DNA of 64,000 bases from Chloroflexota bacterium (GTDB taxonomy: Bacteria; Chloroflexota; Dehalococcoidia; Bin125). Location: the NCBI GenBank assembly GCA_028875225.1, contig JAPPFB010000011.1:1-64000 (forward strand), given 5' to 3'. A program made the position numbers and the translations under genes. This document shows, piece after piece, positions 1-64,000 of this stretch. Within the stretch, counting starts at the first letter, position 1; each line of letters starts with the position of its first letter. The notes under the pieces were generated by a model. It made no database searches. It worked only from the letters and a program-made list of their open reading frames with translations, and was not told where the DNA came from.

Positions 1-56
<56 letters not shown>

Positions 57-83
57 CCGCAGAGAGCACCGCAAACGATGCGC

Positions 84-129
84 GGCCCCCTCCGCCCCTT
101 CGGGGCACCTCCCCCGGAGGGGGAGGTCT
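84..129. repeat. dispersed palindromic repeat, family A, copy 1
   Basis: A 46-base element carrying two nested hairpins (a CGCCCCTTCGGGGC-like hairpin and a CTCCCCC/GGGGGAG hairpin). It recurs almost identically at 36878-36923 and 60666-60711. It lies just past the stop of the M20 peptidase, where it could also act as a transcription barrier. Confidence 0.85.
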
Positions 130-134
130 GGAGC

Positions 135-1451
135 CTAGGTCACCATCCGACGCACGATCTCGTAGGTCAACTCGACGCCCATGTTGAAGTTCTCGATCGT
201 CATATGCTCGTCGTTGCCGTGGAAGCCGGCGGCTTCTTCGGGGCTGAGCAGGACGGGAATGAAGCCGTAGGCGGGGATGCCCTGCTGGCGCAGGAAGCGG
301 TTGTCGGTGCCGCCGACGCAAGTGGACGGCACCACGGTGGCGTCCTCGACCGCGTCGTTGACGACGGCCTCGATCGTCCGGTAGAGCTCGGTGTCCCAGT
401 CGACCTCGACCGGCTGCTCCTGGTCCCAGCCTGAGAATTCAACCTCGATCCTATCGTCGTCGATCACGTCGATCACCTGTTGGCGCCAGTCCTCGCGGTC
501 CTGGCCGGGCAGCAGGCGGCAGTCGATCACGGCCTCCGACCTGGCCGGGATCACGTTGGCCTTGATCCCGCTATTGATCATCGTCACGTTCAGCGTGTTG
601 ATGAACATCGCGTGCGTGGCGGGATGATCGACGACGTGCTGCGAAAGTTCCTCGGCGTCCTTGATTGGCGGGATGTGTCCCTCTTCGATCAGCCGATCCA
701 GCCAGACCTGGGTGGATGGCGTGATCGTGACGGGACGCTCCCAGGCGGCGAGCTTCTGCAGCGCGTTGACCAGGTGCACGGCAGAGTTGTCGTAGTGCGG
801 TCGCGATCCGTGGCCGGGCGTGCCGATCGAGGTCAGCTTGAGCCAGCAGATGTCCTTCTCGTTGGTCGCGACCGAGAAGATGTTCGCCTCCTGGCCCATC
901 AACTGGGTGGAACCGGAGCCGCCCTCGGAGAGCTCGAACTCGACGTCGACCAGGTCAGGGCGATTCTTGCAAAGCCATTCCATACCCCAGACCGAGCCGG
1001 CCTCCTCATCGGGCACGCCGCAGAAGACGAGGTCGCGGGTTAAGGGCGCTTCGGTTCGCTGGAGCAGCAGCATCGTCATCAGGTGCATGATCCCGCAGCC
1101 CTTCATGTCGACCGCGCCGCGCCCGTAGATCTTGCCGTCCTCGATGTGGCCCTCGAACGCCGGCTTGGTCCAGTACTCCTCCTCGACCGGCACGACGTCG
1201 AGATGGTTGCAGAGCATCATCGGCCGCTTCGAGCCGTCGCCGCGCAGCCAGGCGAAGACCGCTTCCCGCTCCGGCTGGATTTCGACGTATTCAACCTCCA
1301 TCCCGGCGTCGGAGAGGATCTTGCCCATCCACCGAGCCGCCGGCTTCTCATTGCCCGGAGGATTGGTCGTGTTGATCTGCAGATAGTTGACGAAGTGGTC
1401 GAGGGCTTCGTCAAAGATCGGTTGCCAGTTGATTGTGCCGTTCGTGGTCAT
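135..1451 (-). CDS. M20-family metallopeptidase (ArgE/DapE/carboxypeptidase-like)
   Basis: Predicted cytosolic zinc hydrolase of 438 residues, the usual length for M20 peptidases, which cleave terminal amide bonds in amino-acid derivatives or small peptides. Visible family motifs are NHLDVVP (H83, D85), GRGAVDMKG (bridging D115) and PDEEAG (catalytic and ligand glutamates near 149-150), with a late GTDNRF segment and a C-terminal FHGNDEH segment supplying the last histidine. The substrate cannot be told. The ATG is well placed after a GGAGG seven bases upstream. It is divergent from the Lhr helicase gene, and a perfect 15-base palindrome sits 26 bases upstream of the start, so a repressor may control it. 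Confidence 0.88.
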   Translation of the reverse strand: MTTNGTINWQPIFDEALDHFVNYLQINTTNPPGNEKPAARWMGKILSDAGMEVEYVEIQPEREAVFAWLRGDGSKRPMMLCNHLDVVPVEEEYWTKPAFEGHIEDGKIYGRGAVDMKGCGIMHLMTMLLLQRTEAPLTRDLVFCGVPDEEAGSVWGMEWLCKNRPDLVDVEFELSEGGSGSTQLMGQEANIFSVATNEKDICWLKLTSIGTPGHGSRPHYDNSAVHLVNALQKLAAWERPVTITPSTQVWLDRLIEEGHIPPIKDAEELSQHVVDHPATHAMFINTLNVTMINSGIKANVIPARSEAVIDCRLLPGQDREDWRQQVIDVIDDDRIEVEFSGWDQEQPVEVDWDTELYRTIEAVVNDAVEDATVVPSTCVGGTDNRFLRQQGIPAYGFIPVLLSPEEAAGFHGNDEHMTIENFNMGVELTYEIVRRMVT

Positions 1452-1476
1452 GTGCGAACCTCCATCGCCGCGTCCT

Positions 1477-1491
1477 ACCTGACGGTCAGGT
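1477..1491. promoter_or_regulatory. perfect palindrome upstream of M20 peptidase, possible operator
   Basis: ACCTGAC-G-GTCAGGT is a perfect inverted repeat with 7-base arms and one central base, in the intergenic region between the divergent peptidase and helicase genes. Size and symmetry resemble TetR- or GntR-type operators. No regulator gene adjoins it, so the function is inference. Confidence 0.4.
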
Positions 1492-1556
1492 TAGCCGTCG
1501 CTTGTGGACCGCCCTCGCTGCCCTCGAGCCAGCAGGACACAACCACCAGCCAACTG

Positions 1557-1585
1557 TCATACCCGCGCTTGTCGCGGGAATGACG
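1557..1585. repeat. dispersed palindromic repeat, family C (GTCAT-CCGCG type)
   Basis: Imperfect hairpin of the form GTCATaCCCGCG...CGCGGGAATGAC in the peptidase-helicase gap. Related elements lie at 5994-6023, 13414-13441, 49981-50011 and 54255-54337. Confidence 0.7.
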
Positions 1586-1632
1586 GACTTTTGCGAGCCT
1601 CGGTCACATTCCTCCGCTAAGATACGGAACAT

Positions 1633-5955
<4,323 letters not shown>

Positions 5956-5993
5956 GGCCTGCTCACTTGTACAGACATCAGACCAAAGTGCCG

Positions 5994-6023
5994 TCATTGC
6001 CGCGCCTGCCGCGGCAATCTCGC
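5994..6023. repeat. dispersed palindromic repeat, family C
   Basis: GTCATTGCCGCG...CGCGGCAATCTCG hairpin between the convergent lhr and recQ genes. The stem could double as a bidirectional terminator, although no T-tract follows. The rest of the 5956-6124 gap shows nothing further. Confidence 0.7.
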
Positions 6024-6124
6024 TGTGCTGCGCACTGACGTCCGTGGTGGACGCGGCGAGATACCAGCGGCAAGCGCGGGTATGTCGGAGCGTCGGCTAT
6101 CTCTTCGGCCGTTCCGATCAGGCC

Positions 6125-8308
6125 CTAATCGTCAACGAGCTCTGGCGGTCGCAGGTGCGCCTCGACGATCCGCAACTCGGCCCGCGACAAGCGGTACTCG
6201 AGCCGCTCGTGCAGCACCGACATGCTCGCGTCGGGATCGGCAGATAGGAGACGACGCACCATCTGCACCATCTCCGTCGACGGCAACGCCGGACCCAGGT
6301 CTAACTCCGCGCCATTGCGCATCGCCGTCACGAGGTGCGATGCGACCGTGCCCGGCGACAGCATCCTGCGCTCGGCGATGGCCAGCAAGGTGTGACCGGA
6401 CTGATACAGATCCAGCGTGGTTGCCCAGCTCTGCAGAGCCGGCTCCCCGCTCACCTGGACATCCACAGAAGGCTGTGCCGCCGAATCGGGAACGCCGACG
6501 ATCAGCGCCAGCTCTTCGGCGTAGCGCTCGCTCGCGAGCGAGCCGACGCCCTCGACGGTTGACAGTTCCTGTGTCGATGCCGGCGTCTGCTGCGCCAGTT
6601 GGCGCATCGCCGCGAAGGTCAGGAGCTCGGATGGATCGCAGTGCTCGTTGGCGGTGGTCATGGTTCGCCACTCGGCCAGGGCGTTGAAGCGCTGTTGCCA
6701 ACCCTCGGGCGGCGCGTCAAGAGCCAACTGGGTTTCCTCGGGAGCGCTGTCCGAAGCGGCCATCGACTCTCCCGGGGCATGTTGCGCAACCACGTTGAGC
6801 AGCTCTTGACCGAACCTGGCCGCCTTGCGATGACGGATGCCTTTGATCTCGATCAGTTCGGGAATCGAACGGGGTCGGCGGCGGGCGATGTCCGCCAGCT
6901 CGCGATTGCTGGCGACGATGTAGGCCGACACGCCCTCGTTGCTCGCCAGCCGTGACCGCTCCTGGCGCAGCGCCTCGTACAAGCGCTCTTCATCTGGATT
7001 CAGGGGTCTGGAATCGCCGTCGCCCGGAGGAGCGGGCGGATCATCGGGGTCAACGAGTCGAGGACTCTCTGCTTCCACGTCTGTCGTCTCCTCGCCGAGG
7101 CAGTTGTCGCAATGTCCGCATTGCGCCGCGGCTGGCTGCTCGCCGAAGTACTGCAGGATCGTCGACCAGCGGCACGGCGACTGTTCGCTGAAGTTCATCA
7201 TCGTGCGCAGGCGATTGATTCGCTGCTGCCGCTCGCCGTCGTCGGTGAGCTGGTTGATGAAGAACATCTGCTGATGCCAGACGCCCTTGGTGTAGAACAG
7301 CAGGCACTCCGACGGCTGCCCGTCGCGGCCCGCACGGCCGGTCTCCTGGTAGTAGGACTCGATCGATGGCGGCATATCGAGGTGCGCGACCAGGCGGATA
7401 TCCGGTTTGTCAATCCCCATGCCAAACGCGATCGTGGCGCAGATCACCGGCGTCTCGCCGTTCAGGAACCGATCCTGGACCCCGTGCCGGTCCTGGCCAT
7501 TCATCCCGGCGTGGTAGTACTCGGCCCTGATCCCGCGCTGGCGCAGACCTTCTGCGGTCTTCTCGGTGCTGCGACGCGACTGGCTGTAGATGATCGCCGC
7601 ACCCGTGTCTATTCGCTTCAGCCGCGCCGCCAGCCGATCCACTGCCTTGCGCTTGGGGAGCACACGCAGCGTGAGGTTGTCGCGCATGAAACTGGTGATG
7701 AAGGTCCGCATGCGCGGACGATCAAGCTGCTCCACGATGTCGCGCTGGACCTGGGGCGTCGCCGTGGCCGTGCAGGCGACGGTCGGCACGTCGACGAATC
7801 GCTCGGTCAGCCGACGCAGTACCCGGTAGTCGGGACGAAACTCGTGCCCCCACTCCGAGATGCAGTGCGCCTCGTCGATCGCGATCAGGTTCGGATTGCG
7901 GCGTTCGAGCAGATTGCGGAAGCGGTCGGTGTTGACGCGCTCTGGCGCGACGTAGAGCAGCTTGACTGCTCCGTCCACCACCTCCCGCTCAACCTGCGCG
8001 GTTTCCATCGGCGAGAGGGTGCTGTTCAGATACTGCGCGTTGGCGCCGGCTCGCTGCAGCGCCATCACCTGGTCGTGCATCAGCGCGATCAGCGGCGAGA
8101 CCACGACGGTCAGACCATCCGAGAGAATGGCCGGCAACTGGTAGCAGAGCGACTTGCCCCCGCCGGTCGGCATCAGGACCAGCGCATCGCCACCGCCGAG
8201 CACGTGCTCAATCGTCTCCCGCTGCTGCGGTCGGAAGGAGTCGTAGCCGTAAGAATCGCTGAGCGCGGCGAGGAGAGGATCAATCTCCACCGGAGAGGCT
8301 TCGCTCAC
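6125..8308 (-). CDS. recQ: RecQ ATP-dependent DNA helicase
   Basis: A 727-residue RecQ helicase, 3'-5' DNA unwinding in recombination and repair. Walker A PTGGGKS lies at 47-53 and DEAHCISEWGHEFRPDY at about 145-161. An arginine-finger motif (YYQETGRAGRDG) and a zinc-binding cluster ending CGHCDNC (near 400) follow. An HRDC domain starts near 440 (LNPDEERLYEALR), then comes a second HRDC-like segment and a C-terminal helix-turn-helix-like region (SGHTLLAIAERRMLSPGTVASHL). It starts with GTG. It lies 70 bases downstream of the first selenoprotein-like gene in the same direction, so it may be co-transcribed. Confidence 0.94.
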   Translation of the reverse strand: MSEASPVEIDPLLAALSDSYGYDSFRPQQRETIEHVLGGGDALVLMPTGGGKSLCYQLPAILSDGLTVVVSPLIALMHDQVMALQRAGANAQYLNSTLSPMETAQVEREVVDGAVKLLYVAPERVNTDRFRNLLERRNPNLIAIDEAHCISEWGHEFRPDYRVLRRLTERFVDVPTVACTATATPQVQRDIVEQLDRPRMRTFITSFMRDNLTLRVLPKRKAVDRLAARLKRIDTGAAIIYSQSRRSTEKTAEGLRQRGIRAEYYHAGMNGQDRHGVQDRFLNGETPVICATIAFGMGIDKPDIRLVAHLDMPPSIESYYQETGRAGRDGQPSECLLFYTKGVWHQQMFFINQLTDDGERQQRINRLRTMMNFSEQSPCRWSTILQYFGEQPAAAQCGHCDNCLGEETTDVEAESPRLVDPDDPPAPPGDGDSRPLNPDEERLYEALRQERSRLASNEGVSAYIVASNRELADIARRRPRSIPELIEIKGIRHRKAARFGQELLNVVAQHAPGESMAASDSAPEETQLALDAPPEGWQQRFNALAEWRTMTTANEHCDPSELLTFAAMRQLAQQTPASTQELSTVEGVGSLASERYAEELALIVGVPDSAAQPSVDVQVSGEPALQSWATTLDLYQSGHTLLAIAERRMLSPGTVASHLVTAMRNGAELDLGPALPSTEMVQMVRRLLSADPDASMSVLHERLEYRLSRAELRIVEAHLRPPELVDD

Positions 8309-8378
8309 GAGGATTCCACCAGGTTTGGTCCGTCGGCAAGTAGGGGGAGCGTAGCGGCAGCCGTCAACCGAGGCGAGT

Positions 8379-9710
8379 TCAGGCCTCCTCGCCGATCAGG
8401 TAGGGACGCACGCTGCGGACGTACTCGTCCGGGCTCATGCTGGCGGGCACGCCTCCGAATGCACGATCGCCCTCCCAGAATCCCTCGGGAATGATGAAGC
8501 CGCGCATCAATCTGAGCCGCGGATCGTCGTGTTCCGTGATCCGCTGAGCGATTTGCTTGAGCAGGCGGCCTAGCGCGGTCTCCTGGAAGATCCAGGTGTG
8601 CATCTCGCGCTGCGACGGCGGTCGCGAGCCGGCCTCCGAGGTCACCGCCTCCTGATAGAACGCGCGCAGATCCTCGGCGACAAACCGCACGAGGATCGGC
8701 ATCGGATGTCTCCAGTTTGGTCCCGATGCCGCATCGGGTACTTCCGCGAAGCCCGACCCTTCCGCGACCGCGATGGCGAAGGACACGACCTGGTCCAGCT
8801 CGTCAACAACGGCGCCGCTCATACCGAACGTCGAGCGGCCTCGCTGGCGTCGCGCTTCCTGGTAGCGAGGCATGAGCAGATCAACCTCGCTGCGAACCGA
8901 GCTCTCAAGCTCGCTCACTTCGGGGGTGGGCAACTCGATCGCGCAGGCCCAGACGCCTTCGCCGTTTCCGTCGGGCGCTTCGTGCGGATAGTCGGCGATG
9001 GTCGGTTCGGTGGCGGATTCCAGGAGCTGCAACGCGCTGCGCAGGACATCGCGCTGGAACTCGGGATTGTCGGCCACGCCGAGCGGCCGGCCGAGGGGGA
9101 ACGGCACCCAGAGCGCCCGCGGCGGACGGACGGCCTCAGAGTGCTCGCGGACCAGGCTGATGCTGGTCGTTGCAATGCCGTTGCGCTGGAGGAAGTGCGA
9201 GAGGACGCCGACGGCGGCCGTACAGACCGGTCAAACCGGCACCAGCATGGCGGTATCGACCCCCAGATCGTGCAGGCGCCGGGCGATCTCTGCGCCCGTC
9301 CGTTCAAACAGGAACGATTCCGTCGCCCCCAGGATGGAGAAGTGGATCGGCGACACCCCGCCGATCTCCCCTGCCTCTGCCAACTCACGCATTCGATCGA
9401 TTGGTAAGACCACATTGAGATCACGCTGGTAATGCGTTCGGTCGAAGTTGACGCTGATGTGAGACTGGACTAGCTCCGCCGGGTCGACGTCGTCTGGGAT
9501 CTCCCGATAGCCGATGTCGCCGAAGCGGAACGCCGGATCGTCGCGGCGATGAAGCGCGGCGGTCGAGATCAGGGCGATCGTCGATTCGCGCAGCGGCTTC
9601 GGCGCAATCCAGGGCGTGGCGTCGAAGTCGAACGAGCTCCGCTTGAGCAGCGCCGCCCGTCCAAGCATGTGCTCGGCTTCCTCGGGATGCAACTCGCTTA
9701 GGCGGACCAT
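8379..9710 (-). CDS. GrdB/PrdB-family reductase, putative selenoprotein, copy 1 (in-frame TGA at 9231-9233)
   Basis: Two adjacent reading frames in one register, separated only by a TGA codon at residue 160, read as one 443-residue protein. Around the codon the translation is VPV-U-PVCTAAVG. This is the redox U-x-x-C-T motif of selenoprotein B in glycine/betaine/sarcosine/D-proline reductases. N-terminal part: SHISVNFDRTHYQRD and an IGGVSPIHFSILGATE segment. After U: LWVPFPLGRPLG, then a helical extension of about 200 residues. Family members reduce small substrates through a selenol; the substrate and partners here are unknown. A GAGG ribosome site precedes the ATG. No selA, selB, selC or selD is in this window. 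Reading TGA as selenocysteine is inference, supported by three equivalent copies. Confidence 0.85.
9205..9221 (-). promoter_or_regulatory. putative bacterial SECIS hairpin, copy 1
   Basis: Counting from the base after TGA, bases 10-12 pair with 24-26, base 13 (G) is bulged, and 14-16 pair with 21-23, leaving a CCGU apical loop with GU at 19-20. The architecture (two short helices, single 5'-side bulge, GU in the loop) resembles the E. coli fdhF element. No folding energy was calculated. Confidence 0.5.
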
Positions 9711-9764
9711 CGCTGACCTCTACGTCCCTGACCGACCGCCGGGTCGTCACGCTCACGCGACAGG

Positions 9765-11102
9765 CTATCGGGTCTCGGCCTCCTCACCGGCCAGGTATGC
9801 TCGCGAACTTTTGATGAAGTCGAGTCGCTGCATCCCCGGCGGCACGGCGCCCCAGCTGACGTCGCCCGTCCAGAACCCCTCGGGCACGATCAGTCCGCGG
9901 ATCATCTTCAGTCGTGGTTCTTCGTCCGCGGCGATCTGGTGTCCGATCTGAATGATGGCCTGACCCAGGGCGGTCTGGTCGAAGATCCAGGAGTGCATGT
10001 CGTGCTGCGACGGAGGCTTCGTGCCCTCTTGCGAGGTGACGGCCTCCTGGTAGAAGGCGCGCAGATCCTCGACCACAAACCGGACCAGCATCGGGAAGGG
10101 ATGGTTCCAGTTCGGTCCCTCGGCCGACGCCGGAATCTCCTTGAATCCCGAGCCCTCGGCGATGGCGACGATGAACGACACCACCTTGTCGATCTCCTCC
10201 GGCTTCGCGCCGCTGATGCCGACCGTGGTGCGTCCGCGTCGACGGCGCGCCTCCTCGTACCAGGGAGTGAGCAAGTCGACTTCCGCGCGGAGCGCCGCTT
10301 CAAGGTCGCTGACCTCTGGCTCCGGCAGCCGGATCGAGCAGGACCAGACTCCGTCGCCGCCGCCGTCTGGCGCATCGTGCGAGTAGTCCTCGATCGTCGG
10401 TTCGGTGGCGGTCTCCAGCAGTCGCAGGGCACTGCGCAGGACATCGCGCTGGAAGTCGGGATCTTCGGCGACGCCAAACGGCCGGCCGAGCGGGAACGGC
10501 ACCCAGAGCGCGCGTGGCTGACGCGTGTACTCCGTGTGCTCGCGAATCAGGCTGATCGTCGTGGTGGGGATGCCGTTGCGCTGGAGGAAGTGCGAGATCA
10601 CACCGACGGTGGACGTGCACGCCGGTCAAACGGGCGCGAGCAGGGCCGCGTCGACGCCGAGCTCGCGCATCCGGTTCGCCATGTCGGCCGCCGAGGCCTC
10701 GAAGGTCTTCGCATCGGGGCTCGCGCCCTGCACCGAAAAGTGCATCTCGGAAACGCCGCCGATTTCTCCCGCCTCCTGGAGCTCGTGCAGCCGGTCGATC
10801 GGCAGGACGACATTCATGTCGCGCTGGTAGTGGGTGCGGTCGAAGTTGACGCTGACCTGCGTCTGGACCAGGTCGTTTGGATCGACGTCATCGGGAATCA
10901 ACCGGTATCCGGAATCGCCAAACCGAAACGGGACGTCGTCTCGTCGATGCAGCGCCGCCGAGGTGACCAGGCAGATTGTCGACTCGACCAACCGCGGAGG
11001 AGCAATCCAGGGCGTGGCCTCATGATCGATGTCGCCGAAGCGAGGAGCGGCGGCGAGCATGCCCGCTGCTTCTTCGGGGTGCAGATCGCTGAGTCGGACC
11101 AT
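9765..11102 (-). CDS. GrdB/PrdB-family reductase, putative selenoprotein, copy 2 (in-frame TGA at 10626-10628)
   Basis: A 445-residue product if the TGA at residue 159 is selenocysteine: APV-U-PACTSTVG. The upstream part carries VSVNFDRTHYQRDMNVV and GEIGGVSEMHFS. The part after U begins GVISHFLQRNGIPTTTISL and contains LWVPFPLGRPFG, as in the other two copies. The C-terminal helical region shares the FYQEAVTS and SWIFDQTALG segments with them. It is 54 bases upstream of copy 1 and downstream of the toxin gene, all in one direction. It is the most diverged copy around the TGA, yet the codon, the following proline and the CT pair are kept. Substrate unknown. Confidence 0.85.
10599..10617 (-). 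promoter_or_regulatory. putative bacterial SECIS hairpin, copy 2
   Basis: After TGA, bases 9-12 pair with 24-27 (12-24 is a G-U pair), U13 is bulged, 14-15 pair with 22-23, and the six-base loop ACCGUC holds GU at 19-20. The bulged U and six-base loop match the fdhF layout best of the three copies. Pair 12-24 is G-C in copies 1 and 3, a compatible change. Confidence 0.5.
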
Positions 11103-11198
11103 GGCAATTTTCCCGCTCGAATCGAAATCAGATTAGCCAATCGGCTAACTGGGCACACGACCCTGAAGTGCCGGTCGGGCGTCGTAGATCGTGGACCT

Positions 11199-11636
11199 TC
11201 AGAGCAGATCGCCCAGGATCACGACCGGGAGGCCTTCTACGCGGCGGAAATCCGAGTCGTTCGTCACGAACAACGCGCAATCCGCATGCAGAGCTGTGGC
11301 TGCGTGAAGCGCGTCGGGGGTCATGAGTCCCGTATTCGCTCGCAGGCGAGCAGCATCTTCCCAGAGCTGGCGGGTGGTGGGTGCGAGATGCACCTCAGGA
11401 GCGCTTAACACATTGCGCATCAGCTCTTCGAGACTGCGGTTGCCTCGGCGGATTGGTTGCACCAGCGCCTCCGCCAAGACCAATTCACTACAGACGATGA
11501 CGAACTGGCCATGTTCGGCGCGTTGCCATGCTGGAGCCAACAGTGAAAAGCAGGGCTCGTGTTGCTCAACGCTGTAGATGATCGCCGAAGTGTCGAGATA
11601 GATCGATCCACCATGAGGCAGGATCAGTGATTCCAC
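11199..11636 (-). CDS. PIN-domain ribonuclease toxin (VapC-like)
   Basis: A 145-residue PIN domain protein. VapC-type toxins are magnesium-dependent RNases that cleave tRNA or rRNA when their antitoxin is lost. The expected acidic residues are visible: D in YLDTSA (near 14-18), E in SELVLAEAL, D in TPDALHAATAL, and D in FVTNDSDF. It overlaps the 3' end of the upstream antitoxin gene by 13 bases, the usual order and spacing for a VapBC pair. The pair sits between putative selenoprotein copies 2 and 3, all on the minus strand, so it splits the tandem array. Confidence 0.85.
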   Translation of the reverse strand: MESLILPHGGSIYLDTSAIIYSVEQHEPCFSLLAPAWQRAEHGQFVIVCSELVLAEALVQPIRRGNRSLEELMRNVLSAPEVHLAPTTRQLWEDAARLRANTGLMTPDALHAATALHADCALFVTNDSDFRRVEGLPVVILGDLL

Positions 11637-11857
11637 GACGACCGTTCTTCGGCAAGATAGTCATCAACGTCACGAGCGGTCTGAAAGAGGCGGTCAGTCA
11701 ATCCTTCCGAAATCATCTGCCAGACCGAACGCGATCCAGCAGGCTTCACCGGTGATATCAACACGACCACGTGTTCACCGGCCTCCAGCTCGGGATCCAT
11801 GATTTCCAGTCTGCCACCGGACTGAACCGTCACCCGCTTGCGTAACGTACTCCGCAT
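11624..11857 (-). CDS. probable VapB-like antitoxin
   Basis: A 77-residue protein directly upstream of and overlapping the PIN toxin gene. Its N-terminal half (LRKRVTVQSGGRLEI...PEL.AGEHVVVLI) has the alternating hydrophobic pattern of a small AbrB/SpoVT-like beta-strand DNA-binding fold. The charged C-terminal tail (ARDVDDYLAEERSSW) would be the toxin-neutralising part. Such antitoxins repress their own operon. The assignment rests on position and size more than on a strong motif. Confidence 0.65.
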   Translation of the reverse strand: MRSTLRKRVTVQSGGRLEIMDPELEAGEHVVVLISPVKPAGSRSVWQMISEGLTDRLFQTARDVDDYLAEERSSWNH

Positions 11858-11994
11858 CTCGACCGTCTCCCTCGATTCAAGCTAGCAAGCGATAAGGGCA
11901 ATCGCAGCCAGGACGGCAGCCGGGTCGGCAGCCCGGTCGGCAGCCGGGATCGAGAGTGTGAAGCCGGGTCGTCTGCATCGTCGAACGGCTGTTG

Positions 11995-13326
11995 CTAGGC
12001 TTCGACCCCTTGCAGGTAGCGTCGGCTGCGAATCAGGAACTCGCGCGGGTCTTCACCGGGCGGGGGGCCGCCGAAGGTGGGTCCGCCTTGCCAGAAGCCC
12101 TCGGGAATCAACAGGCCTCGGACGAATAGCAACCGGGGATCGTCGTCATCGGTGATGAGCTGCGCGATCCGTTTGATCAAGCGTCCCAGCGCTGTTGCCT
12201 CGAAGATCCAGGAATGCATGTCATGTTGCGAGGGCGGTCCCGCTTCCTCGTCGGAAGTCACCGCCTCCTGGTAGAAGGCGCGCAGGTCCTCGACGACGAA
12301 CCGCACCAGCATCGGTGTTGGATGAATCCAGTCAGGACCTGTTGCCGAGGCCGGGATCCGGTTGAAGCCGCAGCCTTCAGCGACCGCGACCGCATACGTC
12401 ACCAGCTGGTCCATCTGCTCGAGCGTGGCGCCGCTCATCCCGAAGGTGGTTCGGCCGCGCTTGCGCCGCGCTTCCAGGTAGCGAGGCATGAGCAAGTCGA
12501 TCTCTGCGCGGAGCGACGATTCCAGTTCGCTCACCTCGGGAGCGGGCAGCTCGATGGCGCAGGCCCAGACGCCGTCGCCGCCGCCGTCCGGGGCGTCGTG
12601 CGGATAGTCGGCGATCATCGGCTCGGTGGCTGTCTCCAGCAAACCGAGCGCGCTGCGCAGGACGTCGGTCTGGAACTCGGGATCGTCCGCCACACCAAGC
12701 GGCCGTCCCAGCGGGAAGGGAACCCACAGGGCGCGGGGCGGATGGACCGCCTCTGATTGCTCGCGAATCAGGCTGATGCTGGACGTCGCAATGCCATGTC
12801 GTTGGAGGAAGTGCGAGAGCACGCCGACGGCGGCCGTGCAGACCGGTCAAACGGGCACCAGCAGCGCCGCATCGACGCCCTCATCGCGCATCCGTTGAGC
12901 CATCTCGGCCGCCGAGGGTTCGAGCAAGAACGCCTCGGTCGCGCCGAGAATCGAGTAGTGCGTCGGTGAGACCCCGCCGATTTCGCCGGTGTCAGCGAGT
13001 TCATGCATCCGCTCGATTGGCAGGACGACATTGATGTCGCGTTGGTAGTGAGTGCGGTCGAAATTGACGCTGATGTGCGATTGAACCAGCTCGTTCGGAT
13101 CAATGTCGTCGGGGATCGTCCGGTATCCCGAATCGGCGAAGCGAAACGGCGGATCGTCGCGCCGGTGCAGCGCGGCAGTCGTGATCAGCGCGATCCTCGA
13201 TTCGGACAGCGGCGGCGGAACAATCCAGGGCGTCGCCCCGTGGTCGAAGTTGCGCCGCCGCAGTTGCTCCGCGCGCTGGAGCATGTGCTCGGCTTCCTCG
13301 GGATGCAGATCGCTCAGTCGGACCAT
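11995..13326 (-). CDS. GrdB/PrdB-family reductase, putative selenoprotein, copy 3 (in-frame TGA at 12847-12849)
   Basis: A 443-residue product, the same length as copy 1, with TGA at residue 160: VPV-U-PVCTAAVG. The N-terminal region has SHISVNFDRTHYQRDINVV and GEIGGVSPTHYSILGATEA. The region after U has LSHFLQRHGIATSSISLIRE and LWVPFPLGRPLG. The C-terminal part is close to copy 1 throughout. A strong AGGAGG lies nine bases before the ATG, so this is likely the first gene of a minus-strand run that continues through the toxin pair, copies 2 and 1 and perhaps recQ. Nearby genes use TGA as a normal stop (clpS, the TPR gene), so global reassignment of TGA is unlikely. Confidence 0.86.
12819..12839 (-). 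promoter_or_regulatory. putative bacterial SECIS hairpin, copy 3
   Basis: After TGA, bases 8-12 pair with 24-28 (five pairs), G13 is bulged, 14-16 pair with 21-23, and the loop is CCGU with GU at 19-20. It is the longest stem of the three. The hairpin lies inside coding sequence, as bacterial SECIS elements do. Confidence 0.5.
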
Positions 13327-13413
13327 GGGCGCGCACCTCCTGCCGGGATGCTAGTCGAAGAACCGAAGCGCGACCCGGCCGCACTGGATCTCATCGTGAC
13401 GGAGAATCCACTT

Positions 13414-13441
13414 CGTCATTCCCGCGCAGGCGGGAATGACG
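13414..13441. repeat. dispersed palindromic repeat, family C
   Basis: CGTCATTCCCGCG...CGGGAATGACG hairpin between the start of putative selenoprotein copy 3 and the end of clpS. It could terminate clpS transcription, separating it from the selenoprotein run. Confidence 0.75.
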
Positions 13442-13468
13442 GATCAGGGCGCGGGTATGACGAGTTTG

Positions 13469-13813
13469 CTACGGCGCTTCCTCGATCGTCGCAGAGAGCG
13501 AGCCTCGGCAATGCGGAATTCTCGGATCGGGGCCCCAGCCGTGGATTTGATCCTGGTGTTTCTTGACCGCTTCATAGTCGGCGGTCTCGACGATCCCCCG
13601 CCCGTGACCGTCGATCATCGACGCGATGGCGAAGGCCTTCTCCTTGGAGTAGCCAAACACCGCGCCGAGCATGTCGATCACGTACTCATATGTGTGATCG
13701 TCCGAGTCGTGCAGGAAGAGGTGGTAGCGCTTCTCCAGTTCGCTGCCGCGTTCGGCGTCGACGTCGTCCTCGACGACAACATCAGGTCGCGGAACGGACG
13801 GCTGTGAGGTCAC
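13469..13813 (-). CDS. clpS: ClpS adaptor for Clp protease
   Basis: A 114-residue ClpS adaptor, which hands N-degron substrates to a ClpA/ClpC unfoldase. The core (YHLFLHDSDDHTYEYV, then LGAVFGYSKEKAFAIA and a GRGIVETADYEAVKKHQDQI helix) follows the ClpS pattern. The usual L-N-D-D motif appears as L-H-D-S-D-D. I chose the GTG at 13813: it overlaps the stop of the upstream TPR gene (GTGA) and follows GGGAGG by seven bases, while a longer frame would run back into that gene. A ClpC with a ClpP-binding tripeptide is encoded at 47477-49915, a plausible partner. Confidence 0.85.
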   Translation of the reverse strand: MTSQPSVPRPDVVVEDDVDAERGSELEKRYHLFLHDSDDHTYEYVIDMLGAVFGYSKEKAFAIASMIDGHGRGIVETADYEAVKKHQDQIHGWGPDPRIPHCRGSLSATIEEAP

Positions 13814-15240
13814 GCGGCGGCCTCCCGCAACGCCCTCATCTCCGGAGCGTCGATGTCGCCGTCGGCCCACAAGTCCCTGGCTCGTCGGAACGACGCCTTC
13901 GCCTCCTCCAGGTCCCCCTTCGCGGTCTGCAGGCGGCCCCAGCGGAAGAGGTCGCGAGGCGTGGCGCCGCGATCGAGCCGCTCCCGGAGCAACTCCATCG
14001 CTTCCTCGGTCTGACCGGCTCGCAGCCGCGCTTCGACCAGCGTCTCTTCAAACACGTCGCGCTGCGCGTTGGAGCCGCCCAGTGTGACCAACAGGTCGCG
14101 GACATCCGAGAGGCCGCGGGCGGCGGAGTCGTAGTCGCCCTCGGCAAAGGACGACAGCGCCTGCACGACCGGGGCGACGACCGTGCCGGCCGTCGTGTGA
14201 CCACGTTCGGCTGCCTCATTCAGACCGTCCAGCAGGTTGCCCAGGCCAACCGCGTCGCCGAGCGCGGCCAACGCCATCGCGCGGTGGACGTCGACCCAAG
14301 CCGTACCGGGACGTGGGAAGGCCGACTCGGCCAGATCGGCGATCGCGCGCCAGTCGGGATGGTCGGCGCCATTGCCCCCGATCGAGTCGTGCAGCCGGCA
14401 GCGCCAGAGCAGGGAGGCGGCATCGGCGACGCCGCCCAACGCGTCGCCCTGCACGTCGGCGCCGGGCCGGATCGTCTCGTCGTGCAGCGCCAGCGCCTCC
14501 GAGCGCTTGCCGTTGGCCAGCAGGAAGAGCGCCTGGTGCCAGGTCAGATGACGATAGAAGCCGGCCCGCTCGGGGAACTCGGCGAGCCAGCCGCCGAGGA
14601 ATCCGGCGCCGCCGTGCAGGTCGTGATCCTCGAAGAAGACGTGCGACATCGCGTGGGCGGCCTGACCGTTCTGGCGTCGGAGATCGAGTGATCGCTGAAC
14701 CAGCCCGCGCGCCCGCTCAAGCTGGTCCATCTCATGATTAGCGAAGGCGTGCCAGCTCAGGAACCACCAGTCGTCGCCGTAGGCGGACGCCAGGCGGTCG
14801 AACTGGTCCAGCATTCGCTCGCGTTTCTCGACGCCGCCGCCGTAAAAGTTGGCGCCGAACCACTGCATCAGGATCGGAGCGTCGCGCGGCGTCTCGCCCA
14901 GATGCTCATCGATCAGCGCCGGCGCCTGCGACGCCTTGCCTCGGGCGGTCGCGCCGAGGATGGCAACGTGACGTTGTTCTCGAGGAGTTGTCCCGTCGGC
15001 CAGTTCATGCGCCTGGTTGGCCAGCTCGGCCGCTCGTTTGCCCTGGCCGCGAAACAGATAGAACAGACCGAGCTGTGAGTGAGCCAGGGCGAAGCCGGGG
15101 TCGAGTTCGATCGCGCGTTCCAGCGCCTCTTCGACGCCGAGCGTGTAGGAGAGCATCCGATCCACGCCCAGCCGGTAGGCTTCGGCGGCTTCGTCGGAGG
15201 TCGTCAGGGGCAGTCCCCAGGCGTCATTGGGCAGGCTCAT
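13810..15240 (-). CDS. TPR protein resembling TTC38 family
   Basis: A 476-residue helical repeat protein. It opens with NDAWGLPLTTSDEAAEAY, like the start of tetratricopeptide repeat protein 38. TPR-like helices follow (ALERAIELDPGFALAHSQLG, then HAMSHVFFEDHDLHGGAGFL in the middle). The molecular role of this family is not established; TPR proteins generally hold partners. The ATG at 15240 follows GAGGAG by about seven bases and avoids overlap with the divergent gene at 15329. A further 39 codons are open upstream but lack family similarity. It is translationally coupled to clpS through GTGA, which suggests joint expression. Confidence 0.75.
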   Translation of the reverse strand: MSLPNDAWGLPLTTSDEAAEAYRLGVDRMLSYTLGVEEALERAIELDPGFALAHSQLGLFYLFRGQGKRAAELANQAHELADGTTPREQRHVAILGATARGKASQAPALIDEHLGETPRDAPILMQWFGANFYGGGVEKRERMLDQFDRLASAYGDDWWFLSWHAFANHEMDQLERARGLVQRSLDLRRQNGQAAHAMSHVFFEDHDLHGGAGFLGGWLAEFPERAGFYRHLTWHQALFLLANGKRSEALALHDETIRPGADVQGDALGGVADAASLLWRCRLHDSIGGNGADHPDWRAIADLAESAFPRPGTAWVDVHRAMALAALGDAVGLGNLLDGLNEAAERGHTTAGTVVAPVVQALSSFAEGDYDSAARGLSDVRDLLVTLGGSNAQRDVFEETLVEARLRAGQTEEAMELLRERLDRGATPRDLFRWGRLQTAKGDLEEAKASFRRARDLWADGDIDAPEMRALREAAA

Positions 15241-15328
15241 CAATCGCTCCTCGGCATCCCGGTGTCGCGCTAAGCGTAACTGCCAGTCCCACTCCACTGC
15301 CGGGACAACTGGATAGGCTGCGAGGGCG

Positions 15329-16315
15329 ATGCCCACCCTCGAGGAACCGGGAATCATCAGTCAAGCGCCGCATCTCGCGGAGCTGATCGGTTCGATTCCG
15401 CCGCAGACCATCGATCAGGACCGCGCCCGCGGCGTGCTGCTCGGACTGGCGGTCGGCAACCTGCTCGGCCTGCCCGTCGAGGGCGCGAGCCGCTCGACCA
15501 TTCGACGCGCCTACCCGGATGGCCTGCGCGAGATTGATCCGCGTGAGCGCCATCGGCCGATGGACGATGACCTGGCGCAGGCGGTCGACCTGGCCGAAGC
15601 GCTGGCGCACGATCCGGAACCGCTTGCAGGCTTTGCCGACCGCCTCGTCAAATGGCGCTCAGACAACGGGCGCGGTATCGGAATCATGACGTCAACCGTG
15701 ATCGACTACCTGGAGGTCGGGCTTGGCGTACCCGGCGCGTCCAGAGCTTTCTGGCAGGAGCGCGGCAGCCCCGAGACCCAGCCCAACGGCGCGCTGATGC
15801 GCTGCGCTCCCGTAGCGCTGTGGCACGCGCTGGAGCCGTCAACGCTGATCGAGCAGACTGCGGCCTCCTGCGCCGTGACCCACTTCGCGCCCGGCGCGCA
15901 ATGGTCGTGCATCCTGGTCAATGCCGCCATTGCCATGCTGCTCCGAGGATATGTACCGAGCCGCGACGACCTGATCTTCGCCGCCGCGCAGAACGGCGCG
16001 CCAGCCGAACTGATCGCCTGGACGCTGGCGATCCCCGACGCAATCGACGAACGGATCGCCGAAGAGCGAGTCAGCGGCCATACCTACCTCTGCATGCAGG
16101 CGGCGCTCTGGTGCCTGGACACGAATGACAGCATCGAGCAGGCGCTGGTCCGCATTGTCAGCGGCGGGGGCGACACCGACACCAACGCGGCCGTCGCCGG
16201 CGCGGTGCTGGGCGCGCGCTTCGGCGCGTCGGCCATTCCCCAACGCTGGCTGGACTGCATCCCCGAACGCGAGCGGATCGAGGCGGCGACCAGGTCGCTG
16301 CTAAAGCGCTCGTAG
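15329..16315 (+). CDS. ADP-ribosylglycohydrolase family protein
   Basis: A 328-residue DraG-like hydrolase. Family members remove ADP-ribose from proteins or small molecules using two metal ions. Seen in the sequence: DRARGVLLGLAVGNLLGLPVEG near the start, an acidic MDDDLAQA (about residues 71-78) in the place of the usual TDDT metal motif, and GGDTDTNAAVAGAVLGA near 275-290, the second metal motif. A GAGGGCG precedes the ATG. It is divergent from the TPR/clpS pair and convergent with the SDR genes. No ADP-ribosyltransferase is adjacent, although a Fic protein lies 3 kb away. Confidence 0.88.
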   Translation: MPTLEEPGIISQAPHLAELIGSIPPQTIDQDRARGVLLGLAVGNLLGLPVEGASRSTIRRAYPDGLREIDPRERHRPMDDDLAQAVDLAEALAHDPEPLAGFADRLVKWRSDNGRGIGIMTSTVIDYLEVGLGVPGASRAFWQERGSPETQPNGALMRCAPVALWHALEPSTLIEQTAASCAVTHFAPGAQWSCILVNAAIAMLLRGYVPSRDDLIFAAAQNGAPAELIAWTLAIPDAIDERIAEERVSGHTYLCMQAALWCLDTNDSIEQALVRIVSGGGDTDTNAAVAGAVLGARFGASAIPQRWLDCIPERERIEAATRSLLKRS

Positions 16316-16325
16316 TGGGTGAGGT

Positions 16326-17132
16326 TCAGACCCGGGCGGTCGCCGCGCCGTCGACGGCGATGATCTCGCCGGTAATGAACCCGGAGTCGGCAGCCAGCGC
16401 AACCACCGCCGGGCCGACATCCTCGGGCTTGACCAGCGCCTTGGCCGGCAGCATGCGCGCCACCTGTTGGACCGTCTCGGGGTCGTCGCCGAAGCCGTGC
16501 TGGCCCTCGTAGATGCCGACCTGCAGCGCATTGACCGTGATCCCCGAACGGGCCCACTCCTGTGACAGTGCCCGTGTCAGCGCCAGCACCCCTGCGTGCG
16601 CGGCTGCGTAGGACGACGTATTGGCGACTCCGCGAGCCGCGAGCACTGAGACCAGATTGACGATCCGGCCGTAGCCGTTGACCTTCATCACTCGCGCCGC
16701 CGCGCGCGCCGTCATGGCCGGGGCGAGCAGATTGGCGTCCAGGATCGCGTGCCAATCATCGGGCGTCAGTTCATCCAGCGGCGCCGCGACCGGCAGGTCG
16801 GCCGCATTGACCAAGATGTCGAGTCGGCCCAGCTCCGAGCTGGTCCGCGCGACGGCCGCGTCGACGCTGTTCGCGTCCGATGCGTCGAGCGTGATCGCGA
16901 CGTTGGCCCGGCCCAGCGACCAGATCTCGTTGGCGACCGAGTTGACGCGCACCACTTCCTGTGGTCCCGCGCGCAAGCTGGCCACGGCCACGTCGGCCCC
17001 GGCCTCGGCCAACGCGACTGCAGCGGCGCGGCCCAGTGGATCGCCCGCGCCAACGACCAGCGCGACCCGGCCCTTGAGCAAGAATGGATCTTGAGGTTCC
17101 TCGGGATTGGGAGTCGGGACGAAGTCGGACAT
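16326..17132 (-). CDS. SDR-family protein with degraded active site
   Basis: A 268-residue Rossmann-fold short-chain dehydrogenase homologue. The cofactor motif is GAGDPLGRA (near 28-36) and the usual NNAG is NAAD (109-112). The catalytic YxxxK is Y175-AAA-H179, so the lysine is replaced by histidine. The C-terminal GEIIAVDGA segment is kept. It lies 11 bases downstream of a canonical SDR on the same strand. Such active/inactive pairs are known to form mixed oligomers in BbsCD-type dehydrogenases. Catalysis by this subunit alone is doubtful; a structural role is inference. Confidence 0.85.
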   Translation of the reverse strand: MSDFVPTPNPEEPQDPFLLKGRVALVVGAGDPLGRAAAVALAEAGADVAVASLRAGPQEVVRVNSVANEIWSLGRANVAITLDASDANSVDAAVARTSSELGRLDILVNAADLPVAAPLDELTPDDWHAILDANLLAPAMTARAAARVMKVNGYGRIVNLVSVLAARGVANTSSYAAAHAGVLALTRALSQEWARSGITVNALQVGIYEGQHGFGDDPETVQQVARMLPAKALVKPEDVGPAVVALAADSGFITGEIIAVDGAATARV

Positions 17133-17143
17133 CGTTGGCTCCC

Positions 17144-17950
17144 TCAGGTCGGTTCGGTCAGGCGCACGCGCGGCGCCCAGCCGGTCGGTCCGATCGCGGC
17201 CAGCCCGCCGCCGTCCTGGGCGATCGTCTCACCGCTGATCCCGGCTGCCGCATCGGACGAGAGGAAGACGGCCAGCGGTCCCATTTCCCAGGCCAGGCCG
17301 ACACGGCCGATCGGGATGTAGCGTCCCCCGCGCCAGCGCTCGAGCGCCTGCGGCGTGTGCGGGAAGATGCCCGGCGCGATGCAGTTGGTCCGCACGCCGG
17401 CCGGGCCGTAGGTCACGGCCAGCGAGCGGGTGAAGTTGACCACCCCGGCCTTGGCCGAGACGTACATCCAGTTGTCGCGCCCGCCGCGCAGACCGAATCC
17501 GCTGGCCACGTTGATGATCACGCCCGAGCCGCGCTCGGTCATGTGGGGCAGCACCGCCCGAGCGCAGAGCATCTGCGATGTCAGGTTCATGTCGATGCCC
17601 CAGCGCCACTGCTCGTCGGTCAGCTGCTCCAGCGGCGAACCGTCGCCGTCCGCGCCTCCGCCCGCGTTGTTCATCAGGATGTCGACGCGACCGAACCGAT
17701 CGATGGTCTCGGCGACCATGGCCTCGACCGCCGCGGGGTCGGTGACGTCGGTGGCGATGGAAATGGCCTCACCGCCGCGCTCGGCGACGAGTTCGGCGGT
17801 CTCCTCCAGCTGCGACAACGTCCGTGACGAGCCGGCGACCTTCGCGCCCGCGTCGGCGTATGAGAGCGCCATCGCGCGGCCAAGGCCGCGTCCCGCTCCC
17901 GTGAGCAGGACGACCTGACCGTCGAGGCGAAATCGATCTGGCGTGGCCAT
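17144..17950 (-). CDS. SDR-family oxidoreductase, canonical
   Basis: A 268-residue NAD(P)-dependent short-chain dehydrogenase/reductase. It has TGAGRGLG (17-24), NNAG (94-97), catalytic Ser150, and Y163-VSA-K167. The tail (DGGGLAAIGPTGW) resembles that of the canonical SDR at 21073-21897, which points to duplication of the pair. The ATG at 17950 is chosen because the nine codons before it fall in a palindromic repeat, whose G-rich end may serve as the ribosome site. It is followed 11 bases later by the SDR with the degraded site. The substrate is probably an acyl-CoA or hydroxy acid given the neighbouring crotonase; inference only. Confidence 0.9.
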   Translation of the reverse strand: MATPDRFRLDGQVVLLTGAGRGLGRAMALSYADAGAKVAGSSRTLSQLEETAELVAERGGEAISIATDVTDPAAVEAMVAETIDRFGRVDILMNNAGGGADGDGSPLEQLTDEQWRWGIDMNLTSQMLCARAVLPHMTERGSGVIINVASGFGLRGGRDNWMYVSAKAGVVNFTRSLAVTYGPAGVRTNCIAPGIFPHTPQALERWRGGRYIPIGRVGLAWEMGPLAVFLSSDAAAGISGETIAQDGGGLAAIGPTGWAPRVRLTEPT

Positions 17951-17952
17951 CA

Positions 17953-17998
17953 GGCCCCCTCTGTCACTTCGTGACATCTCCCCCGGAGGGGGAGATCT
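17953..17998. repeat. dispersed palindromic repeat, family B
   Basis: GGCCCCCTCTGTCACTTCG...GGGGGAGATCT element filling the gap between the crotonase stop and the SDR start. One arm supplies the G-rich sequence just before the SDR start codon. Confidence 0.85.
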
Positions 17999-18001
17999 GG
18001 A

Positions 18002-18883
18002 TCAGGTCGCCGCCGCTTTGCGCTGCTGGGCAGCGGCTGAGCCGCGGCCATCGCCGAAGCGGTTGTCGCGCCACTCGAGCGCCGCCTTGAGTCCCTTCTC
18101 CCGCGACATCTTGCCGAACTCCTGGACCGCCGGCGCGAGATGCGCGCGAGCGTCATTCTCGGACGCGAGCCGCTGCAAGGTGCGGGCGCCCATGATCTCG
18201 AGGCCCAGGTTCACGATTCGCTTGTTCGCTGAGAGCAGTTCGTGGTCGATCATCGCCATCTTGTTGGCCAGGGCTTCGACTTCCTCGTCGAGCTTGTCGG
18301 CCGGCACGGCGTCGTAGACCAGGCCGCGCTGCGCGGCCTCGGCCCCGGAGATGCTGTCGCCGGTCAGCAGCATCCGCTTCGCGAACTGCGGGCCGCCGTG
18401 GTAGAGCCACATGTGCGCCGGCGGCGCGCCCATCGCGCGCACGGGCGGGAAGCCGATCACGGCGTCCTCGGCGGCGATGATGATGTCCGAGAGCAGCACC
18501 AGGTCGGTGCCGCCCGCGAGGCAGTAGCCGTGCACCTTGCCGATCACCGGCTTGTGCATGTCGAAGATCGCCATCCGCGCGCGCTGCGCCTTCTCCATGC
18601 CCCAGGTGTCGTCGTCGAAGGTGACCCGGCCGCGATAGACCTTGTCGTAGGTTTCCTGCGAGTCGCGGGTCGAGCCGGTCAGGTCGTAGCCGGCCGAGAA
18701 CGCGCGACCCGCGCCGCTCAGGATCACGCAGTGGACGCCGGTGTCGTTGTCGGCCTCCCACATCGCTTGCGACAACTCGTCCTGCAGCGCAATGGATAGC
18801 GCGTTCAACTTCTCCGGACGGTTGAGCGTCACATAGGCCTTGCGGTCTTCGACGCGGTAGAGGATGTTTTCAAAGTCGGTCAT
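18002..18883 (-). CDS. enoyl-CoA hydratase/isomerase (crotonase) family
   Basis: A 293-residue crotonase-fold protein, likely cytosolic, acting on acyl-CoA. It opens with YVTLNRPEKLNALS, has the oxyanion-hole segment GAGRAFSAGYDL (near 65-75) and a second one at YCLAGGTDLVLLSD. The active-site region typical of hydratases (two glutamates) is not clear (VIGFPPVRAMGAPP), so hydratase activity is not certain. The ATG at 18883 with a GGAG upstream is preferred over an in-frame start 58 codons earlier, whose extra residues overlap the fic stop and lack similarity. It sits between two SDR pairs. Confidence 0.85.
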   Translation of the reverse strand: MTDFENILYRVEDRKAYVTLNRPEKLNALSIALQDELSQAMWEADNDTGVHCVILSGAGRAFSAGYDLTGSTRDSQETYDKVYRGRVTFDDDTWGMEKAQRARMAIFDMHKPVIGKVHGYCLAGGTDLVLLSDIIIAAEDAVIGFPPVRAMGAPPAHMWLYHGGPQFAKRMLLTGDSISGAEAAQRGLVYDAVPADKLDEEVEALANKMAMIDHELLSANKRIVNLGLEIMGARTLQRLASENDARAHLAPAVQEFGKMSREKGLKAALEWRDNRFGDGRGSAAAQQRKAAAT

Positions 18884-18932
18884 GGAGGCTCTCCAGCGAT
18901 TCGGTGTTGGGCTAGTAGTCAGCGACGCCAGT

Positions 18933-20129
18933 CTAGCCGAGCGGTGGATCAGCACCTGACTCCAGCGCGCTGATGAGATCAAGAAGACCAGCCGGTTCCC
19001 AGCTTCGACGACCGGGAGGCTGATCGCCAACCGGAACCAGTACTCCCGCGGCCTCAAGCTGTCGCAGACCCTGGTCGATCGCGCGCGCGCTGCGCTCGCT
19101 CAAGGCAATCGCGTCAGCGCGGTTGAAGACCGGGAACGCAGGCAACTCAGCCAGGATCTGCCAGGCCACTGCGTCAGCACGAGGGTTGTCCCTATCGCGA
19201 AGGCGATCACGCCAGCTGTTCAGAAGCTCCGATACGTGGTCTACGTACCGCATCGCAACGTGCACACTCTGAAGCACGGCGTTGGCGAACGTGGCGAGCC
19301 ACTCGTCGATGTCACCCGAACGAAACGCGACCAATCCGCCGACATACGCTCGGCGGTTGCGTGAGAACGCCAGGCTAATCGGCATGATCATCTGCTCTGC
19401 GACTCGCCGACGCCGCAACACAACGTGGATCAGCGCGCGACCGGTCCGCCCGTTGCCGTCCTCGAACGGGTGAATCGTCTCGAACTGCGCATGCGCCATA
19501 GCCGCCTGAAACATGGCCGGGGTCTCGTCTGAGTTGCAGAATGCCAGCAGGTCATCCATCAGTTCGTCGACATGTTCAGGCGGCGGTGGAACGAAGTCCG
19601 CGCCGCACGGGTTGTGATCGTTTCCTCCGATCCAGTTCTGCGAACTCCGCACGCGTCCCGCCGAAGTCAACCGCCCGCGCATGAGCCGACTGTGTACCTC
19701 CAGCAGCTCAGTGAGACCGAGTGCAGGAACGCGGACTGCGCGGTCGATGGCGAACTGCATCGCTTCGACGTTGCCAATCACTTCCCTGGCTCGCGACCCC
19801 ACGCTTCTGCCGATCCGCTGGCGGGCCTCCGCCTGCGCCAGCCCGCGGGCGTCAACGTTGACTTCCTCGATGCGCGATGAGGCGATCGACTCGGTGCGCA
19901 TCAGTAAGTGGGTCAGGGGCCGCAACAGGCTCACATCGCTGCGCTGCAGATCGTTCAGCGCGGCCGCGGCGTCATCGAAGTCGGCCGCCACGTCGACCGC
20001 CAGGCTGAACTGCTCGTTCGCGAGACGGGCAGGAACGAACGCGTCGTAGCTGCAGGGATGTCGAAACCGCCGAGCGCCCATGGGCTCGCTGCGCGGCTCC
20101 CAGGTTCTGGTGACAAGCTGTCCCCGCAT
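18933..20129 (-). CDS. Fic-domain protein (AMPylator-type)
   Basis: A 398-residue Fic protein. Fic enzymes transfer AMP or another nucleotide group onto target hydroxyls. The core motif HPFEDGNGRTGR is intact, including the catalytic histidine. An N-terminal Fic_N region precedes it, with ESIASSRIEEV resembling the (S/T)xxxE inhibitory helix. A C-terminal winged-helix-like part (FNRADAIALSERSARAIDQGL) follows. ATG at 20129 is preferred over the GTG two codons earlier. No antitoxin gene adjoins, which fits a self-inhibited class. Its upstream region is unusually AT-rich and carries nested inverted repeats, so it may be acquired or tightly regulated. Confidence 0.9.
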   Translation of the reverse strand: MRGQLVTRTWEPRSEPMGARRFRHPCSYDAFVPARLANEQFSLAVDVAADFDDAAAALNDLQRSDVSLLRPLTHLLMRTESIASSRIEEVNVDARGLAQAEARQRIGRSVGSRAREVIGNVEAMQFAIDRAVRVPALGLTELLEVHSRLMRGRLTSAGRVRSSQNWIGGNDHNPCGADFVPPPPEHVDELMDDLLAFCNSDETPAMFQAAMAHAQFETIHPFEDGNGRTGRALIHVVLRRRRVAEQMIMPISLAFSRNRRAYVGGLVAFRSGDIDEWLATFANAVLQSVHVAMRYVDHVSELLNSWRDRLRDRDNPRADAVAWQILAELPAFPVFNRADAIALSERSARAIDQGLRQLEAAGVLVPVGDQPPGRRSWEPAGLLDLISALESGADPPLG

Positions 20130-20146
20130 TGACACGTCGATCCGTT

Positions 20147-20195
20147 GATGAGTTTCCTCTCAAAGCGAAGGATAGTACATATCCTTCTACTCATC
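20147..20195. promoter_or_regulatory. nested inverted repeats upstream of fic
   Basis: Outer arms GATGAGT (20147-20153) and ACTCATC (20189-20195) enclose inner arms GAAGGAT (20167-20173) and ATCCTTC (20181-20187). The inner spacer is AT-rich. The arrangement lies 20-65 bases upstream of the fic start, where an operator or attenuator hairpin would sit. Function is inference. Confidence 0.45.
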
Positions 20196-20281
20196 TCTGA
20201 AGGAGTGGAAGTTTACGAGCCATCCTATGCATTCTGCCTAGCACAGTGCAAGGATCAGCACACGATCGGCGCCGCTAGCCG

Positions 20282-21076
20282 CTACAGGTGCTTCAGCACC
20301 CCACCGTCGACCTGGATGGTCTGACCCGTGATGTAGCCGCTCGCCTCCGAGGCGAGGTACACCGCCAGCGGGGCGGCGTCCGCGGCCTCGCCGAAGCGGC
20401 GCATCGGGATGAAGCGCAGCAGCAGGTTCTCGTCCACATTCGACGGTCCGCGACCCGGCGTCGAGTCGGTCCAGCCGACCACGATCGCATTCACCGTCGT
20501 GCCGGTCGGGGCCAGTTCCTGGCTCAGCGACCGCACCAGCCCGATCACACCCGACTGCGCCGCGCTGTAGATGCTCAGATTGGTCAGACCCCGGACCGCC
20601 GTCGCGTCCAGCACCGCGATTAAGCGTCCCGGGCGGCCGCGCAGCTCTCGCGTCGCGCTGCGAAACGCCGCATAGGTCCCGCCCAGATTGCCCATCAGCA
20701 CACGCTGGATGTCGGCGTCGAGCGTCTTGCGAATCGGCGCGGCGTGATAGAGGTTCGGCGCCACGATCGCCACGTTAACCCCGCCCAACTCCTTGCTGAT
20801 CTTGCGCGTCGCCACCTGGACGTTGGTGCCGTTGGACAGGTCGACCGACTCGTTCGGTCCGCCGGCGGCAGCCTTCTTCAGCCGGAACAGCGATGTGCCG
20901 TCGGTGTTGGCGCTGGTCACGCCGACATTGGCGCCCGCCTCTCGCAGCGCGTCGACGATCGCCGACGCTACCGGCTTCTCGGCGCCGTACACGATCACCC
21001 GCCGGCCGGCCAGGTCGAACCCCTGGAGGCGGCCCTCGCTCACTTCCGGCGGAGTCACGGGGTTCTGCAGGCTCAC
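20282..21076 (-). CDS. SDR-family protein, strongly degraded active site
   Basis: A 264-residue SDR homologue. The glycine-rich motif is lost (YGAEKPVAS near 30-38), the catalytic serine region reads VLDATAVRG, and YxxxK is Y170-SAA-Q174. The C-terminal GQTIQVDGG is typical of SDRs. Its ATG overlaps the stop of the canonical SDR upstream by four bases (ATGA), so the two are translated together. The pair mirrors 16326-17950 in order and orientation. It is probably a non-catalytic partner of a mixed dehydrogenase; that role is inference. Confidence 0.85.
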   Translation of the reverse strand: MSLQNPVTPPEVSEGRLQGFDLAGRRVIVYGAEKPVASAIVDALREAGANVGVTSANTDGTSLFRLKKAAAGGPNESVDLSNGTNVQVATRKISKELGGVNVAIVAPNLYHAAPIRKTLDADIQRVLMGNLGGTYAAFRSATRELRGRPGRLIAVLDATAVRGLTNLSIYSAAQSGVIGLVRSLSQELAPTGTTVNAIVVGWTDSTPGRGPSNVDENLLLRFIPMRRFGEAADAAPLAVYLASEASGYITGQTIQVDGGVLKHL

Positions 21077-21897
21077 GACGGCAACCCTCCGATTCCGGAT
21101 TGCACGTCCCAGCCGGTCGGGGCCAGACCGCCGGCCAGTCCGCCGCCGTCGATGATGAAGGCTTCACCGGTCATGTATGCCGAGGCGTCGGACGCCAGAT
21201 AGACGGCTAGCGGACCCAGTTCCCAGGCCTCGCCGATGCGACCCGCCGGAATCCGCGATCCCTGGTTGCGGGCGCGCTCGATCTCGTCCGTGCTCTCGAG
21301 CGTCTTCTGGGCGACGAAGCCCGGCACAATGCAATTCACGCGAATCTGCTCCCGCGCCAGCTGGGTCGCCAACGCCTGGGTCAGCGTGATCACGCCCGCC
21401 TTGGCCGCCCCGTACACGAACAGTCGGGCGTCTCCGCGCAGCGCCGTGCCCGAAGCGACGGTGATGATGTTGCCCGGCTTCTCCGCGGCGCGAAAATGCC
21501 GCGCCGCCGCTCGCGCGCAATAGAACGCGCTGGAGAAGTTCAGATCGACCGTGTCGCGCCAGTCCTCGTCCGAGACTTCGGTTACGTGCTTGAGCGAGGC
21601 CGCGCCGCCGCCGCCCGCATTGGCCAGCATCACCTCGAAGCCGCCCCATTCGTCGATCGTGTGCTGGACCATCGCGTCGACCTGCGATGAGTCGCTCACG
21701 TCGGTGGGAATGACCAACACCCGACGGCCCTTCGCCTCGATCTCGGCGGCGACTGCGGCGATCTGGGAACGCGTTCGCGCCGCGCAAACGATGTCTGCTC
21801 CGGCGTCGGCCAGGTGCAGCGCCATCTGACGGCCCAGCCCTCGTCCGGCGCCGGTGACGATCACCCGCTTGCCGTCCATGCGCAGCGATTCAAGCAT
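21073..21897 (-). CDS. SDR-family oxidoreductase, canonical
   Basis: A 274-residue short-chain dehydrogenase with TGAGRGLG (15-22), ANAGGGG (near 92-98), Ser149, and Y162-GAA-K166. The tail GGGLAGGLAPTGW matches that of the SDR at 17144-17950. It is the first gene of a two-gene unit coupled by ATGA to the degraded SDR. The substrate is unknown; the local crotonases and acyl-CoA enzymes suggest a hydroxyacyl intermediate. It is divergent from the monooxygenase-like gene at 22032. Confidence 0.9.
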   Translation of the reverse strand: MLESLRMDGKRVIVTGAGRGLGRQMALHLADAGADIVCAARTRSQIAAVAAEIEAKGRRVLVIPTDVSDSSQVDAMVQHTIDEWGGFEVMLANAGGGGAASLKHVTEVSDEDWRDTVDLNFSSAFYCARAAARHFRAAEKPGNIITVASGTALRGDARLFVYGAAKAGVITLTQALATQLAREQIRVNCIVPGFVAQKTLESTDEIERARNQGSRIPAGRIGEAWELGPLAVYLASDASAYMTGEAFIIDGGGLAGGLAPTGWDVQSGIGGLPS

Positions 21898-22031
21898 TCG
21901 GGCAGTCTACGGCCTGCCTCAACCTGCTCCTGTCCGGCTCCCGGCCGAGCGAGCGCTAACATGTTGCCCGTACGAACCCACACCGGATGCGGCATGCGCC
22001 GCGCCGTGCAACGACCTGAATGGAGTGAAGT

Positions 22032-22322
22032 ATGGCAATCGGATTGACCGTGGAATTCACCATCGGCGAGGGCCAGAACGATGCCTTTGAAGCGTTCATG
22101 GCCGGGGCCACGGCCAAGGTCAAGGCGGAAGACGCCGGCTGCAACAACTACGACCTGTTCCGCTCGGTCGACGACGATACAAAGTACCTGCTCTTCGAAA
22201 ACTGGGCGACCGAAGAGGACCTGACCGCCCACGGCACATCGGAAGCGATGGCCGGCATGGCCGGGATCCGTGAGTTCACCACCGGGCGACCGGTCCTCCA
22301 CCGCTACGAAGTGCCGGACTAA
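22032..22322 (+). CDS. antibiotic biosynthesis monooxygenase (ABM/YgiN-like) domain protein
   Basis: A 96-residue single ferredoxin-like ABM domain. It has the family pattern VEFTIGEGQNDAFEAFM, GCNNYDLFRSVDD and YLLFENWATEEDLTAH. Members are cofactor-free quinol monooxygenases or small heme/flavin-independent dimers of varied role. The spacing to the thiamine-diphosphate enzyme (85 bases) is mostly taken by a palindromic repeat, so co-transcription is possible but not shown. Confidence 0.82.
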   Translation: MAIGLTVEFTIGEGQNDAFEAFMAGATAKVKAEDAGCNNYDLFRSVDDDTKYLLFENWATEEDLTAHGTSEAMAGMAGIREFTTGRPVLHRYEVPD

Positions 22323-22331
22323 CCAGAACTA

Positions 22332-22375
22332 GAGCTCCCCTGCGGGGGAGCTGTCGCGAAGCGACTGAGGGGGCA
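22332..22375. repeat. dispersed palindromic repeat, family B
   Basis: AGAGCTCCCCTGCGGGGGAGCTG hairpin followed by a TCGCGAAGCGA hairpin and GAGGGGGC. Typical family B copy, ten bases past the ABM stop, where it could act as a terminator without T-tract. Confidence 0.85.
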
Positions 22376-22407
22376 CTCCCGGTCGCCACGCTCGAAAGGA
22401 CAACGAC

Positions 22408-24051
22408 ATGCCAGACCAGATGGGCTCTGAACTTCTTGCCCGACAGATGGTCAACGAGGGGGTCGAGGACCTCTTCTACATCATGGGCGGACCGATCATC
22501 GAAGCGGCTGGATTCGCCGCCGAGCACGGCATCCGCACGATCGACTGCCGGCATGAGCAGGGCGCGGCCATGGCCGCCCATGGGTATGCCCGGGTCAAGC
22601 GACTGCCCGGCGTCTGCATGGCAGCGTCCGGACCGGCAACGACCAACCTGCTGACCGGCGTCGCCAACGCCTACCTCGACGGCGTGCCGATGGTCGCCCT
22701 GGGTGGAGCGGCGGCGTTCTCGTCGTTCGAGCGCGACGACTTCCAGGAGTACGACCAACTCGCGATGGCCGTGCCGGTCACGCGCTGGGCCAGCCGCGTC
22801 ACCCATTCGGCGCGGATGCCCGAGTTCTTCAACCTCGCCTACCGCGAGGCCCAGGGTCCCAAGCCCGGCCCGACCTACCTCGACCTGCCCGGCGACACGC
22901 TCTACCAGCAGTCGGACGACGAGACCGTCTGGTTCCCCGACGCCGCGGCAGCCCGCTCGCGACCGGGCGCCGACCCCGACCAGGTCAAGGAAGCGATCGA
23001 GCTGCTGTCCAGGGCCGAGCGGCCGATCATCCTGACCGGCACCGGCATTTTCTGGTCCGACGCCTCGGCCGAGCTGCGCGAGTTCGTCGAAACGTCGGGC
23101 ATTCCGTTCTACACCACGCCACAGGGTCGCGGCGTCGTCCCTGAGGACCACGACCTCTGCTTCATCGCTGCCCGCTCCAAGGCCTTCCGCGAGGCCGACG
23201 TGGCGCTCGTCGTGGGCACGCGGCTCAATTTCGTCGTCGGTTCCGGTCTGCCCCCGCGCTGGGCGCCCGACCTCAAGGTCATCCACGTCGACACCGACCC
23301 CACCGAGATTGGCCACAACAAGGAAGCGACCGTCGGCATGGTCGCCGACGCCAAGCGCGCTCTGGTGGCCTTGACCGCCGCTGCCAAGGAGGCCGGACTC
23401 AAGGGTCCGACCGACTGGATCGCCGACCTGCGCGAGTCGGACGACAATCGCCGTCAGCAGTCGCTTGAGCAGGCGCATTCCTCGACCGTGCCGATTCACC
23501 CGCTGCGTCTGGCCGACGAAGTCGTCCAGCGCATGGACCGCGACGCCGTCGTCTGCGTCGACGGCAACGCCACGCTCGCCTTCGCCCGGCAGTACATCCC
23601 CTCCTACGCCGAGGGCGGCCGGCTCAACCCCGGTCCCAACGGCTGTATGGGCGTGGGTCTGCCCTACGTGCTCGGCGCCAAGGCCGCCGCGCCCGAGCGA
23701 CAGGTGATCGGCTTCGTCGGCGACGGCTCGTTCCTGATGAACGTCCAGGAGATCGACACGATGGTCCGGCACAACCTGCCGGGCACGATTGTGATCTCCA
23801 ACAACGCCGGCTGGACCGCGGGCACGAACGACACGCCGGGCCGACCGCTCGGCTACGGCCAGCGCTACGAGGACATCGCTGTCGCCCTCGGCGGACACGG
23901 CGAGCACGTGACCAAGCCCGAGGAGATCGGCCCCGCGATCGAGCGGGCGATGGAGTCCGGCCTGCCCGCCGTCGTCAACGTCGAGGTCGAGCAGCACGCC
24001 ATGCCGGGTCAGGCCCGCTTCGGCGGCTACTCGGCGACGCTGAGCCGCTAG
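22408..24051 (+). CDS. thiamine diphosphate-dependent enzyme (acetolactate synthase-like)
   Basis: A 547-residue ThDP enzyme with the three-domain layout of acetolactate synthase, benzoylformate decarboxylase and 2-hydroxyacyl-CoA lyase. The N-terminal CRHEQGAAMAAHGYAR holds the activating glutamate (near residue 50). The ThDP/Mg motif starts GDGSFLMN (near 438) and ends SNN about 28 residues later. No regulatory-subunit gene adjoins, which argues against a classical IlvB role. The substrate is unresolved; a lyase or decarboxylase in catabolism is plausible. The PPOX genes follow on the same strand. Confidence 0.87.
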   Translation: MPDQMGSELLARQMVNEGVEDLFYIMGGPIIEAAGFAAEHGIRTIDCRHEQGAAMAAHGYARVKRLPGVCMAASGPATTNLLTGVANAYLDGVPMVALGGAAAFSSFERDDFQEYDQLAMAVPVTRWASRVTHSARMPEFFNLAYREAQGPKPGPTYLDLPGDTLYQQSDDETVWFPDAAAARSRPGADPDQVKEAIELLSRAERPIILTGTGIFWSDASAELREFVETSGIPFYTTPQGRGVVPEDHDLCFIAARSKAFREADVALVVGTRLNFVVGSGLPPRWAPDLKVIHVDTDPTEIGHNKEATVGMVADAKRALVALTAAAKEAGLKGPTDWIADLRESDDNRRQQSLEQAHSSTVPIHPLRLADEVVQRMDRDAVVCVDGNATLAFARQYIPSYAEGGRLNPGPNGCMGVGLPYVLGAKAAAPERQVIGFVGDGSFLMNVQEIDTMVRHNLPGTIVISNNAGWTAGTNDTPGRPLGYGQRYEDIAVALGGHGEHVTKPEEIGPAIERAMESGLPAVVNVEVEQHAMPGQARFGGYSATLSR

Positions 24052-24101
24052 CTCACGCATCGTCATCCACGCTCCGTCGGGGATGGATGCCACATGCCTG
24101 T

Positions 24102-24195
24102 CTCCCCCCTCCTCTGGAAGGGGAGACGCCGAACACTTCCCTTCTCCCCCCGCTCTGCGGGGGGAGATGCCGAAGGCAGAGGGGGGGGATCCCGG
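24102..24195. repeat. two adjacent family B palindromes
   Basis: Two consecutive CTCCCC/GGGGAG hairpins with GCCGAAGGC-like second arms lie between the ThDP enzyme and the first PPOX gene. The second is close to 63042-63090 read on the other strand. Confidence 0.75.
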
Positions 24196-24247
24196 ACAAC
24201 CACTCTGCCCCGGCCATCCGAATGATGCACAGCCACAGGAGTTCTCT

Positions 24248-25072
24248 ATGGCCTCAGTCCCCGCCGAACACGCCGACCTCGTCGGCGCGCCGCACTTCGC
24301 CCACCTGGTCACCGTCAATCGCGACGGCTCGCCGCAGTCATCACCGATCTGGATCCGTCCCGACCGTGTCTCCGCCGACGGCGCCGTCGAGTCAATCTTC
24401 TTCGTCACCGGCTTGCGTTACCGCAAGACCCTGAACATGCAGCGCGAGCCGCGCGTTGCCCTCTCAATCCACGGCGCCGATCAGCCCTACCGAATGCTCG
24501 AGATCGTCGGCACGGTGTCGATGGAACCGCGCACGTCGTGGGACGAGCTTGACGCCATTTCCAACACCTATCTCGGCACCGACTACCCCTACAAGGGCGA
24601 CGACCCTGCCGGCTGGCACGTGACCGTCGAGATCGACCGCGTCACCGTGCCCAATGACGGCGAACAGCCGCCGTCGGTCGACCTGCCGGCCGCCGGCTCC
24701 GACCTGCTCAGCCCGCCGCATTTCGCCCACGTGGCGACCGTCAGCTCGACCGGACAGCCGCGCTCGTCCGTGGTCTGGCACCGACGGCCCGCCGGCGGCG
24801 GCGAGAACGACATCGAGTTCTGGACCGGCGCGGAGACGCTGAAAACTCGCCACCTGCGCAACAATCCGGCCGTCGCCGTCAGCATCCACGACGAGGCCGA
24901 CCCGTACCGTTACACCGAGCTGCGCGGCAGCGCTCAGATCACATCGATCGACGGACGTCAGATGGCCGACGAGCTCACCCGGCTCTACTGGAAGCTGGAC
25001 CAGTTCCCGATGGACGTGAGCGATATGAACAGCGTCGCGATCCGGGTCGAGACCACTCACCGCGTCGGCTGA
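24248..25072 (+). CDS. tandem PPOX-domain protein, copy 1 (flavin/F420-binding)
   Basis: A 274-residue protein of two pyridoxamine 5'-phosphate oxidase-like split-barrel domains. Each half opens alike: HFAHLVTVNRDGSPQSSPIW (near 14-33) and HFAHVATVSSTGQPRSSVVW (near 157-176). Single-domain relatives bind FMN or F420 and reduce or oxidise diverse substrates. The ATG at 24248 follows AGGAG by seven bases; the longer open frame upstream is repeat sequence. A second copy of the whole gene follows 46 bases later, giving four such domains in tandem. Cofactor and substrate cannot be told. Confidence 0.85.
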   Translation: MASVPAEHADLVGAPHFAHLVTVNRDGSPQSSPIWIRPDRVSADGAVESIFFVTGLRYRKTLNMQREPRVALSIHGADQPYRMLEIVGTVSMEPRTSWDELDAISNTYLGTDYPYKGDDPAGWHVTVEIDRVTVPNDGEQPPSVDLPAAGSDLLSPPHFAHVATVSSTGQPRSSVVWHRRPAGGGENDIEFWTGAETLKTRHLRNNPAVAVSIHDEADPYRYTELRGSAQITSIDGRQMADELTRLYWKLDQFPMDVSDMNSVAIRVETTHRVG

Positions 25073-25118
25073 GCAGCGTCCGGTCGTCCAATCCTGCCAT
25101 GGAGTCAGGGAGCACAGC

Positions 25119-25955
25119 ATGGCATCGGTCCCGGCAGATTTCGCCGATCTCTGCGGCGCGCCTCATTATGCCCACGTCGTCACCGTCAACCGAGACGGCT
25201 CACCGCAATCCTCCCCGGTCTGGTTCCGTCCCGAGCGCGTCAATCCCGACGGCTCGGTCGAATCGGTCTACTTCAGTACCGGCAAGCGATTCCGCAAGTC
25301 GCTCAACATGCTGCGCGAGCCTCGCGTGGCGATCTCCGTCCACGACGCCAACAATCCCTATCGCATGATTGAGATTGTGGGCACGGCATCGCTCGACGCC
25401 CGGACCGACTGGGACGACGTGGACGAAATCTCGCTTAGCTACATCGGCCGGGACTATCCCGGCAAGGGCGAGGGCAGCGGCGACGGTTGGGGCGTCACCG
25501 TCGGCATCGAGCGAGTCGTCACGCTTGACTTCACGCCCGGAGATGTCCTCGATCCTCCCGAACCTGGTACGGATCTCCTGAATCCGCCGCACTTCGCCCA
25601 CGTCGCGACGGTCAGCTCGACCGGTCAGCCGCGTTCTTCGGTGGTCTGGCACCGCCGAGCCGCAGGTGGCGGCGAAGACGACATCGAGTTCTGGACCACG
25701 CCGTCGACCCTCAAGGTCAGTCATCTGCGCCGCAACCCGGCCATCGCCGTCAGCATCCACGACGAAGCCAATCCCTACCGCTACACCGAGCTCCGCGGTC
25801 TCGCCACGCTCACGCCCGTGCTCGGCCATCAGCTACTGCACGAACTCACGCCGCTCTACTGGAAGCAGGACCGCTACCCCGAGGGCGACGACGACCTGTC
25901 GGAGGGCGTCGTCATTCGTGTCGAGACGACCCATCGAGTGCGCTACGGGGAGTAG
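25119..25955 (+). CDS. tandem PPOX-domain protein, copy 2
   Basis: A 278-residue paralogue of the preceding gene with the same two-domain plan: HYAHVVTVNRDGSPQSSPVW near 14 and HFAHVATVSSTGQPRSSVVW near 160. A GGGAG lies just upstream of the ATG. It is convergent with the VOC cluster, its stop only four bases from the end of the first VOC gene. The duplicate likely arose by tandem duplication. The similarity is higher in the second domain than in the first by eye. Confidence 0.85.
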   Translation: MASVPADFADLCGAPHYAHVVTVNRDGSPQSSPVWFRPERVNPDGSVESVYFSTGKRFRKSLNMLREPRVAISVHDANNPYRMIEIVGTASLDARTDWDDVDEISLSYIGRDYPGKGEGSGDGWGVTVGIERVVTLDFTPGDVLDPPEPGTDLLNPPHFAHVATVSSTGQPRSSVVWHRRAAGGGEDDIEFWTTPSTLKVSHLRRNPAIAVSIHDEANPYRYTELRGLATLTPVLGHQLLHELTPLYWKQDRYPEGDDDLSEGVVIRVETTHRVRYGE

Positions 25956-25959
25956 CCGA

Positions 25960-26427
25960 CTACTCCTCGGACATCGCGTCGATCGTCGCCTGCACCTCTT
26001 CGCCAGTGAACGTCTGCAGTTCCTGGTGAAACCACCAGCGCCCGCCCTCGGGATCCTCTGCGCGATAGGTCCGGTCGCCGAAGAACTGATCCTCCGGCTC
26101 CTGCAGAATGGTCGCGCCTTCCGCTACCGCCCGCGCGTAGTGCGCGTCGACATCGTCGACATACACCATCACGCTGGCGTGCAGGTGAGGCAGACCGCTC
26201 GGACCGCCGAGTCCGCCCTCCGGATAGGCCGACGCCAACGTCACCTCATCCTCGTCACTGAGCAGCGAGGCATGGCCAATGCTGCCGTCCGGCATGTTGA
26301 GGCGGAAGCGCTCTTCGAACCCGAACGCACGGCAGAGGAACTCGATCATGGCCGGCGCATCGTCGTACGACAGCGCGGGAACGATCCGTTGTCTGCGTCC
26401 TGCTGCGAGATCTCCCTGTTCGGTCAT
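25960..26427 (-). CDS. VOC (glyoxalase/PhnB-like) protein, cluster member 1
   Basis: A 155-residue vicinal-oxygen-chelate fold protein. It opens VPALSYDDAPAMIEFLCRAF and carries GSIGHASLL, MVYVDDVDAHYARA and FFGDRTYRAEDPEG. VOC members include glyoxalases, fosfomycin and bleomycin resistance proteins and epimerases; the PhnB-like subgroup has no settled substrate. The ATG at 26427 follows GGGGAG and lies four bases after the upstream gene's stop, so it is the last gene of a six-gene run transcribed leftward. Confidence 0.85.
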   Translation of the reverse strand: MTEQGDLAAGRRQRIVPALSYDDAPAMIEFLCRAFGFEERFRLNMPDGSIGHASLLSDEDEVTLASAYPEGGLGGPSGLPHLHASVMVYVDDVDAHYARAVAEGATILQEPEDQFFGDRTYRAEDPEGGRWWFHQELQTFTGEEVQATIDAMSEE

Positions 26428-26431
26428 TGAA

Positions 26432-26893
26432 CTACTCCCCGGCTGGCGACTCACTCATCGCCGCCATCATCTCTTCCGGCGTCACGTCGCGCACGTGCTG
26501 GTGGAAGTCCCAGCCGACGCCTTCCGGATCGAGCGCCCGATAGGTGCGGTCGCCGTAGAACTGGTCCGCCGGCTCCTGCACGATCTGCGCTCCGGCCGCC
26601 CTGGCCCGCTCGCAATGCGCATCCAGATCATCGACGTAGACCACGACGGACGCGTGGACGCCGCCCAGCGACTTCGGGCTGCTCAGGCCGCCCTCGGCGA
26701 ACTCGCCCGCCAGCATCAGCGTCTCGCCGCCCATCTGCAGCTCGCAATGCCCGATGTTGCCGTCCGGCATCTCCAGCAGTAATCCCTGCTCGAATCCAAA
26801 CGCGCCCTTCAGGAACGCGATCGCCGCTTTGGGATCGGAGTAGTTGAGATAAGGCAGAATGCGCTGACTGCCATCAGGTGGATTCTGAACCAT
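26432..26893 (-). CDS. VOC protein, cluster member 2
   Basis: A 153-residue VOC protein: YLNYSDPKAAIAFLKGAFGF, NIGHCELQMGG, VVVYVDDLDAHCERA, and YGDRTYRALDPEG. The C-terminal VTPEEMMAAMSE tail is shared with member 3. It is spaced four bases from member 1 and 43 from member 3. No catalytic assignment is possible from the sequence alone. Confidence 0.85.
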   Translation of the reverse strand: MVQNPPDGSQRILPYLNYSDPKAAIAFLKGAFGFEQGLLLEMPDGNIGHCELQMGGETLMLAGEFAEGGLSSPKSLGGVHASVVVYVDDLDAHCERARAAGAQIVQEPADQFYGDRTYRALDPEGVGWDFHQHVRDVTPEEMMAAMSESPAGE

Positions 26894-26936
26894 GTTCGCG
26901 CCTTTCGCGTCTGTCGCTGCTGCGGTCGGGAGGGCG

Positions 26937-27401
26937 TCAGCCCTCGCCTTCGCTCATCTGCTCCACCGCCGCCATCAGTTCTTCCGGCGTCACGTCGCGG
27001 ATGTGCTGCGTGAAGATCCATTGGTGACCCTCAGGATCAACGGTGCGATAGCTGCGGTCGCCATAGAACTGATCGGCAATCTCCTCGACGATCTCGGCGC
27101 CTGCCGCCCTGGCGTGCTCGTAGTGCGCGTCGACATTGTCGACGTAGACCATCACCTGGCTGTGGACGGCGCTCAGGCTGCTGGGGCTGGCGTGGCCCAT
27201 CTCATCGAAGGCGGTGGAGAGGAAGACCACATTGTCCTGCAGATGCAACTCCGCGTGCCCGAGCACGCCGTTGCCCATGTCCATCTGCGTTCCGGCTTCG
27301 AAACCGTACGTGCCGCAGAGAAACTCGATCGCCGCCGGCGCATCGGCGTACGCCAGATACGGAATCACCCGCTGATTGCCTTCCGGTGGGTTCTGAACCA
27401 T
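26937..27401 (-). CDS. VOC protein, cluster member 3
   Basis: A 154-residue VOC protein beginning MVQNPPEGNQRVIPYL, very like the start of member 2 (MVQNPPDGSQRILPYL), hence a recent duplicate. It has YADAPAAIEFLCGTYGF, LGHAELHL, VMVYVDNVDAHYEHA and YGDRSYRTVDPEG. The ATG at 27401 follows GAAAGG. A longer open frame continues upstream, but in other-frame sequence of member 4. Confidence 0.85.
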   Translation of the reverse strand: MVQNPPEGNQRVIPYLAYADAPAAIEFLCGTYGFEAGTQMDMGNGVLGHAELHLQDNVVFLSTAFDEMGHASPSSLSAVHSQVMVYVDNVDAHYEHARAAGAEIVEEIADQFYGDRSYRTVDPEGHQWIFTQHIRDVTPEELMAAVEQMSEGEG

Positions 27402-27412
27402 GGTGGTGCCTT

Positions 27413-27823
27413 TCAGTCCGCGTTGTGGTTGCTGGGTTGCATGAACGACCAGCGGTGTCCCTCGGGGTCGGTCGCCTCGTAGAGTCTGGCGCCCCAGGGC
27501 TGATCGATCGGTCCGTAGAGAATGTTCGCCCCCTCCGACCGAGACTGGCGATGGTGCGCCTCGACGTCGTCCACGTGCAACAGGATGTGACTGGGCAAGG
27601 CGTCGAGTCCCCTCGGCGAGCGGTACCCGCCGCCATCGAACAGCGAGGCGAGCATGACCTGAGCGCCTTCGAGCGACAGCGCCGCGTGCACGATTCGGCC
27701 GTCCGGGATCTTCTGGATGTCTACCGGCTCGAAACCGAACACGCGGCAGAGCCAATCGACCGCCGCCGGAGCATCCTCGTAGGCCAGGTAAGGAAACACA
27801 CGCTGCGTCTCTGCCGCCGTCAT
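27413..27823 (-). CDS. VOC protein, cluster member 4
   Basis: A 136-residue VOC protein, shorter at the C-terminus than the others. It has YEDAPAAVDWLCRVFGF, GRIVHAALSLEG, ILLHVDDVEAHHRQS and LYEATDPEGHRWSF. Its ATG overlaps the stop of member 5 (ATGA), so the two are translationally coupled. Members 4-6 form a subgroup marked by DWLCRVFGFE, while 1-3 share EFLC or AFLK. Confidence 0.85.
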   Translation of the reverse strand: MTAAETQRVFPYLAYEDAPAAVDWLCRVFGFEPVDIQKIPDGRIVHAALSLEGAQVMLASLFDGGGYRSPRGLDALPSHILLHVDDVEAHHRQSRSEGANILYGPIDQPWGARLYEATDPEGHRWSFMQPSNHNAD

Positions 27824-28284
27824 GCCTGTTCGCTCGCGATCTTGCGCATCTCCGCCGCCGACTCCTCGTCCGGGACGGCGCGCAAGTGCTGCTGGAAGGA
27901 CCAGCGATGACCCTCCACGTCCTGAACCCAATAGGTCCGGTCGCCCCAGAACTGGTCCTCGGGCCCCGACAGGATGCTCGCGCCTTCGGCCTGCGCGTGG
28001 GCGAAATGCGCATCGACGTCATCGACGTACACCGTGATCTGTTGGTGCAACGCCGGCAGATCGCGCGGCGACCTGGTGCCGGCTTCGTCGAATGCCGACG
28101 CAATCATGACCTGCTCGCCCAGGAGTCTCAGCGCCGCATGCCCAATCCGGCCGTCTCCGGTCTCCATGCGCCGGACCTCCTCGAAACCGAACACGCGGCA
28201 GAGCCAGTCAATCGCCGCCGGCGCGTCCGCATAGGTCAGGTAGGGAACGATCCGCTGGTGGTCGAGTTGTCCTGTGTCCGCCAT
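27820..28284 (-). CDS. VOC protein, cluster member 5
   Basis: A 154-residue VOC protein: IVPYLTYADAPAAIDWLCRV, GRIGHAALRLLGEQVM, ITVYVDDVDAHFAHA, WGDRTYWVQDVEGHRWSF. The start at 28284 (MADTGQ) is chosen because the family core begins about 13 residues later; an in-frame ATG 30 codons earlier would add a non-homologous leader. It is coupled to member 4 by ATGA. Confidence 0.83.
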   Translation of the reverse strand: MADTGQLDHQRIVPYLTYADAPAAIDWLCRVFGFEEVRRMETGDGRIGHAALRLLGEQVMIASAFDEAGTRSPRDLPALHQQITVYVDDVDAHFAHAQAEGASILSGPEDQFWGDRTYWVQDVEGHRWSFQQHLRAVPDEESAAEMRKIASEQA

Positions 28285-28404
28285 ACCGAGCGTCCAATCC
28301 ACAGCGTCGCGAGCGCATGCAACAGACGATAGCGCATATATGTTCTGAATAGCAAGCGCCATCGCGTGACGCAAGACAACTAGACATATCTCGCAGCGCG
28401 AGCG

Positions 28405-28884
28405 CTACCAGGTCTGCAGTCGCTGCTCCACTTCTGCACGAGGCGCTTCGCGTATCCGCTGGCAGAAACTCCAGCGGTGACCCTCGAGGTCGAGCGCGTG
28501 GTACGAGCGCAAGCCCCAGAACCGATCCTGCAGCCCCTGGACAATCCTGGCCCCCTCCGCCATGGCGTGCTGATAGTGCTCCTCAACGTCACCGACGTGC
28601 ATGTGAACCCGTGACGTCGCCACCTGATCGCCCGTGGGCGCATGGTTGTCGAGCTGCTCGAACTCCGACGACAACATCACGTAGACGCCGTCGTGGCAAA
28701 GCGATGCGTGCGCAATCCGGCCGTCCGCGGCCGCGTACGAGTTGGCCAGCTCGAATCCGAACACCCGGCAGAGCCAGTCGATCGCCGCCGGTGCGTCGGC
28801 GTACGTCAGGTACGGGAAGATTTGCTGCCGATCGACAACCACGTCTGGCACATTGGTCACGTCGGTCACAGTCGCGCGAGTCAT
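28405..28884 (-). CDS. VOC protein, cluster member 6
   Basis: A 159-residue VOC protein, the first of the run: YADAPAAIDWLCRVFGFE, GRIAHASLCHDGVYVML, VHMHVGDVEEHYQHA, LRSYHALDLEGHRWSFC. The ATG at 28884 follows GGGAGG by eight bases, a strong site. It is 120 bases upstream of member 5, the widest gap in the cluster, so a second promoter may lie there. The C-terminus carries a charged RAEVEQRLQ tail. Confidence 0.83.
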   Translation of the reverse strand: MTRATVTDVTNVPDVVVDRQQIFPYLTYADAPAAIDWLCRVFGFELANSYAAADGRIAHASLCHDGVYVMLSSEFEQLDNHAPTGDQVATSRVHMHVGDVEEHYQHAMAEGARIVQGLQDRFWGLRSYHALDLEGHRWSFCQRIREAPRAEVEQRLQTW

Positions 28885-29083
28885 GCCGTCTACCTCCCGG
28901 ATGCCTGTCGAAACACACCGTGTGTTCCGTCTGGAACCGACCATATGCCCGGCGTCCGACACGCAGAACGGTGACCGAAATCACAAGTCGCAGGCGCCAC
29001 AATCGGACTGTTGCGCACCTGGCCCACAGCGCAAGTCTGCATCCGCGGCGACACTCAGCGAGTCACCAACGATGCACAACCGT

Positions 29084-31210
29084 TCAGTTCAATCGGGCAT
29101 CGACGCCCAGAAACTCGAGGATGCCGTCGGCGATTGCCCTGGCGATGACTTCGCGAGCGTGCGGGTTCCTCAGGATCGCCGCGTCTGCTTCGTTCGTGAT
29201 GTAGAGCAGCTCCAACAGCGTCGTGGGCATGAGATTCCCCCGCACAATTCGGCCCGGACCCGTCTGCGTCTTCGGATCGATCAGATTGATCGGCGGCTCG
29301 TCCTCAGTCAGATCGCTGCTCCACAGCCACTGGTTGATCGCCGCGCCCCACGGATCATCCGACAGTCCGAGTGATCCGGGGTCCAGACCCCAGCGACGGG
29401 CCACGTCGGCGTCGACCAGCAGAAACGGCGCCAGGACGTAGATCGGATCGCAGACACCGTTGACCAGTTCCCAGCACGAGGTGTCGTAGGTCAGCGTCGA
29501 GGTGGGATAGCCGAACTCCGCCAATGCCCGCGACACGTATGTCAGCAAGGTCTCCGAGAGGGTGAAGTTCAGACCGTCGCCGTTCCAGCGAGGCAGGTAC
29601 CAGGCCTCAAGACCGCTGTTCGGCTCGTTGAAGTTCGCATTCGAGTGAATCGAGACGAACACGTCGGCCATGGCCAGGTGCGCCAGCTCGGCGCGAACCT
29701 GGTAGTCGGCGCGCCAGAGCGCTTCGTCCAGGTTCAGGTACGGGCGACCCGCCGATCGCCGCGTCAGAACCACCGTGACGCCCTCCGCCTCCAGCAGCTC
29801 CTCGATCCGCAGGGCGAAGGCCAGGTTGGACTCCGCCTCCATCACGCCATGCATCCAGGGACCGGTGTCGACGCCGTGTCCGGCGTCCAGCACGACCACG
29901 AGCGCATCATCTGGCAGATCGCGTACTACGCCGGCCTCGTCCAACTCGGCCTGCCAGCGAGGATCCTCCGCGCCCGTCCGATCTCGCGCGTGCCAGAGTT
30001 CGGGCGTCGATGGTCGAGGATGTGGCAGATCCAGCAATCGTGGACGTGACAGCGTCCAGCTCTCGTCGGCGTTCTTGACGCTCGCCTGCCAGCGAATCTG
30101 TTCATTCGCCGTGCGCCCGCTCCAACGCATGACCAGCGCGTCAAAGCCTCGCGCGCCGACGCGGCCGCTCGCAACCCAGGCCTCCCGCTCAAACGACCAC
30201 AGACGCGCCCGGCGACCGTCGTTGGAGCGCAACAGATACTCCCACTCATCCTCATCGTCGGTGCCGGGATCGGTATCAATCCAGACCCGAAGCCCGCTAG
30301 TCTCCCGGATCGGACCCCACTCGCCGCGAAATGCGAAGTGTGCTTCGCTGCCCTCGCTGGAGGCCTCGATCGCGTCGATCTGCAAGCTCGACGTTGGCCG
30401 CGGGGGCAAACTGACTACTGGCTCCGGCGCCTCGCCCCAGCGCGTCACGCCGACCGCGTAGCTGCCCACCGACCACGGCTGGGCTCCCCGAACCTCCAGA
30501 ACCGCAAGCCCGCCGGATGTCGGGACCATCACCCCGCTAATCGCGTTCTGCTGGTGGTGCAGTTCCTGGAAGCTGTCCGCGTCCGGCAGCAGAACGGCGC
30601 CCGACAATCCGTCAACCGACCCCAGCACCGACCAGACCGCGTAGCGGTTGCCGGCCGCAACGGGGAAGGCGTACCAGTCAACGTCGCCGGAGACCTCCAA
30701 CCACGATCGTTCCGTCAGAACCCCTTCGTCGTCGAACGCGCTCAACCGGGCCGTACTCAACTCCGAACCGACGGCGTCGTTGTCGCTCCGAATCCACAGC
30801 CGGTACGAGCCAGTCGCCAGATCGGATCCGGAGACGCGCACGCGCCAGGCGCCGCTCGCCGGCGCCATCCAGGTCAACCGCGGATAGGTACCCAACGACT
30901 CGGAGACGCGCATCGGCTCGTCGCCATCGACGGCCGGCTTCCAGATCTCTATCCGGCCCGCGGCCAGCCCGACACGCTCAAGCGCGACGACATAGCGCTC
31001 GCCTGCCAGCGCGAAGAATGGATACCAGTCGACGTCGAGCGGGTCGCTGATCGACCCCTCGTGCAGGACGGGGTCAAACGATTCCGCAGACGACGAACCG
31101 ATTCCCCACGGCCCCAGCACAGCCAGCATCATCGTCAGCGCCGCGACGGCGACGCTCAGACGCGCCAACCGGATTCGGCGCAGGCCTCGCGCGATCGTCC
31201 CCGCACTCAC
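29084..31210 (-). CDS. N-acetylmuramoyl-L-alanine amidase (Amidase_3) with N-terminal extension
   Basis: A secreted cell-wall amidase of about 708 residues. The C-terminal catalytic domain has VVVLDAGHG (zinc ligand H), the EAESNLAFALRIEELL helix with zinc-ligand glutamate, VFVSIHSNAN (second His) and a final glutamate in LLELLYITNEAD. A hydrophobic signal segment (SVAVAALTMMLAVLGPWGIG) precedes a long extracytoplasmic region of beta-rich repeats (DVDWYPF, GDVDWYAF), likely prepeptidase-type carbohydrate or wall-binding domains. The start is uncertain: GTG at 31210 puts the signal segment at the N-terminus, whereas the frame stays open to 31324. The gene stands alone, divergent from the acyl-CoA dehydrogenase gene. 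Confidence 0.87.
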   Translation of the reverse strand: MSAGTIARGLRRIRLARLSVAVAALTMMLAVLGPWGIGSSSAESFDPVLHEGSISDPLDVDWYPFFALAGERYVVALERVGLAAGRIEIWKPAVDGDEPMRVSESLGTYPRLTWMAPASGAWRVRVSGSDLATGSYRLWIRSDNDAVGSELSTARLSAFDDEGVLTERSWLEVSGDVDWYAFPVAAGNRYAVWSVLGSVDGLSGAVLLPDADSFQELHHQQNAISGVMVPTSGGLAVLEVRGAQPWSVGSYAVGVTRWGEAPEPVVSLPPRPTSSLQIDAIEASSEGSEAHFAFRGEWGPIRETSGLRVWIDTDPGTDDEDEWEYLLRSNDGRRARLWSFEREAWVASGRVGARGFDALVMRWSGRTANEQIRWQASVKNADESWTLSRPRLLDLPHPRPSTPELWHARDRTGAEDPRWQAELDEAGVVRDLPDDALVVVLDAGHGVDTGPWMHGVMEAESNLAFALRIEELLEAEGVTVVLTRRSAGRPYLNLDEALWRADYQVRAELAHLAMADVFVSIHSNANFNEPNSGLEAWYLPRWNGDGLNFTLSETLLTYVSRALAEFGYPTSTLTYDTSCWELVNGVCDPIYVLAPFLLVDADVARRWGLDPGSLGLSDDPWGAAINQWLWSSDLTEDEPPINLIDPKTQTGPGRIVRGNLMPTTLLELLYITNEADAAILRNPHAREVIARAIADGILEFLGVDARLN

Positions 31211-31381
31211 GCGACGAGGATATCCGGGTGTCAACGCCAACCGCTGACATGTCGCCGCTGCTATCTGGCGCGATAGGCAGTCTTCCGATAGCCTCAAACG
31301 CGTTGCGCGCTTCGGCGTGCCCATTCCAGACGCACATCGGCGGACCCATCCGATTCAACCTGGGCCGCGACGGAGGATGAC

Positions 31382-32512
31382 ATGGACCTCGGACTGACCG
31401 AAGAACAGGAACTGCTGAAGAACTTCGCCCGCGACTTCCTCACCAACGAGTGCACGGAGAAGCTCGTGCGCGACATGGAAGAGGATGAGCGCGGCTACAC
31501 CGACGACCTCTGGAACGGCATGGCCAACCAGGGTTGGATGGGCCTGATCACCGCTGAGGAACTCGGCGGCGCCGGCCTCTCCTTCCTCGACCTCTGCGTC
31601 CTGCTCGAAGAGTTCGGCCGCGCGCTCGTGCCCGGACCGTTCATCAACACCGTGCTCGCCTCCGGCCTCGTCGAGGCGGTCGGCAACGACGCGCAGAAGC
31701 AACAGTACTGCTCCGCCGTCGCCGCCGGTCAGCATGTGATGACGTTCGCGCTGACCGAGCCGTCGGCCCGCTTCGACAGCGACGGCATTGACACCACCTG
31801 TGCGCCCGACGGCGACGGCTATGTGCTCAACGGCACCAAGCTGTTCATCCCCGACGCGCACGTCAGCGACACCATCGTCGTGGTCGCCCGCGCCGCGGGC
31901 TCCGAAGGCGATGAGGGCGTCTCGATGTTCCTCGTGCCCGGCAACGCCGAGGGCCTCTCGACCACCGTCCTGCAGACCATCGCCGCCGACAAGCAGTGCG
32001 AGGTCACGCTGGACAACGTCCGCGTCAGCGGGGATGCATTGCTCGGTCCCGAGGGCGGCGCCTGGCCGATCATCGAGGTCGCCAAGCGCTACTTCACCGT
32101 CGCCTACTGCGCCTACATGGTTGGTCTGGCCCAGCGCGACTTCGAAATCTCGGTCGACTACGCCAAGGAGCGCATCCAGTTCGGCCGCCCGATCGGCTCG
32201 TTCCAGGCGATCCAGCACAAGGCCGCCGACATGATCACCGACGTCGACGGCTCGCGCTTCATCATGTACCGCGCCGCCTGGGCCGTCACCGAAGGCGAAG
32301 ACGACGCCGACCTCCAGGTCGCCATGGCCAAGGCCTGGTGCTCCGACGCCACCCGCCGCGTCGTCGCCCACGGCCAGCAGATCCACGGCGGCATCGGCTT
32401 CACCAAGGAGTACATCATCCAGCTCTACTTCCGCCGCCAGAAGATGGCCGAGCTGATGTGGGGCGACGCCGACCACCACCGCGAAAAGGTCGCCGAACTC
32501 CTTGAGATCTAA
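31382..32512 (+). CDS. acyl-CoA dehydrogenase
   Basis: A 376-residue FAD flavoenzyme of the acyl-CoA dehydrogenase family. It has the N-terminal helical segment (LTEEQELLKNFARDFL), the flavin/substrate loop FALTEPSARFDSDGI (near 122-136), the LDNVRVSGDALLG strand, and C-terminal RVVAHGQQIHGGIGFTKEY, which contacts the cofactor. Such enzymes introduce the alpha,beta double bond that crotonases then hydrate. The ATG at 31382 follows GGAGG closely. No electron-transfer flavoprotein gene is nearby. Confidence 0.93.
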   Translation: MDLGLTEEQELLKNFARDFLTNECTEKLVRDMEEDERGYTDDLWNGMANQGWMGLITAEELGGAGLSFLDLCVLLEEFGRALVPGPFINTVLASGLVEAVGNDAQKQQYCSAVAAGQHVMTFALTEPSARFDSDGIDTTCAPDGDGYVLNGTKLFIPDAHVSDTIVVVARAAGSEGDEGVSMFLVPGNAEGLSTTVLQTIAADKQCEVTLDNVRVSGDALLGPEGGAWPIIEVAKRYFTVAYCAYMVGLAQRDFEISVDYAKERIQFGRPIGSFQAIQHKAADMITDVDGSRFIMYRAAWAVTEGEDDADLQVAMAKAWCSDATRRVVAHGQQIHGGIGFTKEYIIQLYFRRQKMAELMWGDADHHREKVAELLEI

Positions 32513-32581
32513 GAGCTCCCCCCTCGGGGGAGCTGTCGCGCAGCAGCCTGCCCCGCACTTGATGCGGGGACTGAGGGGGCC
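32513..32581. repeat. family B palindrome interrupted by a family D palindrome
   Basis: AGAGCTCCCCCCTCGGGGGAGCTGTCGCGCAGCAG continues into CTGAGGGGGCC as in other family B copies, but an extra CCCCGCACTTGATGCGGGG palindrome is inserted before the final arm. It lies right after the acyl-CoA dehydrogenase stop. Confidence 0.8.
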
Positions 32582-32623
32582 GCCCGCAAGCGGCCCCCGC
32601 TCGGTTCCCCGCGCCTCGTCGTC

Positions 32624-32842
32624 TTATTCCGACGACTCGATCCGCGACCGCTTGCGCAGGAACCAGAACCCGATCGCCAGACCCACCACACTCAAGCCGC
32701 CCGCCACCGCGATCGCCGCGATCCAGGTCCACAGAGGCGCCGAGTAGCGACTGCCGGACATGACCATCTCCTGGGCCAGCGCCGGCCCCAGCGAGACCGA
32801 CCAGAGTGCGGCCGCCAAGGCCAGTCCCGCCAGCCCGCGCAT
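32624..32842 (-). CDS. small membrane protein, unknown function
   Basis: A 72-residue protein: an N-terminal signal-like segment (GLAGLALAAALWSVSLGPALA) then, after a short outer loop, one transmembrane helix (IAAIAVAGGLSVVGLAIGFW) and a basic tail FLRKRSRIESSE. I do not recognise a family. The ATG at 32842 begins right at the signal segment. It is divergent from the membrane protein at 32859 with only 16 bases between start codons, so the promoters must overlap the genes or each other. Confidence 0.6.
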   Translation of the reverse strand: MRGLAGLALAAALWSVSLGPALAQEMVMSGSRYSAPLWTWIAAIAVAGGLSVVGLAIGFWFLRKRSRIESSE

Positions 32843-32858
32843 CCGATAGCCTCTGCTT

Positions 32859-33476
32859 ATGGCACGGAGACGACGCCGACGACCAGCCGACGCGCCCGAG
32901 CCGGTTGCGCCGAGGACCCGCTCCTCCATCGTCCGCCTCTCCTATCCCGATCAGGATACGATGCGCCTCCGCACCTTCTGGTCGCCGCTGCCCAACTGGA
33001 CCTATGGCGCCATCCCGGCGGCGATCGCGGCGTTGATCGCGGTCGGCCTGTTCGGCGGCTCCGATCCCCTCGGCGCGGCGATCATCGGGGCCGCCGCCGG
33101 ATACTTCGGCGGCGGCATTCTCTGGGCCGTGCTCGGCGTGATCGGCGGCGATGTGCTCGAAGTCGACTTCGACCTCCAGGAGGACATCGGCCGCGTGCAT
33201 CAATCCATGCTCTGGGTCGTCAACCGACAGTGGAACTTCGACCTCTACGACGTCGAGACGATCATCATGACCCAACAACGCTCCCGCCCGTTGTTGCTCC
33301 AGTTCAGCGGCTCGCACAGCGCCCATATCTCATTCGCCGACGGACAAATGATGCGCATTGGCCGCTTCCCCACGCATCAGGAGGCGCTCGACGTCGGCAA
33401 CGCCGTCTCCGACTTCATCGGCGTTCAGCTCGAGCAGCCCGACGAAGAACGCAACCGTCGCCGAGGCCGCAAATGA
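32859..33476 (+). CDS. membrane protein of unknown function
   Basis: A 205-residue protein with a basic N-terminus (MARRRRRRPADAPEP) and two close hydrophobic helices (AAIAALIAVGLFGG; AAIIGAAAGYFGGGILWAVLGVIGG, residues about 52-95). A soluble C-terminal half follows with LWVVNRQWNFDLYDVETIIM. No family is recognised. It is the first gene of a tightly coupled plus-strand operon: its stop overlaps the YqeK-like start (ATGA), which in turn overlaps ruvB. Confidence 0.7.
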   Translation: MARRRRRRPADAPEPVAPRTRSSIVRLSYPDQDTMRLRTFWSPLPNWTYGAIPAAIAALIAVGLFGGSDPLGAAIIGAAAGYFGGGILWAVLGVIGGDVLEVDFDLQEDIGRVHQSMLWVVNRQWNFDLYDVETIIMTQQRSRPLLLQFSGSHSAHISFADGQMMRIGRFPTHQEALDVGNAVSDFIGVQLEQPDEERNRRRGRK

Positions 33477-34069
33477 CGACGGCGCTGACCGAACCCGAAG
33501 CGATCCGCGCACGCTTCAGCGAGGCAATGGCCGACCGACCGGACAAGCTACGGAAGCACGTCAAGCGCGTCGAGCGCGGCGCATTGCGTCTCGCCGCAAT
33601 CCATGAACTCGACCGCGACGTCTGCGCCGCAGCCGCCGCCGGGCACGACCTCTTTCGCCACTGCAAGGGACCGGAACTGGTTGCCTTGTCACGCCACTAC
33701 CGAGTCCCGATCAGCGAAGACGAATTGGCGGCACCGATCGTGCTCCACGGTCCCCTCGCCGCCGCGTACGCGCGCCAGACCATGAACATCGAACACGACG
33801 AGATCCTCTCGGCCATCGCTCACCACACGACCGCGCACCCCGACTACTCCTTCGAGGCGCTGGCCGTCTTTCTCGCCGACAAGATCGACCCCCGCAAGGT
33901 CCGCAGCGACCCAGGCCTCGCTGCCGTGGCCGCGGCGGCAGAGCAAGACCTCCACGCGGCAGCCGCGATGTTCCTCGAGCGCCGTCTGACCAGTCAGCTC
34001 AACAGCGGCCAGCCGCTCCACCCGCTCGCGGTCGCCAGCCGCAACGCTTTCCTGCGACGAGCCATATGA
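33473..34069 (+). CDS. HD-domain hydrolase resembling YqeK
   Basis: A 198-residue HD-superfamily protein. It has the histidine in KLRKHVKRV (near 29), the HD pair in [10 protein letters not shown] (58-59), the [12 protein letters not shown] helix, [10 protein letters not shown], and [11 protein letters not shown], which together follow the YqeK layout. YqeK proteins hydrolyse Ap4A symmetrically and often sit beside nadD and rsfS; neither is present here. The start at 33473 is set by ATGA overlap with the upstream gene. Its own stop overlaps the ruvB start the same way. Confidence 0.75.
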
Positions 34070-35148
34070 CGACCCCGGCCAACCCGGACGGCGCAGACGA
34101 GGAAGGCGTGGCCGCCGGACGAATCATCGACGCCGCCCAGCCCGATCCCGACAGTCACGACCGCGCCCTGCGTCCCACCCGACTGGACGACTTCGTCGGT
34201 CAGTCGACCGTCCACGAGGCAATCCGTATCGCCGTCGACGCCGCCAAACAGCGCGATGAAGCGCTCGACCACCTGCTGCTCTACGGACCGCCCGGTCTGG
34301 GCAAGACCACGCTCGCCCGAATCGTCGCCCGAGAACTCGGCGTCAACCTGCGGCCGACCAGCGGCCCGGCAATCCAACGCGCCGGCGACATCGCCGCCAT
34401 CCTGACCACGATGCAGACCCACGACGTGCTCTTCATCGACGAGATTCACCGCGTCCCGCGCTCAGCCGAAGAGGTGCTCTATTCGGCCATGGAGGACTTC
34501 CAGCTCTTCATGATGATCGGCAGCGGACCGGCCGCCCGCAGCGTCCAGCTCTCGGTCAAGCCCTTCACGTTAGTCGGCGCCACCACGCGCTACGCCATGA
34601 TCTCGCCCCCGCTCCGAGACCGCTTCGGCATGGTCCAGCGACTCGACTTCTACAGCACCAGCGAACTCGAGCAGGTCATCGTCCGCTCGGCCGAGGCGCT
34701 CGAAATCGAGCTGGAGCCGGCGGGCGCCCGCAACCTCGCCGAGCGCGCCCGAGGCACCCCGCGAATCGCCAACCGGCTGCTGAGGCGGGTCCGCGACTTC
34801 GCCGAGGTGCGAGCCGACGGTGTCATCACGGACTCGGTCGCCGACGAGGCGCTGCGCGGTCTGCGCGTCGACCAGCTCGGTCTCGACGAGCACGACCGCG
34901 GCCTGCTGCGCGCCTTGATCGAGGGCTTCAACGGCGGCCCCGTCGGCCTCGACACACTCGCCGCCGCCGTCGCCGAGGACGCCGACACCGTCATGGACGT
35001 CTACGAGCCCTACCTGATCCAGCTCGGCTTCCTCGCCCGCACACCTCGCGGCCGCGTCGCCATGCCCGCCGCCTGGACCCACCTCGGTCTCACTCCCCAT
35101 TCAACAACGCCAGACCAGGGAAGTCTCTTCGAGACCAAGTCCGGCTAG
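34066..35148 (+). CDS. ruvB: Holliday junction branch-migration ATPase RuvB
   Basis: A 360-residue RuvB AAA+ motor, which drives RuvA-bound Holliday junctions. It has [11 protein letters not shown] near 36-46, Walker [10 protein letters not shown] (74-82), Walker [10 protein letters not shown] (near 123-131), the sensor segment [19 protein letters not shown], and the C-terminal winged helix ending [12 protein letters not shown]. It is a little longer than the usual 330-345 residues at both ends. Neither ruvA nor ruvC is adjacent. It is the last gene of the coupled trio and is followed closely by an importer binding-protein gene. Confidence 0.95.
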
Positions 35149-35219
35149 AACGGAGCCGTCGCTACCGCTTCGAGGAGCTGACGGCTCAGGCCACTGGCGG
35201 ACCGAGGCCCGGCGGCACA

Positions 35220-36773
35220 GTGCGGTCGAACTTTCACACTGATCCCGCGACAAGCGGCGTTGGCTGGGACCCGCACCAGGTAACCTCCGGCCATGCGTGG
35301 CACCACCACAGCCACATCTTCGACCGGATGCTCGGCTTTGACGACTCGGGGGCGGTGAGGCCGGAGCTGGCGAGCGCACTCGAAATTCCCGACGACGTCA
35401 CCTACCTCTTCACCATGCGTGAGGGGGCGATCTTCCAGGACGGCGCGCCGGTCGACGCCAACGCGGTGCAGCTCAACATGGAGCGCATCCGCGATGTCAA
35501 GGACCTCGCCGGCGGGACCCGAAACCGCGGCGGCATCCAGTACGCCGACTTCTTCGAGGCGACCGACGATTCCACATGGAAGCTGGTCAACGGCGAGCCG
35601 TTCGGCCCGACCCTGGCCTTCTTCCAGCAGTTCCCCGGCACCGGGCTGCTGATCTCGCCCGAGCACTTCGACACGGCGGTGACCAACCCGGTTGGCGCCG
35701 GACACCTCAAGCACGTCGTGCACGAGCCCGGCGAGCGCTGGGTCGGCGAGCGCTGGGACGGTTACTGGGACAACGACAACGTGCATCTGGACGGCTTCGT
35801 CCAGAACATCATCCCCGACCAGAACACGGCCTGGAACGCCTTCCTCAACGGAGACATCGACATCGACGCCCCGACCGGCGGCGTCAACTCCGAACTCCAG
35901 GCCGAGCTTGAAGCCGACGGCATGAAGGTGATTCGCGGCACGGCCCAGACCTGGACCCAGACCTGGTTCAACCTCAACCCGAACGCACCGTCCGACGGCC
36001 TGCCCTTCAATGCCTTCCGCGATCCGCGCATGCGCCACGCCTACAACCGGGCCCTGGATCGACAGGCGATCAACGAGGTCGCCTGGGAAGGTCTCGGAGC
36101 GCCCTCGCGCGCGCCGGTCTCGGTCGAGAGCTGGGCGCTGGCCAAGGACGCGAACTACTACCCCGGCCACGACCTCCAGGTAGCCCACGAACTGATGGAC
36201 GCCGCCGGCTACGGCGACGGAATCGAGGGCATCCACCTCAGCTACATCGCCGAGTTCCAGACCGTCGTCACCGAGCCGGTCAACTCGCAGATGCGCAATG
36301 CCGGCATGGAGATGGAGTACATCAAGGGCACCGAGGCCGAGATCATCCCCCGCCTCCTGGCCACGCAGGACTGGACAATCGGCACGCTGTCCTGGGAGTC
36401 GCCGTTCGATCCCGACCCGGTTTTGCGTCCTTCCTTTGAAGGTCTGCAGAACTGGATGTACGGATCGCCCGAAGGCGGCCCGCGCACCGGCCGAGCCAGC
36501 ACGGCGGACTATCCCAACGACCAGGTGCTGGCCAACCTCAGCGCGACCGAGCAGTTGGTCTGGGACGCCGCGGTCCCGGCCAGCCAGGATGACCGGGTGC
36601 CGCTCTATGAGAAGGTCTGGGAGGCCGAAGAGGAACACATGTGGTTCCCCTATATCGCCCAGTGGCCGGCCAACTGGGTGGCCCAACCGCATGTTGAGAA
36701 CTTCGAGATCATCCCCTTCTTCGGCTTCCCCAAGGGAATGAGCTTCAAGGGCATCTGGTTCAACAACGTCTGA
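35220..36773 (+). CDS. family 5 ABC transporter substrate-binding protein, apparently lacking its signal peptide
   Basis: A 517-residue DppA/OppA-type solute-binding protein, normally exported and tethered outside the membrane. The body is typical: DPHQVTSGHAWHHHSHIFDR, LRPGLAS-like VRPELASALEIPDD, FTMREGAIFQDGAPVDANAV, and ARRALDRQ-like AYNRALDRQAINE. The frame opens with GTG at 35220 directly in the mature domain, and no hydrophobic signal or lipobox can be found in the 71 bases back to ruvB, although the frame is open there (...YRFEELTAQATGG). The 5' end looks deleted or mis-assembled. Permease genes follow after a repeat-filled gap. Confidence 0.82.
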   Translation: MRSNFHTDPATSGVGWDPHQVTSGHAWHHHSHIFDRMLGFDDSGAVRPELASALEIPDDVTYLFTMREGAIFQDGAPVDANAVQLNMERIRDVKDLAGGTRNRGGIQYADFFEATDDSTWKLVNGEPFGPTLAFFQQFPGTGLLISPEHFDTAVTNPVGAGHLKHVVHEPGERWVGERWDGYWDNDNVHLDGFVQNIIPDQNTAWNAFLNGDIDIDAPTGGVNSELQAELEADGMKVIRGTAQTWTQTWFNLNPNAPSDGLPFNAFRDPRMRHAYNRALDRQAINEVAWEGLGAPSRAPVSVESWALAKDANYYPGHDLQVAHELMDAAGYGDGIEGIHLSYIAEFQTVVTEPVNSQMRNAGMEMEYIKGTEAEIIPRLLATQDWTIGTLSWESPFDPDPVLRPSFEGLQNWMYGSPEGGPRTGRASTADYPNDQVLANLSATEQLVWDAAVPASQDDRVPLYEKVWEAEEEHMWFPYIAQWPANWVAQPHVENFEIIPFFGFPKGMSFKGIWFNNV

Positions 36774-36798
36774 TTGGAGGCGGGAGAAGGTCCGCCAA

Positions 36799-36843
36799 AG
36801 ATCTCCCCCTCTGGGGGAGATGTCGCGGAGCGACAGAGGGGGC
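36799..36843. repeat. dispersed palindromic repeat, family B
   Basis: AGATCTCCCCCTCTGGGGGAGATG hairpin, GTCGCGGAGCGAC hairpin, then AGAGGGGGCT. It stands with a family A copy 35 bases on, in the gap between binding-protein and permease genes. Confidence 0.85.
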
Positions 36844-36877
36844 TCCCGTCGCAGGGTGCTTGCGCAACGCTCCGGGC

Positions 36878-36923
36878 GGCCCCCTCCGCCCCTTCGGGGC
36901 ACCTCCCCCCAGGGGGGAGGTCT
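36878..36923. repeat. dispersed palindromic repeat, family A, copy 2
   Basis: Near-identical to 84-129 and 60666-60711. The pair of repeats takes up most of the 171-base gap inside the importer operon, which may lower permease expression relative to the binding protein. Confidence 0.85.
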
Positions 36924-36944
36924 GATCTGAGGGGCTGATCGGCG

Positions 36945-37907
36945 ATGCTGCGCTACGTCACGACGCGAATCGTCTCCTCGCTGTTCGTCCTCTGGGTGAT
37001 CAGCGTGCTCGTCTTCGCGCTGATGAATATCCTGCCCGGCGACCCCGCTGCCGGCATCCTCGGCGTGGAAGCGACGCCGGAACTGATCGAAGCAACCAAG
37101 CGGCGGCTCGGACTCGACAAACCGCTGGTCGAGCGCTACGGCCGCTGGATCTGGAACGCCCTGCAGGGTGACCTCGGCACCTCGTTGATCGGCGAAGTCT
37201 CGATCAATCAGTACTTCGAGCGCCGCGTCCCGGCGACCATGCAATTGGGCATTCTCAGCCTGATTGTCGTCATCGCGATCGCCATCCCGGTCGGCGTCCT
37301 GTCGGCCCTGCGCCCCGGTTCCAAGAAGGAGGTCGGCGCCAGCACGCTGATGATCATTGGAAACTCGATCCCCGAGTTCCTGACCGGAATTGCGCTGGTG
37401 ATCGTGCTCGGCCTGGAGTTCGGCTGGTTCCCGATCTTCGGCTATGTCCCTTTCTGGGAGGATCCGGCCGAGAACATGAAGCACATGGCGCTGCCCGTGA
37501 TCGCGGTCTCGTTGACCGCCACCACGCTGCTGATGCGCCAGACCCGATCCGCCATGATCAACGTCCTCACCGACGACTACATCCGCACCGCCCGCGCGAA
37601 GGGGCTGCGCGAACGAATCGTGATCGTCCGCCACGGCTTGCGCAACGCACTGATTCCCATCGTCACCGTGTTCGGCTTCCAGGCCGGCCTAATCTTCTCC
37701 GGCGCCGTCATCACCGAGACCGTCTTCTCAATCCCCGGCATGGGCCGGCTCTTCGTCGAGGCCGTCGTCCAGGAGCGCGACTACGCCGTCACCCAGAACG
37801 TCACGATGTTCTTCGCCGTCTCCGTGATCCTGGTCAACCTGCTCGTCGATCTCTCCTACCCGCTCTTCGACCCACGCATCCGCATGGGCGCGGAGGCCAG
37901 CGAATGA
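36945..37907 (+). CDS. ABC transporter permease, DppB/OppB type
   Basis: A 320-residue inner-membrane permease with six predicted helices, the first within MLRYVTTRIVSSLFVLWVIS. The cytoplasmic EAA loop is RTARAKGLRERIVIVRHGLRNALIPI, here about residue 210, which docks with the ATPase. Typical family words are LPGDPA (near 30), LGLDKPLVERYGRW and FSIPGMGRLFVEAV. It overlaps the next permease by four bases (ATGA). Together with the binding protein it forms a peptide- or small-solute-type importer; no ATPase gene follows. Confidence 0.92.
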   Translation: MLRYVTTRIVSSLFVLWVISVLVFALMNILPGDPAAGILGVEATPELIEATKRRLGLDKPLVERYGRWIWNALQGDLGTSLIGEVSINQYFERRVPATMQLGILSLIVVIAIAIPVGVLSALRPGSKKEVGASTLMIIGNSIPEFLTGIALVIVLGLEFGWFPIFGYVPFWEDPAENMKHMALPVIAVSLTATTLLMRQTRSAMINVLTDDYIRTARAKGLRERIVIVRHGLRNALIPIVTVFGFQAGLIFSGAVITETVFSIPGMGRLFVEAVVQERDYAVTQNVTMFFAVSVILVNLLVDLSYPLFDPRIRMGAEASE

Positions 37908-38830
37908 CCGCAATCCTCGAGTCCCCCGGCGCACCGCAAGGCATGCTGCAACGATTCCGCAACCTGGGCGTGTTCCAGGAAGCGGCGCCGATCCTCCGCG
38001 TCTTCATGCGCAATCGGCCGGCCGTCGTGGGCGCATTCCTGCTGTTCGGATTCGGCATCTGCGCCGCGTTTGCGCCGCTGATTGCCCCCGCCGATCCGCT
38101 GACGACCAACCTGCGGCTCGAGTCGGTCTTCCAACCGCCGAGTTGGGACCACATCCTCGGCACTGACGCCCAGGGCCGCGACGTGCTCAGCCGCACACTC
38201 TACGGCGCGCGAATCGCTTGGCAGATCGTGCTGGCCGCGATCGGCGTGGCGATCGTGCTCGGCGTGCCGCTGGGCCTGATCTCCGGCTACATCGGCGGCA
38301 AGCTCGACGAGCTGATCATTATGCGCATCGTCGATGCCCTGATGGCCATGCCCGGCCTGATCCTGATCCTCGCCGTGACCGGGGCGCTGGGACCCTCGAT
38401 CACCAACTCGATGATCGTGATCGGGATCGTCTGGTCGCCCGGCTACGCCCGCCTCACCCGTGGGATCATCGTCTCGATCCGCAACGACGTCTACGTTGAC
38501 GCCGCCCGAGCGCTGGGCGCGACGCCCTGGCGGATCATGTGGCGACACCTCTTGCCCAACGCGGTCGCCCCGATCATGGTGCTCGCCTCGCTCTCGGCCG
38601 CCGGCATCATCCTGGTCGAGGCCGGGTTGAGCTTCATCGGCGCGGGCGTCCAACCGCCGACGCCGGCCTGGGGCGGCATGGTCTCCGAGGCCTACAAGAC
38701 CCTGATCCGTAGAAATGGCTGGCCGATGATCGGCCCCGCCGCCGCCATCATCCTGATGGTCATCGCCTTCAACTTCGTCGGCGACGGCATCCGCGACGCC
38801 TTCGACCCGCGCCTCCGCAACGTGCGCTAG
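37904..38830 (+). CDS. ABC transporter permease, DppC/OppC type
   Basis: A 308-residue partner permease. It has an N-terminal cytoplasmic part, a helix at AVVGAFLLFGFGICAAFAPLI, the family phrase HILGTDAQGRDVLSRTLYGA, and the EAA loop DAARALGATPWRIMWRHLLP. The start overlaps the upstream permease stop. The usual DppD and DppF ATPases are missing here; the convergent ABC exporter next door is a different class and cannot supply them, so an unlinked ATPase is needed. Confidence 0.92.
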   Translation: MTAILESPGAPQGMLQRFRNLGVFQEAAPILRVFMRNRPAVVGAFLLFGFGICAAFAPLIAPADPLTTNLRLESVFQPPSWDHILGTDAQGRDVLSRTLYGARIAWQIVLAAIGVAIVLGVPLGLISGYIGGKLDELIIMRIVDALMAMPGLILILAVTGALGPSITNSMIVIGIVWSPGYARLTRGIIVSIRNDVYVDAARALGATPWRIMWRHLLPNAVAPIMVLASLSAAGIILVEAGLSFIGAGVQPPTPAWGGMVSEAYKTLIRRNGWPMIGPAAAIILMVIAFNFVGDGIRDAFDPRLRNVR

Positions 38831-38858
38831 CTCGGACCGCGTTCCAACGACAGTGAGG

Positions 38859-40853
38859 TCAGTCGAGCGCGGCGGCCGGCTCCGGCGATGACGCCGTCCC
38901 ATTACGCCCGTTCGAAGTCGTCCGTTCCCGCATCCGGTCCAGCACCGCCAGCGCCGCGTCCTCGTCGAACTCGACCGACTCCTGGTCCGCGTACATCATC
39001 CGGTACAGCCTGGCGTAGTGACCGTCCTGGGCCAGCAGATCATCGTGCGATCCCTGCTCCAGGATCCGCCCGTACTCCAGCACGATAATCCGGTCGACCG
39101 AGCGAATCGTCGACAACCGGTGCGCGATCACAAACGCCGTGCGACCCTTCAACACCCGCGCAATCGCCTGCTGGATCATCGCCTCCGTCTGCGAATCGAC
39201 ATTCGCCGTCGCCTCGTCGAGCACCAGGATCCGCGGATCGCTCAGGATCGCCCGCGCGAACGCGACCAACTGGCGCTGTCCAATCGACAGGTTCTGCGCC
39301 CGCTCCGCCAGCGCCGTGTCGTAGCTCTGCGGCAGCCGCTCGATCCACTCATCCGCGCCGACCACCTTGGCCGCCGCAATCGCCTGCTCCCGCGTCGCCT
39401 CGAGGTTGCCGTACAGGATGTTGTCCAGCACCGTCCCCGAGAACAGGAACGGATCCTGCAGCACCACGCCGACGCGCTGCACCAACGACGCCCGCGTCAC
39501 CTCGCGCACGTCGTGCCCGTCGATCCGGACCGCGCCCTCGGTCACCTCGTAGTTCCGCGTGATCAACGACGTGATCGACGTCTTGCCCGCCCCGGTCTCC
39601 CCGACCAGCGCCACCGTCTCACCCGGCTGTACTTCCAGGTCGAGGTCGAACAGCACCCGAACCCCATCGACGTACTCCAGCGACACATTGTCGAAATGCA
39701 CGTGGCCGGCAATATCCGGCAGGTCCCGCGCGTCGGCCGAGTCCTCGATCTCCGGGTCCGTGTCCAGGACTTCAAACACCCGCTCGGCGCCGGCCATCGC
39801 CCGCTGGAACATCGTGTACTGCAGCACCAGGTCGCGCACCGGGTCGAGGAACCGCTGGATCCCGATCGCAAACGCCACGATCCCGGCCACGCCGGCCGCC
39901 TCTTCCAGGCTGCCGTTGGTCAATCGAGCCACCGCAATCGCGATCACAATTGCCGTCGCGACCGCAATCAGGATCTCCACCAGCGGCATGATCGCCGCAG
40001 AGAGGAGACCCGCGCGCCGGGTCGCGCGCAGATTCCAGTTGTTGATCCGGTCGAACCGTCGCGCGTTCTCCGACTCCCGGTTCAGACTCTGCACCACCCG
40101 CACGCCGTTGAGATCTTCATTCAACGTCGAGTTGACCGCCGCAATCGCGACCCGCGTCTCCAGGAACGCCTTCCGCGCCCGACGGCTCCAGAACGCCATG
40201 CAGACCACCAGGATCGGCAGGATCGTGAACGTGCCCAGCGCCATCTGCCAGTCGATGTAGAGGAACACGCCGATCATGATCAGCAGACCGAAAATGTCGC
40301 CAATCACGGTCAACACGCCCGAGGTCAGCATCTCCTGCAGCACCTGCACGTCCGACGTGACCCGCGACATGATCGCCCCGACCTCGCCCCGGTCGTAGAA
40401 CCGATGCTCCAGCTTCATCAGGTGATCGAACACCTCCTGCCGCATCCGCCGCAGGATCGGATGGCCAACATTGGCCATCAACCACTGACGCACAAACTCG
40501 CTGCCCCACGACACCAGCACCACGATCCCGAACAGGATCGCAATCCGATCCAGCGTCGCAATCACCCCGTTGTCCAGCGCGCCCTGCAGCGCCTCGTACA
40601 CCACCAACACCTGGACGCTCTGCGCCACCGCAAAGATCGCGTTCGCGAGAATCGCTGCGCCCAGCGCCTTCTTGTGCGGTCCGATGTAGCGTCCAAATCG
40701 CCGCACCAGCCTCGGGTTGTACAGCGATCCGTATTCCTTGTCCCAGCCATCCGCCATCGACGCCGAACTCGCCCAGCCGCTGCGCGGACCGTGCCCCCCG
40801 CCGCCCAGGTTGGAGCTCCAGCCGCCGGCCATCCCGCCGCCCATCATGCCCAT
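38859..40853 (-). CDS. heterodimeric ABC exporter half, catalytic-glutamate subunit
   Basis: A 664-residue fused membrane-ATPase half-transporter. It has a glycine- and methionine-rich N-terminus (MGMMGGGMAGGWSSNLGGGG), six helices, then an ATPase with Walker A GETGAGKTS, a non-canonical signature LSIGQRQLVAFARA, and Walker B ILVLDEATANVD with the catalytic glutamate. The combination matches the TM288-type half of heterodimeric exporters. It starts the base after the stop of its partner gene, so the two are one transcription unit. Likely role: export of drugs or lipids; substrate unknown. Confidence 0.92.
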   Translation of the reverse strand: MGMMGGGMAGGWSSNLGGGGHGPRSGWASSASMADGWDKEYGSLYNPRLVRRFGRYIGPHKKALGAAILANAIFAVAQSVQVLVVYEALQGALDNGVIATLDRIAILFGIVVLVSWGSEFVRQWLMANVGHPILRRMRQEVFDHLMKLEHRFYDRGEVGAIMSRVTSDVQVLQEMLTSGVLTVIGDIFGLLIMIGVFLYIDWQMALGTFTILPILVVCMAFWSRRARKAFLETRVAIAAVNSTLNEDLNGVRVVQSLNRESENARRFDRINNWNLRATRRAGLLSAAIMPLVEILIAVATAIVIAIAVARLTNGSLEEAAGVAGIVAFAIGIQRFLDPVRDLVLQYTMFQRAMAGAERVFEVLDTDPEIEDSADARDLPDIAGHVHFDNVSLEYVDGVRVLFDLDLEVQPGETVALVGETGAGKTSITSLITRNYEVTEGAVRIDGHDVREVTRASLVQRVGVVLQDPFLFSGTVLDNILYGNLEATREQAIAAAKVVGADEWIERLPQSYDTALAERAQNLSIGQRQLVAFARAILSDPRILVLDEATANVDSQTEAMIQQAIARVLKGRTAFVIAHRLSTIRSVDRIIVLEYGRILEQGSHDDLLAQDGHYARLYRMMYADQESVEFDEDAALAVLDRMRERTTSNGRNGTASSPEPAAALD

Positions 40854-42755
40854 CTAGCCGCTCCCGCCCGCCGCGGCCGCCGCTTCGGTCGGCCCCGCTG
40901 TCTCAGCCAACTCCCCCGACTCGTCAGCCTGAGCCTGCGCCGACTCCTGGTCGCGCAGCTCCAGTTCGTAAATCTCGCGGTAGAGCCCGCCCTCAGCCAA
41001 CAGCTCGTCGTGCTTCCCGCGCTGCACGATCCGTCCCTGGTCCAGGACCAGGATCTGGTCCGCCTCGCGCAGCGAACGCAGCCGGTGCGCGATCACAAAC
41101 GTGGTCCGACCCCGCATCAGCGCCGCCATCGCCTGCTGGATCTCGAACTCCGTCGCGGCGTCCACCGACGAGGTCGAGTCGTCGAAGATCAGCACCCGCG
41201 GATCCATCAGCAACGCCCGCGCAATCGCGATCCGCTGCTTCTGGCCGCCCGAGAAGTTCGCCCCGCGCTCGCCGACCCAGGTGTCGTACTGCTCCGGCAA
41301 TCGGTTGATGAAGTTGTGGATCCGGGCCAGCTTCGCCGCCGCCTCGATCTCCTCATCCGTCGCGTCGGGTCGCCCGTAGGCGATGTTCTCTTTCAACGTC
41401 GCCGCGAACAGGAAGACCTCCTGCTGCACGATCGCGACCTGCTGCCGCAGCGCCTCCAGCGGCCACTCGCGCACGTCCTGGTCGTCGAACGTGACCCGAC
41501 CCGTGCTGACGTCGTAGAAGCGCGGGATCAGGTTGACCACCGTCGTCTTGCCGCTGCCGGTCAGACCCAGCAGCGCAATCAGCTCGCCCGGCTTCGCCTC
41601 AAAGTCGATGTTGCCCAACACCGGCGAGCGCGGATCGTACGCAAACCCGACCTGTTCGAACTTGATATGTCCCTGCGGATGCTCCGGAGCGACTGCCTCC
41701 GGGTTGTCCTGCACTTCCGATTCCTGGTCCAGGATCTCGAAGATCCGCACCCCCGCCGTCGCCGCGCGCGGCACCATCATCACCATCCAGCCCAGACCCC
41801 GAATCGGCATCTGCAGGACCGTCAGGAACATCAGGAACATCGTCAGTTCGCCCACCGTGAAGTTGCCGTTCACGACCTCGCGGCCCCCGTACCAGATCGT
41901 CAGCACGATCGCCGCTGCGCCCAGCATCGTCATCAGCGGCATGTTCACCGCCTGCACCATCGATGCGTCGTACGAACGCTGCTGCAGCCAGCCGGCCGCG
42001 CGGCCGAACTTCAGTCCCTCGAACTCCGATCGGCCGAACGCCTTGACCACCCGAATCCCCGACAACGCCTCCTGCAGCACCGTGCCCAGCTGCGCTTGCG
42101 ATTCCTGCACATCGTTCCAGATCGGGCGCAGGCGCCGCGCGACGAACGCCGAACGCGCCGCAATCAGGATCATGATTCCCCAGACCATCAGCGCCAGCGG
42201 CCAGTTGATCAAGAGCATGATCACCAGGGTGCCGATCCCCAGCACCAGCGTGAACGTCAGTTGCACGCCGCCGAAGTTGATGAACATTCGCACCACTTCG
42301 ACATCCTGCGTCGCCCGGACCATGATCTGGCCCGTCTCCGCCCCGTCGTGGTAGCGGAACGACAGCGTCTGCAGGCGCTGGTAGATCGCGTTGCGCAGGT
42401 CGTAGGCGACCGTCTGACCCACCCACTCGGCCAGGTAACGCTGCACGAACATCGAGGTGCCGCGCAGCACCGCCGCGCCGACCAGCGCCAGCCCGGCCAC
42501 GAGCACCAGCCAGCCCGTGATCGCGATCACGGTCTCGCCCTCCACGATCTCGGTCGAGATCGCGATGTCAATCGCCCATCGCAGCAGCACCGGCGTCGCG
42601 ATCGCGAACCCGGCCGCCGCCAGGATCGCGACGGCGGTGACCGTCAGACCCTTCCAGTAGGGCAGCGCGAAGCGCATCACCCGACCCAGGATCAGAATCG
42701 AGGTCGGCAACTGATACCGTCGCTGCGGCGCAACCTGGCTGCTCAGGGTGGTCAA
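40854..42755 (-). CDS. heterodimeric ABC exporter half, degenerate-site subunit
   Basis: A 633-residue half-transporter: six helices, Walker A GLTGSGKTTV, canonical signature FSGGQKQRIAIARAL, and Walker B LIFDDSTSSVD, with aspartate in place of the catalytic glutamate. This is the TM287-type half. Paired with the downstream product it gives one consensus ATP site (its SGGQ with the partner's glutamate) and one degenerate site. It is the first gene of the pair and convergent with nothing upstream; a short gap separates it from the divergent acetyltransferase gene. Confidence 0.92.
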   Translation of the reverse strand: MTTLSSQVAPQRRYQLPTSILILGRVMRFALPYWKGLTVTAVAILAAAGFAIATPVLLRWAIDIAISTEIVEGETVIAITGWLVLVAGLALVGAAVLRGTSMFVQRYLAEWVGQTVAYDLRNAIYQRLQTLSFRYHDGAETGQIMVRATQDVEVVRMFINFGGVQLTFTLVLGIGTLVIMLLINWPLALMVWGIMILIAARSAFVARRLRPIWNDVQESQAQLGTVLQEALSGIRVVKAFGRSEFEGLKFGRAAGWLQQRSYDASMVQAVNMPLMTMLGAAAIVLTIWYGGREVVNGNFTVGELTMFLMFLTVLQMPIRGLGWMVMMVPRAATAGVRIFEILDQESEVQDNPEAVAPEHPQGHIKFEQVGFAYDPRSPVLGNIDFEAKPGELIALLGLTGSGKTTVVNLIPRFYDVSTGRVTFDDQDVREWPLEALRQQVAIVQQEVFLFAATLKENIAYGRPDATDEEIEAAAKLARIHNFINRLPEQYDTWVGERGANFSGGQKQRIAIARALLMDPRVLIFDDSTSSVDAATEFEIQQAMAALMRGRTTFVIAHRLRSLREADQILVLDQGRIVQRGKHDELLAEGGLYREIYELELRDQESAQAQADESGELAETAGPTEAAAAAGGSG

Positions 42756-42936
42756 TTTCGGCTCCCGACCGGGCGGCTGACCTGCATCGCCCTGGCGTCG
42801 GCACGCCGCTGGAACTCACTCATAACTCAACCGCAGTATAGTCTCGCCTCCCCTGGCGCACAGTTGTCCGCGTTGCACGGCCCTACTCTGACTCAACCAA
42901 CGCCGGCCCGGCAAGTCGCCGGCCAGGTGGAACCGC

Positions 42937-43506
42937 ATGACCCAACAACTGCTCCTCCGGCCGATGACGCTCGACGATCTCGACGACGTCACCGGCCTTG
43001 ATGGCCGCGCCTTCGGCGCATCGGGCTGGAGCCGTCGCTACTTCGAGGGAGAATTGACCGACTCGCCGATCAGCATCTTCTACGTGCTCGCCGACCCCCA
43101 GCGCAGGCTCCTCGGCTACTTCGGGACCTGGCACGTGGTCGACCAGCTGCACCTCTGCACGTTCGCCGTCGATCCCGACCAACAGGGACAGGGATTGGGC
43201 GCGTTGCTGCTCAACTGTGTCATCCGCCTCGCCCAGCGACTGGAGTGCCAGCTCATTCAGCTCGAAGTGCGCGAGTCCAACGCCGTCGCCCGGTCGCTCT
43301 ACCGCAGTCGCGGCTTCCACGACGACGCCATCCGCCCCAACCTCTACTCGAATCCGCGCGAAGACGGCGTCCTGATGGGCATGCCAACGCCTCAACAGCT
43401 GGACGACTCATCCTGGCGCCGGGCTGGCGACCGCCGGACAGGAGGCCTGCTGCTTCACTGGGACGATCGCGGCGGACAGACGGAGGAGCGCTGGCCGGTC
43501 GGCTGA
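42937..43506 (+). CDS. GNAT acetyltransferase, RimI-like
   Basis: A 189-residue GCN5-related N-acetyltransferase. It has LLLRPMTLDDLDDVTGLDGRA at the start, HLCTFAVDPDQQGQGLGALLL holding the acetyl-CoA loop (QGQGLGA, near 87-93), and the EVRESNAVARSLYRSRGF segment that marks RimI-type enzymes acting on ribosomal protein S18 or other protein N-termini. The C-terminal 40 residues are extra. It lies upstream of an unknown 91-residue protein on the same strand. Confidence 0.82.
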   Translation: MTQQLLLRPMTLDDLDDVTGLDGRAFGASGWSRRYFEGELTDSPISIFYVLADPQRRLLGYFGTWHVVDQLHLCTFAVDPDQQGQGLGALLLNCVIRLAQRLECQLIQLEVRESNAVARSLYRSRGFHDDAIRPNLYSNPREDGVLMGMPTPQQLDDSSWRRAGDRRTGGLLLHWDDRGGQTEERWPVG

Positions 43507-43541
43507 CCGATAGCTGACGGAGCTGCGATACACTTCCCGCC

Positions 43542-43817
43542 ATGGACCTCAACGAACAGATCGAGTCCCTGCTCGAGCGATCCCGCTACATCCGCGCCAT
43601 CGGTCCCACCACCGAAGACTTCATGCGTTGGCGCGACTCCACCGAAGAACTGCTGGCCGACGCCGTCGGCGAGGAACACCCCGTCATGGCCAGCTACCGC
43701 GATGCGATCGGTCCCCGGGAGTCGCTCGACGCCGAAGGCCTCCAGATCCACGGCCCCTACGGCATGGCCCCCCGCCTCCTCGCCGCCGAAGACATCCTCC
43801 GCACCCTCGTCACCTAG
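43542..43817 (+). CDS. small protein of unknown function
   Basis: A 91-residue soluble, acidic protein with no motif I recognise. It is mostly helical by pattern (NEQIESLLERSRYIRAIG, then WRDSTEELLADAVGEE). The C-terminal half reads GLQIHGPYGMAPRLLAAEDIL. The reading frame uses the same codon bias as its neighbours, which supports a real gene. It follows the acetyltransferase by 35 bases on the same strand. Confidence 0.6.
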   Translation: MDLNEQIESLLERSRYIRAIGPTTEDFMRWRDSTEELLADAVGEEHPVMASYRDAIGPRESLDAEGLQIHGPYGMAPRLLAAEDILRTLVT

Positions 43818-43860
43818 GCGTCGCTCGCTTTTGCCCTCGAAACATCTGCTATGCCACGCG

Positions 43861-43903
43861 CTCCCCCTTGCAGGGGGAGCTGCCGAAGGCTGAGGGGGTC
43901 CCG
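43861..43903. repeat. dispersed palindromic repeat, family B variant
   Basis: CTCCCCCTTGCAGGGGGAGCTGCCGAAGGCTGAGGGGGTC: the same two-hairpin plan with a GCCGAAGGC second arm. It lies between convergent genes. Confidence 0.75.
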
Positions 43904-43994
43904 CCCGCAATCGGCAAATGCTGTCGAGAAGCTCGCGAGCGCCCAGGTTGCCCTCTGTCTGCCGAGGGACTGCTCACGACACTCGACGCCTCCA

Positions 43995-44696
43995 TCAAAC
44001 CGTCGCCGCGGCCTTCTTCTCCACCACCTCGGCGACTAGTTGCGCCGCCTGCACGTAGGTCAGGTGCGTCGTGTTGATCACCACGTCGTAGAGCAACGGC
44101 GACCACACATCGACCTTCCAGAACTTCTCGTGGAAGGCCGCCCGGCCCTTGTTGAACTCCTCGATCGAGCGCGCCGCCTGGATCTCGTCCACGCCTTCCC
44201 ACTCCTGCACACGCGCGAGCGCCACGGCCGGTTCGGCCACCAGCTGCACATGCGTCGTGTCCGGCATCTCGCGCAGCACCATCTGGCTGCCCCGGCCGAT
44301 GATCACCACATTGCCGCGCTGGGCGATCGATTCCATGATCTGCGAGGTCGTCGCCAGGATCGCGCGGTCGTCCACCACGCCCGAACCGCTGTCCGACAGC
44401 TCCTGGTAGCTCTGCGAGAGCATCAGCTCCAGGTTGCCCGAGCCCAGCATCGGATCAATCGCCCCGCCCGCCGCCGAGCGTTCCAGCGCCCGCTGCAGGA
44501 AATGACCCAGGCGGGCCCGCAGTGAGTCGGTCCGCTCGTCCTTCTCGGCCACCTCCGACACCGTCCGCCCGAGTTGACGCGAGGCGTCGACCAAGACGGT
44601 CTGGTCAATGTACTCAAGACCAAGATCCCGGCTCAGACGCCGCGCGACATCGCGCGCGCCCGCGCCGTACTGACTCGATACAGTCACGACCGGCAT
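43995..44696 (-). CDS. cytidylate kinase-like P-loop protein
   Basis: A 233-residue protein of the cytidylate kinase-like family. It opens MPVVTVSSQYGAGARDVARR, where the P-loop appears as SSQYGAGAR and lacks the usual GKS/GKT lysine. Further typical parts are LGLEYIDQTVLVDASRQLG and GNVVIIGRGSQMVLRE. True CMP kinases have a conventional P-loop, so nucleotide kinase activity is doubtful; members of this family are often annotated without proof. It is upstream of nothing obvious and in the same direction as the unknown gene at 44791. Confidence 0.8.
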   Translation of the reverse strand: MPVVTVSSQYGAGARDVARRLSRDLGLEYIDQTVLVDASRQLGRTVSEVAEKDERTDSLRARLGHFLQRALERSAAGGAIDPMLGSGNLELMLSQSYQELSDSGSGVVDDRAILATTSQIMESIAQRGNVVIIGRGSQMVLREMPDTTHVQLVAEPAVALARVQEWEGVDEIQAARSIEEFNKGRAAFHEKFWKVDVWSPLLYDVVINTTHLTYVQAAQLVAEVVEKKAAATV

Positions 44697-44721
44697 CGCA
44701 CACCTCCCGGACTGACGCCCG

Positions 44722-44742
44722 CCCCCGATTCAAGTCCGGGGG
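44722..44742. repeat. short palindrome, family D variant
   Basis: CCCCCG/CGGGGG stem around a TTCAAGT loop in the gap between two minus-strand genes. It resembles the CCCCGCATCAAGTGCGGGG elements at 52498-52517 and 58597-58616. Confidence 0.6.
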
Positions 44743-44790
44743 CAGCACGCTCAGAGTACTCCAACGGAAGAAGCGGCGATGCGCAACCGG

Positions 44791-45354
44791 TTAGAGCTCG
44801 GCCATCATCGAACCGAGCGGCAACGAGCGCCGCAACGACCAACCCGTTGGCCCTTCGGCCTGCTCAACCTGGTCGAACACGCCGACATGCGTCACGACCA
44901 GGAAGTACTTCTGCGCCGACAGCGACTCGGCCGCGCTCATCGCCTCCGCCTCGCGCCGAAACCGGCCCACGGTCAGCGCCGTTCGCTCCAGTGGCGAGCG
45001 CGACCGGATCAGCGCATTGGGCGCCTGTTCCGGGTAGAGATCCCGGTACACGATCGAAGAGATCCGCTGCGCGTCCTCAGCCCCTTGTTCGGCCACCATC
45101 TGCAGCAGGTGCTCGCCGTCGTCGTACCACGACTGCGGCGCCCCGAGTTCGAGCATGAACGGATGGAACAGACCGAGGATGACCTCCAGCATCTGCTGCA
45201 GATCCTCCAGGCCGTAGTGATCGTCGAACTGGTCGGTGACCGGAATGTGCGGCGGCGTCGCGTCGACCTGCTCGCGGTCGTACAGCGCCCGCACCAGGTC
45301 GATCTGAGCCCGCGCCTGCTCATCCGGAACCAGCGCCAGCATCCGTTGCACCAT
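44791..45354 (-). CDS. unknown protein with a degenerate 2H-phosphoesterase-like pattern
   Basis: A 187-residue protein. It opens LALVPDEQARAQIDLVRALY, then PPHIPVTDQF (near 34-43) and late VVTHVGVFDQV (near 154-164). The order and spacing recall the two HxTx motifs of 2'-5' RNA ligase-like 2H phosphoesterases, but both threonine positions are substituted (HIPV, HVGV). If the fold is right, catalysis may be lost or altered. It lies between the cytidylate kinase-like gene and hsp20. Confidence 0.5.
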   Translation of the reverse strand: MVQRMLALVPDEQARAQIDLVRALYDREQVDATPPHIPVTDQFDDHYGLEDLQQMLEVILGLFHPFMLELGAPQSWYDDGEHLLQMVAEQGAEDAQRISSIVYRDLYPEQAPNALIRSRSPLERTALTVGRFRREAEAMSAAESLSAQKYFLVVTHVGVFDQVEQAEGPTGWSLRRSLPLGSMMAEL

Positions 45355-45406
45355 GAGATCAGGTTAAACCACGACGGCTCCACCGACGGGTGGAGCCATC
45401 TGCTGT

Positions 45407-45462
45407 TCCCCTCTCCCCCCGCTCCGCGGGGGGAGATGTCACGGAGTGACAGAGGGGGGTCC
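45407..45462. repeat. dispersed palindromic repeat, family B variant
   Basis: CTCTCCCCCCGCTCCGCGGGGGGAGATG with GTCACGGAGTGAC and AGAGGGGGG. It lies between the hsp20 stop and the start of the unknown gene, where it could end hsp20 transcription. Confidence 0.8.
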
Positions 45463-45473
45463 GGCCTCGTCGC

Positions 45474-45989
45474 CTAGTTCTCGTCAACGACCTCCGCGAC
45501 CGCCTCGCTGACCGCGCCGGTGTTGATCGCGATCTTCTGCGGCTCTGGCTCTTCGCCCTTGGGCAGCGACAGCTCCAGCACGCCGTTGGCCAGGTGCGCC
45601 GAGATCTTCGAGACGTCGTACGAGGGATCCAGCTTGAAGCTGCGGCTCAGCACCGTGCGCGTCACTTCGCGGCGGCGGTACTTGCGATCCTCGCCCGACC
45701 CGTTCTCCGAACTCTCGTCGCTCGCGTGCTCGGCGTGAATCGTCAACTGGCCGTCGTCCACGGTCACCGAGATCTCATCCTCGTCGAAGCCGGGCACCCA
45801 GGCCTCGATGCCGATCCCCTCATCGTTCTCGTAGACGTTCACCGGAAGCTGCCAGGACGACGTCGGCAGCTTGGCGCCGGCCGTCGAGGCGACCCGGCGG
45901 GGGCGCCGCGCAAAGGCGCTCGGCCACTGACCAGAGAACAGGCTGTCGAACTCGGCAAACGGGTCGCGAATCAGGATCTTGCTCATCAT
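45474..45989 (-). CDS. small heat-shock protein, Hsp20/alpha-crystallin family
   Basis: A 171-residue ATP-independent holdase. The alpha-crystallin domain starts at LPVNVYENDEGIGIEAWVPG (near 48) and ends with GVLELSLPKGEE, the conserved strand motif. A short C-terminal tail QKIAINTG contains the I-x-I oligomer anchor. The region between holds a long charged loop (ASDESSENGSGEDRKY). ATG at 45989 or the next ATG one codon on; AGAGAGG is upstream. A clear -35/-10 promoter pair is visible 64-91 bases upstream. It is divergent from the dnaJ-hspR-clpC operon. Confidence 0.92.
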   Translation of the reverse strand: MMSKILIRDPFAEFDSLFSGQWPSAFARRPRRVASTAGAKLPTSSWQLPVNVYENDEGIGIEAWVPGFDEDEISVTVDDGQLTIHAEHASDESSENGSGEDRKYRRREVTRTVLSRSFKLDPSYDVSKISAHLANGVLELSLPKGEEPEPQKIAINTGAVSEAVAEVVDEN

Positions 45990-46052
45990 TGTTCCTCTCT
46001 GAGCGTTCCGCGTCGGTTCAGCCCCATTGCTGTCCCGACCTCTTGCACAAAC

Positions 46053-46080
46053 CTTATAGCTCTCGACTCAGCTTTTTCAA
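46053..46080 (-). promoter_or_regulatory. sigma-70-like promoter of hsp20
   Basis: On the minus strand TTGAAA (46075-46080), a 16-base spacer, and TATAAG (46053-46058) form a good housekeeping promoter. The transcription start would fall near 46046, some 57 bases before the ATG. Confidence 0.6.
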
Positions 46081-46129
46081 CTGTCTGACTGTAATACTGG
46101 ACACATGATGACTTCCATGGACAAATACC

Positions 46130-46146
46130 TGATAGCATGACTATCA
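46130..46146. promoter_or_regulatory. inverted repeat upstream of dnaJ, possible HspR operator
   Basis: TGATAG-CATGA-CTATCA is a perfect inverted repeat with six-base arms, 16 bases before the dnaJ ATG. Its right flank ATCAAGG resembles half of the HAIR element (CTTGAGT-N7-ACTCAAG) bound by HspR in actinobacteria, but arm sequence and spacing differ. Confidence 0.4.
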
Positions 46147-46161
46147 AGGACAAGGAAACCC

Positions 46162-47133
46162 ATGCCCGGAGACTTCTATCAAATCCTCGGCGTGTCCCGC
46201 GACGCCTCCGATAAGGACATTAGTTCAGCGTATCGCAAACTGGCCCGCCAGTATCACCCAGACGTCAACGGCGGCGACCGCGACGCCGAAGCCCGCTTCA
46301 AGGAAGTCAACGCCGCCCACGATGTGCTCGGCGACCCCGACAAGCGCGCCGCCTACAACAGGTGGGGCGACCAGTGGGAGCACGCCGAGCAGCTCGAAGA
46401 GATGCAACGGCAGCGAGGCGGTATGGGCGGCTTCGGCGGCTTCGGATTTGGCGGCGGGCAACCCTTCGGCGGCCAACACGGCGGGCAGGGCAATATCCAG
46501 TTCGACTTCGGCGAGCAGTTCGGCGATGCCGCCGATCTGGGCGACCTCTTCGGCAACCTGTTCGGCGGCCGCTCCGGCGGCCCCGGCACGATGCCCCGTC
46601 AACCCGCACGCGGCCGCGACATCGAGCACGACATCACCGTCTCCCTGCGCGAGGCCTTTCACGGCACCACCCGAACCCTGCAGCGCGGCGCGGCCGGCTC
46701 GCGCCTCGAAGTCACCATCCCCCCCGGCGTCGGCGACGGACAGCGAATCAAGTTCACCGGCAAGGGCGAGGATGCGCACGGCGGACAGGACGGCGACCTC
46801 TTCATCACCGTCCACGTCGACGACGACCCCGTCTTCGAGCGCCGCGGCGACGACCTGCATGTGCCGGTCGACGTCTCGCTCACCACGGCGGCGCTGGGCG
46901 GCGAAGTCGCCGTCCGCTCGCTGAGCGGCAGCGGAAGGCTGGCCCTGCGCATCCCGGCCGGCACCCAGAACGGTCGCGTCTTCCGACTCGCCGGCCAGGG
47001 CATGCCCCGGTTCAAGCGCGACGGCCGCGGCGACATCCTCGCCGAGGTCCGCCTGCGCATGCCCGACCCGCTGACGCCCGAGCAGACCGTGCTGTTCCGC
47101 CAGCTCCGAGACCTGGAAGACGGACCCGAATGA
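46162..47133 (+). CDS. DnaJ-family co-chaperone without zinc finger (CbpA-like)
   Basis: A 323-residue Hsp40 that stimulates DnaK. J domain residues 1-70 with YHPDVNG (HPD 32-34), a Gly/Phe-rich linker about 92-120 (GGMGGFGGFGFGGGQPFGG), and a C-terminal peptide-binding domain with RGRDIEHDITVSLREAFHG and VPVDVSLTTAALGGEVAV. The cysteine-rich zinc finger is absent, so it is a type II (CbpA/DnaJ2) protein. An AGGA precedes the ATG. Its stop overlaps the hspR start (ATGA). No dnaK or grpE is in the window. Confidence 0.93.
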   Translation: MPGDFYQILGVSRDASDKDISSAYRKLARQYHPDVNGGDRDAEARFKEVNAAHDVLGDPDKRAAYNRWGDQWEHAEQLEEMQRQRGGMGGFGGFGFGGGQPFGGQHGGQGNIQFDFGEQFGDAADLGDLFGNLFGGRSGGPGTMPRQPARGRDIEHDITVSLREAFHGTTRTLQRGAAGSRLEVTIPPGVGDGQRIKFTGKGEDAHGGQDGDLFITVHVDDDPVFERRGDDLHVPVDVSLTTAALGGEVAVRSLSGSGRLALRIPAGTQNGRVFRLAGQGMPRFKRDGRGDILAEVRLRMPDPLTPEQTVLFRQLRDLEDGPE

Positions 47134-47476
47134 GCAACCAACCCGTCTACACCATCCGCATCGCCGCGCAGTTGGTCGGCGTTCACCAACAGACCCTGCG
47201 CACCTACGAGCGCGAAGGCCTGCTCACCCCGGCCCGCTCGGCCGGACGACAGCGGCTCTACAGCGAGCAAGACATCGAGCGACTCAGACTGATCCGCCGC
47301 CTGATCGACGAACTCGGCGTCAACCTCGCCGGCGCCGACATCATCCTCCGCCTGCGCAACCGGATCAACGAACTGGAACAAGAGAACCAGCAACTTAAGG
47401 ACGAACTCCAGCGACAGCGAGACCAACAACTGCCGGCCGTCCGACGCCCGCAGTTCGACCGACAGGAGCGACGACG

Positions 47477-47480
<4 letters not shown>
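47130..47480 (+). CDS. hspR: HspR-type MerR-family heat-shock repressor
   Basis: A 116-residue MerR-like regulator. The winged helix reads TIRIAAQLVGVHQQTLRTYE and GLLTPARSAGRQRLYSEQDI, then a coiled tail (INELEQENQQLKDELQRQRD). In known systems HspR represses dnaK or clpB operons and is assisted by DnaK. Placement between dnaJ and clpC supports self-regulation of this operon. The start at 47130 is fixed by the four-base overlap with dnaJ; the stop overlaps clpC likewise. Confidence 0.88.
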
Positions 47481-49915
<2,435 letters not shown>

Positions 49916-50214
49916 TCGAACCAAGTCCCTGGTCCAAGCTCAGACGATCATCCTCTTGTGGCAGGGACACCACCCACTCCCGTCATTCCCGCGCTTGCCG
50001 CGGGAATCTCGATTCCTTCGGCGCGAACTCTGCAACCTGCTCTGTTTGGTGGATGTTCCGCTCAAGATGCGGGTTCTGGCCCCAGAGTTCGAGTCGGACG
50101 TGGGTGGCTGCACCTCGCTCTCGGGCGGGGGTGGAATTCGGGTGTGCGGGGCCGATCTCCGAAGGGAGGCGGCGTGCGGAAGCTGGTGCGAAAAAAAACC
50201 GCGGTCTGGGGGTA
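49916..50214. other. intergenic gap after clpC
   Basis: 299 bases between convergent clpC and a small acidic gene. A family C palindrome lies at 49981-50011. A run of eight A (50192-50199) lies near the far end. No credible gene; short open frames on either strand lack homology or bias. Confidence 0.6.
49981..50011. repeat. dispersed palindromic repeat, family C
   Basis: CGTCATTCCCGCG...CGCGGGAATCTCG hairpin, 66 bases past the clpC stop; a possible terminator of the heat-shock operon. Confidence 0.75.
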
Positions 50215-50547
50215 TTAGGGAGGCTCGTCCTCATCCTGAGTGGATTCCTCGTCAGCTTCGTCGTCCTGCTCGGATTCGGCCTTGGCCCTGGCCGCGGCCT
50301 CTTCCCTGGCCATCAGCGCGTCGAGCTCGGCGTCGCTCATGGCGGCGATGGCGAGGTTCGGATCGGGCGGTTCCGATTCGGGTTGGGGGGCGGACAGGTC
50401 GGGCTGCTGGGGACGCGGAAAGAGGTCGAGCAGCCGGGCGAGCGAGTCGAGCGCCCGGACCTGCGCGTAACCGCGTTCCTTGGGGTCGTTTGCGATCGCC
50501 CAGTAACGATCCTGGATGTCCTGCTGACCTGGTTGTGGGTTGCTCAT
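50215..50547 (-). CDS. small acidic protein, possibly terminase small-subunit-like
   Basis: A 110-residue protein. The middle (RYWAIANDPKERGYAQVRAL then DSLARLLDLFPRP) resembles the C-terminal helices of phage small terminase subunits (ALELLGKHLGLF-type). The rest is a strongly acidic, Glu/Ala-rich tail ending ESTQDEDEPP. ATG at 50547 is chosen over an in-frame start 23 codons earlier because the leader lacks pattern. It is divergent from the large terminase gene, unusual for a TerS/TerL pair. The family call is tentative. Confidence 0.45.
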   Translation of the reverse strand: MSNPQPGQQDIQDRYWAIANDPKERGYAQVRALDSLARLLDLFPRPQQPDLSAPQPESEPPDPNLAIAAMSDAELDALMAREEAAARAKAESEQDDEADEESTQDEDEPP

Positions 50548-50768
50548 GTCGGGCCCTATCTCAGAACGTGCGTTTGCAGTTGATGGTATACGAACGCAGG
50601 TTCTGTTGTTGCGCACCCGTTGGCTGGCGGCTCCGGACAGCGTGGCGAAGGTTGCAGATCGCGGACGCAGTCAAGATGCCCACCTATTGAGAACTCATGT
50701 ACTGTGTTGCAACGAACGACAAGCTGCGGTTGCGCTAGGGGTGTGATCGAGGGCAAGGAAGAGAGTCT

Positions 50769-52307
50769 TTGAGGATGGTTGATTTCGCAGAACGGCGGAC
50801 CTGGCGGCGAATCACCGGGTTGCACAAGCATCGGAAGTTCTCTCTGACCAATCGCCAGGAACAGCTCTACGACTCGCTCCTCAGCACCTCCTGCCCGCCC
50901 GACGGCCACGATTCCGGCGCGGACCGCCTGACCTTGCTCGGCTATGGCGGTGCGATGGGCGGGGGCAAGACGCGGGCGATCGCCGAACTCGCCATCGACG
51001 CTGCGCTCGCTTTCCCCGGCAACAACGTGCTCGTCGCCCGGCACCACCTCTCCGACCTCTCCTCAACCACGATGAAAGAGTTCTTCGCTCACTGCCCGAC
51101 CGAGCTGATCGACCGCCGCCAGCAAGCTCCGACCCAGCTCGTCCAGCTCAGACTCCCCGAGTGGCCCGAGGGCCAGACCTCGACCGTCAACTTCCGCCAC
51201 CTCTCCGACTGGCGCGGACTCGGCTCGCAGCAGTACGGGGCGGTCCTGATCGACGAAGCGGGACAGGTCGAGGAGGACGCCGCCCTGATGCTGCTGACCC
51301 GGCTGCGGCATCCGGCCCAGCACCAGCGCTGGTTCGTGGCCGCCTCCAACCCCTGGCCGGGCTGGTTCCAGCGCTGGTTCGTCCAGCGCGAACTGCCCGA
51401 GGACGCCCTCCGCGCCGCCCAGGGCCAGGTCACCTTCATCCCCGCCAGGATTGAGGACAACCCCCACCTGCCCGAGAACTACGCCGAGGTCAACCACGCC
51501 CTGATGCCGCCGGCCTGGCGCGAGCGCTTCATCGAAGGCCGCTTCGACGCGCTGCTGGGCCGGGTCTACCCCGACTTCGACCCCAACATGCACCGCTGGG
51601 AACAGCCGCTGCCCCAATTCACGTATCTCATCGGCGGCCTCGACTTCGGCGGCCAGACCGAGTCCGCCCACCACACCGCCGCCATCGTCGCCGGGCTCGT
51701 CTCTCCGTCCCGACCCCCTTCCGGTCCCCTCTCCCCGAGGGAGAGGGCTAGGGTGAGGGCCGCCGAAGATTTCGCCAGATACAGAGGGAAGTCCCCCAAC
51801 CTCGCTGCCCCGCAACACCCAACCCACCCCTACACCCTGATCCGGCTGGCCGAGTTCGAGGACCGTGGCCCGGGCGTGATCCAGCGCCTCGAACAGTGGC
51901 AGCAGGCCTGCCAGCGCCGGCACGGCCGGATCCGCTGGGCCGCCGACCGCTCGCAGTCGGCCTGGATCGACCACCAGCGCCGACAGGGCATCGACGTCGT
52001 GCCCGCCTCCGGAGCGCCCGGCTCCATCCTCTACGGCGTCAACCTCGTCCATGAGCGACTGGCCTCGGACCCGCCCAGGTCCTTCTACCTACCGGAACTG
52101 ACCCAGTTCCCGCGGCGCATGAGCGAGTACGTCTGGCAATCGGGCGACGACCCCGATCCCAAACCGCGCAAGCAGAACGACGACCTGATCGACGCCGACC
52201 GCTACATGCACGAACTGCTCCAGCAGGTCCCCAGGCCCTTCCGGAGACGCCGCGTCCAGATCGTCCAACCGCCCCTCGGCCGAGACGCCCGCTGGCGAGA
52301 GCCGTGA
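50769..52307 (+). CDS. orphan phage-type terminase large subunit with embedded palindromic repeat
   Basis: A 512-residue TerL-like motor-nuclease. Walker A is GAMGGGKTRA (60-70), Walker B AVLIDEAGQ (near 158-166). The nuclease half has IGGLDFGGQT (first acidic residue near 294), WAADRSQSAWIDHQRRQGI, and KQNDDLIDADRYMHE, matching the last acidic motif. Phage terminases package DNA into capsids, but no portal, capsid or tail gene is here. Residues about 314-335 (SPSRPPSGPLSPRERARVRA) are encoded by a palindromic repeat inserted in frame. Start is TTG 50769 or ATG 50775. A gene-transfer-agent or prophage relic is possible. Confidence 0.78.
   Translation: MRMVDFAERRTWRRITGLHKHRKFSLTNRQEQLYDSLLSTSCPPDGHDSGADRLTLLGYGGAMGGGKTRAIAELAIDAALAFPGNNVLVARHHLSDLSSTTMKEFFAHCPTELIDRRQQAPTQLVQLRLPEWPEGQTSTVNFRHLSDWRGLGSQQYGAVLIDEAGQVEEDAALMLLTRLRHPAQHQRWFVAASNPWPGWFQRWFVQRELPEDALRAAQGQVTFIPARIEDNPHLPENYAEVNHALMPPAWRERFIEGRFDALLGRVYPDFDPNMHRWEQPLPQFTYLIGGLDFGGQTESAHHTAAIVAGLVSPSRPPSGPLSPRERARVRAAEDFARYRGKSPNLAAPQHPTHPYTLIRLAEFEDRGPGVIQRLEQWQQACQRRHGRIRWAADRSQSAWIDHQRRQGIDVVPASGAPGSILYGVNLVHERLASDPPRSFYLPELTQFPRRMSEYVWQSGDDPDPKPRKQNDDLIDADRYMHELLQQVPRPFRRRRVQIVQPPLGRDARWREP
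51711..51758 (+). repeat. palindromic repeat inside the terminase gene
   Basis: CCCCTCTCCCCGAGGGAGAGGG hairpin followed by CTAGGGTGAGGG. This type is normally intergenic. Here it keeps the frame and adds about 16 codons between two conserved nuclease segments. Confidence 0.75.
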
Positions 52308-52801
52308 GACACACCCTCATTGCCCCAAGTAGGCGCTCTCTCCCCTCCCGATCCCCCGCGCTTGACGCGGGGGCCAGGGCAGAGCACAACGCTCAGGAGA
52401 CGACGTCGCTCCCACCTCGGCTGCGGCTTGCGGATCCCGCGCGCGACAGTTCGGCCGCCGCTCCCGGCGGAGCGTCGCACAACGGCCGAGGTCTGGGCCC
52501 CGCATCAAGTGCGGGGCATCGGAGGGGGAGTGCGGCGCGTCGATTCCATCTTCCGATCCCCCGCGCTCGACGCGGGGGCCAGGGCAGAACACAACACTCA
52601 CAAGACGACGTCGCTCCCACCTCGGCTGCGGCTTGCGGATCCCGTGCGCGAGAGCTCGGCCGCGGCGTCCGGCGGAGCGTCGCACAACGGCCGAAGTCTG
52701 GGCCCCGCATCAAGTGCGGGGCATCGGAGGCCAATGCAGGGCGTCGGAGGGGGAGTGCGGCGCATATACACTCTGTTCGAGACCAACCACCTGGAGGCAG
52801 C
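52308..52801. other. repeat-filled gap of 494 bases without a gene
   Basis: The gap between the terminase and crotonase genes is mostly a tandem duplication (52349-52766). Open frames across it in several phases come from the repeat and carry no family similarity. A promoter and the GGAGG ribosome site for the crotonase must lie in the last 40 bases. Confidence 0.7.
52349..52766. repeat. tandem duplication, unit about 205 bases
   Basis: Unit 1 starts near 52349 and unit 2 near 52554. Both begin CGATCCCCCGCGCT, contain CTCCCACCTCGGCTGCGGCT, and end with CCCCGCATCAAGTGCGGGG plus GGGGGAGTGCGGCGC. They differ at scattered positions, and unit 2 has a short extra segment near its end. Each unit is itself bounded by family D palindromes. 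Confidence 0.85.
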
Positions 52802-53611
52802 ATGACCACCTTGACCGCTCCCGCGACCGAGACCTTGCTCTACGAGGAGCGCGGCCACGTCGCGATCATCACCCTCAACCGGCCCGAACGCCTCAACGCC
52901 ATCTCCGGCGAGATGCTCGAAGCGCTCTCCGCGCAGCTGATCGCCTGCCAGCGCGAGCCCGAGATCCGCGTCATCGTCCTGACCGGCGCCGGTCGCGGCT
53001 TCTGCTCCGGCCTGGACCTCGTCGACCAGCAGCAGCGCATGTCGGCCGGCGACGGACGGCCCGGCTACAGCCTGTTCGACCTGCGCGACGCGCCGCCGGT
53101 CGTACTGCAGCGCATGGACAAGCCCGTCATCTGCGCGCTCAACGGCGCGGCCGCCGGATACGGCATGGACATGGCCCTGCTGGCCGACATCCGGATCGCG
53201 TCCGACCGCGCGAAGATGGGCGCCGTCTTCGCCCGGCGCGGCGTGCTGCCCGAATCGGGCGGCACCTGGATCCTGCCCCGACTGCTCGGCTGGGCACGCG
53301 CCGCCGAGGTCGCCTTCCGCGGCCGCGTGCTCGACGCCCAGGAATCGCTCGACGTCGGCCTGGTCAACGAGATCGTCCCCCACGACGACCTGATGACCCG
53401 CGCGCTCGAACTGGCCGACGAGATCGCCGCCAACGCCCCGCTCTCGGTCCAGGCGACCAAGCGGATGATGCGCCTCGGCATGGACGAACCGTTCGAGGCC
53501 GCCGTCGACCACATCTACCTGCAGCTCCTGCCCCTCTTCCAGTCCGACGACTTCAAAGAAGGCGTCCGCTCGTTCATGGAGAAGCGGGAGCCGAACTTCC
53601 AGGGGCGGTAA
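52802..53611 (+). CDS. enoyl-CoA hydratase/isomerase (crotonase) family
   Basis: A 269-residue crotonase. VAIITLNRPERLNAISGEML at the start, oxyanion hole GAGRGFCSGLDL (near 61-72) and LNGAAAGYGMDMALLADIRI. The hydratase glutamates are partly visible: a glutamate in RRGVLPESGGTWILPRL matches the second catalytic position. ATG at 52802 has GGAGG six bases upstream; the frame is open upstream only through repeat sequence. Likely acts on an acyl-CoA intermediate. A family B repeat follows its stop at once, then a DinB-like gene. Confidence 0.9.
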   Translation: MTTLTAPATETLLYEERGHVAIITLNRPERLNAISGEMLEALSAQLIACQREPEIRVIVLTGAGRGFCSGLDLVDQQQRMSAGDGRPGYSLFDLRDAPPVVLQRMDKPVICALNGAAAGYGMDMALLADIRIASDRAKMGAVFARRGVLPESGGTWILPRLLGWARAAEVAFRGRVLDAQESLDVGLVNEIVPHDDLMTRALELADEIAANAPLSVQATKRMMRLGMDEPFEAAVDHIYLQLLPLFQSDDFKEGVRSFMEKREPNFQGR

Positions 53612-53657
53612 GAGCTCCCCCTCCGGGGGAGCTGTCGCGAAGCGACTGAGGGGGCCC
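53611..53657. repeat. dispersed palindromic repeat, family B
   Basis: AGAGCTCCCCCTCCGGGGGAGCTG, TCGCGAAGCGA, CTGAGGGGGCC: a full copy beginning at the last base of the crotonase stop codon. Confidence 0.88.
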
Positions 53658-53684
53658 GCCGCAACCCACCGAAAGGCAACCAAC

Positions 53685-54233
53685 GTGCCACAACGACCAG
53701 TCGCCGACGACGAACGCCAGCGGGTCTCGAGCTACCTGCTCGCGCAGGGCGAGAAATACACCTGGATTGAACTCTGGCCCCGCGTCGTCGACGCGCGGAT
53801 CGACTTCCTCAACACCCTGAACCGGGTCTCGTCCGAGCAGGCCGCCTGGAAGCCGGGACCGGACCATTGGAGCATCGAGGAGGTCGCCCAGCACGTGCTC
53901 GACGGCTCGAAGCGCTGCGCCGACCTGGTCGCGCAGCTTTCGCTCGGCAAGGACCCCACGCTCACGCCCCAGGAGATCGGCGCAATCGACCCGGCCCAAC
54001 GGCCCGCCGACCGCCCGTTCCCGCAGTTGGTCCGGGATTTGCTGGTCGACTCGCGCGACTTCGGCAATGTGATCGAAGGTCTGCCCGAGCCGCCCGCCTT
54101 CGAGCCGACCCGGCCGCATCCATTCTTCGGCGAGTTGCACGGCCGCGCCTGGTTCATGTTCCAGCGCGTCCATGACCTCGACCACGTCAACCAGGTCAAC
54201 GCGATCAAGGAGACCGAGGGCTACCCCGCCTAG
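53685..54233 (+). CDS. DinB-superfamily protein
   Basis: A 182-residue four-helix DinB-like protein. It has WSIEEVAQHVLDGSKRCADL with the first metal-type histidine and VHDLDHVNQVNAIKE with two more, the usual three-histidine site. Members include bacillithiol or mycothiol transferases and damage-inducible proteins of unknown role; no thiol pathway is visible here. The first gene after the crotonase on the same strand, GTG start. Confidence 0.8.
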   Translation: MPQRPVADDERQRVSSYLLAQGEKYTWIELWPRVVDARIDFLNTLNRVSSEQAAWKPGPDHWSIEEVAQHVLDGSKRCADLVAQLSLGKDPTLTPQEIGAIDPAQRPADRPFPQLVRDLLVDSRDFGNVIEGLPEPPAFEPTRPHPFFGELHGRAWFMFQRVHDLDHVNQVNAIKETEGYPA

Positions 54234-54254
54234 CCCCGCTTCACCCGTGTCAAC

Positions 54255-54337
54255 GTCATTCCCAGCTCTGCTGGGAATCTCGCCTGGGCCGGCAGCAGTA
54301 GGGAGGGAACGAGATTCCCAGCAGAGCTGGGAATGAC
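54255..54337. repeat. perfect inverted repeat with 28-base arms
   Basis: Arms 54255-54282 and 54310-54337 are exact reverse complements (GTCATTCCCAGCTCTGCTGG at the left end), with a 27-base spacer. Each arm is itself a family C-like palindrome. It stands between DinB and the LLM oxidoreductase and could form a very stable cruciform or terminator. Confidence 0.9.
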
Positions 54338-54381
54338 GGGATTGAAGTGGAAACGACTTTGCTGCGATGAGAGGAGCAACG

Positions 54382-55428
54382 ATGCGCGTTGCCATTGGGA
54401 TGCACCGCGACGGGATTCACGACTGGGACTCGGCGGTTCGCTACGCCCAGGCGGCGGAGCGGCTGGGCGTCTACTCCTTCTGGTCGGCTGAGGCCTGGGG
54501 CCACGACGGGATCACGCCGCTCGCCTACCTGGCCGGCAAGACCGAAACGATCAAGCTGGGCACCGGGATCATCCAGGGCGGCACGCGCTCGCCGGCGCTG
54601 GTCGGGATGACGGCGATGACGCTGCAGTCGATGTCCGGCGGGCGGTTCATGCTTGGCCTCGGCACCTCGGGTCCGCAGGTGGTGGAAGGCTGGCACGGCG
54701 TCCCCTTCGCCGGCGCGGTGTCGCGGCTCAAGGAGACCGCCGAGATCGTGCGCATGGTTTGCAGCGGCGAGCGCCTGGTCTACAACGGTCGCCACTACAC
54801 GCTGCCGCTGCCCGGCGGCGAGGGCAAGGCGATTCGCTCGGGCGCGCCGCCGACCGAACCACCCAACATCTACTTCGCCTCGCTCGGACCGAACAGCCTG
54901 CGCATGTGCGGCGAGGTCGGCGACGGCTGGCTGGGCACCTCGTTCATCCCCGAGACCGCCGACGTCTTCCTCGACGACATCCGCGCCGGCGCGGAATCGG
55001 CCGGGCGCAGCCTGGACGAGATCGACCTTGAGGCCGCCGCGGGGATCGAGTTCACCGACGATGTGGAGGAGGCCGCCACGCGGCACGCGCGCGGGATCGC
55101 GTTCACGCTCGGCGCGATGGGCTCGGCCAAGACCAACTTCTACAACGACGCCTTCTGCCGCCAGGGCTGGGCCGACGCGGCCAAAGAGGTCCAGCGGCTC
55201 TGGATTGCCGGAGAGCGCGATCTGGCCCGCGAACGGGTGCCGGTCGAACTCGCGCTCAAGGTCAACATGATCGGCAACGACGCCGACGTGCTCGAGCGGC
55301 TTCGCGTCTACCGCGACGCCGGCGTCGACACGATCCGCGCCGGGATCGCGGGCGACACCGTCAACGACCGGATCGCCAACCTCGAGCGCTTCATGCACCT
55401 GGTCGGCGAGCTCAACTCCGAGGAGTGA
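54382..55428 (+). CDS. LLM-class flavin/F420-dependent oxidoreductase
   Basis: A 348-residue luciferase-like TIM-barrel protein. It has AAERLGVYSFWSAEAWGHD, IKLGTGIIQGGTRSPALVGM (near 57-76), LQSMSGGRFMLGLGTSGPQV and MCGEVGDGWLGTSFIP, the F420 or FMN barrel pattern. Relatives in actinobacteria and Chloroflexota are often F420-dependent and attack xenobiotics or sugars. The ATG at 54382 follows GAGGAG by six bases; a start five codons earlier is possible. Its 3' end overlaps the convergent lipoprotein gene by 17 bases. Confidence 0.9.
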   Translation: MRVAIGMHRDGIHDWDSAVRYAQAAERLGVYSFWSAEAWGHDGITPLAYLAGKTETIKLGTGIIQGGTRSPALVGMTAMTLQSMSGGRFMLGLGTSGPQVVEGWHGVPFAGAVSRLKETAEIVRMVCSGERLVYNGRHYTLPLPGGEGKAIRSGAPPTEPPNIYFASLGPNSLRMCGEVGDGWLGTSFIPETADVFLDDIRAGAESAGRSLDEIDLEAAAGIEFTDDVEEAATRHARGIAFTLGAMGSAKTNFYNDAFCRQGWADAAKEVQRLWIAGERDLARERVPVELALKVNMIGNDADVLERLRVYRDAGVDTIRAGIAGDTVNDRIANLERFMHLVGELNSEE

Positions 55429-57187
55429 CCAGCACGTAGCCCGCCTCGCCCTCGGTCACCCGAATCCAGCTGTCGGCCGGCACGTCGTTCAAGGTCGTGA
55501 CCAGGCCGCTGGCCGGCCAGCGAATGATGACGTCGGCGCTGCCGGCCTCGCGCAGGCCGAAGTGCAAGGCGTCCTCGCTCTGGCCGAGGAAGTGGCTCGA
55601 GACGCCCACCTCGCGTATCTGCTCGGGCAGGCCGCTGGCAAAGACCGAGACCCGCGCGCCGAGACCCTGTCGATTGCTTGTCACTCCCTCAAGCGTCACC
55701 CGCAACCATCCCCCAGCGCCGCGAGACTCGTTACGATAGAACAGAGGTACTGACGCGTTGTTGACCACGAACACATCCAGGTCGCCGTCATTGTCGGCAT
55801 CGAAGATCAGCAGGCCTTTGCCATCCTCGATATCGTCCAATCCCACGTCTGTGCTGCGGCTGCGGAACCGACCCGTCCCGTCGTTCTCCCAATAGCGTGT
55901 GGCGTCAGAGCCGTAGCCGGGCATCATCAGCATGCCGTTGGTCATGGTCAGGTCGAGGTCGCCGTCGTTGTCCGCATCGAAGAACGCCGCGCCCCAACCC
56001 CAGGAGCCGTCGCGCACGTTGGCGTCGTCGGTCGCGTCCGAGAAGCGGCGCGCGCCGTCATTGCGGAACAGCCGGTTGCCGTTCTTGGTTCCTTCCTCGT
56101 CTCCGCCCGGACTGCCGCGCTGGAAGGAATAGATCGAGGTGACGAACCAGTCGAGGTCGCCGTCGGCATCGTAGTCGCCGAAGGTGGTGCCCATCGCGTT
56201 CTGCGCCGTGCCGACCTCCGCCGCCAGCGTGCCGTCGCTGAAGGTGCCGTCGCCGTTGTTCCAGAACAGCCGGCTGGTGCCGAAGTCCGAGGCGACCGCC
56301 AGTTCGGGCCAGCCGTCGCCGTCGAGGTCGACGAAGGTCGATCCGAAGGCGAATGTGCCTTCGGTGAGCTCGGCCTGGGTCTGGGAGATCACGCCCTCCA
56401 TCTGCACGCCGGCGGATTCGGTGACGTCCTCGAAGAATCCGGGCGCGTCCGCGCCGAGGTTTCGCAGCAGGCGAACGCCGGCGACCGCCTCGCCGACCAG
56501 CTGGGACGGGCGCCACTCGGTCACGTGCAGGTCGAGGTATCCATCGCGGTCGTAGTCGCCGAAGGATGCGGAGAATCCGATCCTGCGGTCGCCGGTGGCT
56601 ACTGCGACGCCGCGCTCCATGCCCTGCTCGGTGAACAGGCCGTCGTCGTTGATAAACAGGTAATGCCTGGTGTCGCCAATCGTGGTGATGAACAGGTCGA
56701 GGTCGCCGTCGTTGTCGACATCGCCCCAGGCGGCGCCGTTGGAGGGCAGCTCCCAGCCGGCCAGTCCGGTCTGTCCGGAGACCTCCTCGAAGGTGCCGTC
56801 GCCGCGGTTGCGGAAGAGCAGGTCGTGGCCGTCGAGCCTGGTGACGAGCAGGTCGGTGGCGCCGTCGCCATCGAAATCTCCGGCAGCCGCGCCGCCTGTC
56901 ATGCGCTCGGCGTCGCAGAGCGTGCCGCTGCGTTCCTCCTCGGTCTCACGGGTGATGTTGTCGAAGAGGCAGTCGCCGGGCACTCGGGCCTGGTGCTGCA
57001 TGTAGACCAAGCCGGCGGCTTCGCTGTCTTCGGTGAACAGCGTGGCGGCTGGTTGGACTTCTCGCACTGGTACCTGCGATCGTTCAGGGATATCGTCCGC
57101 ACAGGCAGCCGAGGTCAAGATGATTGACAGCCCGACTGCGACTATCGCAGCAACTCGTAACGCGAACCTGGCTGATACTGGCTGCAC
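55412..57187 (-). CDS. FG-GAP/VCBS and ASPIC/UnbV repeat lipoprotein (CRTAC1-like)
   Basis: A 591-residue surface lipoprotein. The signal segment ALRVAAIVAVGLSIILTSAA is followed by cysteine (lipobox TSAAC, near 30). Calcium-binding FG-GAP/VCBS repeats follow, each with D-x-D-x-D-G or D-N-D-G-D-L-D (GDFDGDGATDLL, GDVDNDGDLDLF and several more), forming a beta propeller. The C-terminal ASPIC/UnbV domain is seen as GLGARVSVFASGLPEQIREV. Such proteins bind or adhere extracellularly; exact ligand unknown. The start is GTG at 57187, set by the signal peptide. The coding frame is open well upstream but through the other-strand CoA-transferase gene. Confidence 0.87.
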   Translation of the reverse strand: MQPVSARFALRVAAIVAVGLSIILTSAACADDIPERSQVPVREVQPAATLFTEDSEAAGLVYMQHQARVPGDCLFDNITRETEEERSGTLCDAERMTGGAAAGDFDGDGATDLLVTRLDGHDLLFRNRGDGTFEEVSGQTGLAGWELPSNGAAWGDVDNDGDLDLFITTIGDTRHYLFINDDGLFTEQGMERGVAVATGDRRIGFSASFGDYDRDGYLDLHVTEWRPSQLVGEAVAGVRLLRNLGADAPGFFEDVTESAGVQMEGVISQTQAELTEGTFAFGSTFVDLDGDGWPELAVASDFGTSRLFWNNGDGTFSDGTLAAEVGTAQNAMGTTFGDYDADGDLDWFVTSIYSFQRGSPGGDEEGTKNGNRLFRNDGARRFSDATDDANVRDGSWGWGAAFFDADNDGDLDLTMTNGMLMMPGYGSDATRYWENDGTGRFRSRSTDVGLDDIEDGKGLLIFDADNDGDLDVFVVNNASVPLFYRNESRGAGGWLRVTLEGVTSNRQGLGARVSVFASGLPEQIREVGVSSHFLGQSEDALHFGLREAGSADVIIRWPASGLVTTLNDVPADSWIRVTEGEAGYVLVTPRS

Positions 57188-57268
57188 CGGACCATCTCGA
57201 TTCAGTGGCGGCGTTCGACGGCAACGAACTCTGCCGCGGCGGGGTGTCAGTGCGAAAGGGTAACGAAC

Positions 57269-58567
57269 ATGACCACGACCCACGACGGTTCGCCGCACCG
57301 GGGCCCGTTGAGCGGCATTCGCGTGCTGGAGTTCTCGCAGATTATCGCGGGGCCGTTCGGCTGTCAGAATCTGTCGGACATGGGCGCCGAGGTGATCAAG
57401 GTCGAGCCGCCGGAGGGCGAGGCGTGGCGTCAGTTCTCGCAGTTCATGCCGGGCGAGTCGAAGTGGTTCCAGTCGCTCAATCGGGGCAAGCGATCGCTCG
57501 TGCTGGCCCTGCGCGATCCCGAGGCGCAGGCGATTGTGCATCGTCTGGTTCCGGAGATCGATGTCGTGGTGATCAACTATCGGCCCGATGTGGCGGCTCG
57601 GCTGGGGCTCGACTACGAGACATTGCGGGCGATCCGGCCGGACCTGATCTACGTGGACAACACGGCATTTGGGCGGCAGGGTCCGTGGGCGCAACGGCCC
57701 GGCTACGACATCGTCGCTCAGGCGGTGACGGGTCTGATGGCGCTGGACGGGAAGCTGGACGACAACGGGACGGCGCCGTCGCCGGTGTCGGCGCCGGTCG
57801 CCGACTATGGGACGGGGATCGTGATTGCGCTGGGGGTCTGCGCGGCGCTGTTTCATCGTCAGCAGACGGGCGAGGGTCAGATGGTGGAGACGACCTTGCT
57901 CAACACTGCGTTGGCGATGCAGGGCAGCAGCGTGATGCAGTTGCCGCTCGCCGATGAGTTGCCAGCGGCGAAGATGGCTCGGATCAACGAGCTGCGGTCA
58001 GCGGGGGCTCCGTACGCGGAGCTGCAGGAGGTCTACAAGGATCGCGGGGCGCAGGGGGCGTTGAACATCTACTATCGCTGCTTCGAAACCCGGGACGGGG
58101 CGGTGGCGATTGGGGCGCTGTCGGCTTCGCTCTGGGCCAAGGTCCGGGCCGCGCTGGAGACGGATTTCCTCGGTTTCGCCGACCCGAATCTGGATCCGAC
58201 CGACCCGGCGCAATTGGCCGAGGCCACCGCCCGCGTGCGAGAGATCGAGGCGCATGTGCGCTCACAGAGCACCGAGCACTGGCTGGCTCGATTCGAGGCG
58301 CACGGGGTGCCCAGCGGGCCGATCCAGTTTCCGGAAGAACTGGCCGACGACCCGCAGATCGAGGCGAACGAGATGGTGGTCGACCTGGACCACGACCTGT
58401 CCGGTCCGCAACGCCAGGTGGGTCCGCTGCTGAAGATGAGCGCCACGCCGACGGCGGCGCAGGGATCGTCACCGCCGCTTGGTCGTGACACCGACGACAT
58501 CGTCGCCAGCGCGGGCTTCGGCCCGGAGGAGATCGCGGACCTGCGCAAGCGAGGGATCATTGCGTAG
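57269..58567 (+). CDS. CaiB/BaiF-type (class III) CoA-transferase
   Basis: A 432-residue family III CoA-transferase. It opens GPLSGIRVLEFSQIIAGPFG, then DMGAEVIKVEPPEGEAWRQF, KRSLVLALRDPEAQAIVHRL, and VDNTAFGRQGPWAQRPGYDI. The catalytic aspartate lies in the family's typical place after that segment (D in GYDIVAQAVTGLM region, not certain). Members move CoA between acyl-CoA and free acids such as carnitine, formate or bile acids. It lies divergently beside the FG-GAP lipoprotein and on the G-rich side of the composition change. Confidence 0.92.
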   Translation: MTTTHDGSPHRGPLSGIRVLEFSQIIAGPFGCQNLSDMGAEVIKVEPPEGEAWRQFSQFMPGESKWFQSLNRGKRSLVLALRDPEAQAIVHRLVPEIDVVVINYRPDVAARLGLDYETLRAIRPDLIYVDNTAFGRQGPWAQRPGYDIVAQAVTGLMALDGKLDDNGTAPSPVSAPVADYGTGIVIALGVCAALFHRQQTGEGQMVETTLLNTALAMQGSSVMQLPLADELPAAKMARINELRSAGAPYAELQEVYKDRGAQGALNIYYRCFETRDGAVAIGALSASLWAKVRAALETDFLGFADPNLDPTDPAQLAEATARVREIEAHVRSQSTEHWLARFEAHGVPSGPIQFPEELADDPQIEANEMVVDLDHDLSGPQRQVGPLLKMSATPTAAQGSSPPLGRDTDDIVASAGFGPEEIADLRKRGIIA

Positions 58568-58922
58568 GCCAGCAGACCCTCACCCCAGCCCCCCGCATCA
58601 GGTGCGGGGCAGGCTTCTCCCAGAGCAGGGTCGCGCGCAATCCCTCTATGAAGTCGCCCCCGCGGAGGCGGGGGCGCTGTGGGCGGATGGCAACGAAGGC
58701 CCCGCCTACGCGGGGCCGACTCTGGTTGGTTTGCGCGCAAGTCCCTTTGAGAGAGGGGGAGCGTGCTCGGGTTACGGTGGAATTGGAAGCCTGACGTGAC
58801 GGTGATCCGCCGGGATCAGGCAACCAGGCCGGCGAGCAGACGCAGGTCGTTGTCGACGTCGGATCGCCGGGCCCCCTCAGTCGCTTCGCGACAGCTCCCC
58901 CAGAGGGGGAGCTCTTTGCCGC
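58568..58922. other. repeat-rich gap of 355 bases without a gene
   Basis: Between convergent genes. It holds four palindromes of different type: CCCCGCATCAGGTGCGGGG near 58597-58616, GCCCCCGC/GCGGGGGC (58656-58675), GGCCCCGC/GCGGGGCC (58698-58717) and a family B copy (58870-58916). No coding pattern is seen. Confidence 0.7.
58870..58916. repeat. dispersed palindromic repeat, family B
   Basis: GGCCCCCTCAGTCGCTTCGCGA...GGGGGAGCTCT, the reverse orientation of 22332-22375 and 53611-53657, ending seven bases from the carboxylesterase stop. Confidence 0.88.
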
Positions 58923-60428
58923 CTACAAGACGCCGTCCCAGGCGGCGATTTCTTCTCCTCGGAAGTTGTTTTCGGTTCGGGCGGATTCTCCGAGGACGAC
59001 GGTCTGGCGGGTTTTGGGATCCCAGCGGGGCCAGGGGAGGTTGCCGGTCGAGGGGTCTCCGGTTTTGGCGAAGGCGAGCCAGGAGTCCATGGTGAGTTCG
59101 GCCAGGGCGTTGGCGGCCACGCCTTCGCCGGCGAAGGCTGAGGCGACCTGGTGGGTGCCGAAGACGAAGGGGATGTCGAGGGCGTGGCAGGAGCCGAGGG
59201 CGCCGTCGAGCATGGGCGACTTCCAGTCGAAGAGGTAGCACCAGGTCTGGTCGCTGTGTTGCGCCTGGGCGTCGAGCAGTCGCATCGCGGGAACCCGGAA
59301 GAGTTCGTCGCCCGAGGCGGCGGTCTGGATCTCGTAGGCAGTGATTGATTCGCCCCGGGCTTCACGGGCGGCGCGGTAGATGTCGTACAGTCGTCGGCCG
59401 TCACCATGGAGACCGTCCATGACGGCGACCGCGTCTTCCTCATTCGGTGGTTCGGTCGGGACCATGGCGGCGAAGAGTTTGCTCTCCTCGTCGAGGCAGC
59501 CGATCAGCGCCGAGACGCCGGCGGCCTGTCCGGCGCGGACCGCGTCGATCGGCATCTCAGTGAGGAACTCGCCGTCGATGACCGGGCGGAAGGGCATCTC
59601 TGGCTGTTTGCCGGCTTCCATGGCGACGTAAAGCATCTGCTCCTCGAGCTTGGCCTGGGCGGCGACGATGTCCTCCACTGACGCGGCCTGCAGCGCTTCG
59701 GCATCGTCGGGTTTGACGCCGAGGTGGTCGCAGAACATGCGACCGTGTTCGACTGCCTGGACATCTTCGATGCCGTGGTGGCCGGCGCCGGACTGAGGGA
59801 TGGCCTTGTGGAAGAGTCCGGTCGCCTCCGGGGAGCCCATCAGGGAGGCGACGGACATGCCGCCGGCGGACTCGCCGAAGATGGTGATGTTGGCGGGATC
59901 ACCGCCGAACGCGGCGATGTTGTCGCGGACCCAGCGCAATGCGGCGACCTGGTCGCGCATGCCGAAGTTTGACTCCTCGAGGGCTGGCAGGTGGAGGAAA
60001 CCGAGGGCTCCGAGGCGGTAGTTGATCGTGACGACGACGACATCGCCGCGGGAAGCGAGCATGGCGCCGTTGTAGAGGCCCTCGCTGCCGGAACCGATGG
60101 TGAACGCGCCGCCGTGGATCCAGACCATGACCGGGCGGGCGGCATCGTCGGTACCGGGGGTCCAGATATTGAGGAAGAGACAGTCCTCGGACTGTTCTTG
60201 CGGGGCGGCGCCGATCATGGCGTCGAGCGCCTCGTTGGGAATCTGGGGCGCCATCGGGCGGAAGGACTCGCAGTCCAGCACGTCGTCCCAGCCAGGATGA
60301 GGCCGCGCGACGCGGAAGCGCAGGCTGTCGACCGGCGGCGCGGCGTAGGGGATGCCCCGGTAAACGCTGAGGCCGTCCTCGGAGGATCCGTGGACTCGGC
60401 CGGATTCTGTCTGGACGATGGCTGCCAT
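58923..60428 (-). CDS. type-B carboxylesterase, copy 1
   Basis: A 501-residue alpha/beta hydrolase of the carboxylesterase type B family. It has YRGIPYAAPPVDSLRF, EDCLFLNIWTP, the oxyanion segment WIHGGAFTIGSG (103-114), nucleophile Ser187 in GESAGG, and the histidine region LGSCHALDIPFVFGTH. No signal peptide is visible, so it is probably cytosolic. It hydrolyses carboxyl esters; natural substrate unknown. A paralogue of equal length lies at 61451-62956 on the same strand, with a DM13 gene between. GGGAG precedes the ATG. Confidence 0.93.
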   Translation of the reverse strand: MAAIVQTESGRVHGSSEDGLSVYRGIPYAAPPVDSLRFRVARPHPGWDDVLDCESFRPMAPQIPNEALDAMIGAAPQEQSEDCLFLNIWTPGTDDAARPVMVWIHGGAFTIGSGSEGLYNGAMLASRGDVVVVTINYRLGALGFLHLPALEESNFGMRDQVAALRWVRDNIAAFGGDPANITIFGESAGGMSVASLMGSPEATGLFHKAIPQSGAGHHGIEDVQAVEHGRMFCDHLGVKPDDAEALQAASVEDIVAAQAKLEEQMLYVAMEAGKQPEMPFRPVIDGEFLTEMPIDAVRAGQAAGVSALIGCLDEESKLFAAMVPTEPPNEEDAVAVMDGLHGDGRRLYDIYRAAREARGESITAYEIQTAASGDELFRVPAMRLLDAQAQHSDQTWCYLFDWKSPMLDGALGSCHALDIPFVFGTHQVASAFAGEGVAANALAELTMDSWLAFAKTGDPSTGNLPWPRWDPKTRQTVVLGESARTENNFRGEEIAAWDGVL

Positions 60429-60725
60429 GTTGGTGCTCCCAGCTCTGTTGGTTGTTGTTCGGAATGCAGATTAGCCGGGGGTTGGCGGGAAGACGGGGTT
60501 GTTGGACTCGATCTGTCGTGATTTGCGGGAGAACGAGGGCGATCGTGTTTGGTCTTGTTCGACTTTGGACGATTTTGTGCGGATCTGGTCGAATGGTGGA
60601 CGGGATTGGGTTGTGGTTGGACGGGCTTGGTCGGTGATGGAGTGGCTTTCGCGGTTGTGACTGTGGGCCCCCTCCGCCCCTTCGGGGCACCTCCCCCGGA
60701 GGGGGAGGTCTTGGGAAGAGTTGGG
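60429..60725. other. gap of 297 bases upstream of carboxylesterase copy 1
   Basis: A G/T-rich stretch on the + strand ending in a family A palindrome (60666-60711). It holds the carboxylesterase promoter region on the minus strand; no consensus promoter stands out and no gene is seen. Confidence 0.5.
60666..60711. repeat. dispersed palindromic repeat, family A, copy 3
   Basis: Nearly the same 46 bases as at 84-129, located 14 bases past the DM13 gene's stop, as at the other sites close to gene ends. Confidence 0.87.
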
Positions 60726-61367
60726 TTAGTTGGTGGTGAGGGGGGCGGTGCTGAAGACGACCCGGAAGGGTTTGCAGTAGATGATGACGGAGTTGATGTC
60801 GTCGGGGGAGAGATTGGCGGGGAGGAGGTAGTTCTGGTTTCCGACGTTGCCTTTGAGGCGGGCGAGCTCGGTGTAGCCGGCGTCGGAGATGTCGCCTCGG
60901 CCCTGTGGGTCGGGGTGGGGACTGACGAGGACGAAGAGGGCGGGTCCGTTGGTCACGCGGAAGTCCTCGAAGCGGAGGACGTGGGAGCCGTCTTCGAGCT
61001 GGTAGATGGTGGCGGTTCCTTCGCCCTTGTGGAAGGCGTCGCCGTCGACGAATGCGCCGGACTTGAGGACGGCGGCTTCGGACATGGCGTCGGTCATCGA
61101 TTCCTGGACTTCGATTTCGAGCTTGGATGCGGCCGACATCATGACGGTGGCCTCGTCCTCGGTCAGTTCTGCGGGGATGGTGGCGTCGGCGCCGAGGGGG
61201 AAGGCTTCATCGACGACGGTGTCGACGAAGAGGGGGCGGATGAGCCAACCGACTAGGAGCAACAGCGGGATCGCGGCGGCGATCATGCCGGCCAGGGTGA
61301 TGCGTCCGTTCCTGGTGGTCCAGAGCCAGGTGAGGATTCGTCTGAGCAAGTTGATTGGCTGCCTCAT
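60726..61367 (-). CDS. membrane-anchored DM13-domain protein
   Basis: A 213-residue protein: one N-terminal membrane helix (TLAGMIAAAIPLLLLVGWLI-like, near 23-43), a spacer, then a DM13 domain with GAFVDGDAFHKGEGTATIYQ, VLRFEDFRVTNGPALFVLVS, LARLKGNVGNQNYLLP and SVIIYCKPFRVVFSTAPL. The cysteine and the tryptophan-like site (here Y) fit DM13, which is proposed to be an electron-transfer domain; that role is unproven. AAGGAG precedes the ATG. It lies between the two carboxylesterases, all on one strand. Confidence 0.85.
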   Translation of the reverse strand: MRQPINLLRRILTWLWTTRNGRITLAGMIAAAIPLLLLVGWLIRPLFVDTVVDEAFPLGADATIPAELTEDEATVMMSAASKLEIEVQESMTDAMSEAAVLKSGAFVDGDAFHKGEGTATIYQLEDGSHVLRFEDFRVTNGPALFVLVSPHPDPQGRGDISDAGYTELARLKGNVGNQNYLLPANLSPDDINSVIIYCKPFRVVFSTAPLTTN

Positions 61368-61450
61368 CGCGTTCTCCTTCCGCTCGGGTCAATGGTCCTG
61401 GAGCGAATGGGCTTAGGGACCAACCTACGCCTGTTGCAAACCCATTGGGT

Positions 61451-62956
61451 TTAGAAGACGCCATCCCAGACTGCACGTTCTGTCGCGCGCCATGCAGTTT
61501 CGACGCGGAGATTGGGTCCGAGCATCATCTGCGGGCGCGAGTCGGCGTTGTACGGCGGCCAGTCGAGGCCCTCGATGGCGGGATTGCCGGTGCGGGCGAA
61601 AGTGGTCCAGATGTCGAGCATGGCGTCGGCCAGCGCGTCGGCCTCGGGTCCAGTCCCGGCGAAATCGGGCGCATCTCGGTAGGTACCGAAGGAGAAGGGG
61701 ATGTCGAGCGCGTGGCAGGAACCGAGCGCGCCGTCGTTCATGGGCGATTTCCAGTCGAGCATGTAGCTGAATGTCGGCGCTCCTCCGCGGGCCCAGGCGT
61801 CGGCGAAGCGAAGGGAGGGCATGATCTCGAGGAAGTCGCTGGCGACGGCGTCGAAGATGTCGTCGGGCGCGGCGGGTTCGCCGCGGTCGGCTCGGGCGTT
61901 GCGATAGGCGGCGTAGACGCGGTCGGCGCCGCCGGGGATGGCCGCGAGCCGGAGCATGACATCGTCCCGGCTGAGCACTTCCGGGGGCATCATGGCGCGG
62001 ATGAGCTTCATCTCTTCGTCGGGGTTGCCGGAGAGGAAGGGGGTGCCGCGGTCGGCGCTGGCTGCGGCGGCGGTCGCGAGGGGCGGCTCGGTGAGGAGTG
62101 ATCCGTCGATTGTGGGTCCGAAGGGGAGGCGGACGGACCACATTTCGTTCAGGTCCTCGAAGGCTGCGGCCTCGACGGCTGCCTGGGCAGCGATCAGATC
62201 GTCCAGGGGCAGGCTGCGAAGTTGTTCGGCGGATTGTTGGTCGAGGCCGAGCTGGGCGTAGAACTGATCGGTCGTTGGTTGGGTGCCGTCGAAGAGGATG
62301 CCGTGGTCGCCGGCGGTGCTCATGCCGATGGCTCGGTGGAACAGTCCCTGGGCCTCGGGCGAGACGAGCAGGCAGGCGACGGCGGCTCCGCCGGCGGATT
62401 CGCCGAAGATGGTGACGTTGCCGGGGTCGCCGCCGAAGTTGGCGATGTTGTCCTGGACCCATCGCAGGGCGACGATCATGTCGCGCATGCCGAAATTGGC
62501 TTGTCCGAGTGCGGGCTCGTGCAGGAATCCGAGGGCGCCGAGGCGGTAGTTGATGGTGACGACGACGACGTCTCCGCGTCGGGCGAGGTTCGCGCCGGAG
62601 TAGAGCGGCTCGCTGCCGGAGCCGAGGGTGAATGCTCCGCCGTGGATCCAAAGCATGACGGGGCGTGAGGCGGCGTCGAGGGCTGGGGTCCAGAGGTTGA
62701 GGTAGAGGCAGTCCTCGCTCTGGGGTTGCGGAGGCGAGGGGAGGAGTGCGTCGAGGGCGTCCATGCCCGCCTGGGGAGCGATGGGGGCTAATTCGGTGGC
62801 GTCGCGGACGCCGTCCCAGCCGGGATGGGGCTGGGGGGCGCGGAAGCGCAGGTCCTTGATTGGTGGGGCGGCGTAGGGCACGCCTCGGAAGACGGCGAGG
62901 TCGCCTTCGATGGCGCCCTGGATTCGTCCGGTGGTGGTCTGGGCGATGGAGGGCAT
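61451..62956 (-). CDS. type-B carboxylesterase, copy 2
   Basis: A 501-residue paralogue of 58923-60428 with identical spacing: FRGVPYAAPPIKDLRF, EDCLYLNLWTP, WIHGGAFTLGSG, Ser187 in GESAGG, and LGSCHALDIPFSFGTY. The ATG at 62956 with AGGA upstream is the start matching copy 1; the open frame continues upstream but through sequence of the opposite-strand hydrolase. The two likely arose by duplication and differ most in the C-terminal third. Substrate unknown. Confidence 0.92.
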   Translation of the reverse strand: MPSIAQTTTGRIQGAIEGDLAVFRGVPYAAPPIKDLRFRAPQPHPGWDGVRDATELAPIAPQAGMDALDALLPSPPQPQSEDCLYLNLWTPALDAASRPVMLWIHGGAFTLGSGSEPLYSGANLARRGDVVVVTINYRLGALGFLHEPALGQANFGMRDMIVALRWVQDNIANFGGDPGNVTIFGESAGGAAVACLLVSPEAQGLFHRAIGMSTAGDHGILFDGTQPTTDQFYAQLGLDQQSAEQLRSLPLDDLIAAQAAVEAAAFEDLNEMWSVRLPFGPTIDGSLLTEPPLATAAAASADRGTPFLSGNPDEEMKLIRAMMPPEVLSRDDVMLRLAAIPGGADRVYAAYRNARADRGEPAAPDDIFDAVASDFLEIMPSLRFADAWARGGAPTFSYMLDWKSPMNDGALGSCHALDIPFSFGTYRDAPDFAGTGPEADALADAMLDIWTTFARTGNPAIEGLDWPPYNADSRPQMMLGPNLRVETAWRATERAVWDGVF

Positions 62957-63041
62957 CTGGGGTTCCTGTGGCTCTGGGTATTGCGTGGCGCAGGGTAGGG
63001 CTGTTTGGGTAGAGGCGATTGGTAGACGACTGTGGTCTGCC

Positions 63042-63090
63042 GGGAGCCCCCCTCTGCCTTCGGCATCTCCCCCCGCCGCGGGGGGGAGAA
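63042..63090. repeat. dispersed palindromic repeat, family B variant
   Basis: GGGAGCCCCCCTCTGCCTTCGGCATCTCCCC...GGGGGGAG, the reverse-orientation form of the element near 24140-24195. It sits between divergent genes. Confidence 0.8.
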
Positions 63091-63166
63091 CAGGAATGAT
63101 GGGAACGAGGCTGGGGGTCCGATAGTCGGCTAGGGTTGGCTTGAGGTTCGTGGATGGATTTGATTG

Positions 63167-64000
63167 ATGAGTCTGGTCGCGGGTGGGTTGGGGTTTGAGC
63201 GGAAGGCACTCGCGCGGCTTGATGGACATTTGCTGTCGCAGTACGTCGACGCGGGGAGGATTTCGGGGTGTGTGGTCCTGGTGGCTCATCGGGGGGAGGT
63301 GGTTCACCTGTCGGCTCTGGGGATGATGGACCGGGAGCGGCAGGCTCCGATTCAGCGGGATTCGTTGTTTCGGATCTATTCGATGTCGAAGCCGATTACG
63401 TCGGTGGCGATGATGCAGCTGCATGAGCGGGGATTGTTCCAGCTGGGCGATCCGGTGTCGCGGTTCATTCCTGAGTGGCGGGGTTTGCGGGTGTTTGCGG
63501 GTGGTGCGTACCCGGACTATGAGTCGAATGCGCCGGAGCGGGAGATGACGATGCGGGATTTGCTGTCGCATCAGTCGGGGTTGACGTACGGGTTCCAGGG
63601 GGGACCGGTCGAGGAGGGATACTTCGCGCGTGAGGTGTATCGGGCGGGAACGATGCGGGGTCGGGAATTGCGGTCGATGGTGGAGCGGTTGGGTGAGTTG
63701 CCGTTGAAGTTTTCTCCGGGCGAGCGCTGGAACTATGGGCTGTCCACGGATGTGTGCGGGTACCTGGTGGAGGTGATCACGGGACGGAGGTTCGATGAGT
63801 ACCTGCGGACCGAGATCTTCGAGCCGTTGGGGATGGTCGACACGGGCTTCCATGTGCCGACCGAGCAGCACGATCGTCTGGCGGCGAGCTATGAGATGGG
63901 GACGGACGGCGAGCTGCGCCAGAGCGATCTGTTCGGGGCGGATGAGTTCCTGGAGCCGCCGACGTTCCTGTCGGGCGGGGGCGGGTTGGTCTCGACGGCT
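63167..64000 (+). CDS. serine hydrolase of the beta-lactamase/class C family, cut by window end
   Basis: The first 278 residues of an open frame that runs off the window. It has FRIYSMSKPITSVAMMQLHE with the S72-MS-K75 nucleophile motif, MTMRDLLSHQSGLTYGF, and GERWNYGLSTDVCGYLVEVI, where the NYG places the conserved tyrosine. These match beta-lactamase-related esterases and peptidases (class C fold), usually esterases or DD-peptidases in such genomes. No signal peptide is visible at the chosen ATG. It is divergent from carboxylesterase copy 2. The remaining motif (HxG-type) lies beyond the window. Confidence 0.87.
   Translation, partial: MSLVAGGLGFERKALARLDGHLLSQYVDAGRISGCVVLVAHRGEVVHLSALGMMDRERQAPIQRDSLFRIYSMSKPITSVAMMQLHERGLFQLGDPVSRFIPEWRGLRVFAGGAYPDYESNAPEREMTMRDLLSHQSGLTYGFQGGPVEEGYFAREVYRAGTMRGRELRSMVERLGELPLKFSPGERWNYGLSTDVCGYLVEVITGRRFDEYLRTEIFEPLGMVDTGFHVPTEQHDRLAASYEMGTDGELRQSDLFGADEFLEPPTFLSGGGGLVSTA

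Follow-up and report, generated by a model that had tools for sequence, protein, structure and literature searches.

A terminase large subunit of a Dehalococcoidia genus with a nuclease-domain loop that has probably been entered repeatedly by dispersed palindromes

The large terminase (TerL) gene of the window, i.e., of the whole stretch of 64,000 nucleotides that was analysed, contains in frame a short palindromic repeat that is dispersed through the genome and absent from the orthologue at the same locus of a congener. The explanation that we regard as probable is a domesticated terminase pair under purifying selection, in which a permissive turn of the nuclease domain has repeatedly been invaded by dispersed palindromes. 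The following scheme is proposed: (i) TerL would belong, as large subunit, to a terminase pair domesticated from a phage in a sponge-associated Dehalococcoidia genus; (ii) one turn of its nuclease domain, putatively at the surface, would tolerate foreign peptide; (iii) dispersed GC-rich palindromes, REP/MITE-like and non-autonomous, would enter this turn again and again; (iv) in the genome of the window, a type-A copy would have entered in the one sense frame that is open and lengthened the protein by 16 residues (GPLSPRERARVRA and its edges). The distance of the turn from the motor and the catalytic residues may keep TerL functional.

The genome of the window (G000; 3.22 Mb in 29 contigs) is one of 15 genomes of the genus, and homologues are designated by genome and contig (e.g., G010C7). 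The named near relatives are all metagenome-assembled genomes of Dehalococcoidia/Chloroflexota, which, judging from isolate names such as bin125, we take to originate from marine sponges.

The terminase genes

Counted from TTG 50769, the TerL reading frame comprises 512 amino acids; ATG 50775, two codons inside, is the likelier start. The protein matches Terminase_3 (2.4e-8) and Terminase_6N (9.7e-8) in Pfam and the terminase large subunit family phrog_2 in PHROG (1.3e-25). The large terminase of phage D6E (PDB 5oe8, 5oe9, 5oea) is the sole relative of solved structure found by profile (6.8e-11) and also tops a fold search with the TerL model; it shares the motor and nuclease architecture, although identity in the fold alignment is only ~15% and the TerL of the window is chromosomal, with no portal beside it. 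TerL has the architecture of a motor and an RNase H-like nuclease with conserved acidic residues, and its motifs are intact, as had been noted earlier from the letters alone: an alignment of 27 homologues shows no variation in Walker A, in the key Walker B residues or in the acidic residues of the nuclease.

50769..52307, plus strand: large terminase (TerL) gene; Pfam, PHROG and PDB-profile matches, 27-sequence alignment
50940..50972, plus strand: Walker A segment GYGGAMGGGKT, unchanged across the 27 homologues
51243..51260, plus strand: Walker B segment VLIDEA; V, D, E and A unchanged across the 27 homologues
51642..51644, plus strand: first nuclease aspartate (IGGLDFGG); D unchanged across the 27 homologues
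51852..51854, plus strand: second nuclease acidic position (AEFEDRG); E unchanged across the 27 homologues
52179..52199, plus strand: C-terminal nuclease acidic cluster DDLIDAD; D residues unchanged across the 27 homologues
50215..50547, minus strand: TerS-like reading frame, 110 amino acids, acidic tail ending DEDEPP; position, homologues, motif alignment

The gene had been described as an orphan; given the TerS-like reading frame 50547-50215, which is divergent relative to TerL, it appears rather to be one half of a terS-terL pair, and a lone TerL was rejected on account of the TerS-like frames beside TerL copies. Homologues of the small frame occur at the same place next to G010C7 (76%) and beside the TerL of G009C16 (54%). 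A motif, YVQ..A...LAR..GLF, is found in small reading frames that adjoin most of the TerL copies examined, frequently together with the acidic DEDEPP tail, and it also aligns with the Terminase_2 protein of a phage relative, which has an extra N-terminal part. The frame has no Pfam match and only a weak, unrelated one in PHROG (E 0.008). It is probably a small terminase without the DNA-binding part, an identification based on one short motif, position and the acidic tail; the small terminase of the R. capsulatus gene transfer agent (GTA), of ~107 amino acids, likewise lacks the N-terminal DNA-binding domain (PMC6854486).

A palindromic repeat in the nuclease domain

51696..51833, plus strand: hypervariable guest loop, 46 residues here (7-159 elsewhere); alignment and loop DNA of 30 homologues
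51719..51761 (core 51729-51758), plus strand: type-A palindromic repeat, reads GPLSPRERARVRA; 39 genomic copies, shared left flank, not in G010C7

The core of the repeat is CTCTCCCCGAGGGAGAGGGCTAGGGTGAGG, with arms and spacer CTCTCCC-CGA-GGGAGAGGGCTAGGGTGAGG. The 3.22-Mb genome contains 39 exact matches to the type-A pattern and none to the reversed control pattern; the left flank TTCCGGTCCC recurs in many of these copies, which makes the unit ~43 bp long (51719-51761). The reality of the palindrome is inferred from this copy number and not from folding energy, since sequence shuffled at constant composition folds as well as the hairpin (z -0.17). The earlier note had recognised in the repeat a type found in gaps; the five further copies of types A, B and C that the window contains all appear to lie in gaps or 5' extensions, outside genes. 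Directly 3' of TerL, at 52354-52735, a ~205-bp block with CCCCGC hairpins is present twice in direct orientation; it is related to a repeat dispersed across the genus.

The nearest TerL homologue, G010C7 (81% identity), occupies the same site between clpB and echA and has no palindrome. Its guest loop has 30 residues, exactly 16 fewer than that of the window, so that the addition of about 16 codons without loss of frame had been read correctly with respect to this homologue; compared with uninserted homologues, the loop of the window is 35 residues longer. The same insert was found in none of the homologues, several of which hold another palindrome in the same loop. In the sense direction, type A has a single open frame out of three, the one used in TerL; more of its frames are open in antisense.

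Probable repeated invasion of the guest loop

The loop was compared across 30 TerL homologues of related Dehalococcoidia. In 14 of them it measures 7-11 residues; in the remainder it spans 24-159 residues that are mostly unrelated from lineage to lineage. G001C14 is one of the homologues without an insert. Strict patterns place type B in the loops of G011C4a, G005C59, G014C32, G004C24, G011C4b and G009C16 (three copies) and type C in that of G006C6. Single genomes hold up to 159 copies of type B, 33 of type C and 81 of type A, and the control patterns matched nowhere. Altogether, the TerL cores contain 10 repeats, as opposed to 1.4 expected at random (Poisson P 2e-6), and all 10 lie within the guest loop in the sense orientation. 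The expectation is conservative, because the repeats' avoidance of genes was ignored; shared ancestry acts the opposite way, and reduced counts were therefore also tested (P 6e-4 if seven are independent, 0.015 if five). Since types B and C are alike in design, what is counted here as several families may amount to two superfamilies.

The structure model puts the guest loop at a distance from the motor, between strands 299-308 and 353-363 of the nuclease domain; the first nuclease aspartate is on the strand that precedes the loop's own strand pair. The insert is modelled as a turn that links two strands, but confidence is low there, and the model is mediocre overall (mean pLDDT 64; much of the insert region <50). 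The loop inserts of G010C7, G002C22, G013 and G014C31 show no recognisable dispersed palindrome, and loop growth must therefore have other causes, too. The motif of the G013 loop had been considered as a further palindrome family (pattern D) and was dropped because it is not dispersed.

The phenomenon extends to two proteins other than TerL, in which the same site is invaded by different types in different species and for which uninserted homologues exist. Both genes are on contig C28 of G000 (L031):

5418-6338: MaoC-like gene with palindromes at the same site, types differing by species
14262-16709: two-domain CoA-transferase-like gene with palindromes at the same site, types differing by species

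The loop of the MaoC-like protein reads TTRVTSTDGGVEF in G010 and TTRVTPLPPLGGDAEGRGGHSGVEF in G000; in G004 and G011, it accommodates another insert, of type B. In the CoA-transferase-like protein, the linker holds type C in G000 and G006, type B in G010, G011 and G014, and type A in G013.

Palindromes that encode part of a protein have been described mainly in Rickettsia and Wolbachia. In the palindromic elements of these genera (RPE in Rickettsia), as here, several dispersed families reside in frame within protein genes, and the proposal that the repeat in TerL resembles them is supported genus-wide by the nearest homologue without insert and by the other palindromes in the same loop. RPE units measure ~100-150 bp as opposed to ~40-50 bp here, the phylum and presumably also the sequence are different, and the coding orientation is uniformly sense in the present case; length and taxonomic distance speak against a place among the RPE proper. 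With REP/MITE-like GC-rich palindromes, the repeats have in common that they are short dispersed hairpins, mostly in gaps and often in inverted pairs, but a subset is in frame inside conserved proteins. Occupation of one locus by different families is reported for RPE-4/6/7, where the sites are exposed to solvent (PMC3767692, PMC10969869). Whether shared sites are insertion hotspots or reflect one old, diverged insertion was left undecided for Rickettsia (PMC3767692).

A single ancient insertion, i.e., an ancestral loop palindrome from which types A, B and C arose by divergence or by recombinational conversion with dispersed copies, as has analogously been proposed for RPE-4/6/7 (PMC3767692), seems unlikely for TerL. 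The common architecture of types B and C, the plausibility of gene conversion between dispersed repeats and similar insert-flanking residues in G004C24 and G011C4b would be in keeping with it. However, uninserted 11-residue loops (G000C28, G010C46, G007C83, G008C100) belong to close relatives of the inserted G009C11, G011C4b and G003C141, insertion points vary within the loop, and the MaoC-like protein of G010, unlike that of G000, G004 and G011, has no insert. Distinct families in the same loop, with close relatives empty, favour repeated invasion of a permissive site.

Possible remnants of a virion

The absence of further virion genes, as stated in the earlier note, is correct for the window if the frame 50547-50215 is set aside. 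Elsewhere in the genome, contig C28 (L031) carries a TerS-like frame and a second TerL and, 8 kb further, scaffold-like and capsid-like genes.

9058-10329 of L031: second TerL of G000, with a nonsense codon just before Walker A
17725-18606 of L031: capsid-like protein, 293 amino acids, ~8 kb from this TerL with CoA-transferase-like genes between

The nonsense codon is possibly an assembly error; the copies of congeners are intact. The capsid-like gene is present as a single copy in 15 of 15 genomes of the genus (86-97% identity). Its product matches PHROG weakly (phrog_267, E 1e-3); it has no match among phage records, viral contigs or solved structures, and its fold model is unusable. A portal was found in G000 neither with PF04860 nor with a phage protein from the portal position, the latter search having no positive control. 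The advised search for portal and capsid genes thus yielded a weak capsid-like candidate in the C28 cluster and no portal in G000, which makes a working particle doubtful. The only Phage_portal match in the genus is in G003 (L069, C209), on another contig.

Among phage records, TerL has only distant matches (24-29% identity). TerL proteins of three IMG/VR viral contigs, L171-L173, are related over most of the length (38-40% identity); unlike in the window, a large reading frame follows directly or shortly downstream of TerL, in the usual place of the portal, and L173 has a recognisable Terminase_2 small subunit upstream.

Like GTAs of the RcGTA type, the genus has vertically inherited packaging genes of phage origin, and the ~110-residue TerS-like frame may correspond to their small terminase without a DNA-binding domain (PMC6854486). 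Vertical inheritance is indicated by the capsid-like gene in all 15 genomes and by a TerL tree that is broadly congruent with that of ClpB. Of the portal, capsid and tail genes of a GTA, no portal was found in G000 and the capsid-like match is weak; in contrast to RcGTA, the loci are scattered, and particles are hypothetical.

Selection and chromosomal addresses

47477..49915, plus strand: clpB-like chaperone gene, left boundary; orthologues adjoin echA in congeners
52802..53611, plus strand: enoyl-CoA hydratase-like gene (echA), right boundary; orthologues adjoin clpB in congeners

The TerL of the window belongs to a clade that is separate in the tree from the TerLs lying with the capsid-like gene; an intact member of this orphan clade is present in 10 of the 15 genomes, including G000 (two in G013). 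Its dN/dS, recommended earlier as a check, is 0.17 to the nearest homologue and 0.19-0.36 to others of the clade; between the two copies of G013, it is 0.02 (pN 0.007, pS 0.27). By these estimates, TerL is under purifying selection and not in decay. The two G013 copies (L035 and L036 on C13 and C14) are situated at contig ends and at different addresses, with 99% protein and 93% DNA identity.

A decaying prophage relic, i.e., the leftover TerL of a lost phage in which a palindrome inserted into dead, unselected coding sequence, is therefore disfavoured, and we consider it quite improbable. Portal, tail and lysis genes are indeed not seen in the window, the TerL of the C28 cluster is interrupted by a nonsense codon, and other contigs carry two truncated terS-terL stubs. 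Against decay speak, besides the dN/dS of 0.17-0.36 across the orphan clade and 0.02 between the copies of one assembly, the invariant motifs, the intact copies in 10 of 15 genomes and the preservation of the frame by the inserts in every full-length copy. The reading of a GTA part or a domesticated packaging motor, also put forward in the earlier note, appears preferable in view of the TerS-like partner, the broadly vertical inheritance and the ubiquitous capsid-like gene. TerL would then be active and may package host DNA in a GTA-like manner, and the palindromic insert would be a tolerated guest rather than a useful one.

The pair resides between clpB and echA in G000, G010, G005 and G013; in G002, G003, G004, G008 and G011, a short gap of 77-163 bp without terminase separates the two genes. 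In the same gap of G014 (L124), G001 (L126) and G006 (L125), there is a minus-strand TerS-like frame with no TerL beside it. Other addresses of the orphan clade are adjacent to purC (G011 and G013; a stub only in G000), a third in G001, G009 and G014, and a fourth in G002 and G006; one address is occupied by TerLs of two different clades. Two truncated stubs of terS and 5'-terL in G000 (L033 6700-8400 on C23; L032 7100-7930 on C26) are 96% identical over 678 bp, and that on C23 continues in frame into a purC-like gene.

Such a distribution might suggest that terS-terL pairs move as a unit among few chromosomal addresses, possibly as dispersed packaging start sites. Four genomes have the clpB-echA site filled and at least five have it empty, the orphan clade is found at four addresses at least, of which one also hosts another clade, and the stubs are nearly identical duplicates. 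Yet transposase, terminal repeats and target duplications were not recognised at the terminase addresses, and TerL history is broadly congruent with ClpB; ordinary duplication, recombination between flanking repeats and loss suffice for the pattern, and we give an itinerant module little credence.

Orientation of the coding copies

By a mechanical coding criterion applied to 733 kb of sequence, on which the coding/gap statistics are also based, all 15 in-gene repeats, 13 of them distinct, are in the sense orientation, which is not forced by stop codons. The bias may stem from strand-specific insertion or from selection for hydrophilic peptides. A selected linker, i.e., charge-rich sense peptides that are useful to the host protein so that only sense copies persist, would explain why 13 of 13 distinct coding copies are sense without being forced to it, but is very unlikely, as many orthologues have no insert and lengths (7-159 residues) and sequences vary freely. 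More speculative still, and hardly to be expected, is that each terS-terL pair is a chromosomal start site that feeds host DNA to capsid-like particles, with pairs re-sited between fixed addresses, and that, separately, the sense-only palindromes reflect strand-specific insertion into transcribed genes.

Implications

A literature search found no paper on such repeats in Chloroflexota or on orphan terminases, and protein-coding palindromes in prokaryotes other than those mentioned are a matter of speculation only in a review (PMC10969869). The repeats described here place the Rickettsia-like behaviour of protein-invading palindromes in a different phylum, and existing genomes make it possible to test insertion hotspots against one old insertion. 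That the coding copies are all sense stands out as a regularity. The conserved capsid-like gene and the terminase pairs point to a reduced, GTA-like remnant in sponge symbionts.
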